A DNA stretch of 64,000 nucleotides, from the NCBI RefSeq assembly GCF_034377285.1, contig NZ_CP139715.1, forward strand, positions 5,002,501 to 5,066,500. The letters run 5' to 3'. Source of the stretch: Thalassobaculum sp. OXR-137. Lineage in GTDB: Bacteria > Pseudomonadota > Alphaproteobacteria > Thalassobaculales > Thalassobaculaceae. Shown one piece after another: positions 1-64,000 of this stretch. How positions within the stretch are numbered: position 1 is the stretch's first letter; the number at the start of each line of letters is the position of its first letter. Made by a program: the position numbers and the translations under genes. The notes beneath the pieces are model-generated. The model saw only the letters and a list, made by a program, of their open reading frames with translations. It was not told the origin of the DNA and searched no databases.

Positions 1-23
1 GGCGGCCGTCCTCGGCGCCGCGG

Positions 24-1418
24 TCACGGCAGCAGACCGATGATCCGCCACCAGACATAGTTCAGCGGCAGCAGGAACACGATGGTGAAGAACGCGGTGA
101 CGAGCGCCGTGCGGACCGCCGCGGAGGCCGGGATGTTGCCGAGCTGCAGCAGCACGATCAGCGGCGGGACCTGATAGGGAAACAGTACCGTGGAGAAGCC
201 GTTGACGAAGGTCATCAGCACCGTCTTCAGCGGCAGGCCGGAGGCGGTGGCGAGATCGCCGGCGATCGGCGTCAGAATCGCCGGAATGCCGGGCATGGTG
301 GACACGGTGCCGAGCAGCGTCGTCATCAGGGACAGGGCGAAGAAGGCCTTGGCCGGGTGCGCGCCGTCCATGGAGACGTTGTCCAGGACCACATGGGCCA
401 GCGCCTCGCCGAGGCCGCTATGGGCCACGAGGGCGCCGACCCCCAGGATGCCGGCCACGTAGATCAGCGGATTGATCGGCACCTTGTCGCGGAAGGTCTG
501 CGGCGGCACCAGACCCACCATCGGCAGCAGACATATCAGGCCGGCGGCCAGACTGATCCAGGCCGGCGAGACGCCATGCACCGCATCGGTCGCCCACAGG
601 GCCAGGGCCACGGCCAGCAACAGGGCGAGCCGGCGCTCGTCCCGGCTCCAATAGGAGGGCTCGGGCGTGTCGTCGGCCTTCTCCTCGGTGGCGACCGGCG
701 TGTCGTCGAACAGGCGCCAGACGACGAGGACGAGCAGCACGGATTTCAGCAGGCCCAGGACCGGGAAATGGATGAGCATCCAGTCGAAATACTGGATCTG
801 GATGCCGTGGAAGGTCTGGGCCGCGCCGAGCAGCACGTTGTTCGGCACGTTGGCCGGCAGGATCCCGACCGGCCCAAGATAGGATCCGAAGCCCGTGGCG
901 ATCACCAGCCCGGTACGCCCGCGCGAGCCGGCCAGGTAGCCGAGCCGGTCGGCCAGGGCCAGGACGATGGGCAGCAGCAGCACCAGCCGGCCCATGGTCG
1001 ATGGCATCAGGAAGCCGAGCGCCAGACAGACCGTCACCACGCCGGCCACGGTCGCGAGATACCCGCCGGTGAAGCGCCGCACCAACGTGCGGGCGATGCG
1101 CCCGCCGAGGCCGGTGCGGTCCACCGCCGCGCCGATGATCAGCCCGCCGAAGACCAGCCAGAAGGCCGGGCTGGCGAAACCGGAGAAGATCACCGGCGGG
1201 GTCGATACATGCAGGATCATGGCGGCGAGGAAGAAGGCCACCGCCACCAGATGCTCCGGCAGCAGGACCGAGGCCCAGGCGCCGATCGCCAGCACCACCA
1301 GGGCGGCGGCCCGCATGATCTCCGGCGAAGCACCCTCGGGTACCGGCATGAACCACAGGGTACAGGACAGCGCCGCCAGGATCAGGGTGGTGAGGATATG
1401 CCGGGGGGACGCGGTCAC
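24..1418 (-). CDS. SLC13/DASS-family anion permease
   Basis: A 464-residue, very hydrophobic protein with about a dozen predicted membrane segments spread over its length and a short charged loop near residues 235-260 (TEEKADDTPEPSYWSRDERR region). This is the pattern of SLC13 (divalent anion:Na+ symporter) transporters for dicarboxylates, sulfate or related anions in the inner membrane. The start is GTG and overlaps the stop codon of the upstream carboxylase alpha gene by four bases (GTGA), so the two are probably translated together. That coupling hints that the substrate is a carboxylate linked to leucine or acyl-CoA metabolism, but this is inference. The exact substrate cannot be read from the sequence. 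Confidence 0.8.
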   Translation of the reverse strand: MTASPRHILTTLILAALSCTLWFMPVPEGASPEIMRAAALVVLAIGAWASVLLPEHLVAVAFFLAAMILHVSTPPVIFSGFASPAFWLVFGGLIIGAAVDRTGLGGRIARTLVRRFTGGYLATVAGVVTVCLALGFLMPSTMGRLVLLLPIVLALADRLGYLAGSRGRTGLVIATGFGSYLGPVGILPANVPNNVLLGAAQTFHGIQIQYFDWMLIHFPVLGLLKSVLLVLVVWRLFDDTPVATEEKADDTPEPSYWSRDERRLALLLAVALALWATDAVHGVSPAWISLAAGLICLLPMVGLVPPQTFRDKVPINPLIYVAGILGVGALVAHSGLGEALAHVVLDNVSMDGAHPAKAFFALSLMTTLLGTVSTMPGIPAILTPIAGDLATASGLPLKTVLMTFVNGFSTVLFPYQVPPLIVLLQLGNIPASAAVRTALVTAFFTIVFLLPLNYVWWRIIGLLP

Positions 1419-3448
1419 GCGCTTGCCTCCGGGGCGTCGCCGTCGGCCTCGAACACCACCAGGTCGGCCCCCTCCTCCACCAGATCGCCGGCGGCGACCG
1501 GCAGGCCGGCGACCACGCCGTCGGCCGGCGCCGAGATCGTGTGCTCCATCTTCATCGCTTCCAGCACGATCAGGGTCGCCCCCTTCTTCACGCTGTCGCC
1601 CTCGGAGACGGCGACGGCAACCACCTTGGCCGGCATCGGCGCCACCAGCCGCCCTCCGGCCTCCGACGCGTCGTCGAGCCCGGCGAGCGGATCGATCACG
1701 GCAACCGTCCAGGATCGGCCCTGCGCCAGGACCGTGCGGCGGTCCCGGTCGGCGATCACGCGGACAGGCCGGCGCACGCCGTCAACGGTCGCCAGCAGCG
1801 CGCCGTCCGGCTCCTCCGCCACCTCCAGGGACACGGTCCGCCCGGCCACGGTCGCCCGCCAGCCGGCGCCCTCGGCATGCATGTCCAGATCGGTCTCGTC
1901 CTCGCCCTGGCGGAAGCGGATCGGGTGATGGGCACTGTCGTTCAGCCGCCAGGCATCGGCCCGGGCCCAGGGCGAGTGCGGATCGCCGGTCGCCGCCGCC
2001 CGCCGCCTGGACGCGCCGTCGAGGCGCCGCATCTCGGCGACGCCGGCCAGCGCCAGCACCCAATCCGGCGCGGCGGCCGGCGGCGGGGCGAGGCGGTCGA
2101 TCTCGCGGCCGACGAACCCGGTGTCGATGGGGCCGGCCACCACCTCGGGATGCTCGACCAGGGTTTTCAGGAAATCGCGGTTGGTGGTCACCCCCACCAC
2201 CTCGCAGCGGCCGAGGGCGGCGGCGAGCCGGGCCAGCGCTTCCGGTCGGTCGGGTCCGTGGGCGATCACCTTTGCGATCATCGGATCGTAGTGGACACTG
2301 ACCGTGCCGCCCTGCTCCACGCCGGAATCGACCCGAACGCCGTTGCCCTCCGGCAGGCGAAGGTGCACCAGACGCCCGGTCTGGGGCATGAAGTCCCGGG
2401 CCGGATCCTCGGCATAAAGCCGGACCTCCACCGCATGGCCGGTGATGGTCAGGTCGTCCTGGCCGAAGGGCAGCGCCTCGCCGGCGGCGACCCGGAGCTG
2501 CAACGCCACCAGGTCCAGGCCGGTGATCAGCTCGGTCACCGGATGCTCGACCTGAAGTCGGGTGTTCATCTCCATGAAGTGGAACGCGCCGCCCGTACCA
2601 TTTTCAGGCGCATCCATGATGAACTCGACCGTCCCGGCGCCGACATAGCCGACCGCCTGCGCGGCGGCGACCGCGGCCGCGCCCATTTCCGCGCGCAGGC
2701 CGGGGGCGAGATCGGGGGCGGGCGCCTCCTCCAGAATCTTCTGGTGGCGGCGCTGGGCCGAGCAGTCGCGCTCGAACAGGTGAACGGTGTTGCCGTGGCG
2801 GTCGGCGAAGACCTGGACCTCCACGTGGCGGGGCCGCTCCAGGTATTTCTCCACGATCAGACGGTCGTCGCCGAAGGAGGCCTTGCCTTCGCGCTGCGCG
2901 CCCTCGATTCCGGCCTTCAACTCGTCCTCGCCGCGCACGACGCGCATGCCCTTGCCGCCCCCGCCGGCCGAGGCCTTGAGCAGCACCGGGAATCCGATCT
3001 CGCGGGCCGCGGCCGACAGGCGTTCGGTCGACTGGTCGGCGCCGTGATAGCCCGGGACCAGCGGCACGCCGGCCTTCTCCATCAACCCCTTGGCTCCCGC
3101 CTTGGAGCCCATCGCTTCGATGGCGCTGGCCGGCGGGCCGACGAAGGCGATGCCGGCCGCCGCGCAGGCTTCGGCGAAGGCGGCGTTTTCGGACAGGAAC
3201 CCGTACCCCGGATGAACCGCGTCGGCGCCGGCGCGGCGGGCGACGTCGAGGATGCGCTCGGCGACCAGATAGCTCTCCGCCGCGGGGGCCGGGCCGATCG
3301 GCCAGGCCTCGTCGCAGGCCCGGACATGCGGCGCATCCCGGTCGGCTTCGGAGAACACGGCGATCGTGCGCAGACCCATGGCGCGGGCGGTGCGGGCGAT
3401 CCGCACGGCGATCTCGCCCCGGTTGGCGATCAGCAGGCTGGAGAACAT
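1415..3448 (-). CDS. mccA: Methylcrotonyl-CoA carboxylase alpha (biotin) subunit
   Basis: 677 residues with the order biotin carboxylase (N-terminal domain from MFSSLLIANRGEIAVRI, ATP-grasp glycine-rich loop KASAGGGGKGMRVV near residue 160, C-terminal domain to about 450), a middle region, and a C-terminal biotinyl domain with EAMKMEH, the biotin lysine being about K633. It carboxylates its own biotin with ATP and bicarbonate; the beta subunit encoded at 6706-8313 would transfer the carboxyl to the acyl-CoA. Propionyl-CoA or geranyl-CoA carboxylase alpha chains look alike, but the nearby isovaleryl-CoA dehydrogenase, hydratase and LiuR point to methylcrotonyl-CoA and leucine breakdown. Its 3' end overlaps the SLC13 permease start. 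Confidence 0.9.
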   Translation of the reverse strand: MFSSLLIANRGEIAVRIARTARAMGLRTIAVFSEADRDAPHVRACDEAWPIGPAPAAESYLVAERILDVARRAGADAVHPGYGFLSENAAFAEACAAAGIAFVGPPASAIEAMGSKAGAKGLMEKAGVPLVPGYHGADQSTERLSAAAREIGFPVLLKASAGGGGKGMRVVRGEDELKAGIEGAQREGKASFGDDRLIVEKYLERPRHVEVQVFADRHGNTVHLFERDCSAQRRHQKILEEAPAPDLAPGLRAEMGAAAVAAAQAVGYVGAGTVEFIMDAPENGTGGAFHFMEMNTRLQVEHPVTELITGLDLVALQLRVAAGEALPFGQDDLTITGHAVEVRLYAEDPARDFMPQTGRLVHLRLPEGNGVRVDSGVEQGGTVSVHYDPMIAKVIAHGPDRPEALARLAAALGRCEVVGVTTNRDFLKTLVEHPEVVAGPIDTGFVGREIDRLAPPPAAAPDWVLALAGVAEMRRLDGASRRRAAATGDPHSPWARADAWRLNDSAHHPIRFRQGEDETDLDMHAEGAGWRATVAGRTVSLEVAEEPDGALLATVDGVRRPVRVIADRDRRTVLAQGRSWTVAVIDPLAGLDDASEAGGRLVAPMPAKVVAVAVSEGDSVKKGATLIVLEAMKMEHTISAPADGVVAGLPVAAGDLVEEGADLVVFEADGDAPEASA

Positions 3449-3642
3449 CGGCTCAAGTCCCAGGATCTCGGGACGGTGAGCATAGGAAGCCGGGGCCGGG
3501 AATTCAAAGCCGAGTATGGGGCCGGCTGCGCGAGCGAGGATCGCCCGGCACTTCGCCCGCTCCCGCCCGGCACGCGGAGGCTGGACGCGGGTGCCACGAC
3601 TCGCCCATATGAAACGGTCTCCACCGGATCGCGAGCGGTACC

Positions 3643-4458
3643 ATGCCCATCCCAGGACAGTCCTTCCGCTTCACACACGCCATCCTGCGCGCCCCGGCCG
3701 GCAGCATCGTCGACGGCCTGCGCGCGATCGATACGGGGAGCCCGGACGCGGCGTTGTTCAGGGCCCAGCACGCGGCCTATCGCGATGCGCTGGAGGCGGC
3801 CGGGCTGGCGACCACCGTGCTGGCGCCGCTGGAGGAGTTTCCCGACAGCGTCTTCGTGGAGGACGCCGCCCTCTGCCTTCCGGAGGGGGCGGTGGTGCTG
3901 CGGCCCGGCGCCCCGACCCGGCTCGGCGAGGCGGTGATGATCGAACCGGCGCTGCTGGAGGCCTTCGAGAAGGTCCGGCACCTGCCCGCCCTCGGCGATC
4001 ACGGGCACGGACGGATCGAGGGCGGCGACGTTCTGGTCACCGACCGGGAGATCCTTGTCGGCCGCTCGGCCCGGACGAACGGCGCCGGGATCGAGGCATT
4101 GCGGGAGGTCGTCCGGGACTGGGGCTACCGGGTGCGGGAGCTCGCGACACCGCCGGAGATCCTGCACTTCAAGACCGATTGCGGGCTGCTCGACGGGGAG
4201 ACGATCCTGACAACCCGGCGTCTGGCCGCGGGCGGTCATCTGGGCGACTACCGGCTGATCCATGTACCGGACGGCGAGGAAGCGGCGGCGAACGCCGTGC
4301 GGATCAACGACGTGGTGCTGCTGCCCGCCGGCTTTCCGCGCACTGCCGACTTGCTGCGGACAGCAGGCTACGCGGTGGTGGCGCTGCCGAACTCGGAAGC
4401 CGCCAAGGTCGACGGCGGCATGTCGTGCCTGTCCCTACGGTTTCGGCGAATCGCCTAA
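3643..4458 (+). CDS. Dimethylargininase (DDAH) / amidinotransferase-fold hydrolase
   Basis: 271 residues. Motifs of the dimethylarginine dimethylaminohydrolase family are in order: FPDSVFVED (66-74), RIEGGDVL (124-131), LHFKTDC with the catalytic histidine H175, and GGMSCLSLR near the C terminus with the likely nucleophile C262. The enzyme hydrolyses methylated arginines to citrulline and an amine in the cytoplasm. Length and the terminal cysteine motif fit DDAH better than arginine deiminase, which is longer. It stands alone on the plus strand between the minus-strand mcc and hydratase genes, so it probably has its own promoter in 3449-3642. A related ornithine or citrulline-forming activity is possible. 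Confidence 0.85.
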   Translation: MPIPGQSFRFTHAILRAPAGSIVDGLRAIDTGSPDAALFRAQHAAYRDALEAAGLATTVLAPLEEFPDSVFVEDAALCLPEGAVVLRPGAPTRLGEAVMIEPALLEAFEKVRHLPALGDHGHGRIEGGDVLVTDREILVGRSARTNGAGIEALREVVRDWGYRVRELATPPEILHFKTDCGLLDGETILTTRRLAAGGHLGDYRLIHVPDGEEAAANAVRINDVVLLPAGFPRTADLLRTAGYAVVALPNSEAAKVDGGMSCLSLRFRRIA

Positions 4459-4595
4459 CGCCGCCCGTATCTGCGCCGCGGGGATCTGCTAGACTGTCGC
4501 CGCATCGCAACCGCCGTCCGGCTCTCGCGTTGCCTTCTTGCATTGAGGACACACCGGCAGGGCGCGGGTTCGACCGGGATACGAAGGGGGATCTC

Positions 4596-5738
4596 ATGGA
4601 CTTCTCGCTCATCGCCTATGGCGTCTCGGTCTATGCCGGCATCTTGGCGCTCAGCACCTACGCTTATTTCGGGCTGTGGGAGATCGAGGCCGATGCGATG
4701 CCGCCCTATCTGGCCGACCAGGGCTACACGACGAAGATCTTCGTCAATCACGTCATCGACAGGATCGAGACCATCCGCCTCGAAACCGCGTCGCAGTCCC
4801 AGGCCGAGGTTGTGACCTCCGGCAAGGTCACCCCGGCCGAGGAAGTCGCCAGCTATTTCGGCGTGAACGAACTGATCCGCGCCGGCCAGGCCAGTTTCGG
4901 CCTGGCGCCGCCGCGCATCGAGCTGGAGGTGATCCAGCGCGACAAGACCGCCCACTGGCGGGTCCGCGGCACCCATGCCCTCTTCGGGCCGACCGTCGAA
5001 ACCGGCAAGCTCGACCTGGAGAGCACCGAACAACTCTTCGAGTCCCTGGCGCATCACACGATCTCGTTCCTCTCCCCCTTCGAGGGCGCGGCCTACGATC
5101 TGGTGGCGGATTCCCGGCTGGGCGACTATTCCCAGACCATCGCCACCACCTCCGCTCTGCTGCGCGGCTGCGCCGATGAGCCGACGTTCGTGTGTACACC
5201 GTCGAATATCCGCGTGGGCCACACCATCCGAGGTCTCGCCAATCTGAACAGCGGCGACATTCGCGCCGCCTTCGAGGACCTGCAGAAGGCCAATGAGCTC
5301 TACGGCAAGGACGCCGTGGCCACCGCCTTCCTCGGCGACGGTCTGCGGCGGCTGGGCGAAGACGAAGGGGCGCGCAAGCGCTACGACGAGGCGCTGGCGC
5401 TGGACAGCGAGGTCGGCAAGCAGTTCGCCGAGTTCGCCGACGGCTTGGCGGCGGCCGGCAATTACCCGCTGGCGGTCGAGCGCTACGAAACGGCGTCCAT
5501 GCTGGACATGGAGACACCTGAGTTCATGGCCAGCTGGGGCGATGCCCTGATCGCCACCGGCGACAACCGGGCGGGGCTGGCGAAATACCTGCAGGCCGAG
5601 AACCTGGACACCGAGACCGACCTGTTCTCCGAGAAGATCGATTCGATCAAGGAGACTCTGGGCGAACTCGAGAAGTCCAATACGAACGAGGTCGCGCCGC
5701 CGGCCACGACCAAGCCGGCGGGTGCGGCGTCGGAGTGA
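4596..5738 (+). CDS. Membrane-anchored TPR protein of unknown function
   Basis: 380 residues from the ATG at 4596, chosen because GAAGGGGG lies about six bases upstream and the coding frame before it has no protein-like character. The N terminus (LIAYGVSVYAGILALSTYAYFGLW) is one membrane segment. The middle (residues 50-190) is of no family I recognise. From about 205 to 345 there are degenerate tetratricopeptide repeats (GDIRAAFEDLQKANELYG, GDGLRRLGEDEGARKRYDEAL, AAGNYPLAVERYETA), and the tail is Pro/Ala-rich. It is likely a scaffold at the inner membrane. It follows the DDAH gene by 137 bases on the same strand; no functional link is evident. Confidence 0.75.
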   Translation: MDFSLIAYGVSVYAGILALSTYAYFGLWEIEADAMPPYLADQGYTTKIFVNHVIDRIETIRLETASQSQAEVVTSGKVTPAEEVASYFGVNELIRAGQASFGLAPPRIELEVIQRDKTAHWRVRGTHALFGPTVETGKLDLESTEQLFESLAHHTISFLSPFEGAAYDLVADSRLGDYSQTIATTSALLRGCADEPTFVCTPSNIRVGHTIRGLANLNSGDIRAAFEDLQKANELYGKDAVATAFLGDGLRRLGEDEGARKRYDEALALDSEVGKQFAEFADGLAAAGNYPLAVERYETASMLDMETPEFMASWGDALIATGDNRAGLAKYLQAENLDTETDLFSEKIDSIKETLGELEKSNTNEVAPPATTKPAGAASE

Positions 5739-5747
5739 CGCCGCCGG

Positions 5748-6551
5748 TCACCAGCTCGGCTTGCGCTTCTCCAGGAAGGCGCTGAGACCTTCCTTGGCCT
5801 CCTCGGTCGCCCGCTGATGGGCGATCCGCTGGGCGGTGTCGCGCACCAGCAGGTCGTCGATCGGCTTGGCCGCCACATGGGCGATCAGGTTCTTTGACGC
5901 CCGCACCGCGGTCGGGCCGGAGCCGGTAATGTGCGCGAGCAAACTGTCCACCGCCGCGTCCAGTGCCGCCTCGTCTGCGACCACCTGGTGGACCAGGCCG
6001 ATGCGCAACGCCTCCTCGGCATCGAACCGTTCGCCGGTCAGGAAATAGCGCCGTGCCGCCCGCTCGCCGATTGCGCGCAGGGAATACGGGCTGATGGCGC
6101 CCGGGATGATGCCGAGCTTCACCTCGCTGAAGGCGAAGATCGCCCCGCTGACCGCCACGGCCATGTCGCAGGTCACCGTCAGTCCCACGCCACCGCCCAG
6201 GGCCGCACCGTTAACCCGGGCGATGGTCGGCATCGGCATCCTGTCGAGCCGCTTCATCAGGCCCGCCAGCTTCATGGCGTCCTGGAAGTTGTCATGATCT
6301 CCCTGACCGCCGGCCTTCTTCATCCAGCCGATCTCCGCACCGGCGGAGAACGCCGCCCCGGCGCCGGTGATCACCAGCGCGCGCACCGAACTGTCGCCGG
6401 CGAGGCGCTCCAGGGTCTCCGTCAGGTCCTGGATCAGCACGTCGTCGAAGGCGTTGCGGATATCCGGCCGGTTCAGGGTCAGGCGCACCACTCCCCGGTC
6501 GTCGTGCTCGAGCAGGATGGTGTCCGGGCGCTGAATGTCGTGGCGAAGCAT
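5748..6551 (-). CDS. liuC: Enoyl-CoA hydratase, probably methylglutaconyl-CoA hydratase
   Basis: 267 residues from ATG at 6551, preceded by AAAGGA at a suitable distance; a longer open frame upstream is repeat DNA. Crotonase-fold signatures are present: an oxyanion-hole segment GAGAAFSAGAEIGWMKK and RVNGAALGGGVGLTVTCDMAVAV, followed by the SEVKLGIIPG helix. Crotonases hydrate or isomerise enoyl-CoA thioesters. The position next to both methylcrotonyl-CoA carboxylase genes makes 3-methylglutaconyl-CoA hydration in leucine catabolism the likely job, though the sequence alone does not fix the substrate. A GTCATCCCG-type repeat separates it from mccB upstream. Confidence 0.85.
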   Translation of the reverse strand: MLRHDIQRPDTILLEHDDRGVVRLTLNRPDIRNAFDDVLIQDLTETLERLAGDSSVRALVITGAGAAFSAGAEIGWMKKAGGQGDHDNFQDAMKLAGLMKRLDRMPMPTIARVNGAALGGGVGLTVTCDMAVAVSGAIFAFSEVKLGIIPGAISPYSLRAIGERAARRYFLTGERFDAEEALRIGLVHQVVADEAALDAAVDSLLAHITGSGPTAVRASKNLIAHVAAKPIDDLLVRDTAQRIAHQRATEEAKEGLSAFLEKRKPSW

Positions 6552-6590
6552 GGGGCGTGTCCTTTGCGATCTTCTATTCCTACCCACACT

Positions 6591-6681
6591 TGTCATCCCG
6601 GCTTGCCCTCGGCAAGGCCGGGACCGTGATCCGGACACCGGAGCCGGGTCCCGGGCCGCGCTTCGCGCTCCGGGAATGACA
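6591..6681. repeat. GTCATCCCGG-type inverted-repeat element
   Basis: A 91-base palindromic element bounded by TGTCATCCCGG and CCGGGAATGACA, with several nested GC-rich inverted repeats between. It fills most of the space between mccB and the hydratase gene. The same terminal words recur at 11923-12155 and 18111-18202. Elements of this look are dispersed between genes in many alphaproteobacterial genomes. Confidence 0.75.
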
Positions 6682-6705
6682 CATGGGTTGGGGTCGGCCG
6701 CCCGG

Positions 6706-8313
6706 TTACATCCGGAACAGGCCGAACTTCGTCTGGCCGATCTCGCGGTTCAGGGCGGCGGAAAGCGACAGGGCGAGCACCGTTCGGGTTTCCGCCGGGT
6801 CGAGAATGCCGTCGTCCCACAGCCGGGCCGTCGCGTAGTAGGGATGCCCCTGGGTCTCGTACTGCTCGCGGATCGGTGCCTTGAAGGCCTCCTCGTCCGC
6901 CGCACTCCAGCTTTCGCCGCGCGCCTCCAGCCCGTCGCGCCGGACCTGGCCCAGCACATTGGCCGCCTGCTCGCCGCCCATGACGGAGATCCGAGCCGTC
7001 GGCCACGTGTAGAGCATCCGCGGTCCGAAGGCCCGGCCGCACATGCCGTAGTTCCCAGCGCCGAAGGAGCCGCCGACGATCACGGTGAACTTCGGCACCG
7101 CCGCCGTCGCCACCGCCGTCACCAGCTTGGCCCCGTCCTTGGCGATGCCCCCGGCCTCGTATTTGCGGCCGACCATGAAGCCGGTGATGTTCTGCAGGAA
7201 CAGCAGCGGAATGCCGCGCTGGGCGCAAAGCTCGATGAAATGCGCGCCCTTCTGGGCCGATTCCGAGAACAGGATGCCGTTATTGGCGACGATCCCGATC
7301 GGATAGCCGTGGATCCGGGCGAAGCCCGTGACCAGCGAGGTGCCGTAGAGTGGCTTGAACTCGTCCAGCTCGCTGCCGTCGACGAGGCGCGCGATGACCT
7401 CGCGGATCTCGATCGGCTTGCGCAGGTCGTCCGGCATGATGCCGTAGAGCTCGGCCGGGTCGTAGGCCGGCGGCTCCGGGTCGCGCATCTCCACATTGGC
7501 CGGCTTGCGCCGGTTCAGGTTCTCCACGATCCGCCGCGCCAGACTGAGCGCATGGGGATCGTTCTGCGCCATGTGATCGGTGACGCCGGAGATCCGGGAA
7601 TGGACGTCGGCGCCGCCGAGATCCTCCGCCGACACCACCTCGCCGGTGGCGGCCTTCACTAGCGGCGGGCCGCCGAGGAAGATCGTCCCCTGCCCCTTCA
7701 CGATGATGCTTTCGTCGGCCATGGCCGGCACATAGGCGCCGCCCGCCGTGCAGCTTCCCATCACCACGGCGATCTGCGGGATGCCTTCCGCCGACATCTG
7801 GGCCTGATTGTAGAAGATCCGGCCGAAATGGTCGCGGTCGGGGAAGACCTCGTCCTGGTTTGGCAGGTTCGCGCCGCCGCTGTCCACCAGATAGACGCAG
7901 GGCAGGTTGTTCTCCCGGGCGATGTCCTGGGCCCGCAGGTGCTTTTTCACGGTGATCGGGTAGTAGGTGCCGCCCTTCACCGTGGCGTCGTTGCAGACCA
8001 CAACGCATTCGCGCCCGCCGACCCTGCCGATGCCGGTGACGATGCCGGCTCCCGGAACCTCTCCGCCATACATGCCCTCGGCCGCGAGCTGGCTGAACTC
8101 CAGGAAGGGCGCTCCCGGATCGAGCAGCGTCCGCACCCGGTCGCGGGGCAGCAGCTTGCCGCGGGACAGGTGCCGCTCACGCGCCCGGTCGCCGCCGCCG
8201 AGATTGACGGCACGGACCTTCTCGCGCAGCTCCTCCACCAGGGCGGCGGTGCGTTCGGCATTCTGCCGGAAGCCGTCGGAACGGGTGTCGACGGCGGAGC
8301 GGATGACGGCCAC
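6706..8313 (-). CDS. mccB: Methylcrotonyl-CoA carboxylase beta (carboxyltransferase) subunit
   Basis: 535 residues from a GTG at 8313, which gives the usual length of the family; the longer open frame reads into the isomerase gene. The carboxyltransferase fold is clear: [60 protein letters not shown] and [12 protein letters not shown]. These match the methylcrotonyl-CoA carboxylase type rather than the propionyl-CoA type. It transfers carboxyl from biotin on the alpha subunit to 3-methylcrotonyl-CoA. The start lies five bases past the stop of the upstream DsbA-like isomerase, whose last codons supply a GGAGG, so translation is probably coupled. Confidence 0.92.
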
Positions 8314-8317
8314 GGAC

Positions 8318-8950
8318 CTACCAGCCTCCGGTCGCGAGCCAGCGCTCGACATGATCCAGTCGGTCGGCGCCCCAGAACGGCTCACCGTCGACCACGAAGA
8401 AGGGCGAGCCGCAGACGCCCGCCTGCATCGCCGCCTCGATCTCGGTCTTCAGCCGCTCCTTCACCGCCGGCTCGGTTAGCGCCTTGGCGAGCGCGTCGGC
8501 GTCGATGCCGGTCTCGCCGGCGACCCGGATCACCGCCTGGGCGTCCCGAATGTCGCCGCCCTTTGCGAAGGCCTCGTCGTACAGCGCCTTGACCAGGGCC
8601 ACAGCCTTGGCCGGGTCCTGGTCCTTGACCCAGTAGACCGCCCGCGCAGCCGAGATCGACGGGAAGGGCATGACCTCCGGCAGGGTGAAGGGCAGGCCCA
8701 TCATCCGTGCCGTGCGCTCCATGTCGCGCCGGGCGTAGACGCCCTTGATCGGAATATCGAGCAGCGGCTGGGCACCCGTCGTCTTGAAGATCACGCCGAG
8801 CAGGACCGGCTTCCAGTCGACCTCGCGGTCGTACAGCCCGGCCATCTCGTCGATCTTATGGGCGGCTAGGTAGCCGTAGGGCGACGAGAAATCGAAATAG
8901 AAGTCGATCGGCGCCTTAGGCTCGTCCTCCGGCGTGTCGGCCTCGGTCAT
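8318..8950 (-). CDS. 2-hydroxychromene-2-carboxylate isomerase family (DsbA-like) protein
   Basis: 210 residues with the thioredoxin/DsbA-like kappa-GST fold of HCCA isomerases: [17 protein letters not shown] near the N terminus and [21 protein letters not shown] near the C terminus. Family members are glutathione-dependent isomerases of aromatic degradation; many homologues sit in unrelated settings and their substrate is unknown. GGGAGG lies upstream of the ATG. It is the first gene of a unit with mccB (five-base gap), so here it may serve acyl-CoA or leucine metabolism rather than naphthalene breakdown. Confidence 0.85.
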
Positions 8951-8980
8951 GTCAGATCCTCCCAGATGCGGCCCGCGTCC

Positions 8981-9661
8981 CTACCAGGGGAACGCGGTGC
9001 CGTCGTAATTGCGGAAGCAGCCATTGTCTTCCGGCGTCAGGTTGGCGATCACATTGCGCATACCGGCGGCGCTGTCCACCGCGGTCACCGGCGCGCTCGG
9101 CCCGCCCATGTCGGTGCGCACATGGCCCGGATGCAGCAGCGCGACGATCGCGCCCTGATCCGCCAGTTCCTTCGCCAGGCAGCTCGCCGCCATGTTCAGC
9201 GCGGTCTTGGACGAGCGATACACGGCGTTGCCGCCGCCGTTGCGCTCGATCGAGGCCATCAGCGAACTGGTGAAGGCCATCACCTTCATCGACGAGTTGA
9301 GAACGTTGTCCTTGAACGCCCACGCCACCCGGATCGGCGCGAAGACGTTGGTCTCCATGGTCTTGGCCCAGGCGTCGTAGTCGATGTCGCCGATCGACGG
9401 CACCTTGTTGATGTTGATGCCCGCATTGTTGAACAGCACGTCGATCTGCTGGCCCTTGAGGCTGGTGACCAGCGCATCGAGGGTCGAGATGTCGTCCACG
9501 TCCAGCGGATAGACGTCTATGTCGCCCTCGACCTCGTTGAGCTCGTCGGCCGCGCCCGGATTGCGGCAGGTCGCGATGACCCGCCAGCCGTCGGCCGCAT
9601 ACTGCCGGGCAAGCTCGAGGCCGATGCCTCGATTGGCGCCGGTGATCAGGACTGTTGGCAT
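8981..9661 (-). CDS. Short-chain dehydrogenase/reductase
   Basis: 226 residues with the classical SDR features: TGANRGIG nucleotide-binding loop at 7-14, NNAG in the middle, and the YRSSK catalytic pair, with a serine-containing FTSSLM strand before it. It should be an NAD(P)H-dependent cytoplasmic oxidoreductase. The end LTPEDNGCFRNYDGTAFPW is typical of the CsgA/sniffer-like SDR subgroup. GAGAGGGAGAC precedes the ATG. It lies between DUF1989 and the HCCA isomerase gene with short gaps, so the block 8318-11419 may be one transcript. Substrate unknown. Confidence 0.85.
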   Translation of the reverse strand: MPTVLITGANRGIGLELARQYAADGWRVIATCRNPGAADELNEVEGDIDVYPLDVDDISTLDALVTSLKGQQIDVLFNNAGININKVPSIGDIDYDAWAKTMETNVFAPIRVAWAFKDNVLNSSMKVMAFTSSLMASIERNGGGNAVYRSSKTALNMAASCLAKELADQGAIVALLHPGHVRTDMGGPSAPVTAVDSAAGMRNVIANLTPEDNGCFRNYDGTAFPW

Positions 9662-9685
9662 GGTGTCTCCCTCTCGCGTTCAGGC

Positions 9686-10300
9686 TCAGAATGCGGCGCC
9701 GTCGGTGACGACGAAATGCGCATCCTGCGGCGTGCAGTTGATCCCGTTGATCGGGATGATGTCCTGGGGGCAGGAAGAAAAGGCGACGACACAGTCGACC
9801 AGCGCCTTCAGCATCACATAGCTTCCCGGCTCGCTGACCGGCGGCTTCCAGTCGATCTTTCCTTCCAGATCCCAGGGGATGTTCATGAACAGGTTCAGCG
9901 GGCTCGGGGTCTCGGCCGCCTCCAGGCCGATCTCCTTCAGCGCGTTGTGCAGGTTGTCCTGGCAACTGTCGTGGAACCCTTCCACGCCCAGCCCCTCGTA
10001 GCGCCAGCGGTCGCAGGCGGCGATGAAAGTGTCGTGGACCTCGCCGGAGGTATCTTCCACCAGCATGAGGATGGGGCGGCGGTGATTGGTGACCAGGGTG
10101 TCGCCGATCTTCGGCGTCAGCCGGTTCATATAGGCCCGGCTGTGCTCCATCGACATGAACTCTGTCATGTCGGTGTCGACGAAGGCCCAGGTATCGACCA
10201 CCTGGGAGCCGGGGGTGTTGATCACTTTGACGGACTGACCGGCCGCCAGCCGACAGGCCTTGCCCTTGCGGGCGGGAATGGTCGTCTTTCCGTCGCTCAT
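9686..10300 (-). CDS. DUF1989 / urea carboxylase-associated family protein
   Basis: 204 residues matching the DUF1989 family, which is often encoded beside urea carboxylase: an N-terminal IPARKGKACRLAAGQSVKVINTPGSQ-type beta strand, HSRAYMNR, a conserved HDSCQDNL cysteine/histidine motif and the NIPWDLEGKIDW block. A cupin-like metal-binding fold is accepted for this family, but the reaction has not been settled as far as I know. No urea carboxylase or allophanate hydrolase lies in this window, so it is a stand-alone copy. Neighbours are the SDR gene (24-base gap) and RidA. Confidence 0.8.
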   Translation of the reverse strand: MSDGKTTIPARKGKACRLAAGQSVKVINTPGSQVVDTWAFVDTDMTEFMSMEHSRAYMNRLTPKIGDTLVTNHRRPILMLVEDTSGEVHDTFIAACDRWRYEGLGVEGFHDSCQDNLHNALKEIGLEAAETPSPLNLFMNIPWDLEGKIDWKPPVSEPGSYVMLKALVDCVVAFSSCPQDIIPINGINCTPQDAHFVVTDGAAF

Positions 10301-10392
10301 GTCGTCAGCCCCCTGGTTGGACGGCGAAGCCTAACAAGCCGTGGGGGGCCGAGGCTAGACGGGTTGGCTGCCGCCGCCGGCCGGCGCGCCGA

Positions 10393-10785
10393 TCAGCGCC
10401 GGTTGTCCTCAAGTTTCGCCGTCACCTCGACCTCTACCCGCATGTAGGGCTCGGCGAGCTCGGCCAGGATCGTCGTGTTCGCCGGGCGGGCCGCATCGCA
10501 GTGGCGCTTGATGATCGGCTTGATGCGCTCGAACTCCTCGCGGCTTGCCACGAAGATCCGCACCCGGATCATGTGGTCCATGCGCGACCCGGCCTGGGTC
10601 AGCGCCCGCTCGATGATTCGGAAGCAGTTTTCGCACTGGCTCTCCACATCGGCGGGGAACTCCAGCGTGTCCGGATCGAATCCGGTGGTGCCGGACACGA
10701 AGACATAGGGCGGATCGACCACAGCCCGGGCATAGCCGGCCATCTCCTCGAACGGGGCGCCGGAATAGATGCGGGTGCCGATCAT
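10393..10785 (-). CDS. RidA/YjgF family enamine/imine deaminase
   Basis: 130 residues with RidA-type features: an N-terminal PFEEMAGYARAVVDPPYVFVSG strand region and a C-terminal MRVEVEVTAKL strand. RidA proteins are small trimers that hydrolyse reactive enamine/imine intermediates. The usual active-site arginine appears in the PYMRVEVE part, consistent with activity. A GGGAGAC ribosome-binding site precedes the ATG. It lies between tag (16 bases) and DUF1989 (92 bases), all on the minus strand. The name ridA itself is not assigned since many paralogues exist. Confidence 0.85.
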   Translation of the reverse strand: MIGTRIYSGAPFEEMAGYARAVVDPPYVFVSGTTGFDPDTLEFPADVESQCENCFRIIERALTQAGSRMDHMIRVRIFVASREEFERIKPIIKRHCDAARPANTTILAELAEPYMRVEVEVTAKLEDNRR

Positions 10786-10801
10786 GGATTTGTCTCCCGT
10801 C

Positions 10802-11419
10802 TCACAGGGTGGGGCGCTCGAACTCCGCCCGGTCCTGCTCGCAGGCCGCCCGGAAGGCGCAGGTGTCGAGATGGTCGTTCACGATGCCGACCGACTGCAT
10901 GAAGGCGTACATGGTGGTCGGTCCGACGAAGCTCCAACCGCGCTTCTTCAGTGCCTTGGACAAGGCCTTCGACGCGTCCGACATCGTGATGGTGTTCAGG
11001 GTCTCCCGGTCGAAGCGGTTCGGTCGGTCCACCGGCTTGGGCTCGAAGCTCCAGATGAAGGCGGCCAGCGATCCGGCCTCCTCCACCAGTTCCACCGCCC
11101 GCTGGGCGTTGTTGATGGTGGAGCGGATCTTGCCCTGGTGGCGGACGATTCCCGCGTCGGCCAGCAACCGCTCCACATCCGCCTCGCCGAACGTGGCGAC
11201 CTTGTGGAAGTCGAACCCGGCGAAGCCGGCGCGGAACGCCTCGCGCTTGCGCAGGATGGTCAGCCAGGACAGGCCGGACTGGAACCCCTCCAGGCAGATC
11301 TTCTCGAACAGCCGAATATCGTCGCGTACCGGCCGGCCCCACTCGTCGTCGTGATAGGCGATGTAATCGGCATGCTCGCCCGGCCAGGTGCAGCGGGGCG
11401 TGGTGTCGTCGAGTGCCAT
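10802..11419 (-). CDS. tag: DNA-3-methyladenine glycosylase I
   Basis: 205 residues from the ATG at 11419; a further in-frame start at 11458 would add 13 residues without family likeness. Tag family signatures run along the protein: RCTWPGEHADYIAYHDDEWGRP with the zinc-ligand cysteine, FEKICLEGFQSGLSWLTILRKREAFR with the catalytic-pocket glutamate, and a C-terminal HLDTCAFR zinc-ligand motif. It excises 3-methyladenine from alkylated DNA. It is the first gene of the minus-strand tag-ridA-DUF1989-SDR block and divergent from the HIT gene at 11500. Confidence 0.93.
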   Translation of the reverse strand: MALDDTTPRCTWPGEHADYIAYHDDEWGRPVRDDIRLFEKICLEGFQSGLSWLTILRKREAFRAGFAGFDFHKVATFGEADVERLLADAGIVRHQGKIRSTINNAQRAVELVEEAGSLAAFIWSFEPKPVDRPNRFDRETLNTITMSDASKALSKALKKRGWSFVGPTTMYAFMQSVGIVNDHLDTCAFRAACEQDRAEFERPTL

Positions 11420-11499
11420 CGGAAGATCTCCGGCCGAGCGATCGTGAACATCTGGCATCCGGTGCTAGCATATCACCGCGCCCAAGAGGAGAACAAAAC

Positions 11500-11916
11500 A
11501 TGACCGACTGCCTGTTCTGCGATGTCGTCCGCACCGGTGCCGATGCCGCCAACCGGATCGCGGAGTTCGAGCACTCGGTCGCCGTGGTGCATTTCCAGCA
11601 GGCGTTCCGGGGGCGCTGCATCCTGGTGCTGAAGCCGCATTATCTGGACGTTCTTGAGGTGCCCGACGACGTGCATGCCGCCCTGAACGACGATCTGCGG
11701 CGGCTTGGCCGGGCGGTGCGCGCGGCGTTCCGGCCGGACCGGATCAACTACTCCAATTTCGGCAATGTGGAGCCGCATGTGCACTGGCAGCTCATTCCGC
11801 GCTACCACGACGACGGGTACTGGGGCGGCCCGCCGCCGATGCCGGAGACCAAGCTGCCGCTGCTGCCGGACGAGACCTACCGCGAGATCGCGGAGCGGAT
11901 CCGGGCGGAGTTATAA
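11500..11916 (+). CDS. HIT family (histidine triad) hydrolase
   Basis: 138 residues from ATG at 11500, with AAGAGGAG eight bases upstream; a longer open frame from 11413 reads through tag regulatory DNA. The N terminus has the zinc-type CLFCDVV pair and the C-terminal half the histidine triad HVHWQLIPRY. HIT proteins hydrolyse nucleoside phosphoramidates or dinucleoside polyphosphates. It is divergent from tag, and the 80 bases between them must hold both promoters. Confidence 0.88.
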   Translation: MTDCLFCDVVRTGADAANRIAEFEHSVAVVHFQQAFRGRCILVLKPHYLDVLEVPDDVHAALNDDLRRLGRAVRAAFRPDRINYSNFGNVEPHVHWQLIPRYHDDGYWGGPPPMPETKLPLLPDETYREIAERIRAEL

Positions 11917-11922
11917 TCACAC

Positions 11923-12155
11923 CCGTCATCCCGGACGTACCCGTCATCCCGGACGCGCCCGGGCTTGACCCGGGGACGGGCCGGGACCGTAGGGTGGGCG
12001 TCTGCAGCTTGATCCTGACTTGCGTCAGGATGACGATGGGATGGGAACAGAATAACCCGTCGTCCCGGACCTGATCCGGGACCGTTACTCCACCGTCAAT
12101 CACAGGGTCCCGGCCCGCCCCCGGCTCGGGACCGGGGTCGTCCGGGATGACGGGC
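11923..12155. repeat. Cluster of GTCATCCCGGAC-type repeat units
   Basis: The convergent gap between the HIT gene and the isovaleryl-CoA dehydrogenase gene is filled by several copies, in both orientations, of a unit built on CCCGTCATCCCGGAC and its complement GTCCGGGATGACGGG. One embedded unit (about 12007-12035) uses GATCCTGACTTGCGTCAGGATGAC instead. The strong inverted repeats probably also end transcription from both sides. No ORF here looks like a gene. Confidence 0.75.
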
Positions 12156-12175
12156 GAGAGAGGAAAGAGCCGGTG

Positions 12176-13348
12176 CTACGCCGTCTCCTTGAACAGCTCC
12201 CGGCCGATCAGCATGCGGCGGACCTCGCTGGTGCCGGCGCCGATCTCGTAGAGCTTGGCGTCGCGCAGGATGCGGCCGGTCGGGTAGTCGTTCGTGTATC
12301 CATTGCCGCCCAGGCACTGGATCGCTTCCAGCGCCATCCAGGTCGCCTTCTCCGCCGCGTAGAGGATCGCGCCGGCGGCATCCTTGCGGGTCACCTCGCC
12401 CCGGTCGCAGGCCTTGGCCACGGTGTACACGTAGGACTTGGCCGCGTTCATGATCACGTACATGTCGGCGATCTTGGCCTGCATGATCTGGAAGGTGCCG
12501 ATCGGCTTTCCGAACTGCTCGCGCTCGTGGACGTAGGGGATGACCACGTCCATGGCCGCCTGCATCAGCCCGGTCGGCCCGGCGGCGAGCACCGCGCGCT
12601 CGTAGTCGAGGCCGCTCATCAGCACCCGGACCCCGCCGTTGATCTGGCCGAGCACGTTCTCCTCGGGTACCTCCACATTGTCGAACACCAGCTCGCCGGT
12701 GTCGGAACCGCGCATGCCGAGCTTGTCCAGCTTCTGGGCGACGGAGAACCCCTTGGCCTTGGTGTCGACCAGGAAGGCGGTGATGCCGTGCTGGTGCTTC
12801 TCCGGATCGGTCTTGGCGTAGACGACGATCACGTCGGCGGTCGGGCCGTTGGTGATCCACATCTTGGAGCCGTTCAGGACGTAGCGGTCGCCCTTCTTCT
12901 CCGCCCGCAGCTTCATCGACACCACGTCGGAGCCGGCCCCCGGCTCGCTCATGGCCAGCGCGCCGACATATTCGCCGCTGATCAGCTTCGGCAGGTAGCG
13001 CTGCTTCTGGTCCTCGGTGCCGTTCAGGTTGATCTGGTTGACGCAGAGGTTGGAATGGGCGCCGTAGCTCAGCCCCACCGAGCCCGAGGCGCGGCTGATC
13101 TCCTCCATCGCCACGCAATGCTCCAGATAGCCCATGCCCGCACCGCCGTACTCCTCGCCCACGGTGACGCCGAGCACGCCGACCTCGCCCATCTTGCGCC
13201 ACAGGTCGTGCGGGAAGGTGTTGTCGCGGTCGATCTCGGCGGCGCGCGGGGCGATCTCGTCGGCGGAGAAGCTGCGCACGCTGTCGCGCATCATGTCGGC
13301 GGTCTCGCCGAGATCGAAGTTCAGGCTCGGATAGTCGTTGGGGATCAT
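12176..13348 (-). CDS. ivd: Isovaleryl-CoA dehydrogenase (acyl-CoA dehydrogenase)
   Basis: 390 residues with the acyl-CoA dehydrogenase order: alpha domain, a beta domain with [22 protein letters not shown] and [12 protein letters not shown], and a C-terminal FAD/substrate domain ending [33 protein letters not shown]. This last segment and the overall length match isovaleryl-CoA dehydrogenases, which oxidise isovaleryl-CoA to 3-methylcrotonyl-CoA and pass electrons to ETF. The ATG overlaps the upstream thioesterase stop by four bases (ATGA). It belongs to the liuR-thioesterase-ivd unit and feeds the carboxylase encoded further along the same strand. Confidence 0.92.
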
Positions 13349-13854
13349 GGGGTTCCGTCCATTCCAGGGGACTTGTGTTCATGCGGTTCGTCGGCCATGC
13401 CGGCCATCAACATGAGGGTGGCGAGTGCGGTCGCCACCTGTTTCTCGCGGCCGTCGCGAACCGCGAAGACATCGGCCTGGGCCACGACCAGGGTGCGGCC
13501 CGGCCGCAGCACCCGGCCGCGCGCGATCAGCAGATCGCCGGATGCCGGCGCCATCAGGTTCAAATTGTACTCCACCGTCAGCACCGAGGCGTCGGCGGCG
13601 GCCAGCGAGAAGCTGGCATAGCCGCAGGCATTGTCCGCCAGGGTGCCGACAATGCCACCGTGGAAGAACCCGTGCTGCTGCGCAAGCTCCGCGCGATAGG
13701 GCAAGCGGATCTCGACGGCTCCCGGCGCCACCTCGGCGATCTCGGCGCCGATGAAATCCATGAAGGCCTGGCGCCCGAAGGAGGCCCGAACCCGTTCGGC
13801 ATAGGCCGGGTTGGCGATCCTGACCTTGACGTTCGCGTCACTCCGGTCGTTCAC
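13345..13854 (-). CDS. PaaI-type hotdog thioesterase
   Basis: 169 residues from a GTG at 13854 that overlaps the liuR stop by four bases (GTGA). The hotdog-fold thioesterase signature is visible: [25 protein letters not shown] with the active-site HGG and following acidic residue, then [40 protein letters not shown]. Members hydrolyse acyl-CoA thioesters in the cytoplasm and often accompany acyl-CoA catabolic operons to release trapped CoA. The placing between liuR and ivd suggests a salvage role in leucine catabolism. The true substrate is unknown. Confidence 0.87.
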
Positions 13855-14231
13855 GCCGCATCCTCCGACAGCCGGTCCAGGCAGGTATTCTCCAGCACCG
13901 CCAGCTCGGCCTCGATCGCCTCGATGTCGCGGCGCTGGGCTTCGAGCTGGGCACGCCGGTCGCGGATCTTGCGCAGCAGGTGGACGAGCTGGGCCCGGTC
14001 GCCCTGCGCCGGGTCGTAGAGGTCCAGGATCTCGCGGATCTCGGCGATGGAGAAGCCGAGCCGCCGTCCGCGCTGGATCAGGATCAGCCGGGTCCGGTCG
14101 CTGCCGGAGAACACGCGGGAGCGGCCGTTGCGCCCGGGAAAGATCAGCCCCTGCTGCTCGTAGAACCGGATCGCCCGGCTGGTCAGCCCCAGGGAGCGCA
14201 CGAGTTGGGTCATGGTGTAGCGGTCGGCCAT
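13851..14231 (-). CDS. liuR: MerR-family regulator, probably LiuR
   Basis: 126 residues from ATG at 14231 (an upstream in-frame TTG at 14246 is less likely, as it would start inside the operator region). The N-terminal MerR helix-turn-helix is clear (TMTQLVRSLGLTSRAIRFYEQQGLI, then RRLGFSIAEIREILDLYD), followed by a coiled-coil dimer helix. LiuR regulators are known to control branched-chain amino acid degradation in proteobacteria, and here the gene heads an operon with ivd. The 16-nt palindrome at 14251-14266, just upstream, is the likely autoregulatory site. It shares its control region with the divergent hydantoinase genes. Confidence 0.85.
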   Translation of the reverse strand: MADRYTMTQLVRSLGLTSRAIRFYEQQGLIFPGRNGRSRVFSGSDRTRLILIQRGRRLGFSIAEIREILDLYDPAQGDRAQLVHLLRKIRDRRAQLEAQRRDIEAIEAELAVLENTCLDRLSEDAA

Positions 14232-14250
14232 GGCGCAAGCGTCCAACAGC

Positions 14251-14266
14251 TTGACGCGAACGTCAA
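14251..14266. promoter_or_regulatory. Candidate LiuR operator (perfect palindrome)
   Basis: TTGACG-CGAA-CGTCAA is a perfect 6+4+6 inverted repeat 20 bases upstream of the liuR start codon. MerR-family regulators bind such palindromes inside the promoter of their own operon, and the word resembles the TTnACGT..ACGTnAA style of LiuR sites that I recall. Binding is inferred. Confidence 0.6.
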
Positions 14267-14362
14267 TCGGGTTCGTTCGGTCACTTTCGCGGGATGACGC
14301 ACCGCAGCAAGGGTCCTAAGCTTCGGACCCTCCCTTCCCTGCTCTCCCAACGGATCGCCGCG

Positions 14363-16030
14363 ATGACCGAACCCCGAGCCGACATCGATCCCATCACCAC
14401 CTCCGTCGTCCAGCACCGGCTGGTCGGCATCGTGGAGGAGATGGGCGAAGCGATGCTCCGCACCTCCTATTCCCAGATCCTGAATTCCAGCCGCGACTTC
14501 TCCATGGCGATCTGCGCGGCCGACGGCGATCTGGTGGCCCAGGCGGAACACATCCCGGTCCATGTCGGCGCGATGCCCTGGGCGACCCGCGCGGTGGTCG
14601 AGTATTTCGGGACGGACGTGCACCCGGGCGACGTGTTCCTGCTGAACGACCCGTATTTCGGCGGCAGCCACCTGCCGGACGTCACCGCCTTCGTCCCGGT
14701 CTTCGCCGGCGACCGACTGGTGTTCTGGACCGTGAACCGCGCCCACCATTCCGATATCGGCGGCGCCACCCACGGCGCCTACAACGCGGCGGCGACCGAG
14801 ATCTGGCAGGAGGGCATCCGCATCCCGCCGATCCGCCTGACCGACAAGGGCAAGACCCGAGAGGACCTGCTGCACATGCTGTCGATCAATGTGCGCCACC
14901 CGCGCGACTTCCTGGGCGACCTGGCGGCGCAGACCGGCTCGGTCCATCTGGGCGAGCGGCGGCTGCAGGCGCTGATCGGGGAATTCGGCGCCGATACCGT
15001 GCTGGCCGCCGTGTCCCAGATCCTCGACGGCTCCGAACGCCAGGCCCGCGCCGTCATCTCCACCTGGAAGGACGGCACCTATCGCGGCGAGGCGCCCCTG
15101 GACGATGACGGGCGCGGCAATACCGACGTGGTCGTGCGCGCCACCGTGACCATCGAGGAGGGCGGCCTCACCGTCGATCTGACCGAGTCGTCACCGCAGG
15201 TCACCTCCTTCATCAACTCCTCCTTCGCCAACATGCGCTCCGGCGTCGCCATGGCCATCGCCTTCCTGCTCGACAAGGAGATCCCGAAGAACGAGGGCTC
15301 CATGCGGCCGATCAAGGTCATCGCCAAGGAAGGCACGGTGGTCTGGGCCCGGCCAGGCGCGCCGGTCACCCTCTGCACCTCCCATTGCAGCCAGGAGATC
15401 GTGGAAGCGATCGTCGACGCCATCGCGCCGGCCTGTCCCGACCGGGCCATGGCCGGCTGGGGCAAGCGCTTCCGCCTTGCCATCAAGGGCACCTATCCCG
15501 GCTCCGACCGGCCGTTCATCTGGCACATGTTCCACGCCCGTCCGGGTGCGGGGGCCTCGCCGGGCGGCGACGGCTGGCACAACTCGGGCGAGTGGCACTC
15601 GGCCGGCGGCCTGAAATTCGGCTCGGTGGAAGTGGCCGAGGCCCGCTTCCCGCTGTTCTTCGAGACCCACGAGTTCCGGCCGGATTCCGGCGGCGACGGC
15701 CAGTATGTCGGTGGGGCCGGCGGCGAGCTGCGCCTGCGCCTGGAGACCGAGAAGGACGCGGTGGTGAACACCGCCGGCGAAGGTGCCAGGGTCCCGTCCA
15801 AGGGCCGTGCCGGCGGCGAGGACGGGGCTGTCCACCTCTACACCATGCACCCGCCCAAGGGAGAGCCGGTCGTCCTGAAGACCAAGCGCGAGGGCCTGCC
15901 GGTTCCGGCCGGCTCGGTCTTCCACGTCCAGTCCGCCGGCGGCGGCGGCTGGGGCGATCCCGCCAAACGCACCGACGAGGACCGCGCCGCCGACCAGCGC
16001 GCCGGCCTCCCTCCCCTCGCCCAGCGCTGA
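14363..16030 (+). CDS. Hydantoinase B / oxoprolinase family protein (HyuB-like)
   Basis: 555 residues if the ATG at 14363 is used; an in-frame ATG at 14294 would add 23 residues that do not resemble the family. No strong ribosome-binding site decides the matter. Family features include DPITTSVVQHRLVGIVEEMGEAMLRTSYS near the N terminus, HIPVHVGAMPWATRAV, NDPYFGGSHLPDV and the C-terminal GGGGWGDP end. With HyuA it forms an ATP-dependent amidohydrolase or carboxylase-like complex acting on hydantoins, 5-oxoproline or acetone-type substrates. The substrate is unclear. It is followed by hyuA after 14 bases and diverges from liuR. Confidence 0.85.
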   Translation: MTEPRADIDPITTSVVQHRLVGIVEEMGEAMLRTSYSQILNSSRDFSMAICAADGDLVAQAEHIPVHVGAMPWATRAVVEYFGTDVHPGDVFLLNDPYFGGSHLPDVTAFVPVFAGDRLVFWTVNRAHHSDIGGATHGAYNAAATEIWQEGIRIPPIRLTDKGKTREDLLHMLSINVRHPRDFLGDLAAQTGSVHLGERRLQALIGEFGADTVLAAVSQILDGSERQARAVISTWKDGTYRGEAPLDDDGRGNTDVVVRATVTIEEGGLTVDLTESSPQVTSFINSSFANMRSGVAMAIAFLLDKEIPKNEGSMRPIKVIAKEGTVVWARPGAPVTLCTSHCSQEIVEAIVDAIAPACPDRAMAGWGKRFRLAIKGTYPGSDRPFIWHMFHARPGAGASPGGDGWHNSGEWHSAGGLKFGSVEVAEARFPLFFETHEFRPDSGGDGQYVGGAGGELRLRLETEKDAVVNTAGEGARVPSKGRAGGEDGAVHLYTMHPPKGEPVVLKTKREGLPVPAGSVFHVQSAGGGGWGDPAKRTDEDRAADQRAGLPPLAQR

Positions 16031-16044
16031 GGGACCGCACAGAC

Positions 16045-18108
16045 ATGAGCACTCAGGACACCATGACCTATCGCATCGGCATCGATATCGGCGGCACCTT
16101 CACCGACCTCGTCGCGGTCGACGATGCCGGCACCGTCACCTTCGCCAAGACCCCGTCGACGCCGGAGGACCAGTCCATCGGCCTGCTGAACGGGCTGGAG
16201 AAGCTGGCTGGCATGCTCGACCTGTCGCGCGCCGATCTGCTGGCGAAGACCGAACGCATCGTCCACGGCATGACCGTCGCCACCAACGCCCTGCTGGAGC
16301 GCAAGGGGGCGAAGCTCGCCCTGCTGACCACCGAGGGCCACCGCGACGTGCTGGAGATGCGCGAGGGGCTGAAGCCCGACCGCTACAACCTGCGTCTGCC
16401 GCGCCAGGAGGCTTTGGTGCCGCGCCATCTGCGCCTCGGCGTGACCGAACGCATGCGCCATGACGGCTCGGTGGAGACCCCGCTGGACGAAGCCTCGCTG
16501 GCCGCGGCGATCGAGACGCTGAAGGCGGAGAAGGTCGAGTCGGTCGCCGTCTGCTACCTGCACAGCTATGCCAATGACGCCCATGAGCGGGCGACCGCCG
16601 ACGCGATTCGCGCCGCACTCCCCGACGCCTATGTCTGCGTGTCGGCCGACGTGCTGCCGCAGATCAAGGAGTACGAGCGGGTCTCCACCACCGTGGTGAA
16701 CGGCTATGTCGGCCCGGCGCTGCAACGCTATCTTCGGCGGCTGGAGAGCCGGCTGGACGAGGCGGGCTACAGGAACGCCACCCTGATCGTGCTGTCCCAT
16801 GGCGGCGTGGCGCCGATCTCAGAAGCCATCCGCTCCGCCGTCGCCACCGTGCTGTCCGGCCCGGCCGGCGGCCTCGCCGGCGCCCGCCACGCGGCCGAGC
16901 TGACCGGGGTGGAGAACCTGATCCCGTTCGACATGGGCGGGACGTCGTCGGACATCTCCCTGGTCGATGCGGGCGAGATCGCGCTCGCCTCCGACCGGGC
17001 CATCGCCGGCGAGCGCATCGCCCTGCCGAGCCTGGACATCGTCACGCTGGGCGCCGGCGGCGGGTCCATCGCCCGCGTCGACGGCGCCGGCCTGCTTCAG
17101 GTCGGACCGCACAGCGCCGGCGCCATCCCAGGCCCGGTCTGCTACGGCCGTGGCGGCACCGAGCCGACGGTGACCGACAGCAACGTGGTGCTGGGCTATC
17201 TCGACCCCTCGGGCTTCCTCGGCGGCGCCGACAGGCTCGACCGCTCTGGCGCGGAAGCCGCCCTCACCCGGCTCGGCGAGAAGCTGGGCGTGTCGATGGT
17301 GGAGGCCGCCGCCGGCGTGCACCGGGTCGTGAACACCCAGATGGCCGAGGGCATCCGCCTTGCCACCGTGCGCCGCGGCGTCGATCCGCGCCGCTTCGCC
17401 CTGTTCGGCTTCGGTGGGGCGGCGGGTCTGCATGTGACCGGCCTCGCCCGGATGCTCGACCTGCAGCGCGTGATCGTCCCGCGGGTCGCCTCTGTCCTGT
17501 CGGCCTGGGGCATGCTGACCACCGACCTGCGCTACGAGACCATCCGCACCCATATCGGCGACACCGAGGGGCTTCAGGCCGACGCGGTGCGCGCCCTGTT
17601 CCGGGGCATGGAGGAGGAAGGCCGCAACTACCTGTCCTCCTGGTTCGACGGGGAGGTGACCACCTCGCGCTCCGCCGACATGCGCTATGGCGAGCAGGTC
17701 TATGAGATCGACGTGCCGCTGGACGATCTGGACCTGGACGCGCCGGACCTTCTGGACCGGCTGAAGGCGATGTTCGAGGCCCGGCACGAGGCGCTCTACA
17801 CCTACAGCCTGCCGGATCGGGCGCCGGTGCTGGTGAACGCCAAGGTCGCCGCCATCGGCCAGCTCCCCGCCCCGCCGCAGGAGCCGGAAGCCCAGGCCGG
17901 CGCGCCGGCAGCGCCGACCGGGACACGGCCGGTCTATCTCGACGGCTGGCTCGACGCGCCGATCTACGGCTTCGACGACCTGGCCCCGGGCCAGGAGGTG
18001 TCGGGCCCGGCCATCGTGGAGGCGAGCACGACGACGGTCCTGCTGCGCGACGGCGACGTGGCGACCTGCACGCCGCGGCGCTGGCTGGATATCAAGGTGG
18101 GGGCGTAA
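16045..18108 (+). CDS. Hydantoinase A / oxoprolinase family protein (HyuA-like)
   Basis: 687 residues from ATG at 16045, the usual HyuA length; the same frame is open far upstream only because it runs across hyuB. The N terminus shows the actin/ASKHA ATP-binding loop GIDIGGTFTDLVAVD, and the middle has a second phosphate-binding FDMGGTSSDISLV with the GGGSIARVD motif. It is the ATPase partner of the preceding HyuB-like subunit. No racemase or carbamoylase lies nearby, so the true substrate (hydantoin, oxoproline or other) stays open. A perfect 37-bp inverted repeat follows the stop. Confidence 0.88.
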   Translation: MSTQDTMTYRIGIDIGGTFTDLVAVDDAGTVTFAKTPSTPEDQSIGLLNGLEKLAGMLDLSRADLLAKTERIVHGMTVATNALLERKGAKLALLTTEGHRDVLEMREGLKPDRYNLRLPRQEALVPRHLRLGVTERMRHDGSVETPLDEASLAAAIETLKAEKVESVAVCYLHSYANDAHERATADAIRAALPDAYVCVSADVLPQIKEYERVSTTVVNGYVGPALQRYLRRLESRLDEAGYRNATLIVLSHGGVAPISEAIRSAVATVLSGPAGGLAGARHAAELTGVENLIPFDMGGTSSDISLVDAGEIALASDRAIAGERIALPSLDIVTLGAGGGSIARVDGAGLLQVGPHSAGAIPGPVCYGRGGTEPTVTDSNVVLGYLDPSGFLGGADRLDRSGAEAALTRLGEKLGVSMVEAAAGVHRVVNTQMAEGIRLATVRRGVDPRRFALFGFGGAAGLHVTGLARMLDLQRVIVPRVASVLSAWGMLTTDLRYETIRTHIGDTEGLQADAVRALFRGMEEEGRNYLSSWFDGEVTTSRSADMRYGEQVYEIDVPLDDLDLDAPDLLDRLKAMFEARHEALYTYSLPDRAPVLVNAKVAAIGQLPAPPQEPEAQAGAPAAPTGTRPVYLDGWLDAPIYGFDDLAPGQEVSGPAIVEASTTTVLLRDGDVATCTPRRWLDIKVGA

Positions 18109-18110
18109 GG

Positions 18111-18202
18111 CTCCCCCCTCGTCATCCCGAACTTGTTTCGGGACCTCATCAAGACCGAGGCGCGGGAGGTCCCGAAACAAGTTCGGGATGACGAGGGGGG
18201 AG
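18111..18202. terminator. Perfect 37-bp inverted repeat between convergent genes
   Basis: Two 37-base arms (18111-18147 and 18166-18202) are exact reverse complements with an 18-base spacer. The arms hold GTCATCCCGAACTTGTTTCG, related to the other GTCATCCCG repeats. It lies three bases past the hyuA stop and 41 bases past the NlpC/P60 stop, so it likely stops transcription from both sides. No mismatch between arms suggests recent origin. Confidence 0.75.
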
Positions 18203-18243
18203 CAGATTGACTGGGGGCGTGTCGAAGGGCCGGCTGCGCCAGA

Positions 18244-19107
18244 TTATCCGAGCGGTCGCCGGACCGTCCTGACATCGCCGATCTTGGCCAGGTTCCGCGC
18301 TCGGAAGTCGGCATGGGGTTCCTCGGCCACCGCCATGTGGTGACCGTTGGCGTGGAGGATGCGGTCCCCTTCCACCAGGAAGGCCACATGACCCGGCCAG
18401 TAGAACAGGTCGCCGGGCCGCGCTTCCTCCAGCGAGGGCACCACGGCCCCGAGTCCCGCCTCCTGCATGTCGCTGTCGCGCGGACACTCGATCCCGCACG
18501 CCGCCAGCGCCAACTGCACCAGCGCCGAGCAATCCAGCCCCGTGGTCGACCGCCCGCCCCAGGCATAGGGCGCACCCATGAAGCGCCGGGCGACCGCCAC
18601 CGGATCGCGCTCGACCTCGCCCAGCGGCGCCAGGTGCATCGCCCAGAGCCAGCCGTCATCGGCCACCCGGGCCCAGTCTCCGTGCCGGTCGGTCACCGTC
18701 ACCTGGCTGGTCAGATGCACGACGGCCCGCGGGATCGTCTTCAGGTCCGGGGCGTCGAACAGATAGCTGCGCAGAGCGATCACCCGGTGGCTCGTCGCCG
18801 TCTCTTCAGCGGCGCCCAGGCTTTCCTCGCGGACATAGCCCACATACCCGTCGGTCTCGTTGCGCACCCAGGCCCAGCCGCGCTTGCGCTCGAACACCGC
18901 GACGCGCTCGCCATAGAGCAGTTCGGAGCCCTGGCGCGCCTCCTCGAACGGGGCCTCGCGCATCGACGCCGTGCCGGTGGCGATCCGCGCCGGCTCGCCC
19001 TCCACGAACAGAGCCGCGTTGACCCGGCCTTCCAGCCGCGCGTCGGCCAGGTCCGTGCGATAGGCGTTCACCCGCGGGTCGAGCCGCTCGGTCTCGGCGG
19101 CGGTCAC
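18244..19107 (-). CDS. NlpC/P60 peptidase with SH3-like domains
   Basis: 287 residues from GTG at 19107, preceded by AGGAG and overlapping the VWA gene stop by four bases. The C-terminal half is an NlpC/P60 domain: GAPYAWGGRSTTGLDCSALVQLAL with the catalytic cysteine and RPGDLFYWPGHVAFLVEGDRILHANGH with the histidines. The N-terminal half has two SH3-like segments (YGERVAVFERKRGWAWVRNETDGYVGYV and LTSQVTVTDRHGDWARVADDGWLW). Such enzymes cut peptidoglycan stem peptides. No signal peptide is visible, so it may be cytoplasmic and act on recycled muropeptides. Confidence 0.87.
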   Translation of the reverse strand: MTAAETERLDPRVNAYRTDLADARLEGRVNAALFVEGEPARIATGTASMREAPFEEARQGSELLYGERVAVFERKRGWAWVRNETDGYVGYVREESLGAAEETATSHRVIALRSYLFDAPDLKTIPRAVVHLTSQVTVTDRHGDWARVADDGWLWAMHLAPLGEVERDPVAVARRFMGAPYAWGGRSTTGLDCSALVQLALAACGIECPRDSDMQEAGLGAVVPSLEEARPGDLFYWPGHVAFLVEGDRILHANGHHMAVAEEPHADFRARNLAKIGDVRTVRRPLG

Positions 19108-20282
19108 GAATTCAGCTCCTTGATCGCCCGGTCGAGCCCGTCCAGGGACAGCGGGTACATCCGGTCTTCCAGCAGCTCCTTCACCATGGCGACCGACTGG
19201 GTGTACTGCCAGAACCGCTCCTGCACCGGGTTGAGCCAGACCGAGCGGTGGAAATGCTCGGTCATGCGCCTGATCCACATGCCGCCGGCTTCCGGGTTCA
19301 TGTGCTCCACGCTGCCGCCGGCCACCGCGATCTCGTAGGGGCTCATGGACGCGTCGCCGATGAACACCGCCTTGTATTCCGGCCCGTAGGTCCGCAGCAC
19401 CTCGGCGGTGTCGATCCGCTCCACATGGCGGCGCCGGTTGTCCTTCCACAGCCGCTCGTAGGGGCAGTTGTGGAAGTAGAAGAACTCCAGATGCTTGAAC
19501 TCGCTGCGGGCGGCGGAGAACAGCTCCTCGCAGACCTTCACATAGGGGTCCATGGAACCGCCGACATCGAAGAACAGGATGACGTTGACCACGTTCTGCC
19601 GCTCGGCCCGCATCTGCAGGTCGAGCCAGCCGCCGTTCTTCGCGGTCTGGCGGATCGTGCCGTCCAGATCCAGCTCGTCGGCCCGGCCCTGGCGCGCGAA
19701 GCGGCGCAGCTTGCGCAGGGCGACCTTCAGATTGCGGGTACCGATCTCCACGCTGTCGTCGAGATTGCGGAACTCGCGCTTGTCCCAGACCTTCACCGCC
19801 CGGAAGTTGCGGTTGCCGTCCTGGCCGATGCGCACGCCTTCGGGATTGTAGCCGTAGGCGCCGTAAGGCGAGGTGCCCGCCGTGCCGACCCATTTGCTGC
19901 CGCCCTGGTGCCGGCCCTTCTGCTCCTCCAGGCGCTGGCGCAGGGTCTCCATCAGCTTGTCCCAACCGCCCATGGCCTCGATCTGGCGCTTCTCCTCGTC
20001 CGAAAGATTCAGCTCGGCCAGCTTCTGCAGCCACTCGTCGGGGATCTCGGCGCCGAACAGCTCGTCCAGCGCCTCCATGCCCTGGAAGACATGGCCGAAC
20101 ACCCGGTCGAACCGGTCCAGGTGGCGCTCGTCCTTCACCAGAGTCGCGCGGGAGAGATGGTAGAAGTCGTCCACCGACCCGCCGGCCACCCCGTCCCGCA
20201 CGGCCCGCAGCAGCGTCAGGTACTCGGTGATCGAGACCGGCAGCTTGGCGTCGCGCAGCTCGGTGAAGAAGCGGGTGAACAT
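19104..20282 (-). CDS. VWA-domain (CoxE-like) protein paired with MoxR
   Basis: 392 residues. The C-terminal half is a von Willebrand A domain with MIDAS-like DVGGSMD at about 240, where the first serine of the usual DxSxS is glycine. The N-terminal half (FTRFFTELRDAKLPVSITEYLTLL) is of the CoxE type, and a central basic stretch follows. CoxE/VWA proteins work with MoxR AAA+ ATPases as metal-insertion or assembly chaperones. The start overlaps the small secreted-protein stop by one base (TGATG), and the stop overlaps the NlpC gene, so the unit is tightly coupled. Confidence 0.87.
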   Translation of the reverse strand: MFTRFFTELRDAKLPVSITEYLTLLRAVRDGVAGGSVDDFYHLSRATLVKDERHLDRFDRVFGHVFQGMEALDELFGAEIPDEWLQKLAELNLSDEEKRQIEAMGGWDKLMETLRQRLEEQKGRHQGGSKWVGTAGTSPYGAYGYNPEGVRIGQDGNRNFRAVKVWDKREFRNLDDSVEIGTRNLKVALRKLRRFARQGRADELDLDGTIRQTAKNGGWLDLQMRAERQNVVNVILFFDVGGSMDPYVKVCEELFSAARSEFKHLEFFYFHNCPYERLWKDNRRRHVERIDTAEVLRTYGPEYKAVFIGDASMSPYEIAVAGGSVEHMNPEAGGMWIRRMTEHFHRSVWLNPVQERFWQYTQSVAMVKELLEDRMYPLSLDGLDRAIKELNS

Positions 20283-20649
20283 CAGCCGCCTTTCAGCGCC
20301 TTCTCGATACTGTTCCGGTGCATGTACAGATCGGAGGCGACGGGAACGGCGCCATCCTCGCGGCAGTCGCGCTTGCGCGGCGTGGCGGCCTGGGCGGCGG
20401 CTTCCATGTTGTATTCGAAGAAGCCCAGATCCTCATCGTCGGCGCCGAGCTGCACGAGATTGTCGCGGGCGAGGGAGCGGAAATAGGCCTCCTCCTCCGC
20501 ATCGCCGCCGCAGACGGAAATCGAACTGAGAATATAGCCGGCCTGCTCGGCGTAGTTCTTCATCGCCTCGGGGGCCGCTTCCAGCAGCTTGCCGGCGAGG
20601 GCCGGGGTGGCGGCCAGCGCCAGGGCGGCGGCGAGATAGAGCGCGCGCA

Positions 20650-20650
<1 letters not shown>
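20282..20650 (-). CDS. Small secreted protein of unknown function
   Basis: 122 residues beginning MRALYLAAALALAATPALA, a clear signal peptide; the mature part has about 100 residues with two cysteines (VCGGD and KRDCRED), an acidic middle and no family I recognise. It is probably periplasmic. The ATG overlaps the MoxR stop by one base and the stop overlaps the VWA start by one base (TGATG at both junctions), so it is made in step with both. The frame-shadow ORF running upstream in the same frame is not the gene. Confidence 0.7.
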
Positions 20651-21519
<869 letters not shown>

Positions 21520-21604
21520 CTCACCTCGCCAGACGGCTTCATGCCGGGTGGGTTGTGCGCCTGTACCTCACGGGAACGTACCGTGGGTCGAAACTGCGAC
21601 CAAA

Positions 21605-21629
21605 CCGGGGCAGGGCATTGCCGCCCCGG
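21605..21629 (-). terminator. Hairpin after alaS
   Basis: CCGGGGC and GCCCCGG form a stem around an 11-base loop, 24 bases past the alaS stop; on the minus strand it is followed by TTTGG. It is the likely end of the alaS transcript. Confidence 0.55.
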
Positions 21630-21652
21630 CTTCCATGTCGCAGCTCCCGACC

Positions 21653-24316
<2,664 letters not shown>

Positions 24317-24502
24317 GGCCCTGTCTCCGGCGACTTGGGCGCCGTCGGCGCACCCCTCGCGCGCAAACGGCCCCGTCAAAAGTCCCCGGTTTTATCGAGG
24401 CCACCCGGCGCTGTCCAGCGGATGCCCGCCGGAGTGCTCGGGCCGCCGTCCCGCGATCGGTGTCGCGGGCCCGGCCGGCGGGGGATGTCCCGCCCCTAAG
24501 AC

Positions 24503-24529
24503 GGAAGCGGCCGACGGGCGGCCGCTTCC
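24503..24529 (-). terminator. Hairpin after recA
   Basis: GGAAGCGGCC and GGCCGCTTCC form a perfect 10-bp stem with a seven-base loop, 33 bases past the recA stop. The run after it on the minus strand is short (GTCTTAG), so it is a hairpin with a weak U-tract. Confidence 0.6.
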
Positions 24530-24561
24530 CTGCAGTCTGTCAGATGCCGATCAGGCGCCGA

Positions 24562-25647
<1,086 letters not shown>

Positions 25648-25749
25648 AATCCGCCTCCTTCTATCGTGCGCGCCGGGTCGGGGGCAACGGACGCGGTCCG
25701 TCGGTCCTGTCGTCAGAGCCGGTGCGGGGTGAAAGATCTCTGAAGACGG

Positions 25750-25777
25750 ATTGTACCTATTTTGTTCTCGTTCGCAA
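25750..25777 (-). promoter_or_regulatory. recA promoter with overlapping LexA-type site
   Basis: On the minus strand TTGCGA (-35) and TACAAT (-10) are 16 bases apart. Spanning the spacer and -10 is GAAC-N7-GTAC (25753-25767), one base off the alphaproteobacterial LexA box GAAC-N7-GAAC/GTTC. LexA bound there would block the -10. The site is about 105 bases upstream of the recA ATG. Confidence 0.65.
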
Positions 25778-25833
25778 GCGCATTTTCTACTTTTGTTCTC
25801 ATCCAAATCTAGGTGTTCGCCGAAGATTTGGCC

Positions 25834-27735
25834 TCAAGATCCGGGGTCGACCGGTTGGGAGGCATGCTTCACCGCCTGGGCGAGCTGCTTCAGGGAGAAC
25901 GGTTTGGGCAGGAAGGCCACCGATTCGGCGTCCGCGATCCGCTGCCGCAGGGCATCCTCGGAATAGCCGGAAATGCAGACCACCGGCAGCTTCGGCCGCC
26001 CCTTGCGGACCTCGCGGATCAGGGTCGGGCCGTCGATCCCCGGCATCATCACGTCGGTCACCATCAGGTCGACCTGAGGATTCTCGCCGTTCAGGAGCTC
26101 GAGCGCCGCCTCGCCGGACCGCGCTTCCAGCACGGTGTAGCCCTTGCCGCGCAGCGCCCGGGCGGCGAACAGGCGCACCGGGTCCTCGTCCTCCACCAGC
26201 AGCACGGTGCCGGTGCCCGACAGATCGGTGTCGAGCCGGCGGGGTCCGTCGGCAGCGTTCACCTCCACCGCCCCGTTCCAGGCCGGCAGGTAGATCGAGA
26301 AGGTCGTTCCGACCTCCAGCGTGCTGTCGACGAACATGTAGCCGCCGAACTGCTTGATGATACCGAAGGCCGTCGACAAACCGAGCCCGGTCCCCTGCCC
26401 CAGATCCTTGGTGGTGAAGAACGGCTCGAAGATCCGCTTCTGGACGTCCGGCGGCATCCCGGTGCCGGTGTCGATCACCTCGATGAGAACGTATTCGCCC
26501 GGCGGCATGACCTCGTCGCCCTGGCGCAGCGGCCGCACGGTCTCGGTCAGGCCAGTGCGCATAGAGATCCGTCCGCCGCCCGGCATCGCATCGCGGGCAT
26601 TGACCACCAGGTTGATGATGACCTGCTCCAGCTGACCGGGATCGACGCGCACCGGGCGCAGGTCGCGGCCGTGTTCCAGCTCGAGGACGACGGTCTCGCC
26701 GATCAGCCGGCGCAGCAGATGGGACAGGTCGGACAGGATCTCGGTCAGGTCCACGACCCTAGGAATCAGGGTCTGCTGCCGCGAGAAGGCCAGCAGCTGG
26801 CGGCCCAGATTGGCCGCCCGGTTGGCATTCTGCTTGATCTGCATGACGTCGGCGAAGGACTGGTCGCCGGCCCGGTGGCGCTGCAACAGCAGATCGCAAT
26901 AGCCGGTCATCGCCGTGAGCAGGTTGTTGAAATCATGGGCCACACCGCCGGCGAGCTGGCCAACCGCCTGCATCTTCTGCGACTGGGCGAACTGCATCTC
27001 CAGGGAGCGCTGGTCGCTGACGTCGATCAGATAGATGACCCGCTGGGTAGGGTTGCCGCGCGGCCGCCGCACGAACATGGAGGCGACGCGCTCGCGCTCC
27101 TCGGCGCCGACGGTCACGTCGATTGGCGGCGACGTCTCGCCGGTCGGATCGGCGTCGGCAATCACCTGGCGGACCCGGGCGCGGTCCTGCTCGGCCACCA
27201 GCGGCAGGAATTCCGAACCGAGCATGGCGTTGCGTCCGCCCGGGCCGAGCCACTCCGACAGGAACCGGTTGTGACCGACGATCCGATCGTCCTCGTCGAT
27301 CCGCAGGGCGCCGATCGGCGCATATTCCAGCGCGTCGACCACCAGTTCCAGCTTGGTTTCCGGCGGCTGTTCCGCCGGCTTGCGGGCGGCGGACAGGTCG
27401 GCCTGGACGACGTCCTCGGGCTGGGCGGTCAGGGTGACCGCCACCTGGCGCCCCTCGTGGTCGAAGCTATCGGTGCTCTCGGCCTCCGCCGGGTCGCGCT
27501 TGAGGACCATGAGGCGGAGCCGCGCGACGGCCTTGCCTTCGCCCGTCGCCGCACCGTCCCCCAGCAGCGCCACCGCGCCGGCATCGGCTTCCAGAAAGCG
27601 GCCGTCGCCGCCCAGGCGCACGCACCCGCGCTCGACCAGCTCTCCGTTGCCGCTTCCGCCGTCGGCCGGCTCCTCCTGGCCTTGCGAGCTCGACCAGATG
27701 CCGGTCACGGCCCGCCAGACGGACGATCCCTTCAA
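25834..27735 (-). CDS. cckA: Hybrid histidine kinase CckA
   Basis: 633 residues: an N-terminal region of unclear type, a PAS domain ([23 protein letters not shown]), a HisKA domain with the [21 protein letters not shown] phosphorylation histidine, a HATPase ([30 protein letters not shown]) and a C-terminal receiver ([25 protein letters not shown]). These match CckA, which phosphorylates ChpT and so CtrA in alphaproteobacteria. No ATG fits: the listed start is TTG, and the frame is open to the flhB stop with a better SD (GGAGGG) before an ATT at 27750. No membrane segment is visible, unlike many CckA proteins. It lies 60 bases downstream of flhB. Confidence 0.85.
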
Positions 27736-27795
27736 CCCCAGTCCTGAAATCTGCGTTCCCTCCGCTTGCTCCCCGATCCGACATCCGCCGGCACC

Positions 27796-28869
27796 CTATG
27801 CCGACGCGCGGTTACCCTTCAGGCGGTAGACGTAGGAGATGATCTGCGCCACGGCCTGATAGTGCTCTTCCGGGATCTGCTGGTCCAGTTCGACGCCGCC
27901 GAACAGCGCCCGGGCCAGGGGCGGGTTCTCCACGATCGGCACATTATGCTCTTCGGCGACCTCGCGGATACGGAAGGCGACGTTGTCCACCCCCTTGGCC
28001 ACCACGGTCGGCGCCGCCATCACCGCCGTGTCGTATTTCAGGGCGACGGCGAAGTGGGTCGGGTTGGTGACGATCACATCGGCCTGGGGCACCGCCGCCA
28101 TCATGCGCTGGCGGGCCCGCTCGTGCCGGATCTGACGCAGCCGCGCCTTCACGTGCGGATCGCCTTCCGACTGCTTGTGCTCGTCGCGGATCTCCTGGCG
28201 GCTCATCTTGAGCTGCTTGGTGTGTTCGTATTTCTGATAGATGTAATCGGCGACGGCGATGATCGCCATGATCGAGGTGACGCCGATCAGCAGGCGCATC
28301 AGGAGGGTCTGGATCTCCTCCAGAAGCTGGCGCACGTCCATCTGCACGATGGTTTCCAGCCGGTCCAGCTCGGGCATCACCAGAATGACCGCGACGGCGC
28401 CGACGACCCCCATCTTCGCGATGCCCTTGAGGAACTCGACCAGGGAGCGCACCGCAAACAGGCGCCCGAAACCCTTGATCGGCGAGATCTTATCCAGCTT
28501 CGGGGAGATCGGCTCGGTGGTGAAAAGGATGCCGGACTGGCCCATGCTCGCGGCCAGCGCCAGGACGATGAACACGACGAAGACCGGCGCCATGGCGATG
28601 ATCACCGATCCGAACACCTCGAACAGGATGTCGCCGGAGCTGCCCTGGTCGACCGCCATGGTGCCGGCCTTCTCCACCAGGCCGGCGAGCGGACTGTAGA
28701 CCCGCAATGCGACGAAGGGACCGGCGATGCCGATGATCAGGGCCGCCCCCAGCAGCACGGCGAAGCTGTTCACTTCCTTGCTGGTGGCGATCTGGCCCTT
28801 CTTGCGCGCCTCCGACAGTTTTTTCGGGGTCGGCTCTTCCGTCTTTTCGGATTGGTCCTGATCCGACAT
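27796..28869 (-). CDS. flhB: Flagellar type III export switch protein FlhB
   Basis: 357 residues with a basic N terminus (EEPTPKKLSEARKKGQI), four membrane segments between about 35 and 210, and a cytoplasmic domain with the self-cleavage motif NPTH at 269-272. FlhB switches export from rod/hook to filament proteins. The residues after NPTH (FAVALKYDTAVMAAPTVVAKG) match those in the short FlhB-like protein at 31545-31886. It is downstream of fliR after a 137-base gap with no clear gene. cckA follows on the same strand. Confidence 0.96.
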   Translation of the reverse strand: MSDQDQSEKTEEPTPKKLSEARKKGQIATSKEVNSFAVLLGAALIIGIAGPFVALRVYSPLAGLVEKAGTMAVDQGSSGDILFEVFGSVIIAMAPVFVVFIVLALAASMGQSGILFTTEPISPKLDKISPIKGFGRLFAVRSLVEFLKGIAKMGVVGAVAVILVMPELDRLETIVQMDVRQLLEEIQTLLMRLLIGVTSIMAIIAVADYIYQKYEHTKQLKMSRQEIRDEHKQSEGDPHVKARLRQIRHERARQRMMAAVPQADVIVTNPTHFAVALKYDTAVMAAPTVVAKGVDNVAFRIREVAEEHNVPIVENPPLARALFGGVELDQQIPEEHYQAVAQIISYVYRLKGNRASA

Positions 28870-29006
28870 GGGTGCGCTGTCGCCTTGCCGCGGTAAGAGC
28901 AGGATCGGTTCGGAGCGAAGCGATCCGAGCCGTCATTCGGTCGTCGACCTATTAAAGATAAAGCAAATCCGCACGACCAGATGTTTCCATGCGATCGGGA
29001 TATGCC

Positions 29007-29774
29007 TTAGCCGGGCACCAGATAGGAGGCGATCCCGTCCTCATAATAACTGAGAAACACCTCCATCATGGTTCCAATAATGGCGATGATGATGGTGAAG
29101 CCCATCAGGATCTGGATCGGCAGACCGATGAAGAAGATCTGGAGCTGCGGCATCAGCCGGGACACCACGCCCAGAGCGACGAAGAAGATCAGCGAAAACA
29201 GGATGAACGGCGCCGAGAGCTGGATGGCCATCTCGAAGGAATCCGCCACCAGTCGGGTAAAGGCCAGGGACATGTCGTCGATCGGCAGCGGCGCGCCGGG
29301 CGGAAACATCGTGTAGCTGTCGATCAGCGCCAGGATGAGCATGTGGTGCAGGTCCGTCGCCAGCACGACCATGATCGCCAAGGTACTCAGCAGCAGGCTG
29401 ATCGACGTGCCCTGTTCCTGGAGCGACGGGTTGAACACCTGGGCATTGGCCAGGCCGGTGGAGAACGAGATGATCATGCCGGCAGACGCCAGGGTCAGCA
29501 GCAGCGTGCGCCCCACCAGGCCGAAGAAGATCCCAACCATCACCTCGATGAAGATCAGAAGGAACAGTTCCGGGATCGATTGCGGCACGGTCGGCAGATA
29601 GGTCATGACCGTCGGCGCGACGGCCACGGACATCGCCAACAGGAACATCACGCGGATCCGCGAGGACACGAAGGTCTCGCCGATGCCCGGCAGCAGAAAG
29701 ACCAGCGCCCCCAGCCGGGCGATGACGAGCATCAGGGCGTAGGCCTGGACGGGGAGATATTCCTGCAGCGGCAT
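29007..29774 (-). CDS. fliR: Flagellar export protein FliR
   Basis: 255 residues from ATG at 29774 (TAGGAG upstream; the longer frame is fliQ shadow). About six membrane segments run through it, with the family features ARLGALVFLLPGIGETFVSSRIRVMFLLAMSVAVAPTV and GLANAQVFNPS. FliR joins FliP and FliQ in the export gate of the basal body. Its start lies 11 bases past the fliQ stop, in the flgB-flgC-fliE-fliQ-fliR-flhB unit. Confidence 0.95.
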   Translation of the reverse strand: MPLQEYLPVQAYALMLVIARLGALVFLLPGIGETFVSSRIRVMFLLAMSVAVAPTVMTYLPTVPQSIPELFLLIFIEVMVGIFFGLVGRTLLLTLASAGMIISFSTGLANAQVFNPSLQEQGTSISLLLSTLAIMVVLATDLHHMLILALIDSYTMFPPGAPLPIDDMSLAFTRLVADSFEMAIQLSAPFILFSLIFFVALGVVSRLMPQLQIFFIGLPIQILMGFTIIIAIIGTMMEVFLSYYEDGIASYLVPG

Positions 29775-29785
29775 CGGCCGCGCTC

Positions 29786-30052
29786 CTAAGAGAGACCGAT
29801 GATCTTGTCGGCCAAACCGTTGAAGAACGTGGTGATCGTCGCCAGCATGAACGGCAGCAGGATAATCAGCGAGGCGAAAACCACGAGGATCTTCGGCACG
29901 AACACCAGGGTCATTTCCTGAAGCTGGGTGAGCGCCTGAAACAGGGCGATGACGAGGCCGACCCCGAGGGCGATCAGCATGATGGGGATGCTCATGGTGA
30001 GGAGCACCAGAACCGCCTCCCGGGTGACGTCGATGGCATCGGCCTCGGTCAT
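29786..30052 (-). CDS. fliQ: Flagellar export protein FliQ
   Basis: 88 residues with two membrane segments and family motifs: REAVLVLLTMSIPIMLIALGVGLVIALFQALTQLQEMTL and FVPKILVVF. FliQ is one of the small export-gate subunits. It sits between fliE (96-base gap upstream) and fliR (11 bases). Confidence 0.95.
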   Translation of the reverse strand: MTEADAIDVTREAVLVLLTMSIPIMLIALGVGLVIALFQALTQLQEMTLVFVPKILVVFASLIILLPFMLATITTFFNGLADKIIGLS

Positions 30053-30148
30053 GCGCGCGTCCCCAACGCCAAATGCCCGGCAAATCCTGCCGGGTCCCTT
30101 TCTGCCGTCCTGTCGTTCCGGATGGCCGCGCGATCGGCGGCGGCCACC

Positions 30149-30442
30149 TCAGATCGGCATGCGGATGATCTCCTGATAGGCTGAGACAAGCTTGTCCCTC
30201 AGAGCGGTCACGGTCTGGAGGGTGAGTTCGGCATCGTTGACCGCGGCCACGACATCGGTCAGATCGGCCGTCCCGGCAATTCCTGCCTTCGACAGCGTCT
30301 CGCCCTTGTACATCGTGTCGATCGAGGTCTCGGCCGCGTCCTTCACGAAACTCGCGAAGTCCTTGCCGCTGACCGCCTTGTCCGCGCCGCCCGCGCCCAG
30401 TCCCGGAACGGGGGGCGTGATATCTCCGATACGTGTCACCAT
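30149..30442 (-). CDS. fliE: Flagellar hook-basal body protein FliE
   Basis: 97 residues with a FliE-type C terminus (DLTDVVAAVNDAELTLQTVTALRDKLVSAYQEIIRMPI) and a variable N terminus. It is the MS ring-rod junction protein. GGAGGTACC precedes the ATG. It follows flgC with an 80-base gap and lies before fliQ. Confidence 0.94.
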   Translation of the reverse strand: MVTRIGDITPPVPGLGAGGADKAVSGKDFASFVKDAAETSIDTMYKGETLSKAGIAGTADLTDVVAAVNDAELTLQTVTALRDKLVSAYQEIIRMPI

Positions 30443-30522
30443 GACGGTACCTCCATGGGTGCCATTCTACGCGATGGGGCCGGCGCGCGAAACAGCGCCG
30501 TCCAGGTCGGTCACTGCGCCGA

Positions 30523-30930
30523 TCAGCGCAGCAGTTCGATGGTGCGCTGGATCATCGCCTTGGAGCTGTCGATCACGCTCAGGTTGGCTTCGTAGCCGCG
30601 CTGGGCTTCCTTCATGTCCGTCAGCTCGATCAGCGCGTTGACGTTCGGCTTCTTCACGTAGCCGTTCTCGTCGGCCAGCGGATGGTACGGCTCGTAGGCC
30701 AGCTCGAAATCGCCCATGTCGCGGCCGATCTTCTTCACCGACACCAGATCCGCGTTCAGCGTGCGGTCGAGTTGGTCCTGGAAGGTGATGGTCTTGCGGC
30801 GATAGGGATCGTCGCCCGGCTTGTTGCCCATCGAGTCGGCGTTGGCGACGTTCTCGGCCACGACCCGCAGGCGGGTGCCCTGGGCCTTCATGCCGGAGGC
30901 GGAGATCTTGATGGCGTTGATGAGTTCCAT
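30523..30930 (-). CDS. flgC: Flagellar proximal rod protein FlgC
   Basis: 135 residues with the rod-family N terminus (INAIKISASGMKAQGTRLRVVAENVANADS) and the C-terminal MKEAQRGYEANLSVIDSSKAMIQRTIELLR. It builds the proximal rod. GGAGAGG lies upstream, and the start is 17 bases after the flgB stop. Confidence 0.96.
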   Translation of the reverse strand: MELINAIKISASGMKAQGTRLRVVAENVANADSMGNKPGDDPYRRKTITFQDQLDRTLNADLVSVKKIGRDMGDFELAYEPYHPLADENGYVKKPNVNALIELTDMKEAQRGYEANLSVIDSSKAMIQRTIELLR

Positions 30931-30947
30931 GGGTCGATCCTCTCCGC

Positions 30948-31358
30948 TTACTGGCCGCTGCGGCCGACGGCCGTCCGCAGCATCATCATGTTCTTGTTAT
31001 AGATGTTCGACGCCAGCTGGTACTTCATCTGGGTGTCGGACACCTTCATCATCTGCTCTTCCAGGGCGATGCCGTTGTCGTTCGGGTTGGTCTCGTAGAC
31101 CTCGCGGGGGCGCAGTTCCTCGACCCGGTGGTCGGGCTTGCGCACGGTGCCCTGCAGGTGGGTGCCGCTGGTCGCCTGCATCTTCACCGGCTGGATGTCG
31201 CGGAGTTCCCGCTCGAAATTGACCGCCTTCAGATCCTTGGCGCGGTAGTTCGGGGTATCCGCATTGGCGATGTTCTGCGCCAGCACGGTCTGACGGTCGC
31301 CGAGCCAGTTCATCTGCTGCCGAGCCATCCGAAACAGGCTCATGTCCGACATCTGCAT
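30948..31358 (-). CDS. flgB: Flagellar proximal rod protein FlgB
   Basis: 136 residues from ATG at 31358 (MQMSDMS...), chosen for AAGGGGA about seven bases upstream; ATG at 31352 is an alternative. The rod N terminus (ARQQMNWLGDRQTVLAQNIANADTPNYRAKDL) and C-terminal QMKYQLASNIYNKNMMMLRTAVG match FlgB. It is the first gene of the flgB-flgC-fliE-fliQ-fliR-flhB unit, 94 bases downstream of a near-perfect sigma-54 element. Confidence 0.95.
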   Translation of the reverse strand: MQMSDMSLFRMARQQMNWLGDRQTVLAQNIANADTPNYRAKDLKAVNFERELRDIQPVKMQATSGTHLQGTVRKPDHRVEELRPREVYETNPNDNGIALEEQMMKVSDTQMKYQLASNIYNKNMMMLRTAVGRSGQ

Positions 31359-31452
31359 CTCTCGTCCCCTTCTGAGCAAGCAACCAAGGCCTTGCTTCTT
31401 TCGGTTCCGCGCTTCGACCGCCGAGGCCGCCGGAGAGCGTCGCAAAGGGATA

Positions 31453-31468
31453 AGCAAGCACCGTGCCA
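31453..31468 (-). promoter_or_regulatory. Sigma-54 promoter for flgB operon
   Basis: Minus strand TGGCACG-GTGC-TTGCT is a full match to the RpoN consensus with GG-N10-GC spacing. The start site would be about 85 bases before the flgB ATG. Confidence 0.85.
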
Positions 31469-31544
31469 GAATGGTCGAGCCGATGGGTTGCCGGTGGGCT
31501 CCGGGCCGGATGCAGGACGGCCTGCGGATCGCTATACTGCGGCC

Positions 31545-31886
31545 ATGACGAGGCGATCCGATACCCCAGCGACCCGCCACAGCACCGCCCCGAAGCGGCA
31601 GATCGCCATTGCGCTCAGCCACGACATCGACGGCAATACCGCGCCGACCGTGGTCGCCAAGGGCTATGGCGACATGGCGGAGAAGATTCTGGATCTCGCG
31701 TTCCAGAACAACGTGAAGGTGCGCACCGACCCGGACCTTGCCCAGATCCTGGAGGTGGTGGAGGTCGACTGCGAGATCCCGATGGAGGCCTTCGCCGCCG
31801 TGGCCGAGATCCTGACCTATGTGTACCGGGCCAACGACCGCCTGAAGGACGACCGACGGACCGAGGAGACCGGCGATGACCGATAA
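31545..31886 (+). CDS. FlhB C-terminal paralogue (FlhX/EscU-type)
   Basis: 113 residues aligned with the cytoplasmic part of FlhB that follows the NPTH site (IAIALSHDIDGNTAPTVVAKG matches ALKYDTAVMAAPTVVAKG), but the cleavable NPTH and all membrane segments are absent. Short FlhB-like proteins of this kind are known in many flagellates and may stand in for part of FlhB in the substrate switch. The stop overlaps the next gene by 11 bases, so it is cotranslated with 31876-32205 and lies in the unit with fliO and fliP. Confidence 0.85.
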   Translation: MTRRSDTPATRHSTAPKRQIAIALSHDIDGNTAPTVVAKGYGDMAEKILDLAFQNNVKVRTDPDLAQILEVVEVDCEIPMEAFAAVAEILTYVYRANDRLKDDRRTEETGDDR

Positions 31887-32205
31887 CCCCGCCGCCTCGG
31901 CGGAGCTTCAGGCGGAGATCGACGCCGTCGCCGCGCAGATCGACGGCCTGGCCGCCGGTGCCGCGGACCGTGCCGCCCTCGAAGCCCGTGTCTCGGACCT
32001 GTGCGACGCGGTTCTGGCGCGCCCGCCGGGCGAGGCGAAAACCTTCCTGCCGGTGCTGGAGCAGCTCATCGCGCGGCTCGATGCCGCCGCCACGGTGATC
32101 CAGCAGCGTGGAGGCGACGGCGATTCGCCGGCGCCCGCCCGCTCGGCCCGATCCGCCGCCGCCGCCTATGGCGCCGGACAGAACCGCCGCCGACGTGGCT
32201 TCTGA
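31876..32205 (+). CDS. Unknown 109-residue protein of the fliO-fliP unit
   Basis: 109 residues, Ala-rich, predicted mostly helical with a possible coiled coil (residues 10-80: AELQAEIDAVAAQIDGL... FLPVLEQLIARLDAAATVIQQ) and a basic C-terminal end (QNRRRRGF). No signal peptide, membrane segment or family was recognised. The start overlaps the FlhB-like gene by 11 bases, and fliO begins 65 bases further on. A flagellar chaperone-like role fits its size and placing, but nothing proves it. Confidence 0.6.
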   Translation: MTDNPAASAELQAEIDAVAAQIDGLAAGAADRAALEARVSDLCDAVLARPPGEAKTFLPVLEQLIARLDAAATVIQQRGGDGDSPAPARSARSAAAAYGAGQNRRRRGF

Positions 32206-32270
32206 GAGCGCCCTCCGGCGCACCGGCGCACCGGCCTTGGCAGGGCCACGCGCGCCGCAGACAATGCGCC

Positions 32271-32594
32271 ATGGGTCTGTTCGACTACCTGCGCTTCATT
32301 CTTGCCTTCGGCTTCGTTCTGGGGCTGATCGGCATATGCTATTGGCTGGTGCGGCGGTACGCGGTCGAGCGGTTCGGACTGGCGATGAATCTCGGCAAGA
32401 CCCCGCGCCTGCGGATCGTCGAGAGCCGGGTGCTCGACGGGCGACGACGGCTGGTTCTGGTGCGGCGTGACGATGTGGAGCATCTGTTGGTGATCGGCGG
32501 AGAGAGCGACATGGTGGTGGAGACCGGCATTCCGGCCCCGCCGCTGCCGGCGCCGGACGTCGCGGCGATCTCTGACGAGGGGGCGGCGCGATGA
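32271..32594 (+). CDS. fliO: Flagellar export protein FliO
   Basis: 107 residues from ATG at 32271: one N-terminal membrane helix (FILAFGFVLGLIGICYWLVRRY) and a cytoplasmic domain with the FliO pattern (LRIVESRVLDGRRRLVLVRRDDVEHLLVIGG). FliO helps FliP assemble. The last codons overlap fliP by four bases (ATGA). Confidence 0.85.
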   Translation: MGLFDYLRFILAFGFVLGLIGICYWLVRRYAVERFGLAMNLGKTPRLRIVESRVLDGRRRLVLVRRDDVEHLLVIGGESDMVVETGIPAPPLPAPDVAAISDEGAAR

Positions 32595-33340
32595 CCGCGC
32601 GGCGGTTTCTCTGCCATCTAGCGGTCCTGGCCGGTCTCGCCGGGGCACTCTATGCCGCCCCGGCCCTCGCCCAGTCGCTGACCCTCGACGTCGGCGAGCC
32701 GGGCGGGTCGACCACCGCGCGGATCATCCAGCTCGTCGCCCTGGTCACGGTGCTGTCGCTGGCGCCGGGCATCCTGATGATGGTGACCTCCTTCACCCGC
32801 ATCATCGTGGTGTTCTCGCTGCTGCGCTCGGCGCTCGGCACCCAGCAGGCCCCGCCGAACATCGTCGCCATCAGCCTGGCGATGTTCATGACCGCCTTCA
32901 TCATGGCCGACACCTTCCAGACCGCCTGGCAGAACGGCGTTCGACCGTTGATCGAGGAGCAGATCGACGAGGAGGAGGCGTTCCGCGAGACCACCGCGCC
33001 CTTCCGGGTCTTCATGCTCGCCCAGGTGCGCGAGAAGGATCTTCAACTCTTCGAGGACATCGCCGAGGTGGGACCCGCCGAGACCGGGCTCAACGCCCCG
33101 CTCCAGGTGCTGGTCCCGGCCTTCATGATCAGCGAGCTGCGGCGTGCCTTCGAGATCGGGTTCCTGCTCTACCTGCCCTTCGTGATCATTGACATGGTCA
33201 TCGCCTCGGTCTTGATGTCCATGGGCATGATGATGGTGCCGCCGGTGACGATCTCGCTGCCGTTCAAGCTGATCTTCTTCGTGCTGGTGGACGGTTGGTA
33301 CATGGTCGCCGGCACGCTGGTCCGCAGCTTCGCGACATAG
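32591..33340 (+). CDS. fliP: Flagellar export gate protein FliP
   Basis: 249 residues with a signal-like N terminus, then four membrane segments and the FliP signatures VTSFTRIIVVFSLLRSALGTQQAPPN, VLVPAFMISELRRAFEIGFLLYLPFVIIDMVIAS and MMMVPPVTISLPFKLIFFVLVDGW. FliP forms the export gate core with FliQ and FliR, which are encoded on the opposite strand nearby. A weak GCGGC/GCCGC hairpin follows the stop. Confidence 0.96.
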   Translation: MTARRFLCHLAVLAGLAGALYAAPALAQSLTLDVGEPGGSTTARIIQLVALVTVLSLAPGILMMVTSFTRIIVVFSLLRSALGTQQAPPNIVAISLAMFMTAFIMADTFQTAWQNGVRPLIEEQIDEEEAFRETTAPFRVFMLAQVREKDLQLFEDIAEVGPAETGLNAPLQVLVPAFMISELRRAFEIGFLLYLPFVIIDMVIASVLMSMGMMMVPPVTISLPFKLIFFVLVDGWYMVAGTLVRSFAT

Positions 33341-33398
33341 GGGCGGCTTACCGCCGCTTCCCACCTTCCCGGCCTCCCGGCAGTAAGAAGAGACGCCC

Positions 33399-36300
33399 TC
33401 AGTTCGTGGCGCTGAGCGGGCCCTGTTTCAGCTTGTCGCGGTAGCTCGACAGGAAGGCCTGGAACCGGCCGATTTCCTCGAACCGCTCCGATAGGCGCAG
33501 GAACTCGTCCGGCCCGCTGTCGGTATTGTTGGTGATCAGGCGGAAGGCCTCGCGGAACGGCGTGTCGTCCATCTGCGTGCCGTAGATCTGGCGCAGCCGG
33601 TTCAGGCCGTTGTCGTTGTCGCTGAGCGCCAGAGAGACCGCCCAATTGACGATGAAGTTCGCCTGCTCCGGCGTCAGGCGGCGGCCGTCGCGACCGGCCT
33701 CGCCCACCAGGGTGCGGAAGGTCTTCGCCGCCTCGACCCATTCCTGGGTCCGCCAGTAGATGTCGGCCCGCAGCAGCTCGGCCTCCCGGCTGCGGTCGTT
33801 CGCCAGCAGCTTCAGCGCACCCTGGGCATCGCCCAGATCGAAGATCGCCCGGGCGCGCAGGCGGCTGCGTTCGCCCGCCAGTGCCGAGCCGAGCCCGGGC
33901 GCCACACTCTCGTCCAGCGCGGCGATGGCGCTCTCGGGCTGGCGGTCGAGCAGCAGGATCAGCGCCAGACGTGCCCCGACCCGCGCCTTCTCGGTGCCCT
34001 GGAGGCGGAACTTCACCTGCCGGTCGAGCAGCCGGGCCGCCCGGTCGAGCAGATCGACCTTCACCAGCCGGTCGGCCAGGGATTCGATGATCTTGTCGCC
34101 GGCCGCGCCCACGGGCGTGAGCTCGCGGAACTGGTCATACAGCGCCAGCGCCTGCAGCGGCGTCATCGCCTCGGCCACGCCGCTGGTGAAGATGTCGCTG
34201 AACGCCTCGGTCAGCTCGAAGGCCAGGTCGCGGGTATCAGGATTATCGGGGAAGAACGTCACCGCCTGGCGCAGCGCGTCCAGCCCCTCCTCGAACTCAT
34301 TCTCCTCCAGGCGCAGCCGTCCGAGATCGCGCAGCAGCTCGAACTCCACCCTGTCGCCGCGCCAGGCATAGCGCAGCTCGTCCAACCGGTCGGCCGCCTG
34401 CTTCGGCGTGATGCGGCCGTCCTCCAGCCGGTGCTGGATCAGCGCGCGCTCGGAACGCACCCGCGCCCAGCGGTCCTCGCCGTCGGCGAGCCGGTTCCAT
34501 ATATCCAGGGCGGCCTCGAGGTCGCCGAAAGCGTAGAGCACGCGGCCGCGCAGAAAGTCGAGCCGCGCCCGCTCGCCCGGCGTCGGATCGCCCTCGGCGA
34601 TCACATCGAGGAAGGCGCCGGCGCCGCGGAAGTCGCCGGCCCGGATCGCCGCCTCGGCCGCCTGCATCGCGAGTTCGGTGGTGTAGTTCCGCGGATAGCC
34701 GCCCGGGATTTCGCCGGCCCGCGCGATATGCTCGACCGCCTCGTCCCACTTGCCCTGGCCGGCAGTCGCGGCACCGCGCCAGAGCTCGGCCTCGGAGAAG
34801 CCGTTCAGGGCCGCGTCGTCCAGATATTCCTCGGCCTCGGCGTTGCGGCCGAGCATGAAGCTGGCGGCCCCGCGCAGCGCCTTAACATCCGGACGGTTCG
34901 CCAGATCCTCGTCCGACTGGGCGATGGTCCGCAGCAGGCCGATGGCTTCCGCCGCCAGCCCGCGGGCGAAGTAGAACTGGGCGAGCTCCAGCCGAGGCCC
35001 GTTGCGCGAGATGCTGGTCGCCTCGGAAATGCGGAGTTGGAGCGCCTGGCGCTGGTTCAGGAAATCGGCGTCCGAGCCCAGGCGCCAGTTCGCCATGTCG
35101 AAGATCCGTCCCGGCGGCAGACCGGCGGTGAGCCCCTCGAACCGCCCGCCGGTGTAGACGTCGTCGGCCGAACGCGGCGCCGGGCCGGACAGAACCATGC
35201 CGGCCTCGCGGGTGATGGCGATCCCGTCGGGCAGCACGCGGACCGCGATGTCCGACCGGTTCGGCCGCACCACCACGCCCTGCAGCGATCCGAGGATCTC
35301 CATGTCGGGATACCGGCGATTGCCGTCGATACCGCGGGACAGCGGGGTGATCGGGATCAGGAAGAGGCTGTCGCCCACCTCGGGATCGTTGACCACCATC
35401 GGATCGCCCACGCCCTCGACCGGGATGAACAGCCGCGGCCCCTGGGGGCTGACCATCTGGGCGTCGATGCGGAGCGGGACGTCCGGCCGGGAAAGCTGCG
35501 GCTGCAGGTCGAGCACCCAGGCGCTCCCATCGCGCCACACCCGCGGATTGACGCCCTCGACGACCGGAATCCGAACCACCGATCCGGTCGAGGCGGGGAC
35601 CTGCTGCGGTTCCCCCACGATCTCGTTCGTCAGCCCGGCCAGCTGGCTCGTATCGATGGTAACGGCGCGGTCGAACCCGACCCAGACATACCCCGCCCGC
35701 GGAAATACGACGGCGGCGGTCTCGTCTTCGAACGCGAAGCGCAGGGAAATGGCATCGGCATTGTTCAGCCGGGTGATGGCCAGCGGCGGGCCGGCGATCG
35801 GGGGCATCGCCGCCGCGGGCGCCATGTCCAGGCGCGTCGCGTCGTCCAGGGCGGTCTCGTTCCCGGCCTGGGCAGCCGGAACCGTCGAGCGGACATCCGG
35901 AAGATTGGTGACGGCGCCAGTCGGCTCGGAGCTCAGGGAGCCTTCCGGCGGCGGGGCCGTCGCGCTGCGGACGTTGTTCTGGGATGCGATCTCGGGCGTG
36001 GCCGGGACGGGTGCCGCGGCCGGAGCCGGCGCCTCGCCGGGATTGGCGCCCTGGGCTGCCGGAATTTCCGCCTGGGCCGATCCGCGCGCGGCCGGCACAC
36101 CGTCGGCCGAGGGCGCCCGCTGAGCCTCGGCAGTCGGGGCAGGAACCGGGGCCGGCTGGGAACCCGCCGGGGGGACCGTGATCCCGCTCCCGTCGCGCAT
36201 CACATCCACGACGACCTTCGGCCCGGACTGGAAGGCCTTGATCGAGCGGCCATCGGGCACGGGCAGCGTGACGGCGAGGCCGGTGCTCGACGGCATGCTC

Positions 36301-37022
36301 GCCACGCCCCGCAGCGGCTCGGGCAGCCGGCGACGCAGGGCGTCGTCGTCGATCCGCCCCGGGCGGGCGAACAGGATGCGGGCTGCGCCGGCCTGCGGCT
36401 CGACCTCGAAATCCACCGGCGCCGGCCAATCGAAGACGATGCGGTCGTAGTTGGGATGCTGTCCGGTGCGCGTCGGAATCAGCGGACCGGCTTCGGCGGC
36501 AGGGGGCTGGGGCGCAGGGGCCTGGGCCGCAGGGGCTTGAGGCGCAGGGGCCGCGGCCTGGGCTGGCGGCGGGGCGGCGGCCGGGGCCGGCGGCGGTGCC
36601 GCCTGTTGAGGGGCGGCCGGCGCGGGTTGACTGGGCGCCAGGGGGGCCGGCGCGCTGGTCCGGTCGGACAGATCGATGACGATCCGGTTGCCGTCGCGGG
36701 TGGTGCGCAGACGGTGGTTGCCGGTCAGTTCGATCACCGCGCTGCGGCCGTCGCTGCCGATCCTTCCGCCGGAGATGAACCGGCCAAGCCCGCCGGCCGC
36801 GGCGGCGATGTCCCCTTCGATCGGCTGCGAGAACCGGATCACCAGGGAATCGCCGAATCGTTCGGCGGAATAGTCGACCGAGCGCGGCCAGTCGAACACC
36901 AGCCGCTCCGATGTCGGCGTGGAACCGCCGCTGACCTGCACCGGCACCGCCAGGGCGGGGCCGGCCAGCCACAGCAGCAGGACGGCGAGCAGAGAGACGG
37001 TGCGGAGAACGGCGCGGGTCAT
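33399..37022 (-). CDS. Large secreted TPR protein with AMIN-like beta repeats
   Basis: 1207 residues from ATG at 37022. It starts with a signal peptide (VLRTVSLLAVLLLWLAGPALA) and so is exported. Residues about 26-120 and 185-290 hold two similar beta-rich units with the RLVFDWPRSVDY / RIVFDWPAPVDF motif, like AMIN-type cell-wall-binding domains. A Pro/Ala/Gln-rich linker lies between them and a second around 290-370. A third beta block follows near 450. From about 640 to 1150 there are many TPR-like helical repeats. The protein lies at the end of the cheY-cheZ-MotB-MotB operon, its start overlapping the MotB-like gene. A periplasmic scaffold tied to motility is my guess. Confidence 0.75.
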   Translation of the reverse strand: MTRAVLRTVSLLAVLLLWLAGPALAVPVQVSGGSTPTSERLVFDWPRSVDYSAERFGDSLVIRFSQPIEGDIAAAAGGLGRFISGGRIGSDGRSAVIELTGNHRLRTTRDGNRIVIDLSDRTSAPAPLAPSQPAPAAPQQAAPPPAPAAAPPPAQAAAPAPQAPAAQAPAPQPPAAEAGPLIPTRTGQHPNYDRIVFDWPAPVDFEVEPQAGAARILFARPGRIDDDALRRRLPEPLRGVASMPSSTGLAVTLPVPDGRSIKAFQSGPKVVVDVMRDGSGITVPPAGSQPAPVPAPTAEAQRAPSADGVPAARGSAQAEIPAAQGANPGEAPAPAAAPVPATPEIASQNNVRSATAPPPEGSLSSEPTGAVTNLPDVRSTVPAAQAGNETALDDATRLDMAPAAAMPPIAGPPLAITRLNNADAISLRFAFEDETAAVVFPRAGYVWVGFDRAVTIDTSQLAGLTNEIVGEPQQVPASTGSVVRIPVVEGVNPRVWRDGSAWVLDLQPQLSRPDVPLRIDAQMVSPQGPRLFIPVEGVGDPMVVNDPEVGDSLFLIPITPLSRGIDGNRRYPDMEILGSLQGVVVRPNRSDIAVRVLPDGIAITREAGMVLSGPAPRSADDVYTGGRFEGLTAGLPPGRIFDMANWRLGSDADFLNQRQALQLRISEATSISRNGPRLELAQFYFARGLAAEAIGLLRTIAQSDEDLANRPDVKALRGAASFMLGRNAEAEEYLDDAALNGFSEAELWRGAATAGQGKWDEAVEHIARAGEIPGGYPRNYTTELAMQAAEAAIRAGDFRGAGAFLDVIAEGDPTPGERARLDFLRGRVLYAFGDLEAALDIWNRLADGEDRWARVRSERALIQHRLEDGRITPKQAADRLDELRYAWRGDRVEFELLRDLGRLRLEENEFEEGLDALRQAVTFFPDNPDTRDLAFELTEAFSDIFTSGVAEAMTPLQALALYDQFRELTPVGAAGDKIIESLADRLVKVDLLDRAARLLDRQVKFRLQGTEKARVGARLALILLLDRQPESAIAALDESVAPGLGSALAGERSRLRARAIFDLGDAQGALKLLANDRSREAELLRADIYWRTQEWVEAAKTFRTLVGEAGRDGRRLTPEQANFIVNWAVSLALSDNDNGLNRLRQIYGTQMDDTPFREAFRLITNNTDSGPDEFLRLSERFEEIGRFQAFLSSYRDKLKQGPLSATN

Positions 37023-37777
37023 GGCGCGCGCTCCGGAAAGATCACCACGTCGACCCGGCGGGCCAGCGCGTAGCGGCGGGCCATCTCCAGGGTCGGCGCC
37101 ACGTCGCTGAACCGGCTGGCGCCGCGTCCCTCGACCGTCGGCTGGCGGGGATACCCGGTCTGCATCAGCCGGGTCGCCACTGCATCCGCGCGGGCCAGGG
37201 AAATCTCCCAATTCGAGGCATAGCGCCCGCCGCCGGTCATCGGCTGCGGATCGGCATGGCCGACCACGTCGATCCGGTTTGGCAGGGTGGCCAGTGCGGT
37301 CGACAGAATGCCCACGGCACTGCGGGCGTCCCGTGTCAGCTCGGCGGCGCCGACGGCGAAGAGCAGGTCCGCCGGCAGGGCGATGACCAGTTGATCCCCG
37401 GCGCGGGCGATCATGGCCTGGCTCAGCACCGGGTCCGCCGCCATCTTTGCCTCGAGAACCGGTTCCAGATAGCCGAGCGAGAAGCCGCGACGGGTCCGTT
37501 CCGCCGACACGCTGAGTTCCACCGGCGGCGTTTCCTTCACCGCCGACACCTCGCGGCCGAGCACGAGAGCCATGGCGCCGGCGGCATTTTCGAAGCTGGG
37601 CGTGTCGACCGTCGTCATGGCGAAGCGCAGCACGAAGAACGCCAGCATCAGCGACACCAGATCGACCAGCGTCACCATCCAGCTCGCGCCGCCGCCGTAT
37701 TTGCGTCCTGCCCGGCGGCCGAGCTTGCGCTCGCCGCGGCGGACCATCGTCCGGACATGGGACAGCTCGACGGTCAC
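37019..37777 (-). CDS. MotB-like OmpA-domain membrane protein (with membrane Asp)
   Basis: 252 residues from a GTG at 37777 (GTGA overlap with the upstream gene). One N-terminal membrane helix, SWMVTLVDLVSLMLAFFVLRFAM, holds an aspartate (D39) where MotB has its proton-binding Asp. The periplasmic C-terminal half (IDVVGHADPQP, NWEISLARADAVATRL, VEGRGASRF) is an OmpA/MotB peptidoglycan-binding domain. It would anchor a stator-like or envelope complex to the wall. No MotA gene is seen in the window. It is encoded beside a second MotB-like protein that lacks the aspartate. Confidence 0.82.
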   Translation of the reverse strand: MTVELSHVRTMVRRGERKLGRRAGRKYGGGASWMVTLVDLVSLMLAFFVLRFAMTTVDTPSFENAAGAMALVLGREVSAVKETPPVELSVSAERTRRGFSLGYLEPVLEAKMAADPVLSQAMIARAGDQLVIALPADLLFAVGAAELTRDARSAVGILSTALATLPNRIDVVGHADPQPMTGGGRYASNWEISLARADAVATRLMQTGYPRQPTVEGRGASRFSDVAPTLEMARRYALARRVDVVIFPERAP

Positions 37778-38442
37778 GATGCCCCGCCCCCGAGCTCCGG
37801 TCCGTACGCGCCTGCCGGCCGCGTGCGGAAGATCAGGCGCACGACCTCCGGATCGAACGGCTCCAGCCCGGCGGACAGGATCGCCGGATCGACCTCATGA
37901 TCGGCGAAGACGCGGACAGTCTCGCTGGCGCGGAAGACGAGCTGATCCCGGTCGCGCTGCGGCGCCGATTCCGACGCGCCGTAGAGAATCTGCAGCTCCA
38001 GAACGCTGCCCGCCGGCGGATTGTTCAGAATCGGGGCCAGACGGCCGGCGAGCCGCTCCATCACCGGAGTCACGCCGCCTGCGGCCGGGGCGTAGACCTG
38101 CCGGGCCGGGATCGAGACGAAAATCGGATTGCCGTCGGCTTCGACCTGGACTTCGACGGCCGGCAGCACCTCCCGGAAGACGGTGCCCAACGCGGAGCGA
38201 ACGGATTCGCCGATCACCCTGCCGGGCTCGGCGTCCAGCAGATCCTCGGCGATGTCCGAGCGTACGGCCGACGGGAAAGCGCGCTTCACGCTCTCCATGA
38301 CCCGGTCGCTGCGCCCTTCCTCGACCGTGGAAATGGCATTGAGCATGATGAAGAAGGCCAGCAGCAACAGAAACAGGCTGAGGAACAGCGGCTGGCTGCT
38401 GCCCTTGTCGGGGTCCCGTCGCTCTGCCCGGCTGAATGTCAT
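37774..38442 (-). CDS. MotB-like membrane protein lacking the membrane Asp
   Basis: 222 residues with one N-terminal membrane helix (PLFLSLFLLLLAFFIMLNAIS) similar to MotB in placing but with no acidic residue in it. The periplasmic part contains a weak OmpA-like fold (VEVQVEADGNPIFVSIPA, LAPILNNPPAGSVLELQILYG, SETVRVFADHEVDP). It cannot itself carry a proton path in the usual way. It overlaps the downstream MotB-like gene and begins six bases after the cheZ stop, so the two are likely partners. Confidence 0.72.
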   Translation of the reverse strand: MTFSRAERRDPDKGSSQPLFLSLFLLLLAFFIMLNAISTVEEGRSDRVMESVKRAFPSAVRSDIAEDLLDAEPGRVIGESVRSALGTVFREVLPAVEVQVEADGNPIFVSIPARQVYAPAAGGVTPVMERLAGRLAPILNNPPAGSVLELQILYGASESAPQRDRDQLVFRASETVRVFADHEVDPAILSAGLEPFDPEVVRLIFRTRPAGAYGPELGGGAS

Positions 38443-38448
38443 TCGCGC

Positions 38449-38874
38449 CTAATCGAGGTTATCGAACAGCGCGTCGACCTCCGCTTGGCTCGTGGCCGCT
38501 CCCGGCAACTGTGGACCGTTGAGCAACCCGCTCTCCGAAGCCGACCCGTTCCCTCTTTTTTCGTCTATTTCCCGCGCTTTGTCACGTTTTGTTTCGAGCG
38601 CAGGTGCAGTCGAGGAGTCGAGCAGGGTCACGGCCTCGCGGATCGCGCTGAGACGCTGCCCCACAATGTCGCGCATCGCGGACGCCTCGAAGATGGATCC
38701 GGTGGCGGCGAAAATAGCCTCGCCGACGGCACCGCCGGCGGATTCACCGGTGTCCATCAGCATTTCCGCGGCTTCCAGTACCCGGTCGAACGCGTCCTGA
38801 AGCTCGCCGTCGGCGGCCGCGATCTCCGACAGAGCGCGTGCCAACGCGCTGTCGGCTTCGACCCCGGACTTCAC
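38449..38874 (-). CDS. cheZ: Divergent CheZ-like CheY phosphatase
   Basis: 141 residues, start GTG. The helix SIFEASAMRDIVGQRLSAIREAV holds D69-x3-Q73, matching the catalytic Asp and Gln of CheZ (D..TGQ). The C terminus SQAEVDALFDNLD resembles the CheY-binding tail of CheZ. It is shorter than enterobacterial CheZ (about 214), chiefly in the N-terminal helix. A cheY lies directly upstream (22-base gap), which supports the call. It would dephosphorylate CheY and end tumble/reversal signals. Confidence 0.8.
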   Translation of the reverse strand: MKSGVEADSALARALSEIAAADGELQDAFDRVLEAAEMLMDTGESAGGAVGEAIFAATGSIFEASAMRDIVGQRLSAIREAVTLLDSSTAPALETKRDKAREIDEKRGNGSASESGLLNGPQLPGAATSQAEVDALFDNLD

Positions 38875-38896
38875 CCCGCCCCGCCCGGTCGCATAC

Positions 38897-39283
38897 TCAG
38901 AACTCGCCGATGACCGCGGTCATCTTGGTCTTGAGCGTGGCGGCGTTGAACGGCTTCACGATGTAGTTGTTCACGCCCGCCTTCTTGGCGGCGATCACGT
39001 TCTCGGTCTTGCTTTCGGCGGTGACCATGATGAACGGCGTGGACTTCAGCTTGGCGTCGGTACGCACTTCCTTGAGGAGCTGTAGGCCGGTCATCGGTTC
39101 CATATTCCAGTCGGAGATGACCAGACCGAAATCGCCGCGACGCAGCTTCTGCAGGGCCGTCGCCCCATCGGACGCTTCATCGACATTCGCGAAACCCAGT
39201 TGGCGCAGCAAATTTCGAATGATCCTCAACATCGTCTTGTAGTCGTCGACGATGAGAATCGACATGTTCATATCAACCGCCAT
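38897..39283 (-). CDS. cheY: Chemotaxis response regulator CheY
   Basis: 128 residues from ATG at 39283 with GAGGAG upstream; longer upstream codons are not family-like. A single receiver domain with acidic pocket D13/D14, phosphorylation site D58 in VISDWNMEP, T88, Y107 and K110. This is CheY-type. Phospho-CheY would bind FliM, and the next gene encodes a CheZ-like phosphatase. A sigma-54-like element (39342-39358) precedes it. Confidence 0.9.
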   Translation of the reverse strand: MAVDMNMSILIVDDYKTMLRIIRNLLRQLGFANVDEASDGATALQKLRRGDFGLVISDWNMEPMTGLQLLKEVRTDAKLKSTPFIMVTAESKTENVIAAKKAGVNNYIVKPFNAATLKTKMTAVIGEF

Positions 39284-39341
39284 AACCCGTCTCCTCAAGT
39301 CACTGATGCCCGCCCAAAGATGCGCGGGCGCCGCCGAATTC

Positions 39342-39358
39342 GGCACAACGTATGCCAG
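39342..39358 (-). promoter_or_regulatory. Possible sigma-54 promoter for cheY operon
   Basis: Minus strand TGGCATA-CGTT-GTGCC has GG-N10-GC spacing but weak -12 and -24 words. It is about 58 bases upstream of the cheY ATG, where a promoter is expected. Confidence 0.4.
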
Positions 39359-39455
39359 GGGGGTTAAAACCTTGTAAACGAGATTAGTGATTTAGCCGCC
39401 GTAATTTAGACACCGACACCTGTGGAGGCGGTGGCGCCGAAGCCCACTCGCCGAT

Positions 39456-40382
39456 TCAGTTGATATCCGGCATCTTTCGTCGCTCCGCGATGCGCGCCGT
39501 CACCTCTTTCGCCCGCTCCGGCGTCATCGCCGCCAGTACCGGCGCTGTCTTCGACGCCTTCATCCGCTCGATTACCTGCAGCAGGATATCCATGTCGAGA
39601 GCATCGAAAATCTTCGCCGCGTCCTTCGCCTTCATTGTCTCATAGATCTTTACGAGACTGGCAAGCTGTTCTTCTTCCTGCTTGTCGTACTTGCGGATCA
39701 GGTCTTCGATTTCGGCCTTGATGCCGTTCAGTTCTCCGATCTTCTGATCGATGCGGTGTTCAGCCGCGGCGAGCAGCCCTTCGCGCTGAACGATCGTCTG
39801 CTCGCGCGCCTCCAACTCCTGCCGGCGATCGGCCAGGCTCTGCAGCAGCTCGATCTGCGATTTTCCGAGGTTGAACGGGTCGACCTTCTCTCCGGAGCCG
39901 GTGGAGTCGGCCTGGGCAAGCTGCATGATCGGACGCGACGCCTCGGGCGAGTCGGCGGTCACCACCGGTCCTGTCGGCGCGTCGATCGGACCCTGGGCCT
40001 CCGGCGCGGCGGCGCTGGCGACGGTTCCGATGGTGATGGATTTCACCAGCGTGTCCCGCCGCTCCCACAGATCGGCAACCTTGACCGACAGCACGAGCGC
40101 CGCGGCGAACGCGGTCAGCGGCAGGATCCGCAGCGCGGCGCCGCCCCGTTTCGCCGCCTTTGCCGGCTTGGCGTCCGGGCCGGGTTTCCCACCCTGCCCG
40201 TCCCGCTGCTGCTGTTGCTGCTGTGCGGCGCGTATGGCCGCCGCCGCAGCGCGGCCGCGTGCCAGCCGCTCGGCGTTCGGGGTCGCCGCACGGGCGGCCA
40301 CCGGGGCGTGGGTCCGGCCGAGTTTGGCTTCGTCGTCCTGCGGGGGCGGAGCCGCCCGTCGTCCCATCCGGTCGTAGCTCAT
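39456..40382 (-). CDS. motE: MotE-family flagellar protein (MgtE-N domain)
   Basis: 308 residues from ATG at 40382, one base past the DUF6468 stop (ATG at 40394 is also possible). Proline/alanine/glutamine-rich N terminus, a membrane helix at about 85-105 (RILPLTAFAAALVLSVKVADLW), a low-complexity periplasmic stretch, a coiled coil (LLQSLADRRQELEAREQTIVQREGLL) and a C-terminal MgtE-N-like helix domain (YETMKAKDAAKIFDALDMDILLQVIERM). MotE proteins support stator or MotC-type assembly in alphaproteobacteria. It ends the fliL-fliM-DUF6468 unit. Confidence 0.8.
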   Translation of the reverse strand: MSYDRMGRRAAPPPQDDEAKLGRTHAPVAARAATPNAERLARGRAAAAAIRAAQQQQQQRDGQGGKPGPDAKPAKAAKRGGAALRILPLTAFAAALVLSVKVADLWERRDTLVKSITIGTVASAAAPEAQGPIDAPTGPVVTADSPEASRPIMQLAQADSTGSGEKVDPFNLGKSQIELLQSLADRRQELEAREQTIVQREGLLAAAEHRIDQKIGELNGIKAEIEDLIRKYDKQEEEQLASLVKIYETMKAKDAAKIFDALDMDILLQVIERMKASKTAPVLAAMTPERAKEVTARIAERRKMPDIN

Positions 40383-40383
40383 C

Positions 40384-40857
40384 TCAGCGTACATTCCTCA
40401 AAGCGTTCATCAGATCGCGCTCCGCCTGGGAGCGCGCGCCGTCGTCCGGGGCCGCCTCGGGCTGCGGAGCCGGCGCCGGTGCGGCGCGTCTGGCCGGCTT
40501 GCGGACGGGCCCCGGGGTGGCCGGAGCCTCCTCGCGCACCTTGCCGCTGGTCGCCCCGGCGAGCCGTTCGGCGGATCCGTCCGCCCGCTCGATCAGGAAC
40601 AGGAGCTCGTCGCGCAGCGCCTGCGCCTTGATCATCGGATCGTTGAGCATCGCCTGGGCCTGCTCGGCGGTCTGCCGAATGCCCTTCAGGCTGGCATCGG
40701 CCTTGGCCGTCGCCTGGCTCATTCGATCCAGAAAGGTCTCCAGACCTTCCTTTTCGGATCGGAGCATGGCCAGTCGCCGATGCAGGACCATGGCGTAGAC
40801 GATGGTCGCCAGAAGAAGAAAGATGAGCAAGATATCGAGGATCAGCGCCAAGTTCAT
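40384..40857 (-). CDS. DUF6468 domain protein of the fliM-motE unit
   Basis: 157 residues with a single N-terminal membrane helix (LALILDILLIFLLLATIVYAMVLHRR), then a coiled coil (RSEKEGLETFLDRMSQATAKADASLKGIRQTAEQAQAML) and a Pro/Ala-rich tail. The pattern matches the DUF6468 family found beside fliM and motE in alphaproteobacteria. GAGGGGG lies upstream of the ATG. A role in placing the motor or export apparatus is plausible, not shown. Confidence 0.75.
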   Translation of the reverse strand: MNLALILDILLIFLLLATIVYAMVLHRRLAMLRSEKEGLETFLDRMSQATAKADASLKGIRQTAEQAQAMLNDPMIKAQALRDELLFLIERADGSAERLAGATSGKVREEAPATPGPVRKPARRAAPAPAPQPEAAPDDGARSQAERDLMNALRNVR

Positions 40858-40943
40858 TTACGCCCCCTCATCTCGTGTTCCCGTCATCAGTCCTCTATCC
40901 TCCGGCCGGCCGGAACGCGGCGACGCTACCGTGCCGGCCCGCC

Positions 40944-41969
40944 TCACATCTTGCGCAGTCGATGGCTGATCCGCACCGCGATGTTGCCGCCCTTGCGCCC
41001 CATCTTACCATTGAACAGCGAGACATTCCCGCATCGCATGTCGATGGTCGAATTCGGCATCGCGTTCAGCAGGATCCGGCTCCCCGGCTTCAGATTCAGC
41101 ACGTCGTTCAGCGGCATGACGATCTCGTCGAGCACGGCGTCCAGCTCGACATCGGTATTCCAGAGTTCGTTCGCCAGGTGAGTTTCCCAGATCGAGTCAC
41201 GGCCGAACTTTTCGCCCATGAACATCTGCAGCAGCAGTTCGCGCACCGGCTCCAGCGTCGCATAGGGCAGCATCAGTTCCAGGCGCCCGCCGCGGTCTTC
41301 CATGTCGATGCGCAGTCGCGCCAGCACCGCCGCGTTGGCGGGTCGGGCGATGGTCGCGAAGCGCGGGTTGGTCTCCAGCCGGTCGAAACGGAAAGTGACC
41401 GGGCTCAGCGGGTCGAAGGCGGCGGACAGGTCGCTCAGGACCACGTTCACCATCCGCTCGACCAGATTGCGTTCGATCGTGGTGTACGGCCGGCCCTCGA
41501 TACGCATCGCCGCGGTGCCGCGCCGACCGCCGAGCAGCACGTCGACGATCGAGTAGATCAGCGCGCTGTCGACCACCAGCAGACCGTAGTTGTCCCATTC
41601 CTCGGCCTTGAAGACCGAGAGCATGGCCGGCAACGGGATCGAGTTCAGATAGTCGCCGAACCGGATGGAGGTGATGTTGTCGAGCGAGACTTCGACGTTG
41701 TCGGAGGTGAAGTTTCGCAGGCTGGTCGACATCATGCGCACGAGGCGGTCGAACACGACCTCGAGCATCGGCAGGCGTTCGTAGGAAACGAGGGCCGAGT
41801 TGACGATGGCATGAATGCCCGACGTGTCGCTTTCGCCGCCGGCGGTCTCGTCGAAGCCGAGAAGGCTGTCGATTTCGTCCTGGTTTAGGACACGCGCAGC
41901 ACCGACATCCTCGTCGTCTTCATCGCCCATCGCCTCCCATTCGGCGGCGAGATCGTCATCGGTTGCCAT
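40944..41969 (-). CDS. fliM: Flagellar motor switch protein FliM
   Basis: 341 residues. The N terminus (AARVLNQDEIDSLLGFDE) carries the CheY-binding LNQDEID motif. The middle domain (FSIPLPAMLSVFKAEEW type, FDRLETNPRFATIARPAN) and C-terminal SpoA domain (LNLKPGSRILLNAMPNSTIDMRCGNVSLFNGKMGRKGGNIAVRI) complete the switch protein. It is downstream of fliL and upstream of DUF6468 and motE. Confidence 0.96.
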   Translation of the reverse strand: MATDDDLAAEWEAMGDEDDEDVGAARVLNQDEIDSLLGFDETAGGESDTSGIHAIVNSALVSYERLPMLEVVFDRLVRMMSTSLRNFTSDNVEVSLDNITSIRFGDYLNSIPLPAMLSVFKAEEWDNYGLLVVDSALIYSIVDVLLGGRRGTAAMRIEGRPYTTIERNLVERMVNVVLSDLSAAFDPLSPVTFRFDRLETNPRFATIARPANAAVLARLRIDMEDRGGRLELMLPYATLEPVRELLLQMFMGEKFGRDSIWETHLANELWNTDVELDAVLDEIVMPLNDVLNLKPGSRILLNAMPNSTIDMRCGNVSLFNGKMGRKGGNIAVRISHRLRKM

Positions 41970-42053
41970 CAGCCCAGCCTCATCTCTTTCCGGCTCGTCT
42001 GCCTCTTGCCGATCCCGGAGAAAACCCCTCGGGACCGGGGGGTGCGCTCCGCC

Positions 42054-42593
42054 CTACTGGACAAGCATTTCCTTAAACAGCACGTCGCGTACCCGCACGG
42101 GACGGGCGGCGAGATTGACCCGCCGCAACAGTTCCTCGCGCAGCCGGTACATGCCGGCCGATCCGTTCAGATCGTCCACCCGCAATTCGCGCAGATAGAC
42201 CTGGAAGTTGTCGACGATGCGCGGCAGCACCTCGTTGATGCGGTCGGTATCCTGCGGACCTTCCAGCTCCAGCGCGATCTTGATCTTCAGGAAGGTGGAT
42301 TTCCGGCCGTTCGTGTTCAGGTTCACGATCAGGTCCGGAACCTCGAAGAAGAACGCCCGGGTCTCCTGTGGCGGCGGAGGAGCGGCGGGCGCCGCCTCGC
42401 CCTCGACAGCCGCCTCGGCCGGCGGGGGCTCGCTCCCCCCGAACAGTCCCAGCATGAACGCCGCACCGACACCGCCGCCGACCAGGAACAGAACGATCAC
42501 CGCCGCGAAGATGATCAATCGCTTGCCGCTGACGCGCTTCTTTTCCGGGCCGTCGCCGGCACCGTCCATATCGTCGAGGGCTTCTTCAGCCAT
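42054..42593 (-). CDS. fliL: Flagellar basal body protein FliL
   Basis: 179 residues from ATG at 42593 with GGGAG upstream. One membrane helix (KRLIIFAAVIVLFLVGGGVGAAFMLGLF), a Pro/Ala linker, then a periplasmic domain with FFFEVPDLIVNLNT, ALELEGPQDTDRINEVLPRIVDNFQVYLREL and LREELLRRVNLAARP. FliL sits next to the stator. The frame extends upstream but codons before the ATG do not fit the family. A sigma-54 element lies at 42721-42736. Confidence 0.94.
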   Translation of the reverse strand: MAEEALDDMDGAGDGPEKKRVSGKRLIIFAAVIVLFLVGGGVGAAFMLGLFGGSEPPPAEAAVEGEAAPAAPPPPQETRAFFFEVPDLIVNLNTNGRKSTFLKIKIALELEGPQDTDRINEVLPRIVDNFQVYLRELRVDDLNGSAGMYRLREELLRRVNLAARPVRVRDVLFKEMLVQ

Positions 42594-42720
42594 CAGACAC
42601 TCCCTCGGGCCGATCCGTCGGGCCCTGGTCCTCGCCGGCCCCGCCGACATTCGCCGGGGGGACCGGCATATCCTGCCGCCACACACACCGTGCCGCGACA
42701 TCGCCCGCCCGACCGGCCTG

Positions 42721-42736
42721 TGCAAGCACAATGCCG
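42721..42736 (-). promoter_or_regulatory. Sigma-54 promoter for fliL operon
   Basis: Minus strand CGGCATT-GTGC-TTGCA has GG-N10-GC spacing and an intact TTGCA -12 word. It is about 130 bases before the fliL ATG. Confidence 0.7.
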
Positions 42737-42836
42737 ACTCACCCTGATTCTACAGAATTGACGGCCCGGGTTAAAGGCCGGTGCATTCCGGCCCTCCAAC
42801 GAGTCGAGCCGGAGGGTCCGACCCGGGTCCCGGCGG

Positions 42837-42853
42837 TTGGCACGGAGCCTGCA
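42837..42853 (+). promoter_or_regulatory. Sigma-54 promoter for flgF
   Basis: TTGGCACG-GAGC-CTGCA, GG-N10-GC, one mismatch in the -12 word. It lies 86 bases upstream of the flgF ATG. Confidence 0.75.
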
Positions 42854-42938
42854 TAGACGGTTTCCGAGATCGGGAGGCATGACCTTCCGGCCAGCAGACA
42901 AGAGCCCGAAACGGGCCTGCGAACTGAAGGAGAGTGTG

Positions 42939-43670
42939 ATGGAGAACTCGATCTATATCGGCCTGTCCCGCCAGGCGGCGCTGCGCCGGCAGATGAGCCA
43001 GGTCGCGAACAACATCGCGAACATGAACACCACCGGCTTCAAGCGCGAGCTGATGATCTATCAGGCCTACGAGGAGAAGATCCCGTTCGCCCAGACCAAC
43101 GACTTCGTGATCGACAAGGGCACGGCGACCGACCACCAGCCGGGCCCGATGCGGAAGACCGGCAATACCTTCGATCTGGCGATCGACGGTCCGGGCTATT
43201 TCCAGGTCGATGACGGCACCGGCACCTACTACACCCGCAACGGCACCTTCGCCCTGGACGAGTTCAACCAGTTGGTCACCAACCAGGGCCATCTGGTGCT
43301 GAACGCCGCCGGCGAGCCGATCTTCGTCCCCCGTTCGGACGAGAAGATCATCATCGAGACCGACGGCAGCGTGAAGCTGGGCGACGAAGTCTACGGCCGG
43401 ATCGCCGTCGTCGAGTTCGACAATCCGATCGCGCTGAAGAAGGTCCGCGACACCCTGTTCAAGACCGACGAGCTGCCGCGACCGGCGGACAACAGCGACG
43501 TCCAGCAGGGCCTGATCGAATCCTCCAACGTGAACCCGATCGCCGAGCTGACGACCATGATCGAGGTCAGCCGCATGTACGAGGCGGTCAAGAACCTGAT
43601 CTCGACCGAAAGCGACCGCGAACAGCAGGCGATCCAGCGTTTGGCACGCCCTGTGCAAGGTAGCGCCTAA
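42939..43670 (+). CDS. flgF: Flagellar rod protein FlgF
   Basis: 243 residues from ATG at 42939 with AAGGAGAG upstream. It has the rod N terminus (QAALRRQMSQVANNIANMNTTGFKREL), a central FDLAIDGPGYFQVDDGTGTYYTRNGTFALDEF block and the C-terminal GLIESSNVNPIAELTTMIEVSRMYEAV. It forms the distal rod. flgG follows after 86 bases, with its own sigma-54 word in the end of flgF. Confidence 0.95.
   Translation: MENSIYIGLSRQAALRRQMSQVANNIANMNTTGFKRELMIYQAYEEKIPFAQTNDFVIDKGTATDHQPGPMRKTGNTFDLAIDGPGYFQVDDGTGTYYTRNGTFALDEFNQLVTNQGHLVLNAAGEPIFVPRSDEKIIIETDGSVKLGDEVYGRIAVVEFDNPIALKKVRDTLFKTDELPRPADNSDVQQGLIESSNVNPIAELTTMIEVSRMYEAVKNLISTESDREQQAIQRLARPVQGSA
43641..43657 (+). promoter_or_regulatory. Possible sigma-54 promoter for flgG inside flgF
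   Basis: TTGGCACG-CCCT-GTGCA with GG-N10-GC spacing lies within the last codons of flgF, about 100 bases before the flgG ATG. The -24 word is perfect; the -12 word has one mismatch. Confidence 0.55.
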
Positions 43671-43756
43671 CCGAATTGAGGGGTGATCGGCCGCGTCAGG
43701 CGCCGCCCCGCACCAGACGAGACAGGACCCGACGCGGTCATCCAGGGAGTAGAGTT

Positions 43757-44542
43757 ATGCAGTCGCTGAATATCGCCGCTACCGGCATGAACGCGCAGCA
43801 GATGAACGTCGAGGTCATCTCGAACAACATCTCGAACATGAACACCACCGGCTTCAAACGCCAGCGCGTGGAGTTCCAGGACCTGATCTACCAGGATCAG
43901 CGCCGGGTGGGTACGGCCTCCTCCGACGCCGGCACGGTGGTTCCCTCGGGCATTCAGCTCGGTCTCGGCGTGAAGACCGCCGCCACCTACCGGGTGAACG
44001 AGCAGGGCGCGCTGATCCTCACGGACAACCAGTTCGACCTGTCGATCCGCGGCGAAGGCTACTTCCAGATCACCATGCCGAACGGCAACACCGCCTTTAC
44101 CCGGGCCGGGTCGTTCCAGCTCGACCAGAACGGCACGCTGGTCACACCGGACGGCTATACCGTGCAGCCGGGTATCACCATTCCGGCCGACGCCCTGAAC
44201 GTGACGATCAACGAGTCCGGCCAGGTTTTCGCCCAGATCGACGGCCAGGTCGCCGAGCAGAATGTCGGCCAGCTCCAGCTCGCCATCTTCCAGAACCCCG
44301 CCGGTCTGGAAAACATCGGCGGCAACCTGCTGCTCGAGACCGCCGCCTCGGGCGCCCCGGGCGCCGGCGCGCCGGGCGCCGCCGGCTTCGGCCGCCTGCA
44401 GCAGGGCTTCCTGGAATCCTCGAACGTCGATCCGGTGCAGGAGATCACCAACCTGATCACCGCCCAGCGCGCCTACGAGCTGAACTCCAAGGTCATCGAG
44501 ACCTCCGACCAGATGATGTCGACGGTCAACAACGTCCGCTAA
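43757..44542 (+). CDS. flgG: Flagellar distal rod protein FlgG
   Basis: 261 residues with the FlgG signatures: LNIAATGMNAQQMNVEVISNNISNMNTTGFKRQR, the central FDLSIRGEGYFQITMPNGNTAFTRAGSFQLDQNGTLVT segment and the C-terminal GFLESSNVDPVQEITNLITAQRAYELNSKVIETSDQMM. AGGGAG lies upstream. It forms the distal rod. flgA follows. Confidence 0.97.
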   Translation: MQSLNIAATGMNAQQMNVEVISNNISNMNTTGFKRQRVEFQDLIYQDQRRVGTASSDAGTVVPSGIQLGLGVKTAATYRVNEQGALILTDNQFDLSIRGEGYFQITMPNGNTAFTRAGSFQLDQNGTLVTPDGYTVQPGITIPADALNVTINESGQVFAQIDGQVAEQNVGQLQLAIFQNPAGLENIGGNLLLETAASGAPGAGAPGAAGFGRLQQGFLESSNVDPVQEITNLITAQRAYELNSKVIETSDQMMSTVNNVR

Positions 44543-44612
44543 CGACGTCTGACGCCCCTCTTTGAGCATGCGGTCTCCAAACGACGGAGACCGGGACGAC
44601 GGGAGAAACCCC

Positions 44613-45641
44613 ATGATCCGGATGCGCTACGCCCTCACCCACCTGACCCTCGCCGCCACGCTGGCGGCCGGTCTCGGCCTCGGCCTGCCGGTCGTCGGCA
44701 ACGCCGCCGGCAACCAGGGCGGCCAGACTGGGCAGGCCCTGCAGGGTGGGCAGAACCTGCCGCTGATCCTGAACGACCGGATCACCCTGGATCATGACGA
44801 GCTGATGCTCTCCGACATCTTCGCCAACCTGCCGGAGGGCATCGACCAGCGGATCTCCGAGGCACCCGCCCCCGGCGAACGCATGGTCCTCGGCGCCCGG
44901 CAGATCTGGCAGTACGCCCAGGCCTTCGGTCTGAACTGGCGGCCGGAGCGTTCGAAGATCGCCATCGTCGTGACCCGGGCCAGCCTGGAAGTCCCGATGG
45001 AGGCGATCGCCGACACCATCGCCCAGCGGCTCGCCGCCGAACATGTGGAGGACGAGTTCGATCTCGACATGTTCAGCCGCGCCTCCAACATTTTCATCGC
45101 CGCCAGCGAGCCGATGCAGATCGACATCCGCTCGCTCAGCTACGATCCGCGCAGCAAGCGCTTCGACGCGACGGTCAGCGCCAATGACGGCCGCATGACC
45201 CAGATCAGCGGCAAGGTCGTGGCGATGGTGCAGATCCCGGTCCTTCGGCGCCACGCCATGCCGGGTCAGGTGATCACCGAGGAGATGGTGTCCTGGGAGC
45301 GGGTGGCGGCCAGACAGGCCAGCGTCACCACCGTGACCCGGCAGGAAGACATCATCGGCCAGACCGCGCGCCGTCCGCTGACCGCCGGGGTCCCGGTGCG
45401 CCTCACCGACCTGAAGCCGAACCTCATGGTCACCAAGGGCGATCTGATCACCCTGACCGTGCGGACCGGCACGATGACCCTGACCGCCCGCGGCAAGGCG
45501 ATGGAATCCGGCACGCGGGGCGCCGTCATCCGGGTGACCAACACCCAGAGCCAGAAGGTGGTCGAGGCCCGCATCATCGGTCCGGACATGGCGGTCGTCG
45601 AGCCGGCCTCGCTCAACAATCTCGCCGCGCTGAACGGCTGA
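44613..45641 (+). CDS. flgA: P-ring assembly chaperone FlgA
   Basis: 342 residues from ATG at 44613 with GGGAG upstream. A signal peptide (ALTHLTLAATLAAGLGLGLPVVGNA) leads to a long FlgA protein; the SAF domain is near the end (QIPVLRRHAMPGQVITEEMVSWERVAARQA, TARRPLTAGVPVRLTDLKPN). It helps FlgI form the P-ring in the periplasm. An inverted repeat GGTCTCC/GGAGACC (44572-44592) lies just before the ribosome-binding site and might affect translation. Confidence 0.92.
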   Translation: MIRMRYALTHLTLAATLAAGLGLGLPVVGNAAGNQGGQTGQALQGGQNLPLILNDRITLDHDELMLSDIFANLPEGIDQRISEAPAPGERMVLGARQIWQYAQAFGLNWRPERSKIAIVVTRASLEVPMEAIADTIAQRLAAEHVEDEFDLDMFSRASNIFIAASEPMQIDIRSLSYDPRSKRFDATVSANDGRMTQISGKVVAMVQIPVLRRHAMPGQVITEEMVSWERVAARQASVTTVTRQEDIIGQTARRPLTAGVPVRLTDLKPNLMVTKGDLITLTVRTGTMTLTARGKAMESGTRGAVIRVTNTQSQKVVEARIIGPDMAVVEPASLNNLAALNG

Positions 45642-45668
45642 GCCGCGGCGCCGCGAACCAGACCGTGT

Positions 45669-45685
45669 TTGGCACGGCTTTTGAT
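45669..45685 (+). promoter_or_regulatory. Possible sigma-54 promoter for flgH
   Basis: TTTGGCACG-GCTT-TTGAT has a perfect -24 word, but the -12 is TTGAT rather than TTGCA. It lies 37 bases before the flgH ATG. Confidence 0.5.
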
Positions 45686-45721
45686 ACCCGGGTGCAGAAG
45701 CGCCCCTTGGAGGATGAAGAA

Positions 45722-46486
45722 ATGACCCGCCTGTCCTCGCCCATCCGGATCCGTCCGCTGCTCGGCATCGCCGCCGCCGCGGTCCTGCTGTCCGGCTGCA
45801 ACGCGATCGACCGCCTGTCCAACCTGGGCCAGGCACCGGAAATGTCGCGGATCCAGGATCCGACCCAGTCGGCGGGCTACCAGCCGATCAGCATGCCGAT
45901 GCCGGCACCGGTTGTGGCCACCCGACAGGCCAACTCCCTTTGGCAGGAAGGCAGCCGCGCCTTCTTCAAGGATCAGCGCGCCAGCGATATCGGCGACATC
46001 ATCACCGTCGTGGTCCAGATCAACGACGAGGCCGCGGTCACGAACACCACGACCCGGACCCGCGCCAACAGCGAGGGCGCCAGCCTGGGCGGCCTGTTCG
46101 GCTATGAGGGCTCCCTCGGCCAGGTCTTCCCCGAGGCGGTGACCGGCGAGAACCTCGTCGATCTCGGCTCCAACTCCAGCAATGTCGGCAGCGGCGAGGT
46201 CGACCGCGAGGAAGAGATCAATATCCGCATCGCCGCGGTGATCACGCAGAAACTGCCGAACGGCAATCTTGTCCTCTACGGCCGGCAGGAAGTGCGCGTG
46301 AACTTCGAAGTGCGCGAGATCGTGGTGGGCGGCGTGATCCGCGCGGCCGACATCACCTCCAGGAACACGATCAGCTACGACCAGATGGCGGAGGCCCGTA
46401 TCGCCTACGGCGGCCGCGGCCAGCTCACCGACGTCCAGCAGCCGCGCTACGGCAGCCAGGTGCTCGACATCATCATGCCGTTCTGA
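45722..46486 (+). CDS. flgH: Flagellar L-ring lipoprotein FlgH
   Basis: 254 residues from ATG at 45722 with TTGGAGG upstream. The signal peptide ends in the lipobox LLSGC (Cys26), so it is a lipoprotein of the outer membrane. The FlgH domain (QRASDIGDIITVVVQINDEA, LPNGNLVLYGRQEVRVNFEVREIVVGGVIRAADITS) is complete to the C terminus. It forms the L-ring. It is followed by a strong terminator. Confidence 0.96.
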   Translation: MTRLSSPIRIRPLLGIAAAAVLLSGCNAIDRLSNLGQAPEMSRIQDPTQSAGYQPISMPMPAPVVATRQANSLWQEGSRAFFKDQRASDIGDIITVVVQINDEAAVTNTTTRTRANSEGASLGGLFGYEGSLGQVFPEAVTGENLVDLGSNSSNVGSGEVDREEEINIRIAAVITQKLPNGNLVLYGRQEVRVNFEVREIVVGGVIRAADITSRNTISYDQMAEARIAYGGRGQLTDVQQPRYGSQVLDIIMPF

Positions 46487-46533
46487 TCCCGAACGATATC
46501 CGCCGGCGGCGACGGCCGCCGGGCCCGAACGCA

Positions 46534-46562
46534 GAAGGCCGCCCCGAAGGGCGGCCTTCTTT
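46534..46562. terminator. Bidirectional terminator between flgH and dksA
   Basis: GAAGGCCGCCC and GGGCGGCCTTC form a perfect 11-bp stem with a CGAA loop, then TTT. The convergent genes flgH and dksA end on either side. Confidence 0.88.
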
Positions 46563-46597
46563 GTCGTACGCATCGGAATCCGCCAAGGCGATCCCGT

Positions 46598-47014
46598 TTA
46601 GTCGTCGCGGTGGGTCCGCTCCATGCGTTCGTGGCGCTCCTGCGCCTCAAGGCTCAGCGTTGCGATCGGCCGTGCCTCCAGCCGGCGCAGGCTGATCGGC
46701 TCGTCGGTCTCCTCGCAGTACCCGTAGGTACCGTCCTCGATCCGCTTCAACGCCGCTTCGATCTTGCTGATCAGTTTGCGCTCGCGATCTCGGGTCCGGA
46801 GTTCGATCGAGTGCTCAGTCTCCAGCGAGGCCCGGTCCGCCATGTCCGGCTGCTGCAGGTTCTGTTCTGTCAGGTTGCTCAGGGTTTCACCGGCCTCCTT
46901 CACGAGGTCGGCTTTCCAACGCAGCAGCTTTTGGCGGAAATACTCAAGCTGCTTCGGATTCATGAACTCCTCTTCATCCGACGGCTGATAGTCCGGCGGC
47001 AAGGTAACGCTCAT
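46598..47014 (-). CDS. dksA: RNA polymerase-binding factor DksA
   Basis: 138 residues with the coiled-coil helices (LEYFRQKLLRWKADLVKEAGETLSNL ... DRERKLISKIEAALKRIEDGTYGYC) and the C-terminal domain EETDEPISLRRLEARPIATLSLEAQERHERMER. Only one cysteine remains of the zinc-finger set, as in many alphaproteobacterial DksA proteins. It works with ppGpp to modulate transcription. It is convergent with flgH. Confidence 0.92.
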   Translation of the reverse strand: MSVTLPPDYQPSDEEEFMNPKQLEYFRQKLLRWKADLVKEAGETLSNLTEQNLQQPDMADRASLETEHSIELRTRDRERKLISKIEAALKRIEDGTYGYCEETDEPISLRRLEARPIATLSLEAQERHERMERTHRDD

Positions 47015-47155
47015 CCGAAATCCTCCACGCGTCTGCGATCGCGGCCGGCCCTTCCGAAAGAGCCCGTCGAACGGGGCATCTCCTTCCGGAACCAGCAGAT
47101 ATCGCCGATGGCCGGTGCCTATGCGCCGGTACCGCCGACAGCGACGCGCGTCGGG

Positions 47156-47572
47156 TTACACGCTTCGACCCAGTTTCGCAAGCTCGACTCGTGCGCGGAG
47201 TTCGATGTCGTCGAGGATTTCGGAAAGGCGGGGATCGTCAATCTCCTCGCGCTGCTGGCGCGCCGCCATCGCGAGGTCGTGGAGACGGTCGGTCGGGACC
47301 ATTCCCATCAGCAAACCGTCGCGCAGATCCTCCAGGCGCGACAGCATGAGCTCGGCCCGTTCCTTGGCCTTGCGCGCATTGCCCTCGCGGTCGCCGACCG
47401 ACTGCAGGGCAAAGACGGAATCGACCGAGGACGTCGGCGCCGGACCGCTGGCCCGCTCCGGCCCGTCGGTCTCCGAGATCATGTCGGCGAAAGCCGCGCC
47501 ACCGGTCGATGACGACTTCTTCGTGCGCTTCGCCTGGGAAACGCCGCCGACCTTGGTGGGATCAACCTTCAT
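47156..47572 (-). CDS. fliX: Flagellar assembly regulator FliX
   Basis: 138 residues from ATG at 47572 with TTGAGG upstream. The family pattern is present: MKVDPTKVGGVSQAKR at the N terminus and the helical C-terminal half (LMLSRLEDLRDGLLMGMVPTDRLHDLAMAARQQREEIDDPRLSEILDDIELRARVELAKLG). In alphaproteobacteria FliX links basal body assembly to the sigma-54 activator FlbD. It is divergent from flgI, as is usual. Confidence 0.9.
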   Translation of the reverse strand: MKVDPTKVGGVSQAKRTKKSSSTGGAAFADMISETDGPERASGPAPTSSVDSVFALQSVGDREGNARKAKERAELMLSRLEDLRDGLLMGMVPTDRLHDLAMAARQQREEIDDPRLSEILDDIELRARVELAKLGRSV

Positions 47573-47765
47573 GAAAAGCCTCAATTGCCTTGGCGGTCGC
47601 GACGCAGCCCTGGCCCATATCCTGCAATTCTTTCCCCGTCAGAGCAAATACGGGTGTCGCAGCCGACTGGCGGACCGCATCACCACCGATCGCCTCCCTT
47701 ATATCACGACCACGGCCGCCAGACGAACCGGCGTCATTCCGGGGATCGGAGGCCCCGTCTCCCGG

Positions 47766-47782
47766 TTGGCACGAAACTCGCA
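47766..47782 (+). promoter_or_regulatory. Sigma-54 promoter for flgI
   Basis: TTGGCACG-AAAC-TCGCA, GG-N10-GC, with an intact -24 word. It is 76 bases before the flgI ATG and lies in the 285-base fliX-flgI gap, which holds no other gene. Confidence 0.7.
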
Positions 47783-47857
47783 TAGGCTATGACAAGCCGG
47801 AGAACCCGGCAGAAATGGTACTCGAGCCAAGACGCGCGAAACGCGGGGATAGAGACG

Positions 47858-48979
47858 ATGACGCTGACACGCTTCCTGAAAGGCATCGCGACCGGGCTTG
47901 CAGCCCTGGTCCTCACGGCCACCGCCGCGGGTGCGCAGACGCGAATCAAGGACATCGTCGATTTCGAAGGCGTTCGCGAGAACATGCTGATCGGCTACGG
48001 CCTCGTGGTCGGCCTGAACGGCAGCGGCGACTCCCTGAGCTCGGCAATCTTTACCCGCGAGAGCCTGGTCGGCATGCTCGAGCGTCTCGGCGTGAACGCC
48101 CGCGACGCCAGCCTGAAGACCGACAACGTGGCCGCGGTCATGGTCACCGCCACCTTGCCGCCCTTCTCCACCCAGGGCACCCGGATCGACGTCACCATCT
48201 CGGCGATCGGCGATGCCGACGACCTGCTCGGCGGTACCCTTCTGGTGACGCCGCTGGTCGGTGCCGACGGCGAGGTCTATGCCGTCGCCCAGGGGCCGGT
48301 CGCCACCGGCGCCTTCTCCGCCCAGGGTGCCGCCGCCTCGGTCAGCCGCGGCGTGCCCACGGGCGGTCGCATCGCCAACGGCGCCATCGTCGAGCGCGAG
48401 ATCGACTTCAAGCTGAACATGATGGAGACGGTCCGGATCGCCCTGCGGAACCCGGATTTCACCACCTCCCGGCGCATCGCCCAGGCGATCAACGCCTTCG
48501 TCGGCGGCCCGATCGCCCAGTCCGTGGACAGCGGCACGGTGCGGATGCTGGTGCCCGACGCCTACCGCAACAACGCGGTCGCGCTGATCACCGACATCGA
48601 GCAGCTCCGCGTCACCCCGGACAACATCGCCAAGGTGGTGATCGACGAGCAGACCGGCGTGATCGTGATGGGCGAGAATGTCCGCATCAACACCGTCGCC
48701 ATCGCCCAGGGCAACCTGACGATCCGCATCACCGAGACCCCGCAGGTCAGCCAGCCCCAGCCGTTCAGCCAGACCGGCGAGACGGTGGAAGTGCCGCGCA
48801 CCCAGATCGAGATCGACGACGACAGCGACAACCGGCTCACGGTGCTGCCGACCACGGTCACCCTGCAGGAACTGGTCGACGGCCTGAACGCCCTCGGCGT
48901 GGGCCCCCGCGACATGATCTCGATCCTGCAGGCGATCAAGGCTTCCGGCGCCCTGCAAGCCGAACTCGAAGTGCTCTGA
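47858..48979 (+). CDS. flgI: Flagellar P-ring protein FlgI
   Basis: 373 residues from ATG at 47858 with a signal peptide ending TAAGAQT. P-ring signatures: RIKDIVDFEGVRENMLIGYGLVVGLNGSGDS, GGTLLVTPLVGADGEVYAVAQGPV, GRIANGAIVEREI and the end LVDGLNALGVGPRDMISILQAIKASGALQAELEVL. It forms the P-ring in the periplasm with FlgA help. The downstream flgJ-type gene starts 14 bases after the stop. Confidence 0.97.
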   Translation: MTLTRFLKGIATGLAALVLTATAAGAQTRIKDIVDFEGVRENMLIGYGLVVGLNGSGDSLSSAIFTRESLVGMLERLGVNARDASLKTDNVAAVMVTATLPPFSTQGTRIDVTISAIGDADDLLGGTLLVTPLVGADGEVYAVAQGPVATGAFSAQGAAASVSRGVPTGGRIANGAIVEREIDFKLNMMETVRIALRNPDFTTSRRIAQAINAFVGGPIAQSVDSGTVRMLVPDAYRNNAVALITDIEQLRVTPDNIAKVVIDEQTGVIVMGENVRINTVAIAQGNLTIRITETPQVSQPQPFSQTGETVEVPRTQIEIDDDSDNRLTVLPTTVTLQELVDGLNALGVGPRDMISILQAIKASGALQAELEVL

Positions 48980-48993
48980 GGGAGGACCGACCG

Positions 48994-49344
48994 ATGACCG
49001 CGACCCTTTCCATGGCCAATCTGGGCACCGCCGACCTGGCGATGGCCCGCGGCCGGAGCGCCACGGCGAACACCGCCGCCGAGATCCAGGCCGCCGCCCG
49101 CGCCAAGGACAAGCAGGCCGTGCGCGCCACCGCCGAGAAGTTCGAGGCCCAGTTCCTGTCCCAGATGATGGGTCACATGTTCAAGGGCATCACCGGCGAC
49201 AGCGTCATGGGCGGCGGGCACGCCGAAGAAATGTGGCGCGACTTTTATGTCGAAGAAGTCACCAAGACCTTTGCCACGCGGGGCGGTATCGGCCTCGCGG
49301 ACACAATCGAGAAGCAGCTGCTGCAGCTGCAGGAGGCCGTGTGA
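48994..49344 (+). CDS. flgJ: Rod-binding (FlgJ N-terminal) protein
   Basis: 116 residues matching the N-terminal rod-binding domain of FlgJ (KDKQAVRATAEKFEAQFLSQMMGHMFKG, SVMGGGHAEEMWRDFYVEEVTKTFATRGGIGLADTIEKQLL). The muramidase domain of enterobacterial FlgJ is absent, as is usual in alphaproteobacteria. GGGAGG lies upstream of the ATG. The stop overlaps the next gene by one base (TGATG). Confidence 0.93.
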   Translation: MTATLSMANLGTADLAMARGRSATANTAAEIQAAARAKDKQAVRATAEKFEAQFLSQMMGHMFKGITGDSVMGGGHAEEMWRDFYVEEVTKTFATRGGIGLADTIEKQLLQLQEAV

Positions 49345-49802
49345 TGGACCCTCGCGAACTGATCCAGCATTTCGTGGAATCGATGACCCAGCTCATGGCG
49401 CTGATGCGTCAGGAGACCGACCTGGTCCGCAACAAGCGGTACGATCAGGTGGAGAAGATCCAGCGGCACAAGATCAAGCTGAGCCAGGCCTTCGAGATCC
49501 ACCAGCGGGCGATCAAGCAGAACCTGAGCGCGGTCGAGACCCTGTCCAGCGAGGAGCGCTCCGAGCTCCGCTCGCTGTACCAGGTGTTCCGCGAGACGCT
49601 CTCGGAGAACATGCTGGCCCTGAAGGCCGCCCAGGACGCCACCGACAAGATGGTCAACCTGATCATCAGCGGCGTGCGAAAGGCCCGGGGCCTGCCCGAC
49701 GCGGCACCCGTGCAGACCGGTCGCAAGGGCGCCATCAAGCGCGGGTACGGCGCCTATGCCACGGCCGGCGGGTCCGGCCAGCTCATGAGCCGCACTCTGT
49801 AG
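49344..49802 (+). CDS. FlgN-like flagellar export chaperone
   Basis: 152 residues, mostly helical with a long coiled coil (ELIQHFVESMTQLMALMRQETDLVRNKRYDQVEKIQRHKIKLSQAFEIHQRAIKQNLSAVETLSSEERSELRSL), as in FlgN, the chaperone for the hook-filament junction proteins FlgK and FlgL. The C-terminal 40 residues are basic and Gly-rich, and differ from enteric FlgN. It is coupled to flgJ by one base and ends the flgI unit. The true FlgN function is inferred from size, fold and placing. Confidence 0.65.
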   Translation: MDPRELIQHFVESMTQLMALMRQETDLVRNKRYDQVEKIQRHKIKLSQAFEIHQRAIKQNLSAVETLSSEERSELRSLYQVFRETLSENMLALKAAQDATDKMVNLIISGVRKARGLPDAAPVQTGRKGAIKRGYGAYATAGGSGQLMSRTL

Positions 49803-49820
49803 GAAACCGTCTCAGGCACG

Positions 49821-49846
49821 CGGGCCGGCAATATCTGCCCGGCCCG
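49821..49846 (+). terminator. Hairpin after the flgI-flgJ-flgN-like unit
   Basis: CGGGCCGG and CCGGCCCG form a stem around a 10-base loop, followed by TTCGTCT. It is the likely end of the plus-strand unit, facing the end of the minus-strand TPR gene. Confidence 0.6.
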
Positions 49847-49887
49847 TTCGTCTCCGATCTCGGTGCCCGGTGCGGGCCTAGATCCGA

Positions 49888-50847
49888 TTAAAGCTCAGAG
49901 AGATAGCGCGCGTTGTCGGGCGCAAGCTCGCGCACCCGCGCGCGCGACAGCTCGGCAAGATCTGCCTCCCCGGACAACTCGTGGATCTTCGCCATGGCGA
50001 AGTGCCCGTCGATGCTCTGGGGATCGATCTCCACCGACCGCAGGGCGGCCTTGCGGGCGTCGTCCAGGTTGCCGTTCTGCGCCTTCAGCCAGGCGAGCCC
50101 GCCCAGCAGGGCCGGATCGTCCGGATTGCCGGCCAGCGCCCGCTCGAACTCGGCCTGCGCTTCCTGGACCTTGCCCATCTGGCCCAGGCAGTTCGCCAGT
50201 TTCCCGCGGAAGGCGGTCACCTGCGGGGCCCGTTCGATCGCTGCGCGGAAACACTCCTCGGCCTGATCCAGTTCGCCCAGATCCACGAAGGCCTCGCCGA
50301 GCTGATACAGGCCGTTGACGTTGTCGGGATTGGCTTCGACCGCCTTGACCAGAAACTGGACGGCATCGACGCCTTCGCCGAGTTCCCGTCCCACGATACC
50401 GCGCCAGACCAGGATCTCCGACGCGTTCGGATCGATCTCTATCGCCCGATCGAGGCTTGCCGCCGCGCCCGCCAGATTGTCCCGGCCGCGTTGGGTCAGG
50501 GCCAAGTTGAAATGCGCTTCCAGATACTCGGGATCGAGAGACAGAGCCTTGCCGAACTGGTTTTCGGCCGCATCGAGATCGCCGAGCTTCAGTTCGGCCG
50601 TCCCGATATGGTTCGGATAGGCCGCGTTGGCGGGGTCGATTTCCGCGGCGACCTGCAGCAACCCCTTCGCGCCCTCGAACTCGCCGCATTGCAGGCAGAG
50701 CAGCCCGGCGAGATGCAGAGCGCGTTCGTGTTGCGGATCGGCGTTGAGAATTTCGACATAGAGGTCCCGGGCCTGCTCGAACTCGCCCATCTCATGGTGG
50801 CGGACTGCGGCGACGAGTTTCGGCTGCAGGTCATCGACAACGGTCAT
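49888..50847 (-). CDS. Tetratricopeptide repeat protein near the flagellin genes
   Basis: 319 residues made almost wholly of TPR units (HEMGEFEQARDLYVEILNADPQHERALHLAGLL; LGDLDAAENQFGKALSLDPEYLEAHFNLAL; LGELDQAEECFRAAIERAPQ and others, about eight). No signal peptide, membrane segment or enzyme domain is visible. It resembles the N-terminal TPR part of the three TPR-glycosyltransferases downstream, but without their C-terminal domain. It may act as a chaperone or glycosylation adaptor. It is alone between the flgN-like and FlaG-like genes. Confidence 0.75.
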   Translation of the reverse strand: MTVVDDLQPKLVAAVRHHEMGEFEQARDLYVEILNADPQHERALHLAGLLCLQCGEFEGAKGLLQVAAEIDPANAAYPNHIGTAELKLGDLDAAENQFGKALSLDPEYLEAHFNLALTQRGRDNLAGAAASLDRAIEIDPNASEILVWRGIVGRELGEGVDAVQFLVKAVEANPDNVNGLYQLGEAFVDLGELDQAEECFRAAIERAPQVTAFRGKLANCLGQMGKVQEAQAEFERALAGNPDDPALLGGLAWLKAQNGNLDDARKAALRSVEIDPQSIDGHFAMAKIHELSGEADLAELSRARVRELAPDNARYLSEL

Positions 50848-50962
50848 GCAGGACTACTCCGCCACGGATGGATACCAGTTTCCGTCAACGTACCACATAT
50901 TGTGAACGCCGGGCACGCGATGAAAACCAACGATTTGATGGGGAAAACGCTGTTCGGCGATA

Positions 50963-51541
50963 TCAGGCGACCAGGTCGATCGACACGCGGCCCGCAGGCG
51001 GTTGGGATGGCGTGCCGGTAATGCTGGAAGCGGCGCCGTCGGCGGAGGTCGCTTCGGTCTGCGTGTTGTCGGAGGCCGACGCCTCGGCATCGCGGATGGC
51101 CTGGGTGACCGGGCCGCCGATCGTCGGGGCGGGCGGGCCCGACGGTTCCTCAATCGCCTGGTCGTCGCCGGCGGGAGCCGGTTCCGGCAGCACGAAGGGA
51201 CGGGCAGATGGGTCGCGGCGATACCGTTCCACCACGGACTCGGCCGGAAACTGCTGGGTGACGTCGCCGGACTCGGTATCGCGAACCTGGAAGATCACCG
51301 TGAGAGAGCGGGAGTCGAAGGTCAGGAAAGGGCTGACATAGAACTGGCCGGAGGCCGTCGTCTGCACTGTTTCCGCGGCGGCGCCACCGGAAGCGGCAGC
51401 CTGGGCTTGAACTGACTGGGATTGAGTAGTCTGGGCTTGATCGGCTACCGAACTGCGCGCCGTGGCCGAAGCGGAGTCAAACGCCCCCGACCGCGGCTCC
51501 GCGGCCGCGCGGGGTGATCCTGTTACGCTTCGTATGTCCAC
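50963..51541 (-). CDS. FlaG-like flagellar protein
   Basis: 192 residues from a GTG with GGAGGAGCC upstream. The N-terminal third is Ser/Ala/Gln-rich (low complexity). In the middle is a FlaG-type strand (FYVSPFLTFDSRSLTVIFQVRDTESGDVTQQFPAESVVERYR) like the common 'vvkvvDkeTGeVIRQIPpEe' pattern. The tail is again low-complexity. FlaG proteins affect filament length. The call rests on one motif and the setting beside flgL and flgK. Confidence 0.5.
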   Translation of the reverse strand: MDIRSVTGSPRAAAEPRSGAFDSASATARSSVADQAQTTQSQSVQAQAAASGGAAAETVQTTASGQFYVSPFLTFDSRSLTVIFQVRDTESGDVTQQFPAESVVERYRRDPSARPFVLPEPAPAGDDQAIEEPSGPPAPTIGGPVTQAIRDAEASASDNTQTEATSADGAASSITGTPSQPPAGRVSIDLVA

Positions 51542-51684
51542 GGGCTCCTCCGTTCTGGAGCGATGCCATACTTCCTACAGTCATACAGGATATAATAATT
51601 CCCTGACGTCCTGCAAGCCGCACGCATGCCAGCCGAAAATAGCCCGAGTCACGATCGGTGTTAGTCCGTGGGTGGAAGAGTCGA

Positions 51685-52671
51685 TCAGATGAACTTCGTA
51701 AGGGTCAGGTTCCGCAGCACGGCCGTGGTCTGGAACGACGCTTCAAGCTGCGCCTGCAGCGTCTGGAACTCGGCGACCGCCTCGTAGGGATCGACATCCT
51801 CGATATTGCCGATCTGGGTTTCCAGCAGCAGGATGCTTTCCTTGTGGGCGTTCGACCGGTTGAGCATTTCGCTGCCGACAACGCCGTTCTGGCCGACCAT
51901 GTCGTTCATCAGGTCGAGCGCGGCCTCGACCTTGCCGAGCCCCCAGTTGACCAGGTTCCGATACTCGGCGTCGTCGCCCGCGGCAAACGTCGTGTTGGAG
52001 AATGCGTAGAGGACGTCGAAGACTTCCTCGAAGGTCGCACTGTCGTTCGCCAGTTCCCCGTAGGTCAGATCCACGCCCTGATCGACCCGCACGGACAGGG
52101 ATCCCGGGGCCGGCGTCGTCACGTTGGTCCAGTTGGCGTCCACGTCGAAGAAGGCTTCCGCCGCCGCGATGATGCCGGCGGCGCCGCCGGCCAGCGCCGG
52201 CTGGGCATAGGCACCCTGCGTGGTCGCCGGATCGATGATCGGCTGGGTGTCGGTGTCGGTTCCGTTGAACAGATACTTGCCGTCGGTCGTCTGGTTCAGC
52301 AGGTTCGAGAACTGGTTGATCGCGGCAGTGGCGAAGGTCGAAAGGGCCAGGGAGGACTGCTCGAAGAGACCCTCGACCTGCTCGTAGAGCTGCTTGCGCA
52401 GATCCTCGGCGACCGTCGTCATCTGCTGCAGGCTCGCGTCGATCGTCTCGGTCTTCACCTTGGTGTTGTTGATGGAGTTGATATAGGACTCCATCGAGGT
52501 CCGCTGCTCCTTCAACGTGATGAGCAGGCGGGTGTCCTGTCCTTTGAGGCCGCTGTAAATCTGACTGCGTTTGCCCGTCGCGATCTGCTGCTGGGCATCG
52601 GCGATCCGGCGCTGAGTCGACGTGATCGAATTGTCGATCCGCAGGTTCTGGCTCAGGGTTGAAATTCGCAT
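51685..52671 (-). CDS. flgL: Hook-filament junction protein FlgL
   Basis: 328 residues with flagellin-like N terminus (LSQNLRIDNSITSTQRRIADAQQQIATGKR) and the FlgL C terminus (LNRSNAHKESILLLETQIGNIEDVDPYEAVAEFQTLQAQLEASFQTTAVLRNLTLTKF). Between is a variable domain with YLFNGTDTDTQPI. It joins filament to hook. It begins 19 bases after the flgK stop. Confidence 0.95.
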   Translation of the reverse strand: MRISTLSQNLRIDNSITSTQRRIADAQQQIATGKRSQIYSGLKGQDTRLLITLKEQRTSMESYINSINNTKVKTETIDASLQQMTTVAEDLRKQLYEQVEGLFEQSSLALSTFATAAINQFSNLLNQTTDGKYLFNGTDTDTQPIIDPATTQGAYAQPALAGGAAGIIAAAEAFFDVDANWTNVTTPAPGSLSVRVDQGVDLTYGELANDSATFEEVFDVLYAFSNTTFAAGDDAEYRNLVNWGLGKVEAALDLMNDMVGQNGVVGSEMLNRSNAHKESILLLETQIGNIEDVDPYEAVAEFQTLQAQLEASFQTTAVLRNLTLTKFI

Positions 52672-52690
52672 GGTCTAGCCCTCTCCGCGG

Positions 52691-54124
52691 TTATCGAATG
52701 ACGGCCAGGAGCTCGTCGAGCGCGTCCTGCACCGACGACAGCACCCGTGCGGAAGCCGCAAACGCACTTTCGAGCTGGATGAGGCTGGCGAGTTCCTCGT
52801 CGACATTGACGCCGCTCTCGTCGCGCAGCCGCTCGTCCAGAAGGGTGCGAACCTGGCTCTGGAAGCCGAGCTGACTCTCGTAGTCGGCCTTCTGGTTCGC
52901 CTGATAGGAGACCAGATCCGCCGCGAACTCTTCGATCGTCGCGGCCCCGTTCAGGCCGTTGACCGCGACGAAGGTCTGGGCGGTGTCGAACATGTCGATG
53001 ATTGCCAGGGCCAGCGAGTTGTCGCTCACGCCGCTGGCCGTGAAGGTGCCGCCGTTGCCGTCGCGCAGGATGGTCGGCGTCGCGGTGACCGTCGGGTTCA
53101 CCTGGATCTGGGCGGAAAAGCCCTGATCGCCGCCCGGGATCGCGTTGCCGGCGTCCACGAACAGGTCGATGTTCGCCGTATTGCCGCCCACGGCGATGGT
53201 GTCGAACTGCTGGGCAAGCTCGAAGGCCAGCGAGTCGAGCTGGTCCTGAGCGAGCGGAAGGATGGTGTCGCGCAGCTCCAGCAGGCCGCCGATCTTGCCG
53301 CCGTTTATGCTGTTGTTGATCGAGAACGGCGCGTTGAACCCGTTGTCCAGGAAGATGCCGTTCAGGGCGACGTCCGGACCCACCGTGTTGGTCGGCGTGA
53401 AGGTCAGCGTCACCGCGGTCTGGTCGAGCAGGAAGTCGCTCGACCCGGTCATGATGGCAATGGTGCCGTCGGGCCGGTTGAACGTCTTGATGTCCATCTC
53501 TTCGGCGAGCTTGGTGACCCACCGGTCCCGCTCGTCCTCCAGATCCGCCGTCGACTCGCCGACCGCGCGGCGGGCGCCGATCTCGCCGTTCAGCTTCTCG
53601 ATGTTGGAGAGCGCCTCGTTGGCGTTGGCGACCGACTCTTCGATGCGGGTATCCGCCTCCGCGCGCAGATCCTGGATCGCGCCGGACAGGGACTGGAAGG
53701 ATTCGGCGACCGCGGTCGCAGCGCGCAGCACGTCGCTCTGGGCGGTGCCCGAATCCGGGTTGGTCGCCAAGACCTGGAACGACTTCTTCAGGTCGGTAAT
53801 CTTTGCCGAGATCGACGCGCTGTCTTCCGGGCGGCCGAACTGCAGCTCAAGGCGCCCCAGAAAGTCGTCGATGACGGTCAATCCCTCCACGGTGGAGGTC
53901 TGGTTCCGCACGTCGGACTGAAGCTGGGAATTCACCAGCCGGGTGATCTGGTCCAGGCGAACGGTGCTGCTCTGCCCGTCGATGATCCGGGTGGACTGGG
54001 TCTGGGTCTTCTTGGTGTAGCCTTCGACATTCGCATTCGTGATGTTGCGCGATGCGATGTCGATCCCCGCCTGGGCCGCATTCAGACCGCTGGTCGCGGT
54101 GGTAAGGGCTGATAGGAGACTCAT
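52691..54124 (-). CDS. flgK: Hook-associated protein FlgK
   Basis: 477 residues; the ATG at 54124 is preferred over the GTG at 54127 because GAGGTAG is correctly spaced. N-terminal LLSALTTATSGLNAAQAGIDIASRNITNANVEGYTKKTQTQS and C-terminal LLDERLRDESGVNVDEELASLIQLESAFAASARVLSSVQDALDELLAVIR are the rod/hook/HAP1 helices. It forms the first hook-filament junction. It lies with flgL after a sigma-54 promoter. Confidence 0.96.
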   Translation of the reverse strand: MSLLSALTTATSGLNAAQAGIDIASRNITNANVEGYTKKTQTQSTRIIDGQSSTVRLDQITRLVNSQLQSDVRNQTSTVEGLTVIDDFLGRLELQFGRPEDSASISAKITDLKKSFQVLATNPDSGTAQSDVLRAATAVAESFQSLSGAIQDLRAEADTRIEESVANANEALSNIEKLNGEIGARRAVGESTADLEDERDRWVTKLAEEMDIKTFNRPDGTIAIMTGSSDFLLDQTAVTLTFTPTNTVGPDVALNGIFLDNGFNAPFSINNSINGGKIGGLLELRDTILPLAQDQLDSLAFELAQQFDTIAVGGNTANIDLFVDAGNAIPGGDQGFSAQIQVNPTVTATPTILRDGNGGTFTASGVSDNSLALAIIDMFDTAQTFVAVNGLNGAATIEEFAADLVSYQANQKADYESQLGFQSQVRTLLDERLRDESGVNVDEELASLIQLESAFAASARVLSSVQDALDELLAVIR

Positions 54125-54157
54125 CACGCTACCTCAAGATGGATACCGGCAAAGACA

Positions 54158-54173
54158 AGCAAGAACTGTGCCG
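54158..54173 (-). promoter_or_regulatory. Sigma-54 promoter for flgK-flgL
   Basis: Minus strand CGGCACA-GTTC-TTGCT, GG-N10-GC spacing with an intact -12. It lies about 35 bases upstream of the flgK start, in the flaF-flgK gap. Confidence 0.75.
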
Positions 54174-54192
54174 TCGCGGTATCGACCCCCGG

Positions 54193-54570
54193 TTATCCGG
54201 CCATCGACTGGGGCTCGGGTTTCAGACCCGCCATGATCTGGCGGTTGATCTCGATCAGATCGTCCAAGGGAGCGGTGTCGTCCGACATCACCAGCTTGGT
54301 TTCCTTCATGACCCAGAGCGCCAGGCTGGCGATCCCCCCCTTGAGCTGACGCGGCAGGGAGTTGTCCGGATCGTTCACGTCGGCCAGGAAGACGCCCCAG
54401 ACCTTTTCGTTCTGCAGGATCCAGTTGTACTTCTCCTGCAGGGTCGCCCGACCGTCCCGGGCTTTCATAAGACCGCCGGTGACCTGCGCCAGGAGCCGAT
54501 ACTCCAGGTCGCGGCCGTTCTGAACGGCGGTGGCCCCTTGGGCGCTCTTGTATGCACCGTATCCCCGCAT
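54193..54570 (-). CDS. flaF: Flagellin synthesis regulator FlaF (copy 1)
   Basis: 125 residues matching FlaF: GRDLEYRLLAQVTGGLMKA, KYNWILQNEKVWGVFLADVNDPDNSLPRQLKGGIASLALWVMKETKLVMSDDTAPLDDLIEINRQIMAGL. FlaF is needed for flagellin synthesis or secretion in alphaproteobacteria, with FlbT as antagonist. GGAGGAC precedes the ATG. It lies between a flagellin gene and flgK. A second, diverged FlaF is encoded at 59630-60082. Confidence 0.9.
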   Translation of the reverse strand: MRGYGAYKSAQGATAVQNGRDLEYRLLAQVTGGLMKARDGRATLQEKYNWILQNEKVWGVFLADVNDPDNSLPRQLKGGIASLALWVMKETKLVMSDDTAPLDDLIEINRQIMAGLKPEPQSMAG

Positions 54571-54634
54571 TCTTAGTCCTCCGTCTCGACCGTCTTGCGT
54601 CCCGCCCTATCCGGCGGCGAAAAGCGGTCCAGAG

Positions 54635-54653
54635 GTGCCGGTCGGTCCGGCAC
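54635..54653 (-). terminator. Hairpin after flagellin gene 1
   Basis: GTGCCGG and CCGGCAC form a perfect stem with a five-base loop, four bases past the flagellin stop; a TTTT run lies 11 bases further on the minus strand. Likely end or stabiliser of flagellin mRNA. Confidence 0.5.
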
Positions 54654-54656
54654 CGA

Positions 54657-55484
54657 TTACTGGAACAGGCCGAGCAGGATCTGCGGCGACTGGTTCGCGA
54701 TGCCGAGAACCTGGACGCCGAGCTGCTGGCGGACCTGCAGAGCGGTCAGTCGGGCGCTTTCGCGGGCCATGTCGGCATCGACGATGTTGCCGAGACCTTC
54801 TTCGGTCGCGTCCGTGATCTGATCCAGGAAGGAGGTCTGCAGATCGAGGGCGCGGGCTTCCGCACCGAGCGAGCCGAGCGCCGCGTTCACCACCGATTCC
54901 AGGTTGGAGTACTGGTTCGCGATGACGCCCTGCGCCGCGTTCGCGGTGCCGAGCCCGACGGCCGCCAGGGACAGGACCTGGGTCCGCAGGTTCGCGTTGG
55001 TCAGGGTCAGCGTACCGCCGGCCAGGTTCGACAGGGTGTTGATGCTGGGCGCAGCACCCGCCGTGTCGAGCAGGTTGACGCCGTTGAACACCGCGTTGTC
55101 GATGAAGTTGGCTGCCTGCGAGAGCAGTTCGGTGAAGTCGTTGGTCAGGATCTGACGCTGGGTCGTGGTGATGCCTTCGTTCGACAGCTCCGTCAGCTTC
55201 TGCCGCACCGTCTGCAGCAGGTCCGAGATGCTGGTGGCACCGGCGATCGCCACGTTGGCGATACCCTTGGAGTTGTTCAGGCCCTGGCTGATCGCGCCAA
55301 GCGCCTTGATGTCGCCGCGGATGCCCTGGGCAATCGCGAAGTTGGAGGCATCGTCGATCGCTCCGGTGACCTTCAGGCCGGTGGAGACGCGATTCTGCGT
55401 GGTTGCGAGGAGATTGTTGGTCCGCTCGAGGTTACGAAGCGCGACCAGGGCCTCAGGGTTCGTCAGGATCGAGTTGCTAGCCAT
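54657..55484 (-). CDS. fliC: Flagellin (copy 1)
   Basis: 275 residues. The N-terminal D0/D1 (NSILTNPEALVALRNLERTNNLLATTQNRVSTGLKVTGAIDDASNFAIAQGIRGD) and C-terminal D1/D0 (AQGVIANQYSNLESVVNAALGSLGAEARALDLQTSFLDQITDATEEGLGNIVDADMARESARLTALQVRQQLGVQVLGIANQSPQ) are kept, with a short middle domain. It is the filament subunit. The two downstream flagellins (62546, 63673) are close relatives but differ at the C terminus (QSPQILLGLFQ here versus QRPQSLLGLFR). A sigma-54 element lies upstream. Confidence 0.97.
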   Translation of the reverse strand: MASNSILTNPEALVALRNLERTNNLLATTQNRVSTGLKVTGAIDDASNFAIAQGIRGDIKALGAISQGLNNSKGIANVAIAGATSISDLLQTVRQKLTELSNEGITTTQRQILTNDFTELLSQAANFIDNAVFNGVNLLDTAGAAPSINTLSNLAGGTLTLTNANLRTQVLSLAAVGLGTANAAQGVIANQYSNLESVVNAALGSLGAEARALDLQTSFLDQITDATEEGLGNIVDADMARESARLTALQVRQQLGVQVLGIANQSPQILLGLFQ

Positions 55485-55582
55485 CGTTCTGTTCCTTCGT
55501 CAACATTCTGCTGACCCCTGATCTCTGGCTCCCCGCCACGATCCTCGACACCTGCCGAGTTGGGTCGTTCCGTTCCCACCTC

Positions 55583-55598
55583 CGCAAGGGACGGGCCA
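55583..55598 (-). promoter_or_regulatory. Sigma-54 promoter for flagellin 1
   Basis: Minus strand TGGCCCG-TCCC-TTGCG, GG-N10-GC spacing and intact TTGC. It lies about 100 bases upstream of the flagellin ATG, in the 260-base gap after the glycosyltransferase gene. The rest of the gap is AT-rich with no gene. Confidence 0.7.
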
Positions 55599-55744
55599 AA
55601 ACGATCCGGAACAGTTTTTCCTTTTAATTTTATATAGTTAGCCGAAAGAGCAAAAACTGCATGCCGGGCGAAACCGGGGGCAGCGGCAGATTCTCACCGG
55701 CAGATCGGGAAAAAACGTCCCGGTAAGAACGGTCGTTCGGAGGG

Positions 55745-57652
55745 TCAGCGGCGCGCCCGGAGCAGCTCGACGGCCCGGTCGATGGCACGCGAGATGTTCA
55801 TGACTTCGTCGCCCCGCAGGGTCGGGGTCATGTTCGAGAAGAACAAGTCACGGTCGTCGAGGATCCCGTAGAAGGAGGCTCCCAACCGGATCGTCGGGCA
55901 GCCGACGGCCGGCGCCATGGCGCAGACGCTGGTGGCGGTGGAGACCACCCCGTCCAGGGCCGAGATCAGCGCCGCCACGCCATCCAGGTCCTCCATCTGA
56001 TCGAGATCGTCCGGCCGCCACAGCGCGATACCGTGGTCCCGGCGCAGGGCGTCGAGCTCGGCGCCGCTCTCGTCATATTGGAGGCTGACGAAGCGATAGC
56101 CCGGCATCCGCAGGATCGGGAGCATCTGCGGCAGCTCGGCATAGTGGGCGGCGCGCACCCCGCTGCGGAGCATGCTGCGCCAGCACAGGCCGATCACTGG
56201 CCCCTCGCCCTCCAGCCCGGCAAGCCGTTCCCTCCAGCCGGCGACCCTTGCCGGATCGGCGGTCAGATATCCCCGGCACTCCGATGGACGTGACCGGTCG
56301 CGCAGATAACGGCCGGGAAGATCGCCGGCATGGAGATGGGCGGTCAGCCCCAGGGCGGGGACGATCTTCCTGTAATCGTAGACCGCGCGCAGGCCCTCGG
56401 CCCGCACCTGCCGGTCGATCAGCCTCAAGCCGGGGAAGGAGCGGGCAAAAAGAGGGCGAAGGCGCGGGTCGACCTCCACCACGGCGGTGGGACACTCGGC
56501 GAGCAGATCCGGCAGGCAGGAGAGAAACAGCAATTCGTCCCCGATGCCCTGCTCCGCCGCGACCAGCAAACCCTCTTTCGGCAGATCCGGCCCGGCGACC
56601 CGGGGGGGCAGACCGACGGTCCGGTGGAATCGCGGGCCAGCGGCACGGGACGCCTCGAGATCCCAGCCGCGCCCCAGGTCGCCGACCACCTTCTCGACCT
56701 GGGACCAGAGATAGGAGAGCTCACTGTCCCCCGGATATGCCATCAAGCCGGTGTGCGCCACGCGGCCGGCCAGATCGAACCGGGCCAGAAGGATCGCCGC
56801 CTGCCCGATGGCCCAGGTGGAGCCGAGATCGTGCGGTGCCGCCAGCAATCCCCGACGTCCGGAGGCGAAAGAGGCGGCAAAATCGCCCTCCCCCCGATCG
56901 GCCATCGCCTGATGCTCCCAGGCTTTCGGGGACAGGGGAGACAGCAGGACGGCCCGGCGCGCCCACCGGCGGGCCGAGGCCATGCCGACCGGCCGGTCCG
57001 CCTCCTCGCTCAGCAGGAAGATAGCGTCGGCACTGTCTGGGGCGGCGATGGCGGCCCGCCGGGCGGCATCCCAGGCTTCCCGGTTGCGTCGAAGCCGCCT
57101 GGCCGCCAGCACCGCCGTGACCGACAGGCCCGTGACCAGGGGCAGCAGCCGGGACGCCCGCAACGCCGCATCCGCCGCCATGGTCCAGCGCTCGGTCTGG
57201 CCGGCGATCGTGGCAAGCCGGACCTGGGCAATGGGCTGCGAGGGGTCGGAGATCGCCGCCCACCAGGCAAAGGGAACGGCGGCGGCGATGCGGCCCGACC
57301 GCGCCAGGTGGTCGGCCATGGCGAAGGCGGCCCGGCGCGGGCCGGCGGGATCGGCCAGCAGGGCGCGGCGCAGGAACGCCACCGACCGGGTGCCGGCCCC
57401 GATCTCCGCCAGCGCCTGCCCGGCAAGTTCCAGGACCTGGGGCTGCTGCGGGTCGATGCATAGGGCGCGTCCGCACCACTTGGCCTGGGACCGTGCATCC
57501 CCGCCTATCGCCAGGGTGACGACGCGGAAATCGTCAGGGGCGGCACAGATCGCCGCCTGGAACCAGGCCTGCGCATCGGCGGCACGCTGGGCGGCACGTT
57601 CGGCAAGGCCGCGGCGCAGCGCCTGCTGCGCGATCGGATCCCGGGGCGCCAT
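55745..57652 (-). CDS. TPR-glycosyltransferase-fold protein (copy 1), candidate flagellin glycosyltransferase
   Basis: 635 residues: an N-terminal helical TPR-like region (about 1-330) and a C-terminal domain with EQGIGDE (367-373), GLCWRSMLRSG (488-498) and DLDGVAALISALDGVVSTATSVC (555-577). The last two motifs fit the GT41/GT9 glycosyltransferase fold (nucleotide-sugar binding). The order TPR plus glycosyltransferase is that of the known flagellin glycosyltransferase FlmG of Caulobacter. It overlaps the start of copy 2 by one base and ends an operon with flbT and flaF2. Sugar and target are inferred. Confidence 0.7.
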   Translation of the reverse strand: MAPRDPIAQQALRRGLAERAAQRAADAQAWFQAAICAAPDDFRVVTLAIGGDARSQAKWCGRALCIDPQQPQVLELAGQALAEIGAGTRSVAFLRRALLADPAGPRRAAFAMADHLARSGRIAAAVPFAWWAAISDPSQPIAQVRLATIAGQTERWTMAADAALRASRLLPLVTGLSVTAVLAARRLRRNREAWDAARRAAIAAPDSADAIFLLSEEADRPVGMASARRWARRAVLLSPLSPKAWEHQAMADRGEGDFAASFASGRRGLLAAPHDLGSTWAIGQAAILLARFDLAGRVAHTGLMAYPGDSELSYLWSQVEKVVGDLGRGWDLEASRAAGPRFHRTVGLPPRVAGPDLPKEGLLVAAEQGIGDELLFLSCLPDLLAECPTAVVEVDPRLRPLFARSFPGLRLIDRQVRAEGLRAVYDYRKIVPALGLTAHLHAGDLPGRYLRDRSRPSECRGYLTADPARVAGWRERLAGLEGEGPVIGLCWRSMLRSGVRAAHYAELPQMLPILRMPGYRFVSLQYDESGAELDALRRDHGIALWRPDDLDQMEDLDGVAALISALDGVVSTATSVCAMAPAVGCPTIRLGASFYGILDDRDLFFSNMTPTLRGDEVMNISRAIDRAVELLRARR

Positions 57653-59616
57653 CAGACGGCGCGTCTCGGCGCCCGGGGCGCATGCTTCCTCAGCATCGCC
57701 GCCGCCCTCCGGCCCGCTTCGGCGCCGTTGAAAGCCTCGTCGCGATCGAAGACCGGATAAACATTGGGAAAGAAGAACTCACGATCGTTCGATATCCGCA
57801 TGAACCCCTGTGCCAACCGGATCGTCGGCGTTCCCACCGCCCCGGCAAAGGCACAATTCGCCGTGCGCGCGGCGACCACCACGTCCAGAGCCTGCATCAG
57901 CGCCGCCAGATCGTCGAGCCCGTCCCAGATATCCAGGTCCGGCGGCGTCACGAGATCGACCCCGGTGACGGCCCTCACCCTTGCGACTTCGTCGTCGGTG
58001 TCGCCGGCCATCAGGTTGACGAACCGGCAATCCGGCGTAGCGAAGACGGGCAATACATCCTCGATCGAACAATGGCTGCGAGCGCGCAGGCGGGTCAGAT
58101 GGACCGTCCTCCAGACCACCCCAACCTTGGTTCCGCCGCCCAGGGAGGATAGCCACCGGCGCCAATGGGTCACGCGGTCCGGATCCGTCCGCAGATAACC
58201 GACCCGCGCCAACGACCGGTCTCGCCCCCTGTTCAGTATATAAGGAAGACTGCCGGACATGATGTGGTGGCGCAGGCCGAAACGCTTGGTCAGGGGCGCA
58301 TAGTCGACCGTTCCGCCCAACCCGTCGCTGGGAGCCGATTGCCGGGGAACGACCGTGGCAGACCGGAAGGTCCGCGCTATGAGAGACGTCAGACGGGAAT
58401 CGACCTCGATCACCACCGGCTGGCGGATCTCCTCCCAGATCTCGGCCAAACAGGAGAGGAAGGTAACCTCGTCTCCGACCCCCTGCTCCGACGCCACCAG
58501 CAACGGACCGGTCTCGGTCCCAGGCCCTCGCCAGGGCGGCGGCAGGTTGAGGCGCGGCCGATGCGCCGCGCGGCACAACCGCGCCTCGTGCAGCCTCCAG
58601 GCGGTGCGCGCATCGCCGATCCGGAACTCGACCTCTGCCAGTGTGTACAGGACCTCGGCATCGCCGGGCCGGACACACAGGGCGTGGCCGCAGATCCTGC
58701 GGCACACCGCCGTCCGATTTTGACCGATCTCGGCCGCCGCCAGATTATGCAGGCCCATGGGCGATGCGGGATCCAACAGCAGAGCCCGGCGCGAGGCCAT
58801 CAAGGCGTCTTCGTTCCGGCCGTCGCGATAGGTCTCGGCACAGAGATTGATCCAGCTCCGGGGATCGAGCGGCCGCAACCGGGTCGCGGCCCGTGCCCAG
58901 GCGATGTCCCGCTCGGTCGCGTGCCCCGGATCGTGGGTCAACGCCAATGAGCCGTAGAATTCGTGGGTTTCCGGCACCAGAACGATGGCGGCCATGACGA
59001 CCCGCCGCGCCTCGGCGAGCCGGCCCAGCGCGATCTGCGCCCGCGCCAGGGCCTGGGCCACTTCGCCGTTCCCCGGATGCCGCGCCCAGGCCGCGTCCAG
59101 AATCGGAATGGCCTCCGCAGGGGCCTCGGCGCGAGCCAGAAGGATCCGCTGGCGAAGATCGGCGTCGGCGGATCGGGGGGAAATGAGGAGGGCGCACCGG
59201 TTCACCCGCAGGCCGCGCACGGCCTCGCCGACATCACCGAGAACCGCCGCGAGATTGATCCACGCTTCGGCCCTCTGCGGGGCGACGAGGATGGAGCGCA
59301 GGAAAGCCCTCTGTGCCGCCGCTTGGTCCTGCAATGCCCGGTCGATGGCGCCCAGATGGTTCCAGGCGGGGCCATGCAGCAGCCGATGCCTCAGCGAGGC
59401 CAAGACATGGAGACGCCCCGCCTCCGGGGCGCCGAGTTGGAACAACGCGGTGCCGTACAGATCGAGGGCGTCCGGATGATCGGGGAGGTCGCGGAGAATA
59501 CGGTCGTAAGCCTGCGCGGCCGCCCGCACGTGTCCGTCCGAATGAAGGCGGACCGCCCGATGGAAGAGGGTCGTCAGTGTCTCGAGGCGATCTGCCGTCA
59601 GCGAAGCCCCGGTCAT
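57652..59616 (-). CDS. TPR-glycosyltransferase-fold protein (copy 2), candidate flagellin glycosyltransferase
   Basis: 654 residues with the same plan as copy 1: TPR-like helices (about 15-330: AAAQAYDRILRDLPDHPDALDLYGTALFQLG; ALMASRRALLLDPASPMGLHNLAA), then a C-terminal domain with EQGVGDE (377-383), VGVVWRTVHLTRLRARSHC (498-516) and DDLAALMQALDVVVAARTANCAF (568-590). It starts 13 bases after the flaF2 stop. The middle and C terminus differ strongly from copies 1 and 3, so the three may use different targets. Confidence 0.7.
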   Translation of the reverse strand: MTGASLTADRLETLTTLFHRAVRLHSDGHVRAAAQAYDRILRDLPDHPDALDLYGTALFQLGAPEAGRLHVLASLRHRLLHGPAWNHLGAIDRALQDQAAAQRAFLRSILVAPQRAEAWINLAAVLGDVGEAVRGLRVNRCALLISPRSADADLRQRILLARAEAPAEAIPILDAAWARHPGNGEVAQALARAQIALGRLAEARRVVMAAIVLVPETHEFYGSLALTHDPGHATERDIAWARAATRLRPLDPRSWINLCAETYRDGRNEDALMASRRALLLDPASPMGLHNLAAAEIGQNRTAVCRRICGHALCVRPGDAEVLYTLAEVEFRIGDARTAWRLHEARLCRAAHRPRLNLPPPWRGPGTETGPLLVASEQGVGDEVTFLSCLAEIWEEIRQPVVIEVDSRLTSLIARTFRSATVVPRQSAPSDGLGGTVDYAPLTKRFGLRHHIMSGSLPYILNRGRDRSLARVGYLRTDPDRVTHWRRWLSSLGGGTKVGVVWRTVHLTRLRARSHCSIEDVLPVFATPDCRFVNLMAGDTDDEVARVRAVTGVDLVTPPDLDIWDGLDDLAALMQALDVVVAARTANCAFAGAVGTPTIRLAQGFMRISNDREFFFPNVYPVFDRDEAFNGAEAGRRAAAMLRKHAPRAPRRAV

Positions 59617-59629
59617 CGACCGGGTCCGA

Positions 59630-60082
59630 TCAGAAGGAGTCGAGAGACGCCGAAAGGCCGGGAGTGGGAGCGGCGGACGGGGCAGACCCCGACTTCTCCT
59701 CCTGCTCCGAACGCGACGGATTAAGACCGCGCATGATCGCCTTATTCACCGAGATCAGCGCCTCGATATCGCCCTCGCCGGCCGACACCAGCCCGGTCTC
59801 GCGGGAAACCCAGATCCCGAGGCTGACGATCGCCGCGCGCAGCTCCCGGGGCAGCAGATTGCCCTCGGTACCGACATCCTCGACGAAGGTGTCCCAGACC
59901 TGATTGTTCCAGTTCAGCGCGTCCATGACCTCGGCCATGACCGTCGGCTTGTTGCGGGCGTCCTCGATCTGGGCCTGCGCCTTCATCAAAGCAGACGTTA
60001 CCTGCCCCAGCAGGCGGTATTCGACGTCGCGCGGTGCGGCAGTGCTCTTGATCGCTCGGTTGTAGGCATCGTAGCTGGACAT
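59630..60082 (-). CDS. flaF: FlaF-family flagellin regulator (copy 2)
   Basis: 150 residues from ATG at 60082 (six further upstream codons in the frame are unlikely). FlaF features: YDAYNRAIKSTAAPRDVEYRLLGQVTSALMKAQ, NWNNQVWDTFVEDVGTEGNLLPRELRAAIVSLGIWVSRETGLVSAGEGDIEALISVNKAIMRGL. The C-terminal 25 residues are Ser/Ala/Pro-rich and are absent from copy 1. It follows flbT by 18 bases and precedes glycosyltransferase copy 2. The two FlaF proteins may each serve a different flagellin. Confidence 0.87.
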   Translation of the reverse strand: MSSYDAYNRAIKSTAAPRDVEYRLLGQVTSALMKAQAQIEDARNKPTVMAEVMDALNWNNQVWDTFVEDVGTEGNLLPRELRAAIVSLGIWVSRETGLVSAGEGDIEALISVNKAIMRGLNPSRSEQEEKSGSAPSAAPTPGLSASLDSF

Positions 60083-60100
60083 ACGGACTTCACCGTCCAA

Positions 60101-60538
60101 TCAAGGCGTTTCCAGTGCGATACTCGGCCGTTCGGTCGTCTCCCCACGCCCAAATGCCAGCACCTGTTCTTCATAAGCGATCAATGCTTTACAAGTCTTT
60201 AACGCTCTGTAGTAGCGGGCCGCGTCGGCGTCCTGAACGATGTGCAGCAGGGTCTTGCGCACTTCGTTGAACGTCGTCGCCTCCATGAAGTCCTCGATGA
60301 GCCGCATGAAGGTCGGGTAGTAGTCGTTCCGACCCGCCTCATCGAGATACATCAGCAGGATCGTGAAATAGATGCGCTTGGCCGGGGTGTCGGCCTCATG
60401 CTCCTGCATGATGTCCTTGCCCAGCAGAATCGTCGCCTCGTTCTGCAACACCAGGGACGCACCCTTGTTGCCGGCGACCATGACGGCGCCGTTGACGACG
60501 AACTTTTCCCCAGGCTTGATGTTGACCTTTAGCGGCAT
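60101..60538 (-). CDS. flbT: Flagellin mRNA regulator FlbT
   Basis: 145 residues matching FlbT (PLKVNIKPGEKFVVNGAVMVAGNKGASLVLQNEATILLGKDIMQEHEADTPAKRIYFTILLMYLDEA; YRALKTCKALIAYEEQVL). FlbT binds flagellin mRNA 5' regions and represses translation until the hook is complete in alphaproteobacteria. It heads the flbT-flaF2-TPR/GT-TPR/GT operon. Hairpins in the 5' region of flagellin 2 (63401-63435) could be targets. Confidence 0.93.
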   Translation of the reverse strand: MPLKVNIKPGEKFVVNGAVMVAGNKGASLVLQNEATILLGKDIMQEHEADTPAKRIYFTILLMYLDEAGRNDYYPTFMRLIEDFMEATTFNEVRKTLLHIVQDADAARYYRALKTCKALIAYEEQVLAFGRGETTERPSIALETP

Positions 60539-60711
60539 GCCTTAAATGTCGCATTCATTTACCGACTGTCAAGTTAAGCTGGGAATCGACGAATGAAACG
60601 CCCGTGCCCCTACGGCCCCCATGCGAATTTTCGCACAGGCCGCCGTCCGGCCGTTCCCGGCCACCGTGCCTGGGAATCGCGAATCAGGTCATTTCCGAAT
60701 CGCCCGGCTCG

Positions 60712-62478
60712 ATGAGCGCCCAGATAACCGCAGCGCTGGATGTCGCATTGCAGGCGCATCGCGCCGGCAGGCTCGATAAAGCGATCGCCATCTACGGTGC
60801 CGTCCTCGACATGGCCCCCGATCAGCCGACCGCCCGCCACCTGCGCGGGTTCGCGCTCCTGCAATCTGAGCAGGCAGAAGAGGCGCTCGGCGACCTGCGA
60901 CACGCGGTCAGAATCGCACCGGGCAACGCCAATGCCTGGATGCACCTGGCGATCTGCCTGGATCAGCTCGGCCAGCCTCCAGCGAATGCGGCCCGGCGCG
61001 CCCTGCTCCTCCTGCCACAGGCTCAGGAGGCGGTGGACGTCCTGGTGCGCAATGGCGGTGATGTGTCGGCGGTCCTGGATTGGCTGATGACCCTGGCACC
61101 GGGAGATCCGACGGCCTGGATCCGGGTCGGCCATACGTATACCCAGTCCGACCCGACCCGGGCGCTCCGGGCCCTGCGCCGTGCCCATTGCCTTTCGGCC
61201 CGAGATCCCTCCCTCCTGCTCGATCTCGCCGACGCGGAACGACGGGCTTCCCGTTCGGAAAAGTCGCTCGGTTACGCCAACCGGAGCCTGGCGTGTCGCC
61301 CCAATGATCCGCGCGGCCTGGCGGTGCGGGCCGCCGCCGAAGTGGAGTTGGACGCGGTCTCCGAGTCGCTCGCCGACTCCCGCCGTGCCGCCGTCCTCGC
61401 TCCAGGGCTTGCCCTGGCCTGGGCCAACCGGGCCGAGGCCCTGTATCGGCTCGCCGAGTATGCGGCCGCGGTGCGGAGCGGAGATCGCGCCCGGATCGCG
61501 GCCCCCTCCGATCCGGACATCTTGGCCAATCTGGCCGCCTACCGGCTCGCCACGGGGGATCTTGCCGTCGGATGGCCGCTGCTACGATACCGGCCGACTC
61601 GCCGGAGGGCGAAGGCCCCAGAACTGCCGCGCTGGCAGGGAGAAAGCGGCGCCCGTCTGCTGGTGCTGGCCGAGCAGGGATTGGGCGACGAGCTCCTGTT
61701 TTCCACGCTCTGGCACGATCTGGACCGCCGCGTCGAAGCCGGGTGCCTCGGCTCGGTGACCATCGAGGCCGATGCCAGGCTCATCCCCCTCTGCGCCAGA
61801 ACGCTACACAATGTCTCCTGGCGCCGACGGTTCCAGGACGACCCCGCCGGCGAGCCGGTCAGCCATTGGTGCCTGGCCGCCGACCTCATGGAGTATCTGC
61901 GTCCAACCGTGGCGGATTTCGGGGACTTCAGGCCCGGATTGTCTGTCGACGCGTCCAGATCAGCCGCCTGGAAGGCCTGGCTCGCGGAGACGGCACGCGG
62001 ACGTCCGACGATCGGCCTATGCTGGCGATCGAGTAGCCTGGGAGGACACCGCCGGCGGCACTATCCGCCCCTCGGGGAGTGCGCCCCGCTGCTTGACCTG
62101 AAGCACACTCTCTTCGTGATTCTGCAATACGACGACTGCCAGTCCGAGATCGACGGCGTCGAGGTCGCCACCGGCTCCGAGATCGTCATCCCCCCCGACC
62201 TGAATCGGCGCGACGACCAGGACGGGGTCGCGGCGCTGATAAGCGCGCTCGATATGGTGACGAGCGCTGACACGGCGGTTCTGGCGCTGACCGGGGCGCT
62301 CGGCAGACCGGCGGTGGCGTTTTCGCTGCATCCCGGGTGGGTCGGCCTGGGCCAGTCCCGGCACCCCTGGTTTCCGAGTGTCACGCGGGTCTATCGCCCA
62401 CCGCAAACACCCTGGCGCGAGACCATGGCGGCCGTCGCCCGCATCTTGGAAGCAAAGCTCGCCCGCCACGGCGCATGA
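60712..62478 (+). CDS. TPR-glycosyltransferase-fold protein (copy 3), candidate flagellin glycosyltransferase
   Basis: 588 residues from the ATG at 60712; an upstream ATG at 60604 adds 36 residues of repeat-like character, and no strong ribosome-binding site decides. TPR-like N-terminal region (about 1-290: LDVALQAHRAGRLDKAIAIYGAVLDMAPDQPTARHLRGFALL) and a C-terminal domain with EQGLGDE (321-327), IGLCWRSSSLGGHRRRHY (434-451) and DGVAALISALDMVTSADTAVLALTGALG (504-531). It is plus strand, divergent from flbT and convergent with flagellin 2. A strong terminator follows. Confidence 0.7.
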   Translation: MSAQITAALDVALQAHRAGRLDKAIAIYGAVLDMAPDQPTARHLRGFALLQSEQAEEALGDLRHAVRIAPGNANAWMHLAICLDQLGQPPANAARRALLLLPQAQEAVDVLVRNGGDVSAVLDWLMTLAPGDPTAWIRVGHTYTQSDPTRALRALRRAHCLSARDPSLLLDLADAERRASRSEKSLGYANRSLACRPNDPRGLAVRAAAEVELDAVSESLADSRRAAVLAPGLALAWANRAEALYRLAEYAAAVRSGDRARIAAPSDPDILANLAAYRLATGDLAVGWPLLRYRPTRRRAKAPELPRWQGESGARLLVLAEQGLGDELLFSTLWHDLDRRVEAGCLGSVTIEADARLIPLCARTLHNVSWRRRFQDDPAGEPVSHWCLAADLMEYLRPTVADFGDFRPGLSVDASRSAAWKAWLAETARGRPTIGLCWRSSSLGGHRRRHYPPLGECAPLLDLKHTLFVILQYDDCQSEIDGVEVATGSEIVIPPDLNRRDDQDGVAALISALDMVTSADTAVLALTGALGRPAVAFSLHPGWVGLGQSRHPWFPSVTRVYRPPQTPWRETMAAVARILEAKLARHGA

Positions 62479-62490
62479 CCGCGGCGACGC

Positions 62491-62527
62491 ATAAAAAAAG
62501 GGCCGGACTTTTCGTCCGGCCCTGATT
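62491..62527 (-). terminator. Bidirectional terminator between GT copy 3 and flagellin 2
   Basis: GGGCCGGAC and GTCCGGCCC form a perfect stem around TTTTC, flanked by AAAAAAA on one side and TGATTT on the other. On the minus strand, a run of seven T follows the stem, so it terminates flagellin 2 well and, less strongly, the glycosyltransferase gene. Confidence 0.9.
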
Positions 62528-62545
62528 TGTTGATCGACGGTCCGA

Positions 62546-63376
62546 TTAACGGAACAGGCCCAGCAGGGACTGCGGCCGCTGGTTGGCGATGCCGAGGGTC
62601 TGGATCGACAACTGCTGCTGCACCTGCAGAGACGTCAGAGCCGCGGATTCGCGCGCCAGGTCGGCGTCGACGATGTTGCCGAGACCTTCCTCCGTCGCAT
62701 CGGAGATTTCTTCGATGAAGGTGGTCTGCAGGTTCAGAGCGCGAACCTCGGCACCCAGCGAACCCAGAGCGGAGTTAACGACCGACTCAAGGTTGGAGAA
62801 CTGGTTGGCGATGACGCCCTGAGCGCTCGCGGCATCCGCCACCGAACCACCTGCCAGGGAAGCGATCTGCGTACGCAGGTCCTGAGCCGACAGGGTCAGC
62901 GTGCCGCCGTTCAGGTTCGACAGGGTGTTGATGTCGACCGACGCGCCCGCGGTATCGAGCAGGTTGACGCCGTTGAACACCGAGTTGTCGATGAAGTTGG
63001 CGGCCTGGGAGAGCAGCTGGTTGAAGTCGCTCGTCAGGATCTCGCGCTGAGCGGTGGTGATGCCTTCGTTCGACAGCTCGGTCAGCTTCTGCCGGACATC
63101 GGTCAGCAGGTTGGACACGCCGGTAGCGCCGGCGACGGCCACCTTGCCGATACCCTTCGCGTTGTTCAGGCCCTGCGTGACGGCGGCCAGACCCTTCAAT
63201 TCGCCGCGGATACCCTGGGCGATGGAGAAGTTGGAAGCGTCGTCGAGAGCGCCCGAAACCTTCAGGCCGGTCGACACGCGGTTCTGCACGGTGTCGAGGC
63301 TCCGGTTGACCGAATTCAGGGTCCGGAGGGCGGTGAAGGCGGAAGCGTTGGTATTGATGGAGTTCTGAACAGCCAT
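62546..63376 (-). CDS. fliC: Flagellin (copy 2)
   Basis: 276 residues with the flagellin D0/D1 ends (NSINTNASAFTALRTLNSVNRSLDTVQNRVSTGLKVSGALDDASNFSIAQGIRGE; FSNLESVVNSALGSLGAEVRALNLQTTFIEEISDATEEGLGNIVDADLARESAALTSLQVQQQLSIQTLGIANQRPQ). CGAGGAGG precedes the ATG. No sigma-54 element with proper spacing was seen upstream, unlike copy 1. Two hairpins lie in the 5' untranslated region. Confidence 0.97.
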   Translation of the reverse strand: MAVQNSINTNASAFTALRTLNSVNRSLDTVQNRVSTGLKVSGALDDASNFSIAQGIRGELKGLAAVTQGLNNAKGIGKVAVAGATGVSNLLTDVRQKLTELSNEGITTAQREILTSDFNQLLSQAANFIDNSVFNGVNLLDTAGASVDINTLSNLNGGTLTLSAQDLRTQIASLAGGSVADAASAQGVIANQFSNLESVVNSALGSLGAEVRALNLQTTFIEEISDATEEGLGNIVDADLARESAALTSLQVQQQLSIQTLGIANQRPQSLLGLFR

Positions 63377-63400
63377 TGTGGCCTCCTCGTTCTAAGGACA

Positions 63401-63435
63401 CGGACATTTTGTCCGAAAGGGGGTCGACAGACCCC
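63401..63435 (-). promoter_or_regulatory. Two hairpins in the 5' region of flagellin 2
   Basis: CGGACA-TTT-TGTCCG (63401-63415) and GGGGTC-GACA-GACCCC (63420-63435) are two perfect inverted repeats, 25 to 59 bases upstream of the flagellin 2 ATG. They may form RNA stems for FlbT or other translational control. No such pair lies in the flagellin 1 leader. Confidence 0.45.
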
Positions 63436-63615
63436 AGAGCACCAACACGTTTGCCCCGCGCGCATCGTCCAGTCAACCGGATTCTTCGGTCGACGACGAC
63501 GCCGCAGGGGCGGAGGCCACATCGGGTTGGGCTGAAAAGCTGCTAACAGAATGGATTCTTTTGAAATTCTCGAACTATCCCGTCTTCTCGCTCTCCTAAA
63601 CTTTTTTTCGGGGTG

Positions 63616-63640
63616 GGGGTGGAGCCGGTGGCTCCACCCC
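63616..63640 (-). terminator. Hairpin after flagellin 3
   Basis: GGGGTGGAGCC and GGCTCCACCCC form an 11-bp stem with a three-base loop, 33 bases past the flagellin 3 stop. It lacks a U-run on the minus strand, so it may only stabilise the mRNA end. Confidence 0.45.
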
Positions 63641-63672
63641 ACATGATGGTGTCGCTTTCGCGGTCCGGACGC

Positions 63673-64000
63673 TTATCCGAACAGGCCCAGCAGGGTCTGC
63701 GGACGCTGGTTGGCAATGCCGAGCGTCTGGATCGACAGCTGCTGCTGCACCTGCTTCGAGGTCAGGCGGGCCGACTCGCGGGCCAGATCGGCGTCCACGA
63801 TGTTGCCCAGGCCTTCTTCGGTGGCATCCGAAATCTGCTCCAGGAAGGAGGTCTGCAGCTCGAGAGCCCGAACCTCCGCGCCGAGCGAACCGAGAGCGGC
63901 GTTAACCACCGACTCCAGGTTGGCGTACTGGTTGGCGATCACGCCCTGGGCGTTGGTGGCCGAGGTCACCGCACCCGCCGCCAGAGACTGGGTCAGCGTG
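63673..64000 (-). CDS. fliC: Flagellin (copy 3), 5' part beyond the window
   Basis: The C-terminal 109 residues of a third flagellin; its N terminus lies past the window end and no start codon should be read here (GTG in-frame at 63969 is internal). The D1/D0 end (QYANLESVVNAALGSLGAEVRALELQTSFLEQISDATEEGLGNIVDADLARESARLTSKQVQQQLSIQTLGIANQRPQ) is complete. It is nearest to copy 2. Three tandem flagellins suggest a composite filament. Confidence 0.95.
   Translation of the reverse strand, partial: TLTQSLAAGAVTSATNAQGVIANQYANLESVVNAALGSLGAEVRALELQTSFLEQISDATEEGLGNIVDADLARESARLTSKQVQQQLSIQTLGIANQRPQTLLGLFG

Follow-up and report, generated by a model that had tools for sequence, protein, structure and literature searches.

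Three diverged TPR-glycosyltransferase genes in a flagellin cluster of Thalassobaculum sp. OXR-137 as candidates for FlmG-class flagellin O-glycosylation

Layout of the flagellin cluster

The window, that is, the whole 64,000-nt stretch of the Thalassobaculum sp. OXR-137 genome that we analysed (NZ_CP139715.1, positions 5,002,501 to 5,066,500), contains a flagellin cluster with three genes for predicted TPR-glycosyltransferases, GT-A, GT-B and GT-C, for which we use the shorthand A, B and C. On the reverse strand, flbT, by homology a flagellin translation regulator (60101..60538; PF07378, E 8e-40), is followed after 18 bp by flaF2, a second FlaF paralogue (59630..60082; PF07309, E 1.2e-27), after a further 13 bp by B (57652..59616; 654 aa) and, with a 1-nt overlap between the B stop and the A start, by A (55745..57652; 635 aa). 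C lies on the forward strand (60712..62478; 588 aa from the ATG at 60712), divergent from flbT with 173 bp between them and convergent with the flagellin gene FLA2 (62546..63376, reverse strand; 276 aa; PF00669, E 6.5e-22; PF00700, E 1.8e-12). The 67 bp between C and FLA2 hold an inverted repeat at 62499-62523. The remaining genes of the cluster are likewise on the reverse strand: FLA1 (54657..55484; 275 aa; PF00669, E 5.1e-22; PF00700, E 4.8e-13), flaF1 (54193..54570; PF07309, E 2.5e-27) and the C-terminal part of FLA3 (63673..64000), which runs past the right end of the window (L017, 173-1003). Scans of the locus with sigma-70, terminator and sigma-54 models returned nothing above chance.

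This layout agrees with the original prediction in the positions and lengths of the three open reading frames and in the placement of two copies after flbT and flaF2. The third copy had been described as divergent beside flagellin 2, which mistakes its partner, and the count of three flagellins holds for the cluster, whose third gene crosses the window edge, but not for the genome, which has six.

Predicted fold and conservation

AlphaFold models of A (mean pLDDT 93.3, pTM 0.84) and B (mean pLDDT 93.1, pTM 0.83) combine a TPR superhelix with a GT-B domain, which begins at about residue 340 in A. C was assigned to the same architecture by Pfam TPR domains, a GT-domain profile (322 bits), its position in the tree and synteny. 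Pfam TPR models match B and C; the TPR region of A stays under the cut-off (17.2 bits vs 23.5, E 0.008) and forms a clear superhelix in the model. The C-terminal domain is thus of glycosyltransferase type, as had been claimed, by predicted fold in A and B and by sequence profile and tree in C. A comparison with GT41 and GT9 folds had been proposed as a check. Residues 353-635 of A match the GT9 structure 3tov with a Z of 16.6 and an rmsd of 3.7 across 263 residues. The best whole-chain Foldseek matches of A are SPINDLY (E 1.7e-15) and OGT (E 1.2e-12), GT41 enzymes in which a TPR superhelix is likewise fused to a GT-B domain, but TM-scores of only 0.26-0.47 indicate that the arrangement differs, and GT41 is not among the three Pfam families matched at E 1 by 14 GT domains including A, B and C. 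Seven of these 14 weakly match the GT9 family PF01075 (best E 0.0074), with C at 11 bits against a cut-off of 22. From GT9 heptosyltransferases, which the GT domain of A matches in fold, the proteins differ in this sub-threshold sequence match, in the added TPR domain and in a presumed protein acceptor. The GT-domain profile searched against PDB sequences gave a best E of only 0.88. Maf proteins are also flagellin modifiers, transferring nonulosonic acids; PF01973, which we take to be the Maf domain (the model's own name is MptE-like), has no match in this genome, and the control genomes with matches are archaea. Two such paralogues, Maf-1 and Maf-2, differ in target serines and in flagellin-binding mode, according to PMC13317340, citing Unay et al. 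2024.

A shares 36% identity with B and 30% with C in a three-way alignment along their length, and 29% and 28%, respectively, in an alignment of 46 sequences. Of three C-terminal motifs said to be common to the copies, EQGxGDE is indeed present in all; A and C alone have exact GLCWRS and DGVAALISALD, which in B read GVVWRT and LDDLAALMQALD. Six residues never vary across the 46-sequence alignment, which contains A, B and C: four in EQGxGDE (E, G, G and D), one R and one W. C retains 38 of 41 family-consensus positions in the GT domain, A 32 and B 31. A and B have lost a PW(Y/F)P motif and, further on, a W, and C-lobe motifs are altered across the whole A/B clade. We had considered these losses as signs of dead enzymes, a view weakened by P, a TPR-glycosyltransferase encoded beside the pseudaminic acid synthase gene, and by neuB-adjacent genes of Kordiimonas relatives, which deviate at the same C-lobe motifs; motif loss in A and B is therefore no proof of inactivity. 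GT9 enzymes carry a DTxxxH-like motif, and its loss was likewise discarded as a sign of inactivation, since Caulobacter genes in the FlmG position lack it too.

All three genes are under purifying selection (dN/dS of 0.21-0.26 for A, 0.27 for B and 0.23-0.26 for C). Between close relatives, conservation is lower in the TPR part than in the GT part (64 vs 77% in A, 60 vs 69% in B and 56 vs 64% in C). This is unexpected of a surface dedicated to binding flagellin, given that FLA1 and FLA2 are 91-98% identical in these relatives.

Related genes, copy numbers and phylogeny

Beyond A, B and C, the genome encodes ten further proteins with this GT domain. Among them are P and D, a TPR-glycosyltransferase between flgE and fliF. 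The search for pseudaminic acid genes elsewhere in the genome, which the original prediction had proposed, found PseI (494 bits, cut-off 340), PseG (155, cut-off 154), PseC (449, cut-off 424) and a Pse methylase (275, cut-off 112) above NCBIfam cut-offs. A PseH-like match reached 37 bits, below its cut-off of 93, and for the cytidylyltransferase encoded nearby the only matches were to KdsB and, weakly, to GlmU models. Judged by these profiles, the genome carries most of a pseudaminic acid pathway. Within the family, 19 of the 21 genomes that have FlbT and 5 of the 15 that lack it contain PseI above its cut-off (Fisher p = 0.0008, with no correction for relatedness), and a TPR-glycosyltransferase gene lies immediately 3' of the synthase gene in all 13 family genomes examined, out of 24 with PseI above cut-off. 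One 97% complete MAG (G037) has kept A, B, C and D with no PseI match. D lies between flgE and fliF in eight of nine genomes showing both genes; it is fragmented in M30B52 and absent in G033, which also has flbT and flaF2 with no such glycosyltransferase in the stretch examined.

For each of the 21 family genomes that match FlbT, we counted the glycosyltransferase and flagellin genes of the cluster. The 16 whole clusters counted leave aside four at contig ends (G006, G021, G022, G044) and the rearranged one of G033. They include that of G001, which spans two contigs, and that of G014, which may hold more genes because its contig begins 222 bp before the first flagellin. Counting cluster flagellins only (this genome has three more outside the cluster), 15 clusters have three flagellins and one has two; three glycosyltransferases occur in five clusters, two in nine and one in two.

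A has orthologues in five other genomes of the tree. Trees were midpoint-rooted, constrained trees came from a fast search, and the Caulobacterales reference consisted of genes from C. hibisci, Caulobacter sp. D5 and Phenylobacterium in place of C. crescentus FlmG. The trees place A and B as sister lineages and C in another. A clade uniting A/B with the Caulobacterales GT domains in FlmG position was rejected (AU p = 8.7e-5, SH 0.003). For C, the same constraint was disfavoured by AU (0.021) and not rejected by SH (0.108); we dropped a simple equation of C with FlmG on these tests, and strict orthology appears doubtful. A tree of 97 domains joins the Caulobacterales genes to P and a small number of others; strict monophyly of FlmG with P was rejected (AU 0.0038) and that of FlmG with D was not (0.218). 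A group restricted to A, B and C is also disfavoured (AU 0.013, SH 0.057). In a FastTree of 156 domains, one group (support 0.91) contains both the A/B and the C lineage along with Nisaea genes; the deep order is weakly supported.

Proposed function and competing readings

FlmG of Caulobacter crescentus (PMC7591256) is a 596-aa protein with N-terminal TPR and C-terminal GT-B domains, encoded in a genome with a pseudaminic acid pathway, and a single FlmG modifies all six flagellins. The suggested resemblance to FlmG is borne out by this shared architecture, the linkage to flagellin genes and the Pse genes in the genome; Caulobacter hibisci and Phenylobacterium likewise carry such a gene divergently oriented to flbT-flaF-flagellins, the arrangement seen for C. 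Five loci from Kordiimonas relatives and MAGs (L066, L076, L077, L081, L086) also have neuB after the gene in FlmG position. One difference is of number: one FlmG serves all flagellins in Caulobacter, whereas here the cluster alone contains three such genes, with D and P in addition. The family is best read as a multi-enzyme variant of known FlmG-type glycosylation. Several FlmG-type enzymes at one flagellin cluster matched no title or abstract in the literature searched, which lay mostly outside subscription papers.

From the predicted fold of A and B, the synteny, purifying selection, most of a Pse pathway and the mismatch in copy number, we infer catalysis, donor, acceptor and division of labour, and lean towards A, B and C being cytoplasmic FlmG-class flagellin O-glycosyltransferases. 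The N-terminal superhelix would hold unsecreted flagellin while the GT-B domain transfers a nucleotide-activated sugar, most likely CMP-pseudaminic acid, to Ser/Thr in the short, exposed central segment ahead of export guided by FlaF. C, by itself or together with P, would be the best candidate for the main transferase because of its FlmG-like position divergent from flbT and its canonical motifs. A and B, a translationally coupled pair that descends from an old duplication and has an altered C-terminal lobe, would most probably modify these same flagellins, at additional sites or with additional sugars, rather than one flagellin each. More tentatively, Thalassobaculaceae may build a composite flagellar glycan with an FlmG-class team of P, one to three cluster enzymes (A/B type plus C or other) and D at the hook, with different TPR modules directing different GT modules to distinct sites of one flagellin or letting them act on it one after another. 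As enzymes of this set come and go piecemeal and diverge quickly next to nearly constant flagellins, the sugar coat and not the protein would then be the varying surface. While a single enzyme modifies all flagellins in the one case studied, this family keeps several diverged copies at the flagellum, a natural series for studying how the choice of acceptor in cytoplasmic O-glycosylation depends on the TPR module.

The original prediction had favoured one enzyme per flagellin, a pairing that fits the strong divergence of A, B and C and the coincidence of three glycosyltransferases with three cluster flagellins in this genome and four others from two genera. We consider it quite improbable, as 11 of the 16 whole clusters have fewer glycosyltransferases than flagellins and the number of the former does not track that of the latter. 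In T. litoreum, B is shortened to a 141-aa TPR-only remnant, and the BAL199 cluster lacks A; both retain FLA1-type and FLA2/3-type flagellins. The split between FLA1 and FLA2/3 looks older than that between A and B in midpoint-rooted trees, the exposed segments of FLA1-3 have TLSNLxGGTLTL in common, and the single Caulobacter FlmG acts on all six flagellins. Copy-number agreement in one genome should hence not be read as enzyme-substrate pairing, and the natural losses in T. litoreum and BAL199 offer ready comparisons.

Could A and B, perhaps not C, have ceased to be enzymes and serve with FlbT and FlaF as TPR scaffolds or chaperones timing flagellin translation or export? Their coupling to flbT-flaF2, the changed C-lobe motifs and the T. 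litoreum remnant, which has kept a TGATG overlap with A at its end, speak for such a role; we regard it as unlikely, since a pure scaffold predicts the opposite of a GT domain better conserved than the TPR domain, and A and B keep the six invariant residues under purifying selection. The many paralogues would also suit modification of other exported flagellar proteins (hook, hook-associated or FlaG-like). The position of D beside flgE suggests the hook as a target better than those of A, B or C, which sit amid flagellin, flaF and flbT genes and not beside hook genes, making this an improbable role for the three. A non-flagellar substrate, with the location due to chance, would agree with the ten further GT-domain proteins and with A/B-type genes of Nisaea-like genomes away from the flagellar genes searched (L168, L170, L171, L221, L226, L229), but seems highly improbable: the same slots are occupied in eight genera of the family, and two 1.5-Mb genomes of the same genus with neither FlbT nor PseI also have no A/B/C-profile match at E 1e-75. 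The Nisaea-like genes nevertheless tell against our preferred reading, as do such matches at that threshold in four genomes without an FlbT match (G019, G020, G023, G046), which are 70-90% complete.

Architecture and ancestry of the cluster glycosyltransferases

The window (C1:5002501-5066500) belongs to a 5.65-Mb genome in 3 contigs that is 99.97% complete. Among matches that carry a species name, Thalassobaculum litoreum is the closest, with 71% identity to A. Its flagellin cluster reads, in plus-strand order, flgL, flgK, flaF1, fla1, A, B, flaF2 and flbT on the minus strand, C on the plus strand, and fla2 and fla3 again on the minus strand, where A (635 residues), B (654) and C (588) are TPR proteins with a glycosyltransferase (GT) domain. 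The genes flbT, flaF2, B and A are closely packed (18 bp, 13 bp, then a 1-nt overlap); A is separated from fla1 by 260 bp and flbT from C by 173 bp. The region about 100 bp upstream of fla1 contains an exact sigma-54-like match (window 55584-55598); across the whole window, matches to this pattern occur at chance frequency. Between flgN and flgL, a 319-aa TPR-only protein without a GT domain (window 49888-50847) has relatives at the same place in other family genomes.

The C-terminal glycosyltransferase fold proposed in the original prediction was borne out by structural comparison of predicted models of A and B. In the AlphaFold models of A (mean pLDDT 93.3, pTM 0.84) and B (93.1 and 0.83), a helical repeat precedes an alpha/beta domain of two lobes. 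The top Foldseek matches of A were SPINDLY and O-GlcNAc transferase (OGT), at E values as low as 1.7e-15 but TM-scores no higher than 0.26-0.47, and the C-terminal part of A matched the GT9 structure 3tov (Z 16.6, rmsd 3.7, 263 residues). B matched human OGT chains at Z of about 20-21 with an rmsd of 13-14, so that this match rests on parts of the chain. The GT domain of C was placed by sequence (profile score 322 bits and tree position). No Pfam or NCBIfam model scored above cut-off against these GT domains.

Ten more proteins of the genome carry the same GT domain, among them P (L016 9533-11341), which immediately follows the gene for pseudaminic acid synthase, and D (L017 5871-7481), a fourth flagellar TPR-GT located 5.4 kb beyond the right end of the window, between flgE and fliF. 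D occupies this slot in 8/9 genomes with both genes available and is a candidate hook-protein glycosyltransferase. In a tree of 97 GT domains, A, B and C formed separate lineages (bootstrap 100 each), with A and B as sisters at 99 (B including the single gene of genome G021) and C elsewhere; forcing all three into one clade was disfavoured (AU 0.013, SH 0.057). Grouping with Caulobacterales genes was rejected for A/B (AU 8.7e-5, SH 0.003), doubtful for C (AU 0.021, SH 0.108) and not rejected for D (AU 0.218, SH 0.555). When 156 domains were used, the tree was weaker and united the A/B and C lineages with Nisaea genes in one group (0.91).

Elsewhere, a convergent TPR-GT pair (L020 7795-9333 and 9339-10910) adjoins hflK, apbC/mrp and fumarase genes, and T. 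litoreum has both members too (L175). In Nitrospirillum (L044, L048, L054), five GT domains of the family are encoded in one reading frame roughly 2,845 codons long; none of the sought flagellar genes was found in these loci.

Enzyme and flagellin numbers in relatives

Other Thalassobaculaceae fill the same slots (flbT-flaF2-[A/B type]-fla1-flaF1-flgK). In Thalassobaculum and nearby genera, C points away from flbT, and Nisaea and others carry a different GT type between flaF1 and flgK. The 16 whole clusters hold three flagellins in 15 cases and two in one. Their GTs, D excluded, number three in 5 genomes (one of them, M30B52, with broken frames), two in 9 and one in 2. The one-to-one assignment of three enzymes to three flagellins is not upheld, as enzyme number does not track flagellin number. 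In T. litoreum, B is cut to a TPR-only piece of 141 aa (L160 11909-12334; B residues 1-153 at 55%) whose stop still overlaps the A start (TGATG); the cluster of BAL199 lacks A; and Nisaea denitrificans retains a GT remnant with three stops (2 TGA, 1 TAG) between flaF2 and fla1 (L173 14148-14555). Single GTs have therefore been lost while flagellins were kept. Moreover, in the flagellin tree FLA1 of the sampled genera groups together (support 83), separate from FLA2/3, whereas A and B split from each other within the Thalassobaculum side of the family.

Two observations speak against an exclusively flagellar role for this type as a whole: Nisaea-like genomes have additional A/B-type genes distant from every flagellar gene sought, and four incomplete genomes that gave no FlbT match contain A/B/C-profile matches at E 1e-75. 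FlbT, PseI and strong matches to A/B/C-type GTs are all missing from G034 and G035, two genomes of 1.5 Mb assigned to the same genus, a pattern that reduced symbionts might show.

Pseudaminic acid pathway

The search for a pseudaminic acid pathway elsewhere in the genome, suggested with the original prediction, recovered most of one: PseI, PseG and a pseudaminic acid methylase, grouped with P, and PseC, located elsewhere, all exceeded NCBIfam cut-offs. A PseH-like protein scored under its cut-off, and the cytidylyltransferase at the P locus matched KdsB-type models. Given the location of the methylase (L016 14837-15466; TIGR03587) among the pseudaminic acid genes, methylation of the sugar is possible. 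PseI exceeded its cut-off in 19/21 family genomes with FlbT versus 5/15 without (Fisher p=0.0008), and in 14/15 versus 1/5 of the 20 best genomes (p=0.005), relatedness being ignored in both tests. In 13/13 family genomes inspected (24 have PseI above cut-off), the synthase gene is followed by a TPR-GT. Five loci from Kordiimonas relatives and MAGs have, between flbT and neuB, a single TPR-GT that therefore holds both the C and P positions. Genome G037 has A, B, C and D and no PseI match. The pathway thus goes with flagella in the family, its product being a putative donor for one or more of the TPR-GTs.

Constraint and possible division of labour

Pairwise Nei-Gojobori dN/dS values (pS 0.23-0.63) of 0.21-0.27 indicate purifying selection on A, B and C, weaker than on FLA1 (0.04-0.08), FLA2 (0.13-0.14) and D (0.11-0.14) and similar to P (0.21-0.24). 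In close relatives, their GT parts are better conserved than their TPR parts. Scored on 41 consensus columns from 110 other family domains, C keeps 38 positions, A 32, B 31, D 32 and P 31; the C. hibisci gene in the FlmG position, itself among the 110, keeps 38. Six positions invariant across 46 aligned proteins are retained in A, B and C. A and B share losses in the C-terminal lobe, the donor-binding part of GT-B enzymes, and may therefore use a different donor or have altered activity.

The best model for the three is Caulobacter FlmG, since domain division and sugar pathway are the same and the neighbours similar. Work on FlmG (PMC7591256) describes a TPR part that binds flagellins and a GT part that modifies them in the cytoplasm, with all six flagellins modified by one FlmG, whereas the present cluster has three TPR-GTs. 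The similarity of the exposed segments of FLA1-3, together with the mismatch between enzyme and flagellin counts, leads us to favour shared flagellins, on which several enzymes would act at different sites or one after another; that the proteins are catalytic, which donors and acceptors they use and in what order they work are what we infer. Our analysis argues for a genuine and conserved variant of FlmG-type flagellin glycosylation in which A, B and C are the several putative enzymes. It is ordinary in kind, its number of enzymes is unusual, and it would serve well for studying acceptor choice by TPR modules.

If one-to-one partners of the flagellins are sought, FlaF chaperones would be likelier candidates than the glycosyltransferases. 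Two FlaF paralogues (window 54193-54570, after fla1, and 59630-60082, after flbT) recur across the family. Aside from the main cluster, the genome has three further flagellin genes (L002, L004, L006), and the one in L026, at the same place as L002, adjoins a FlaF-like gene.
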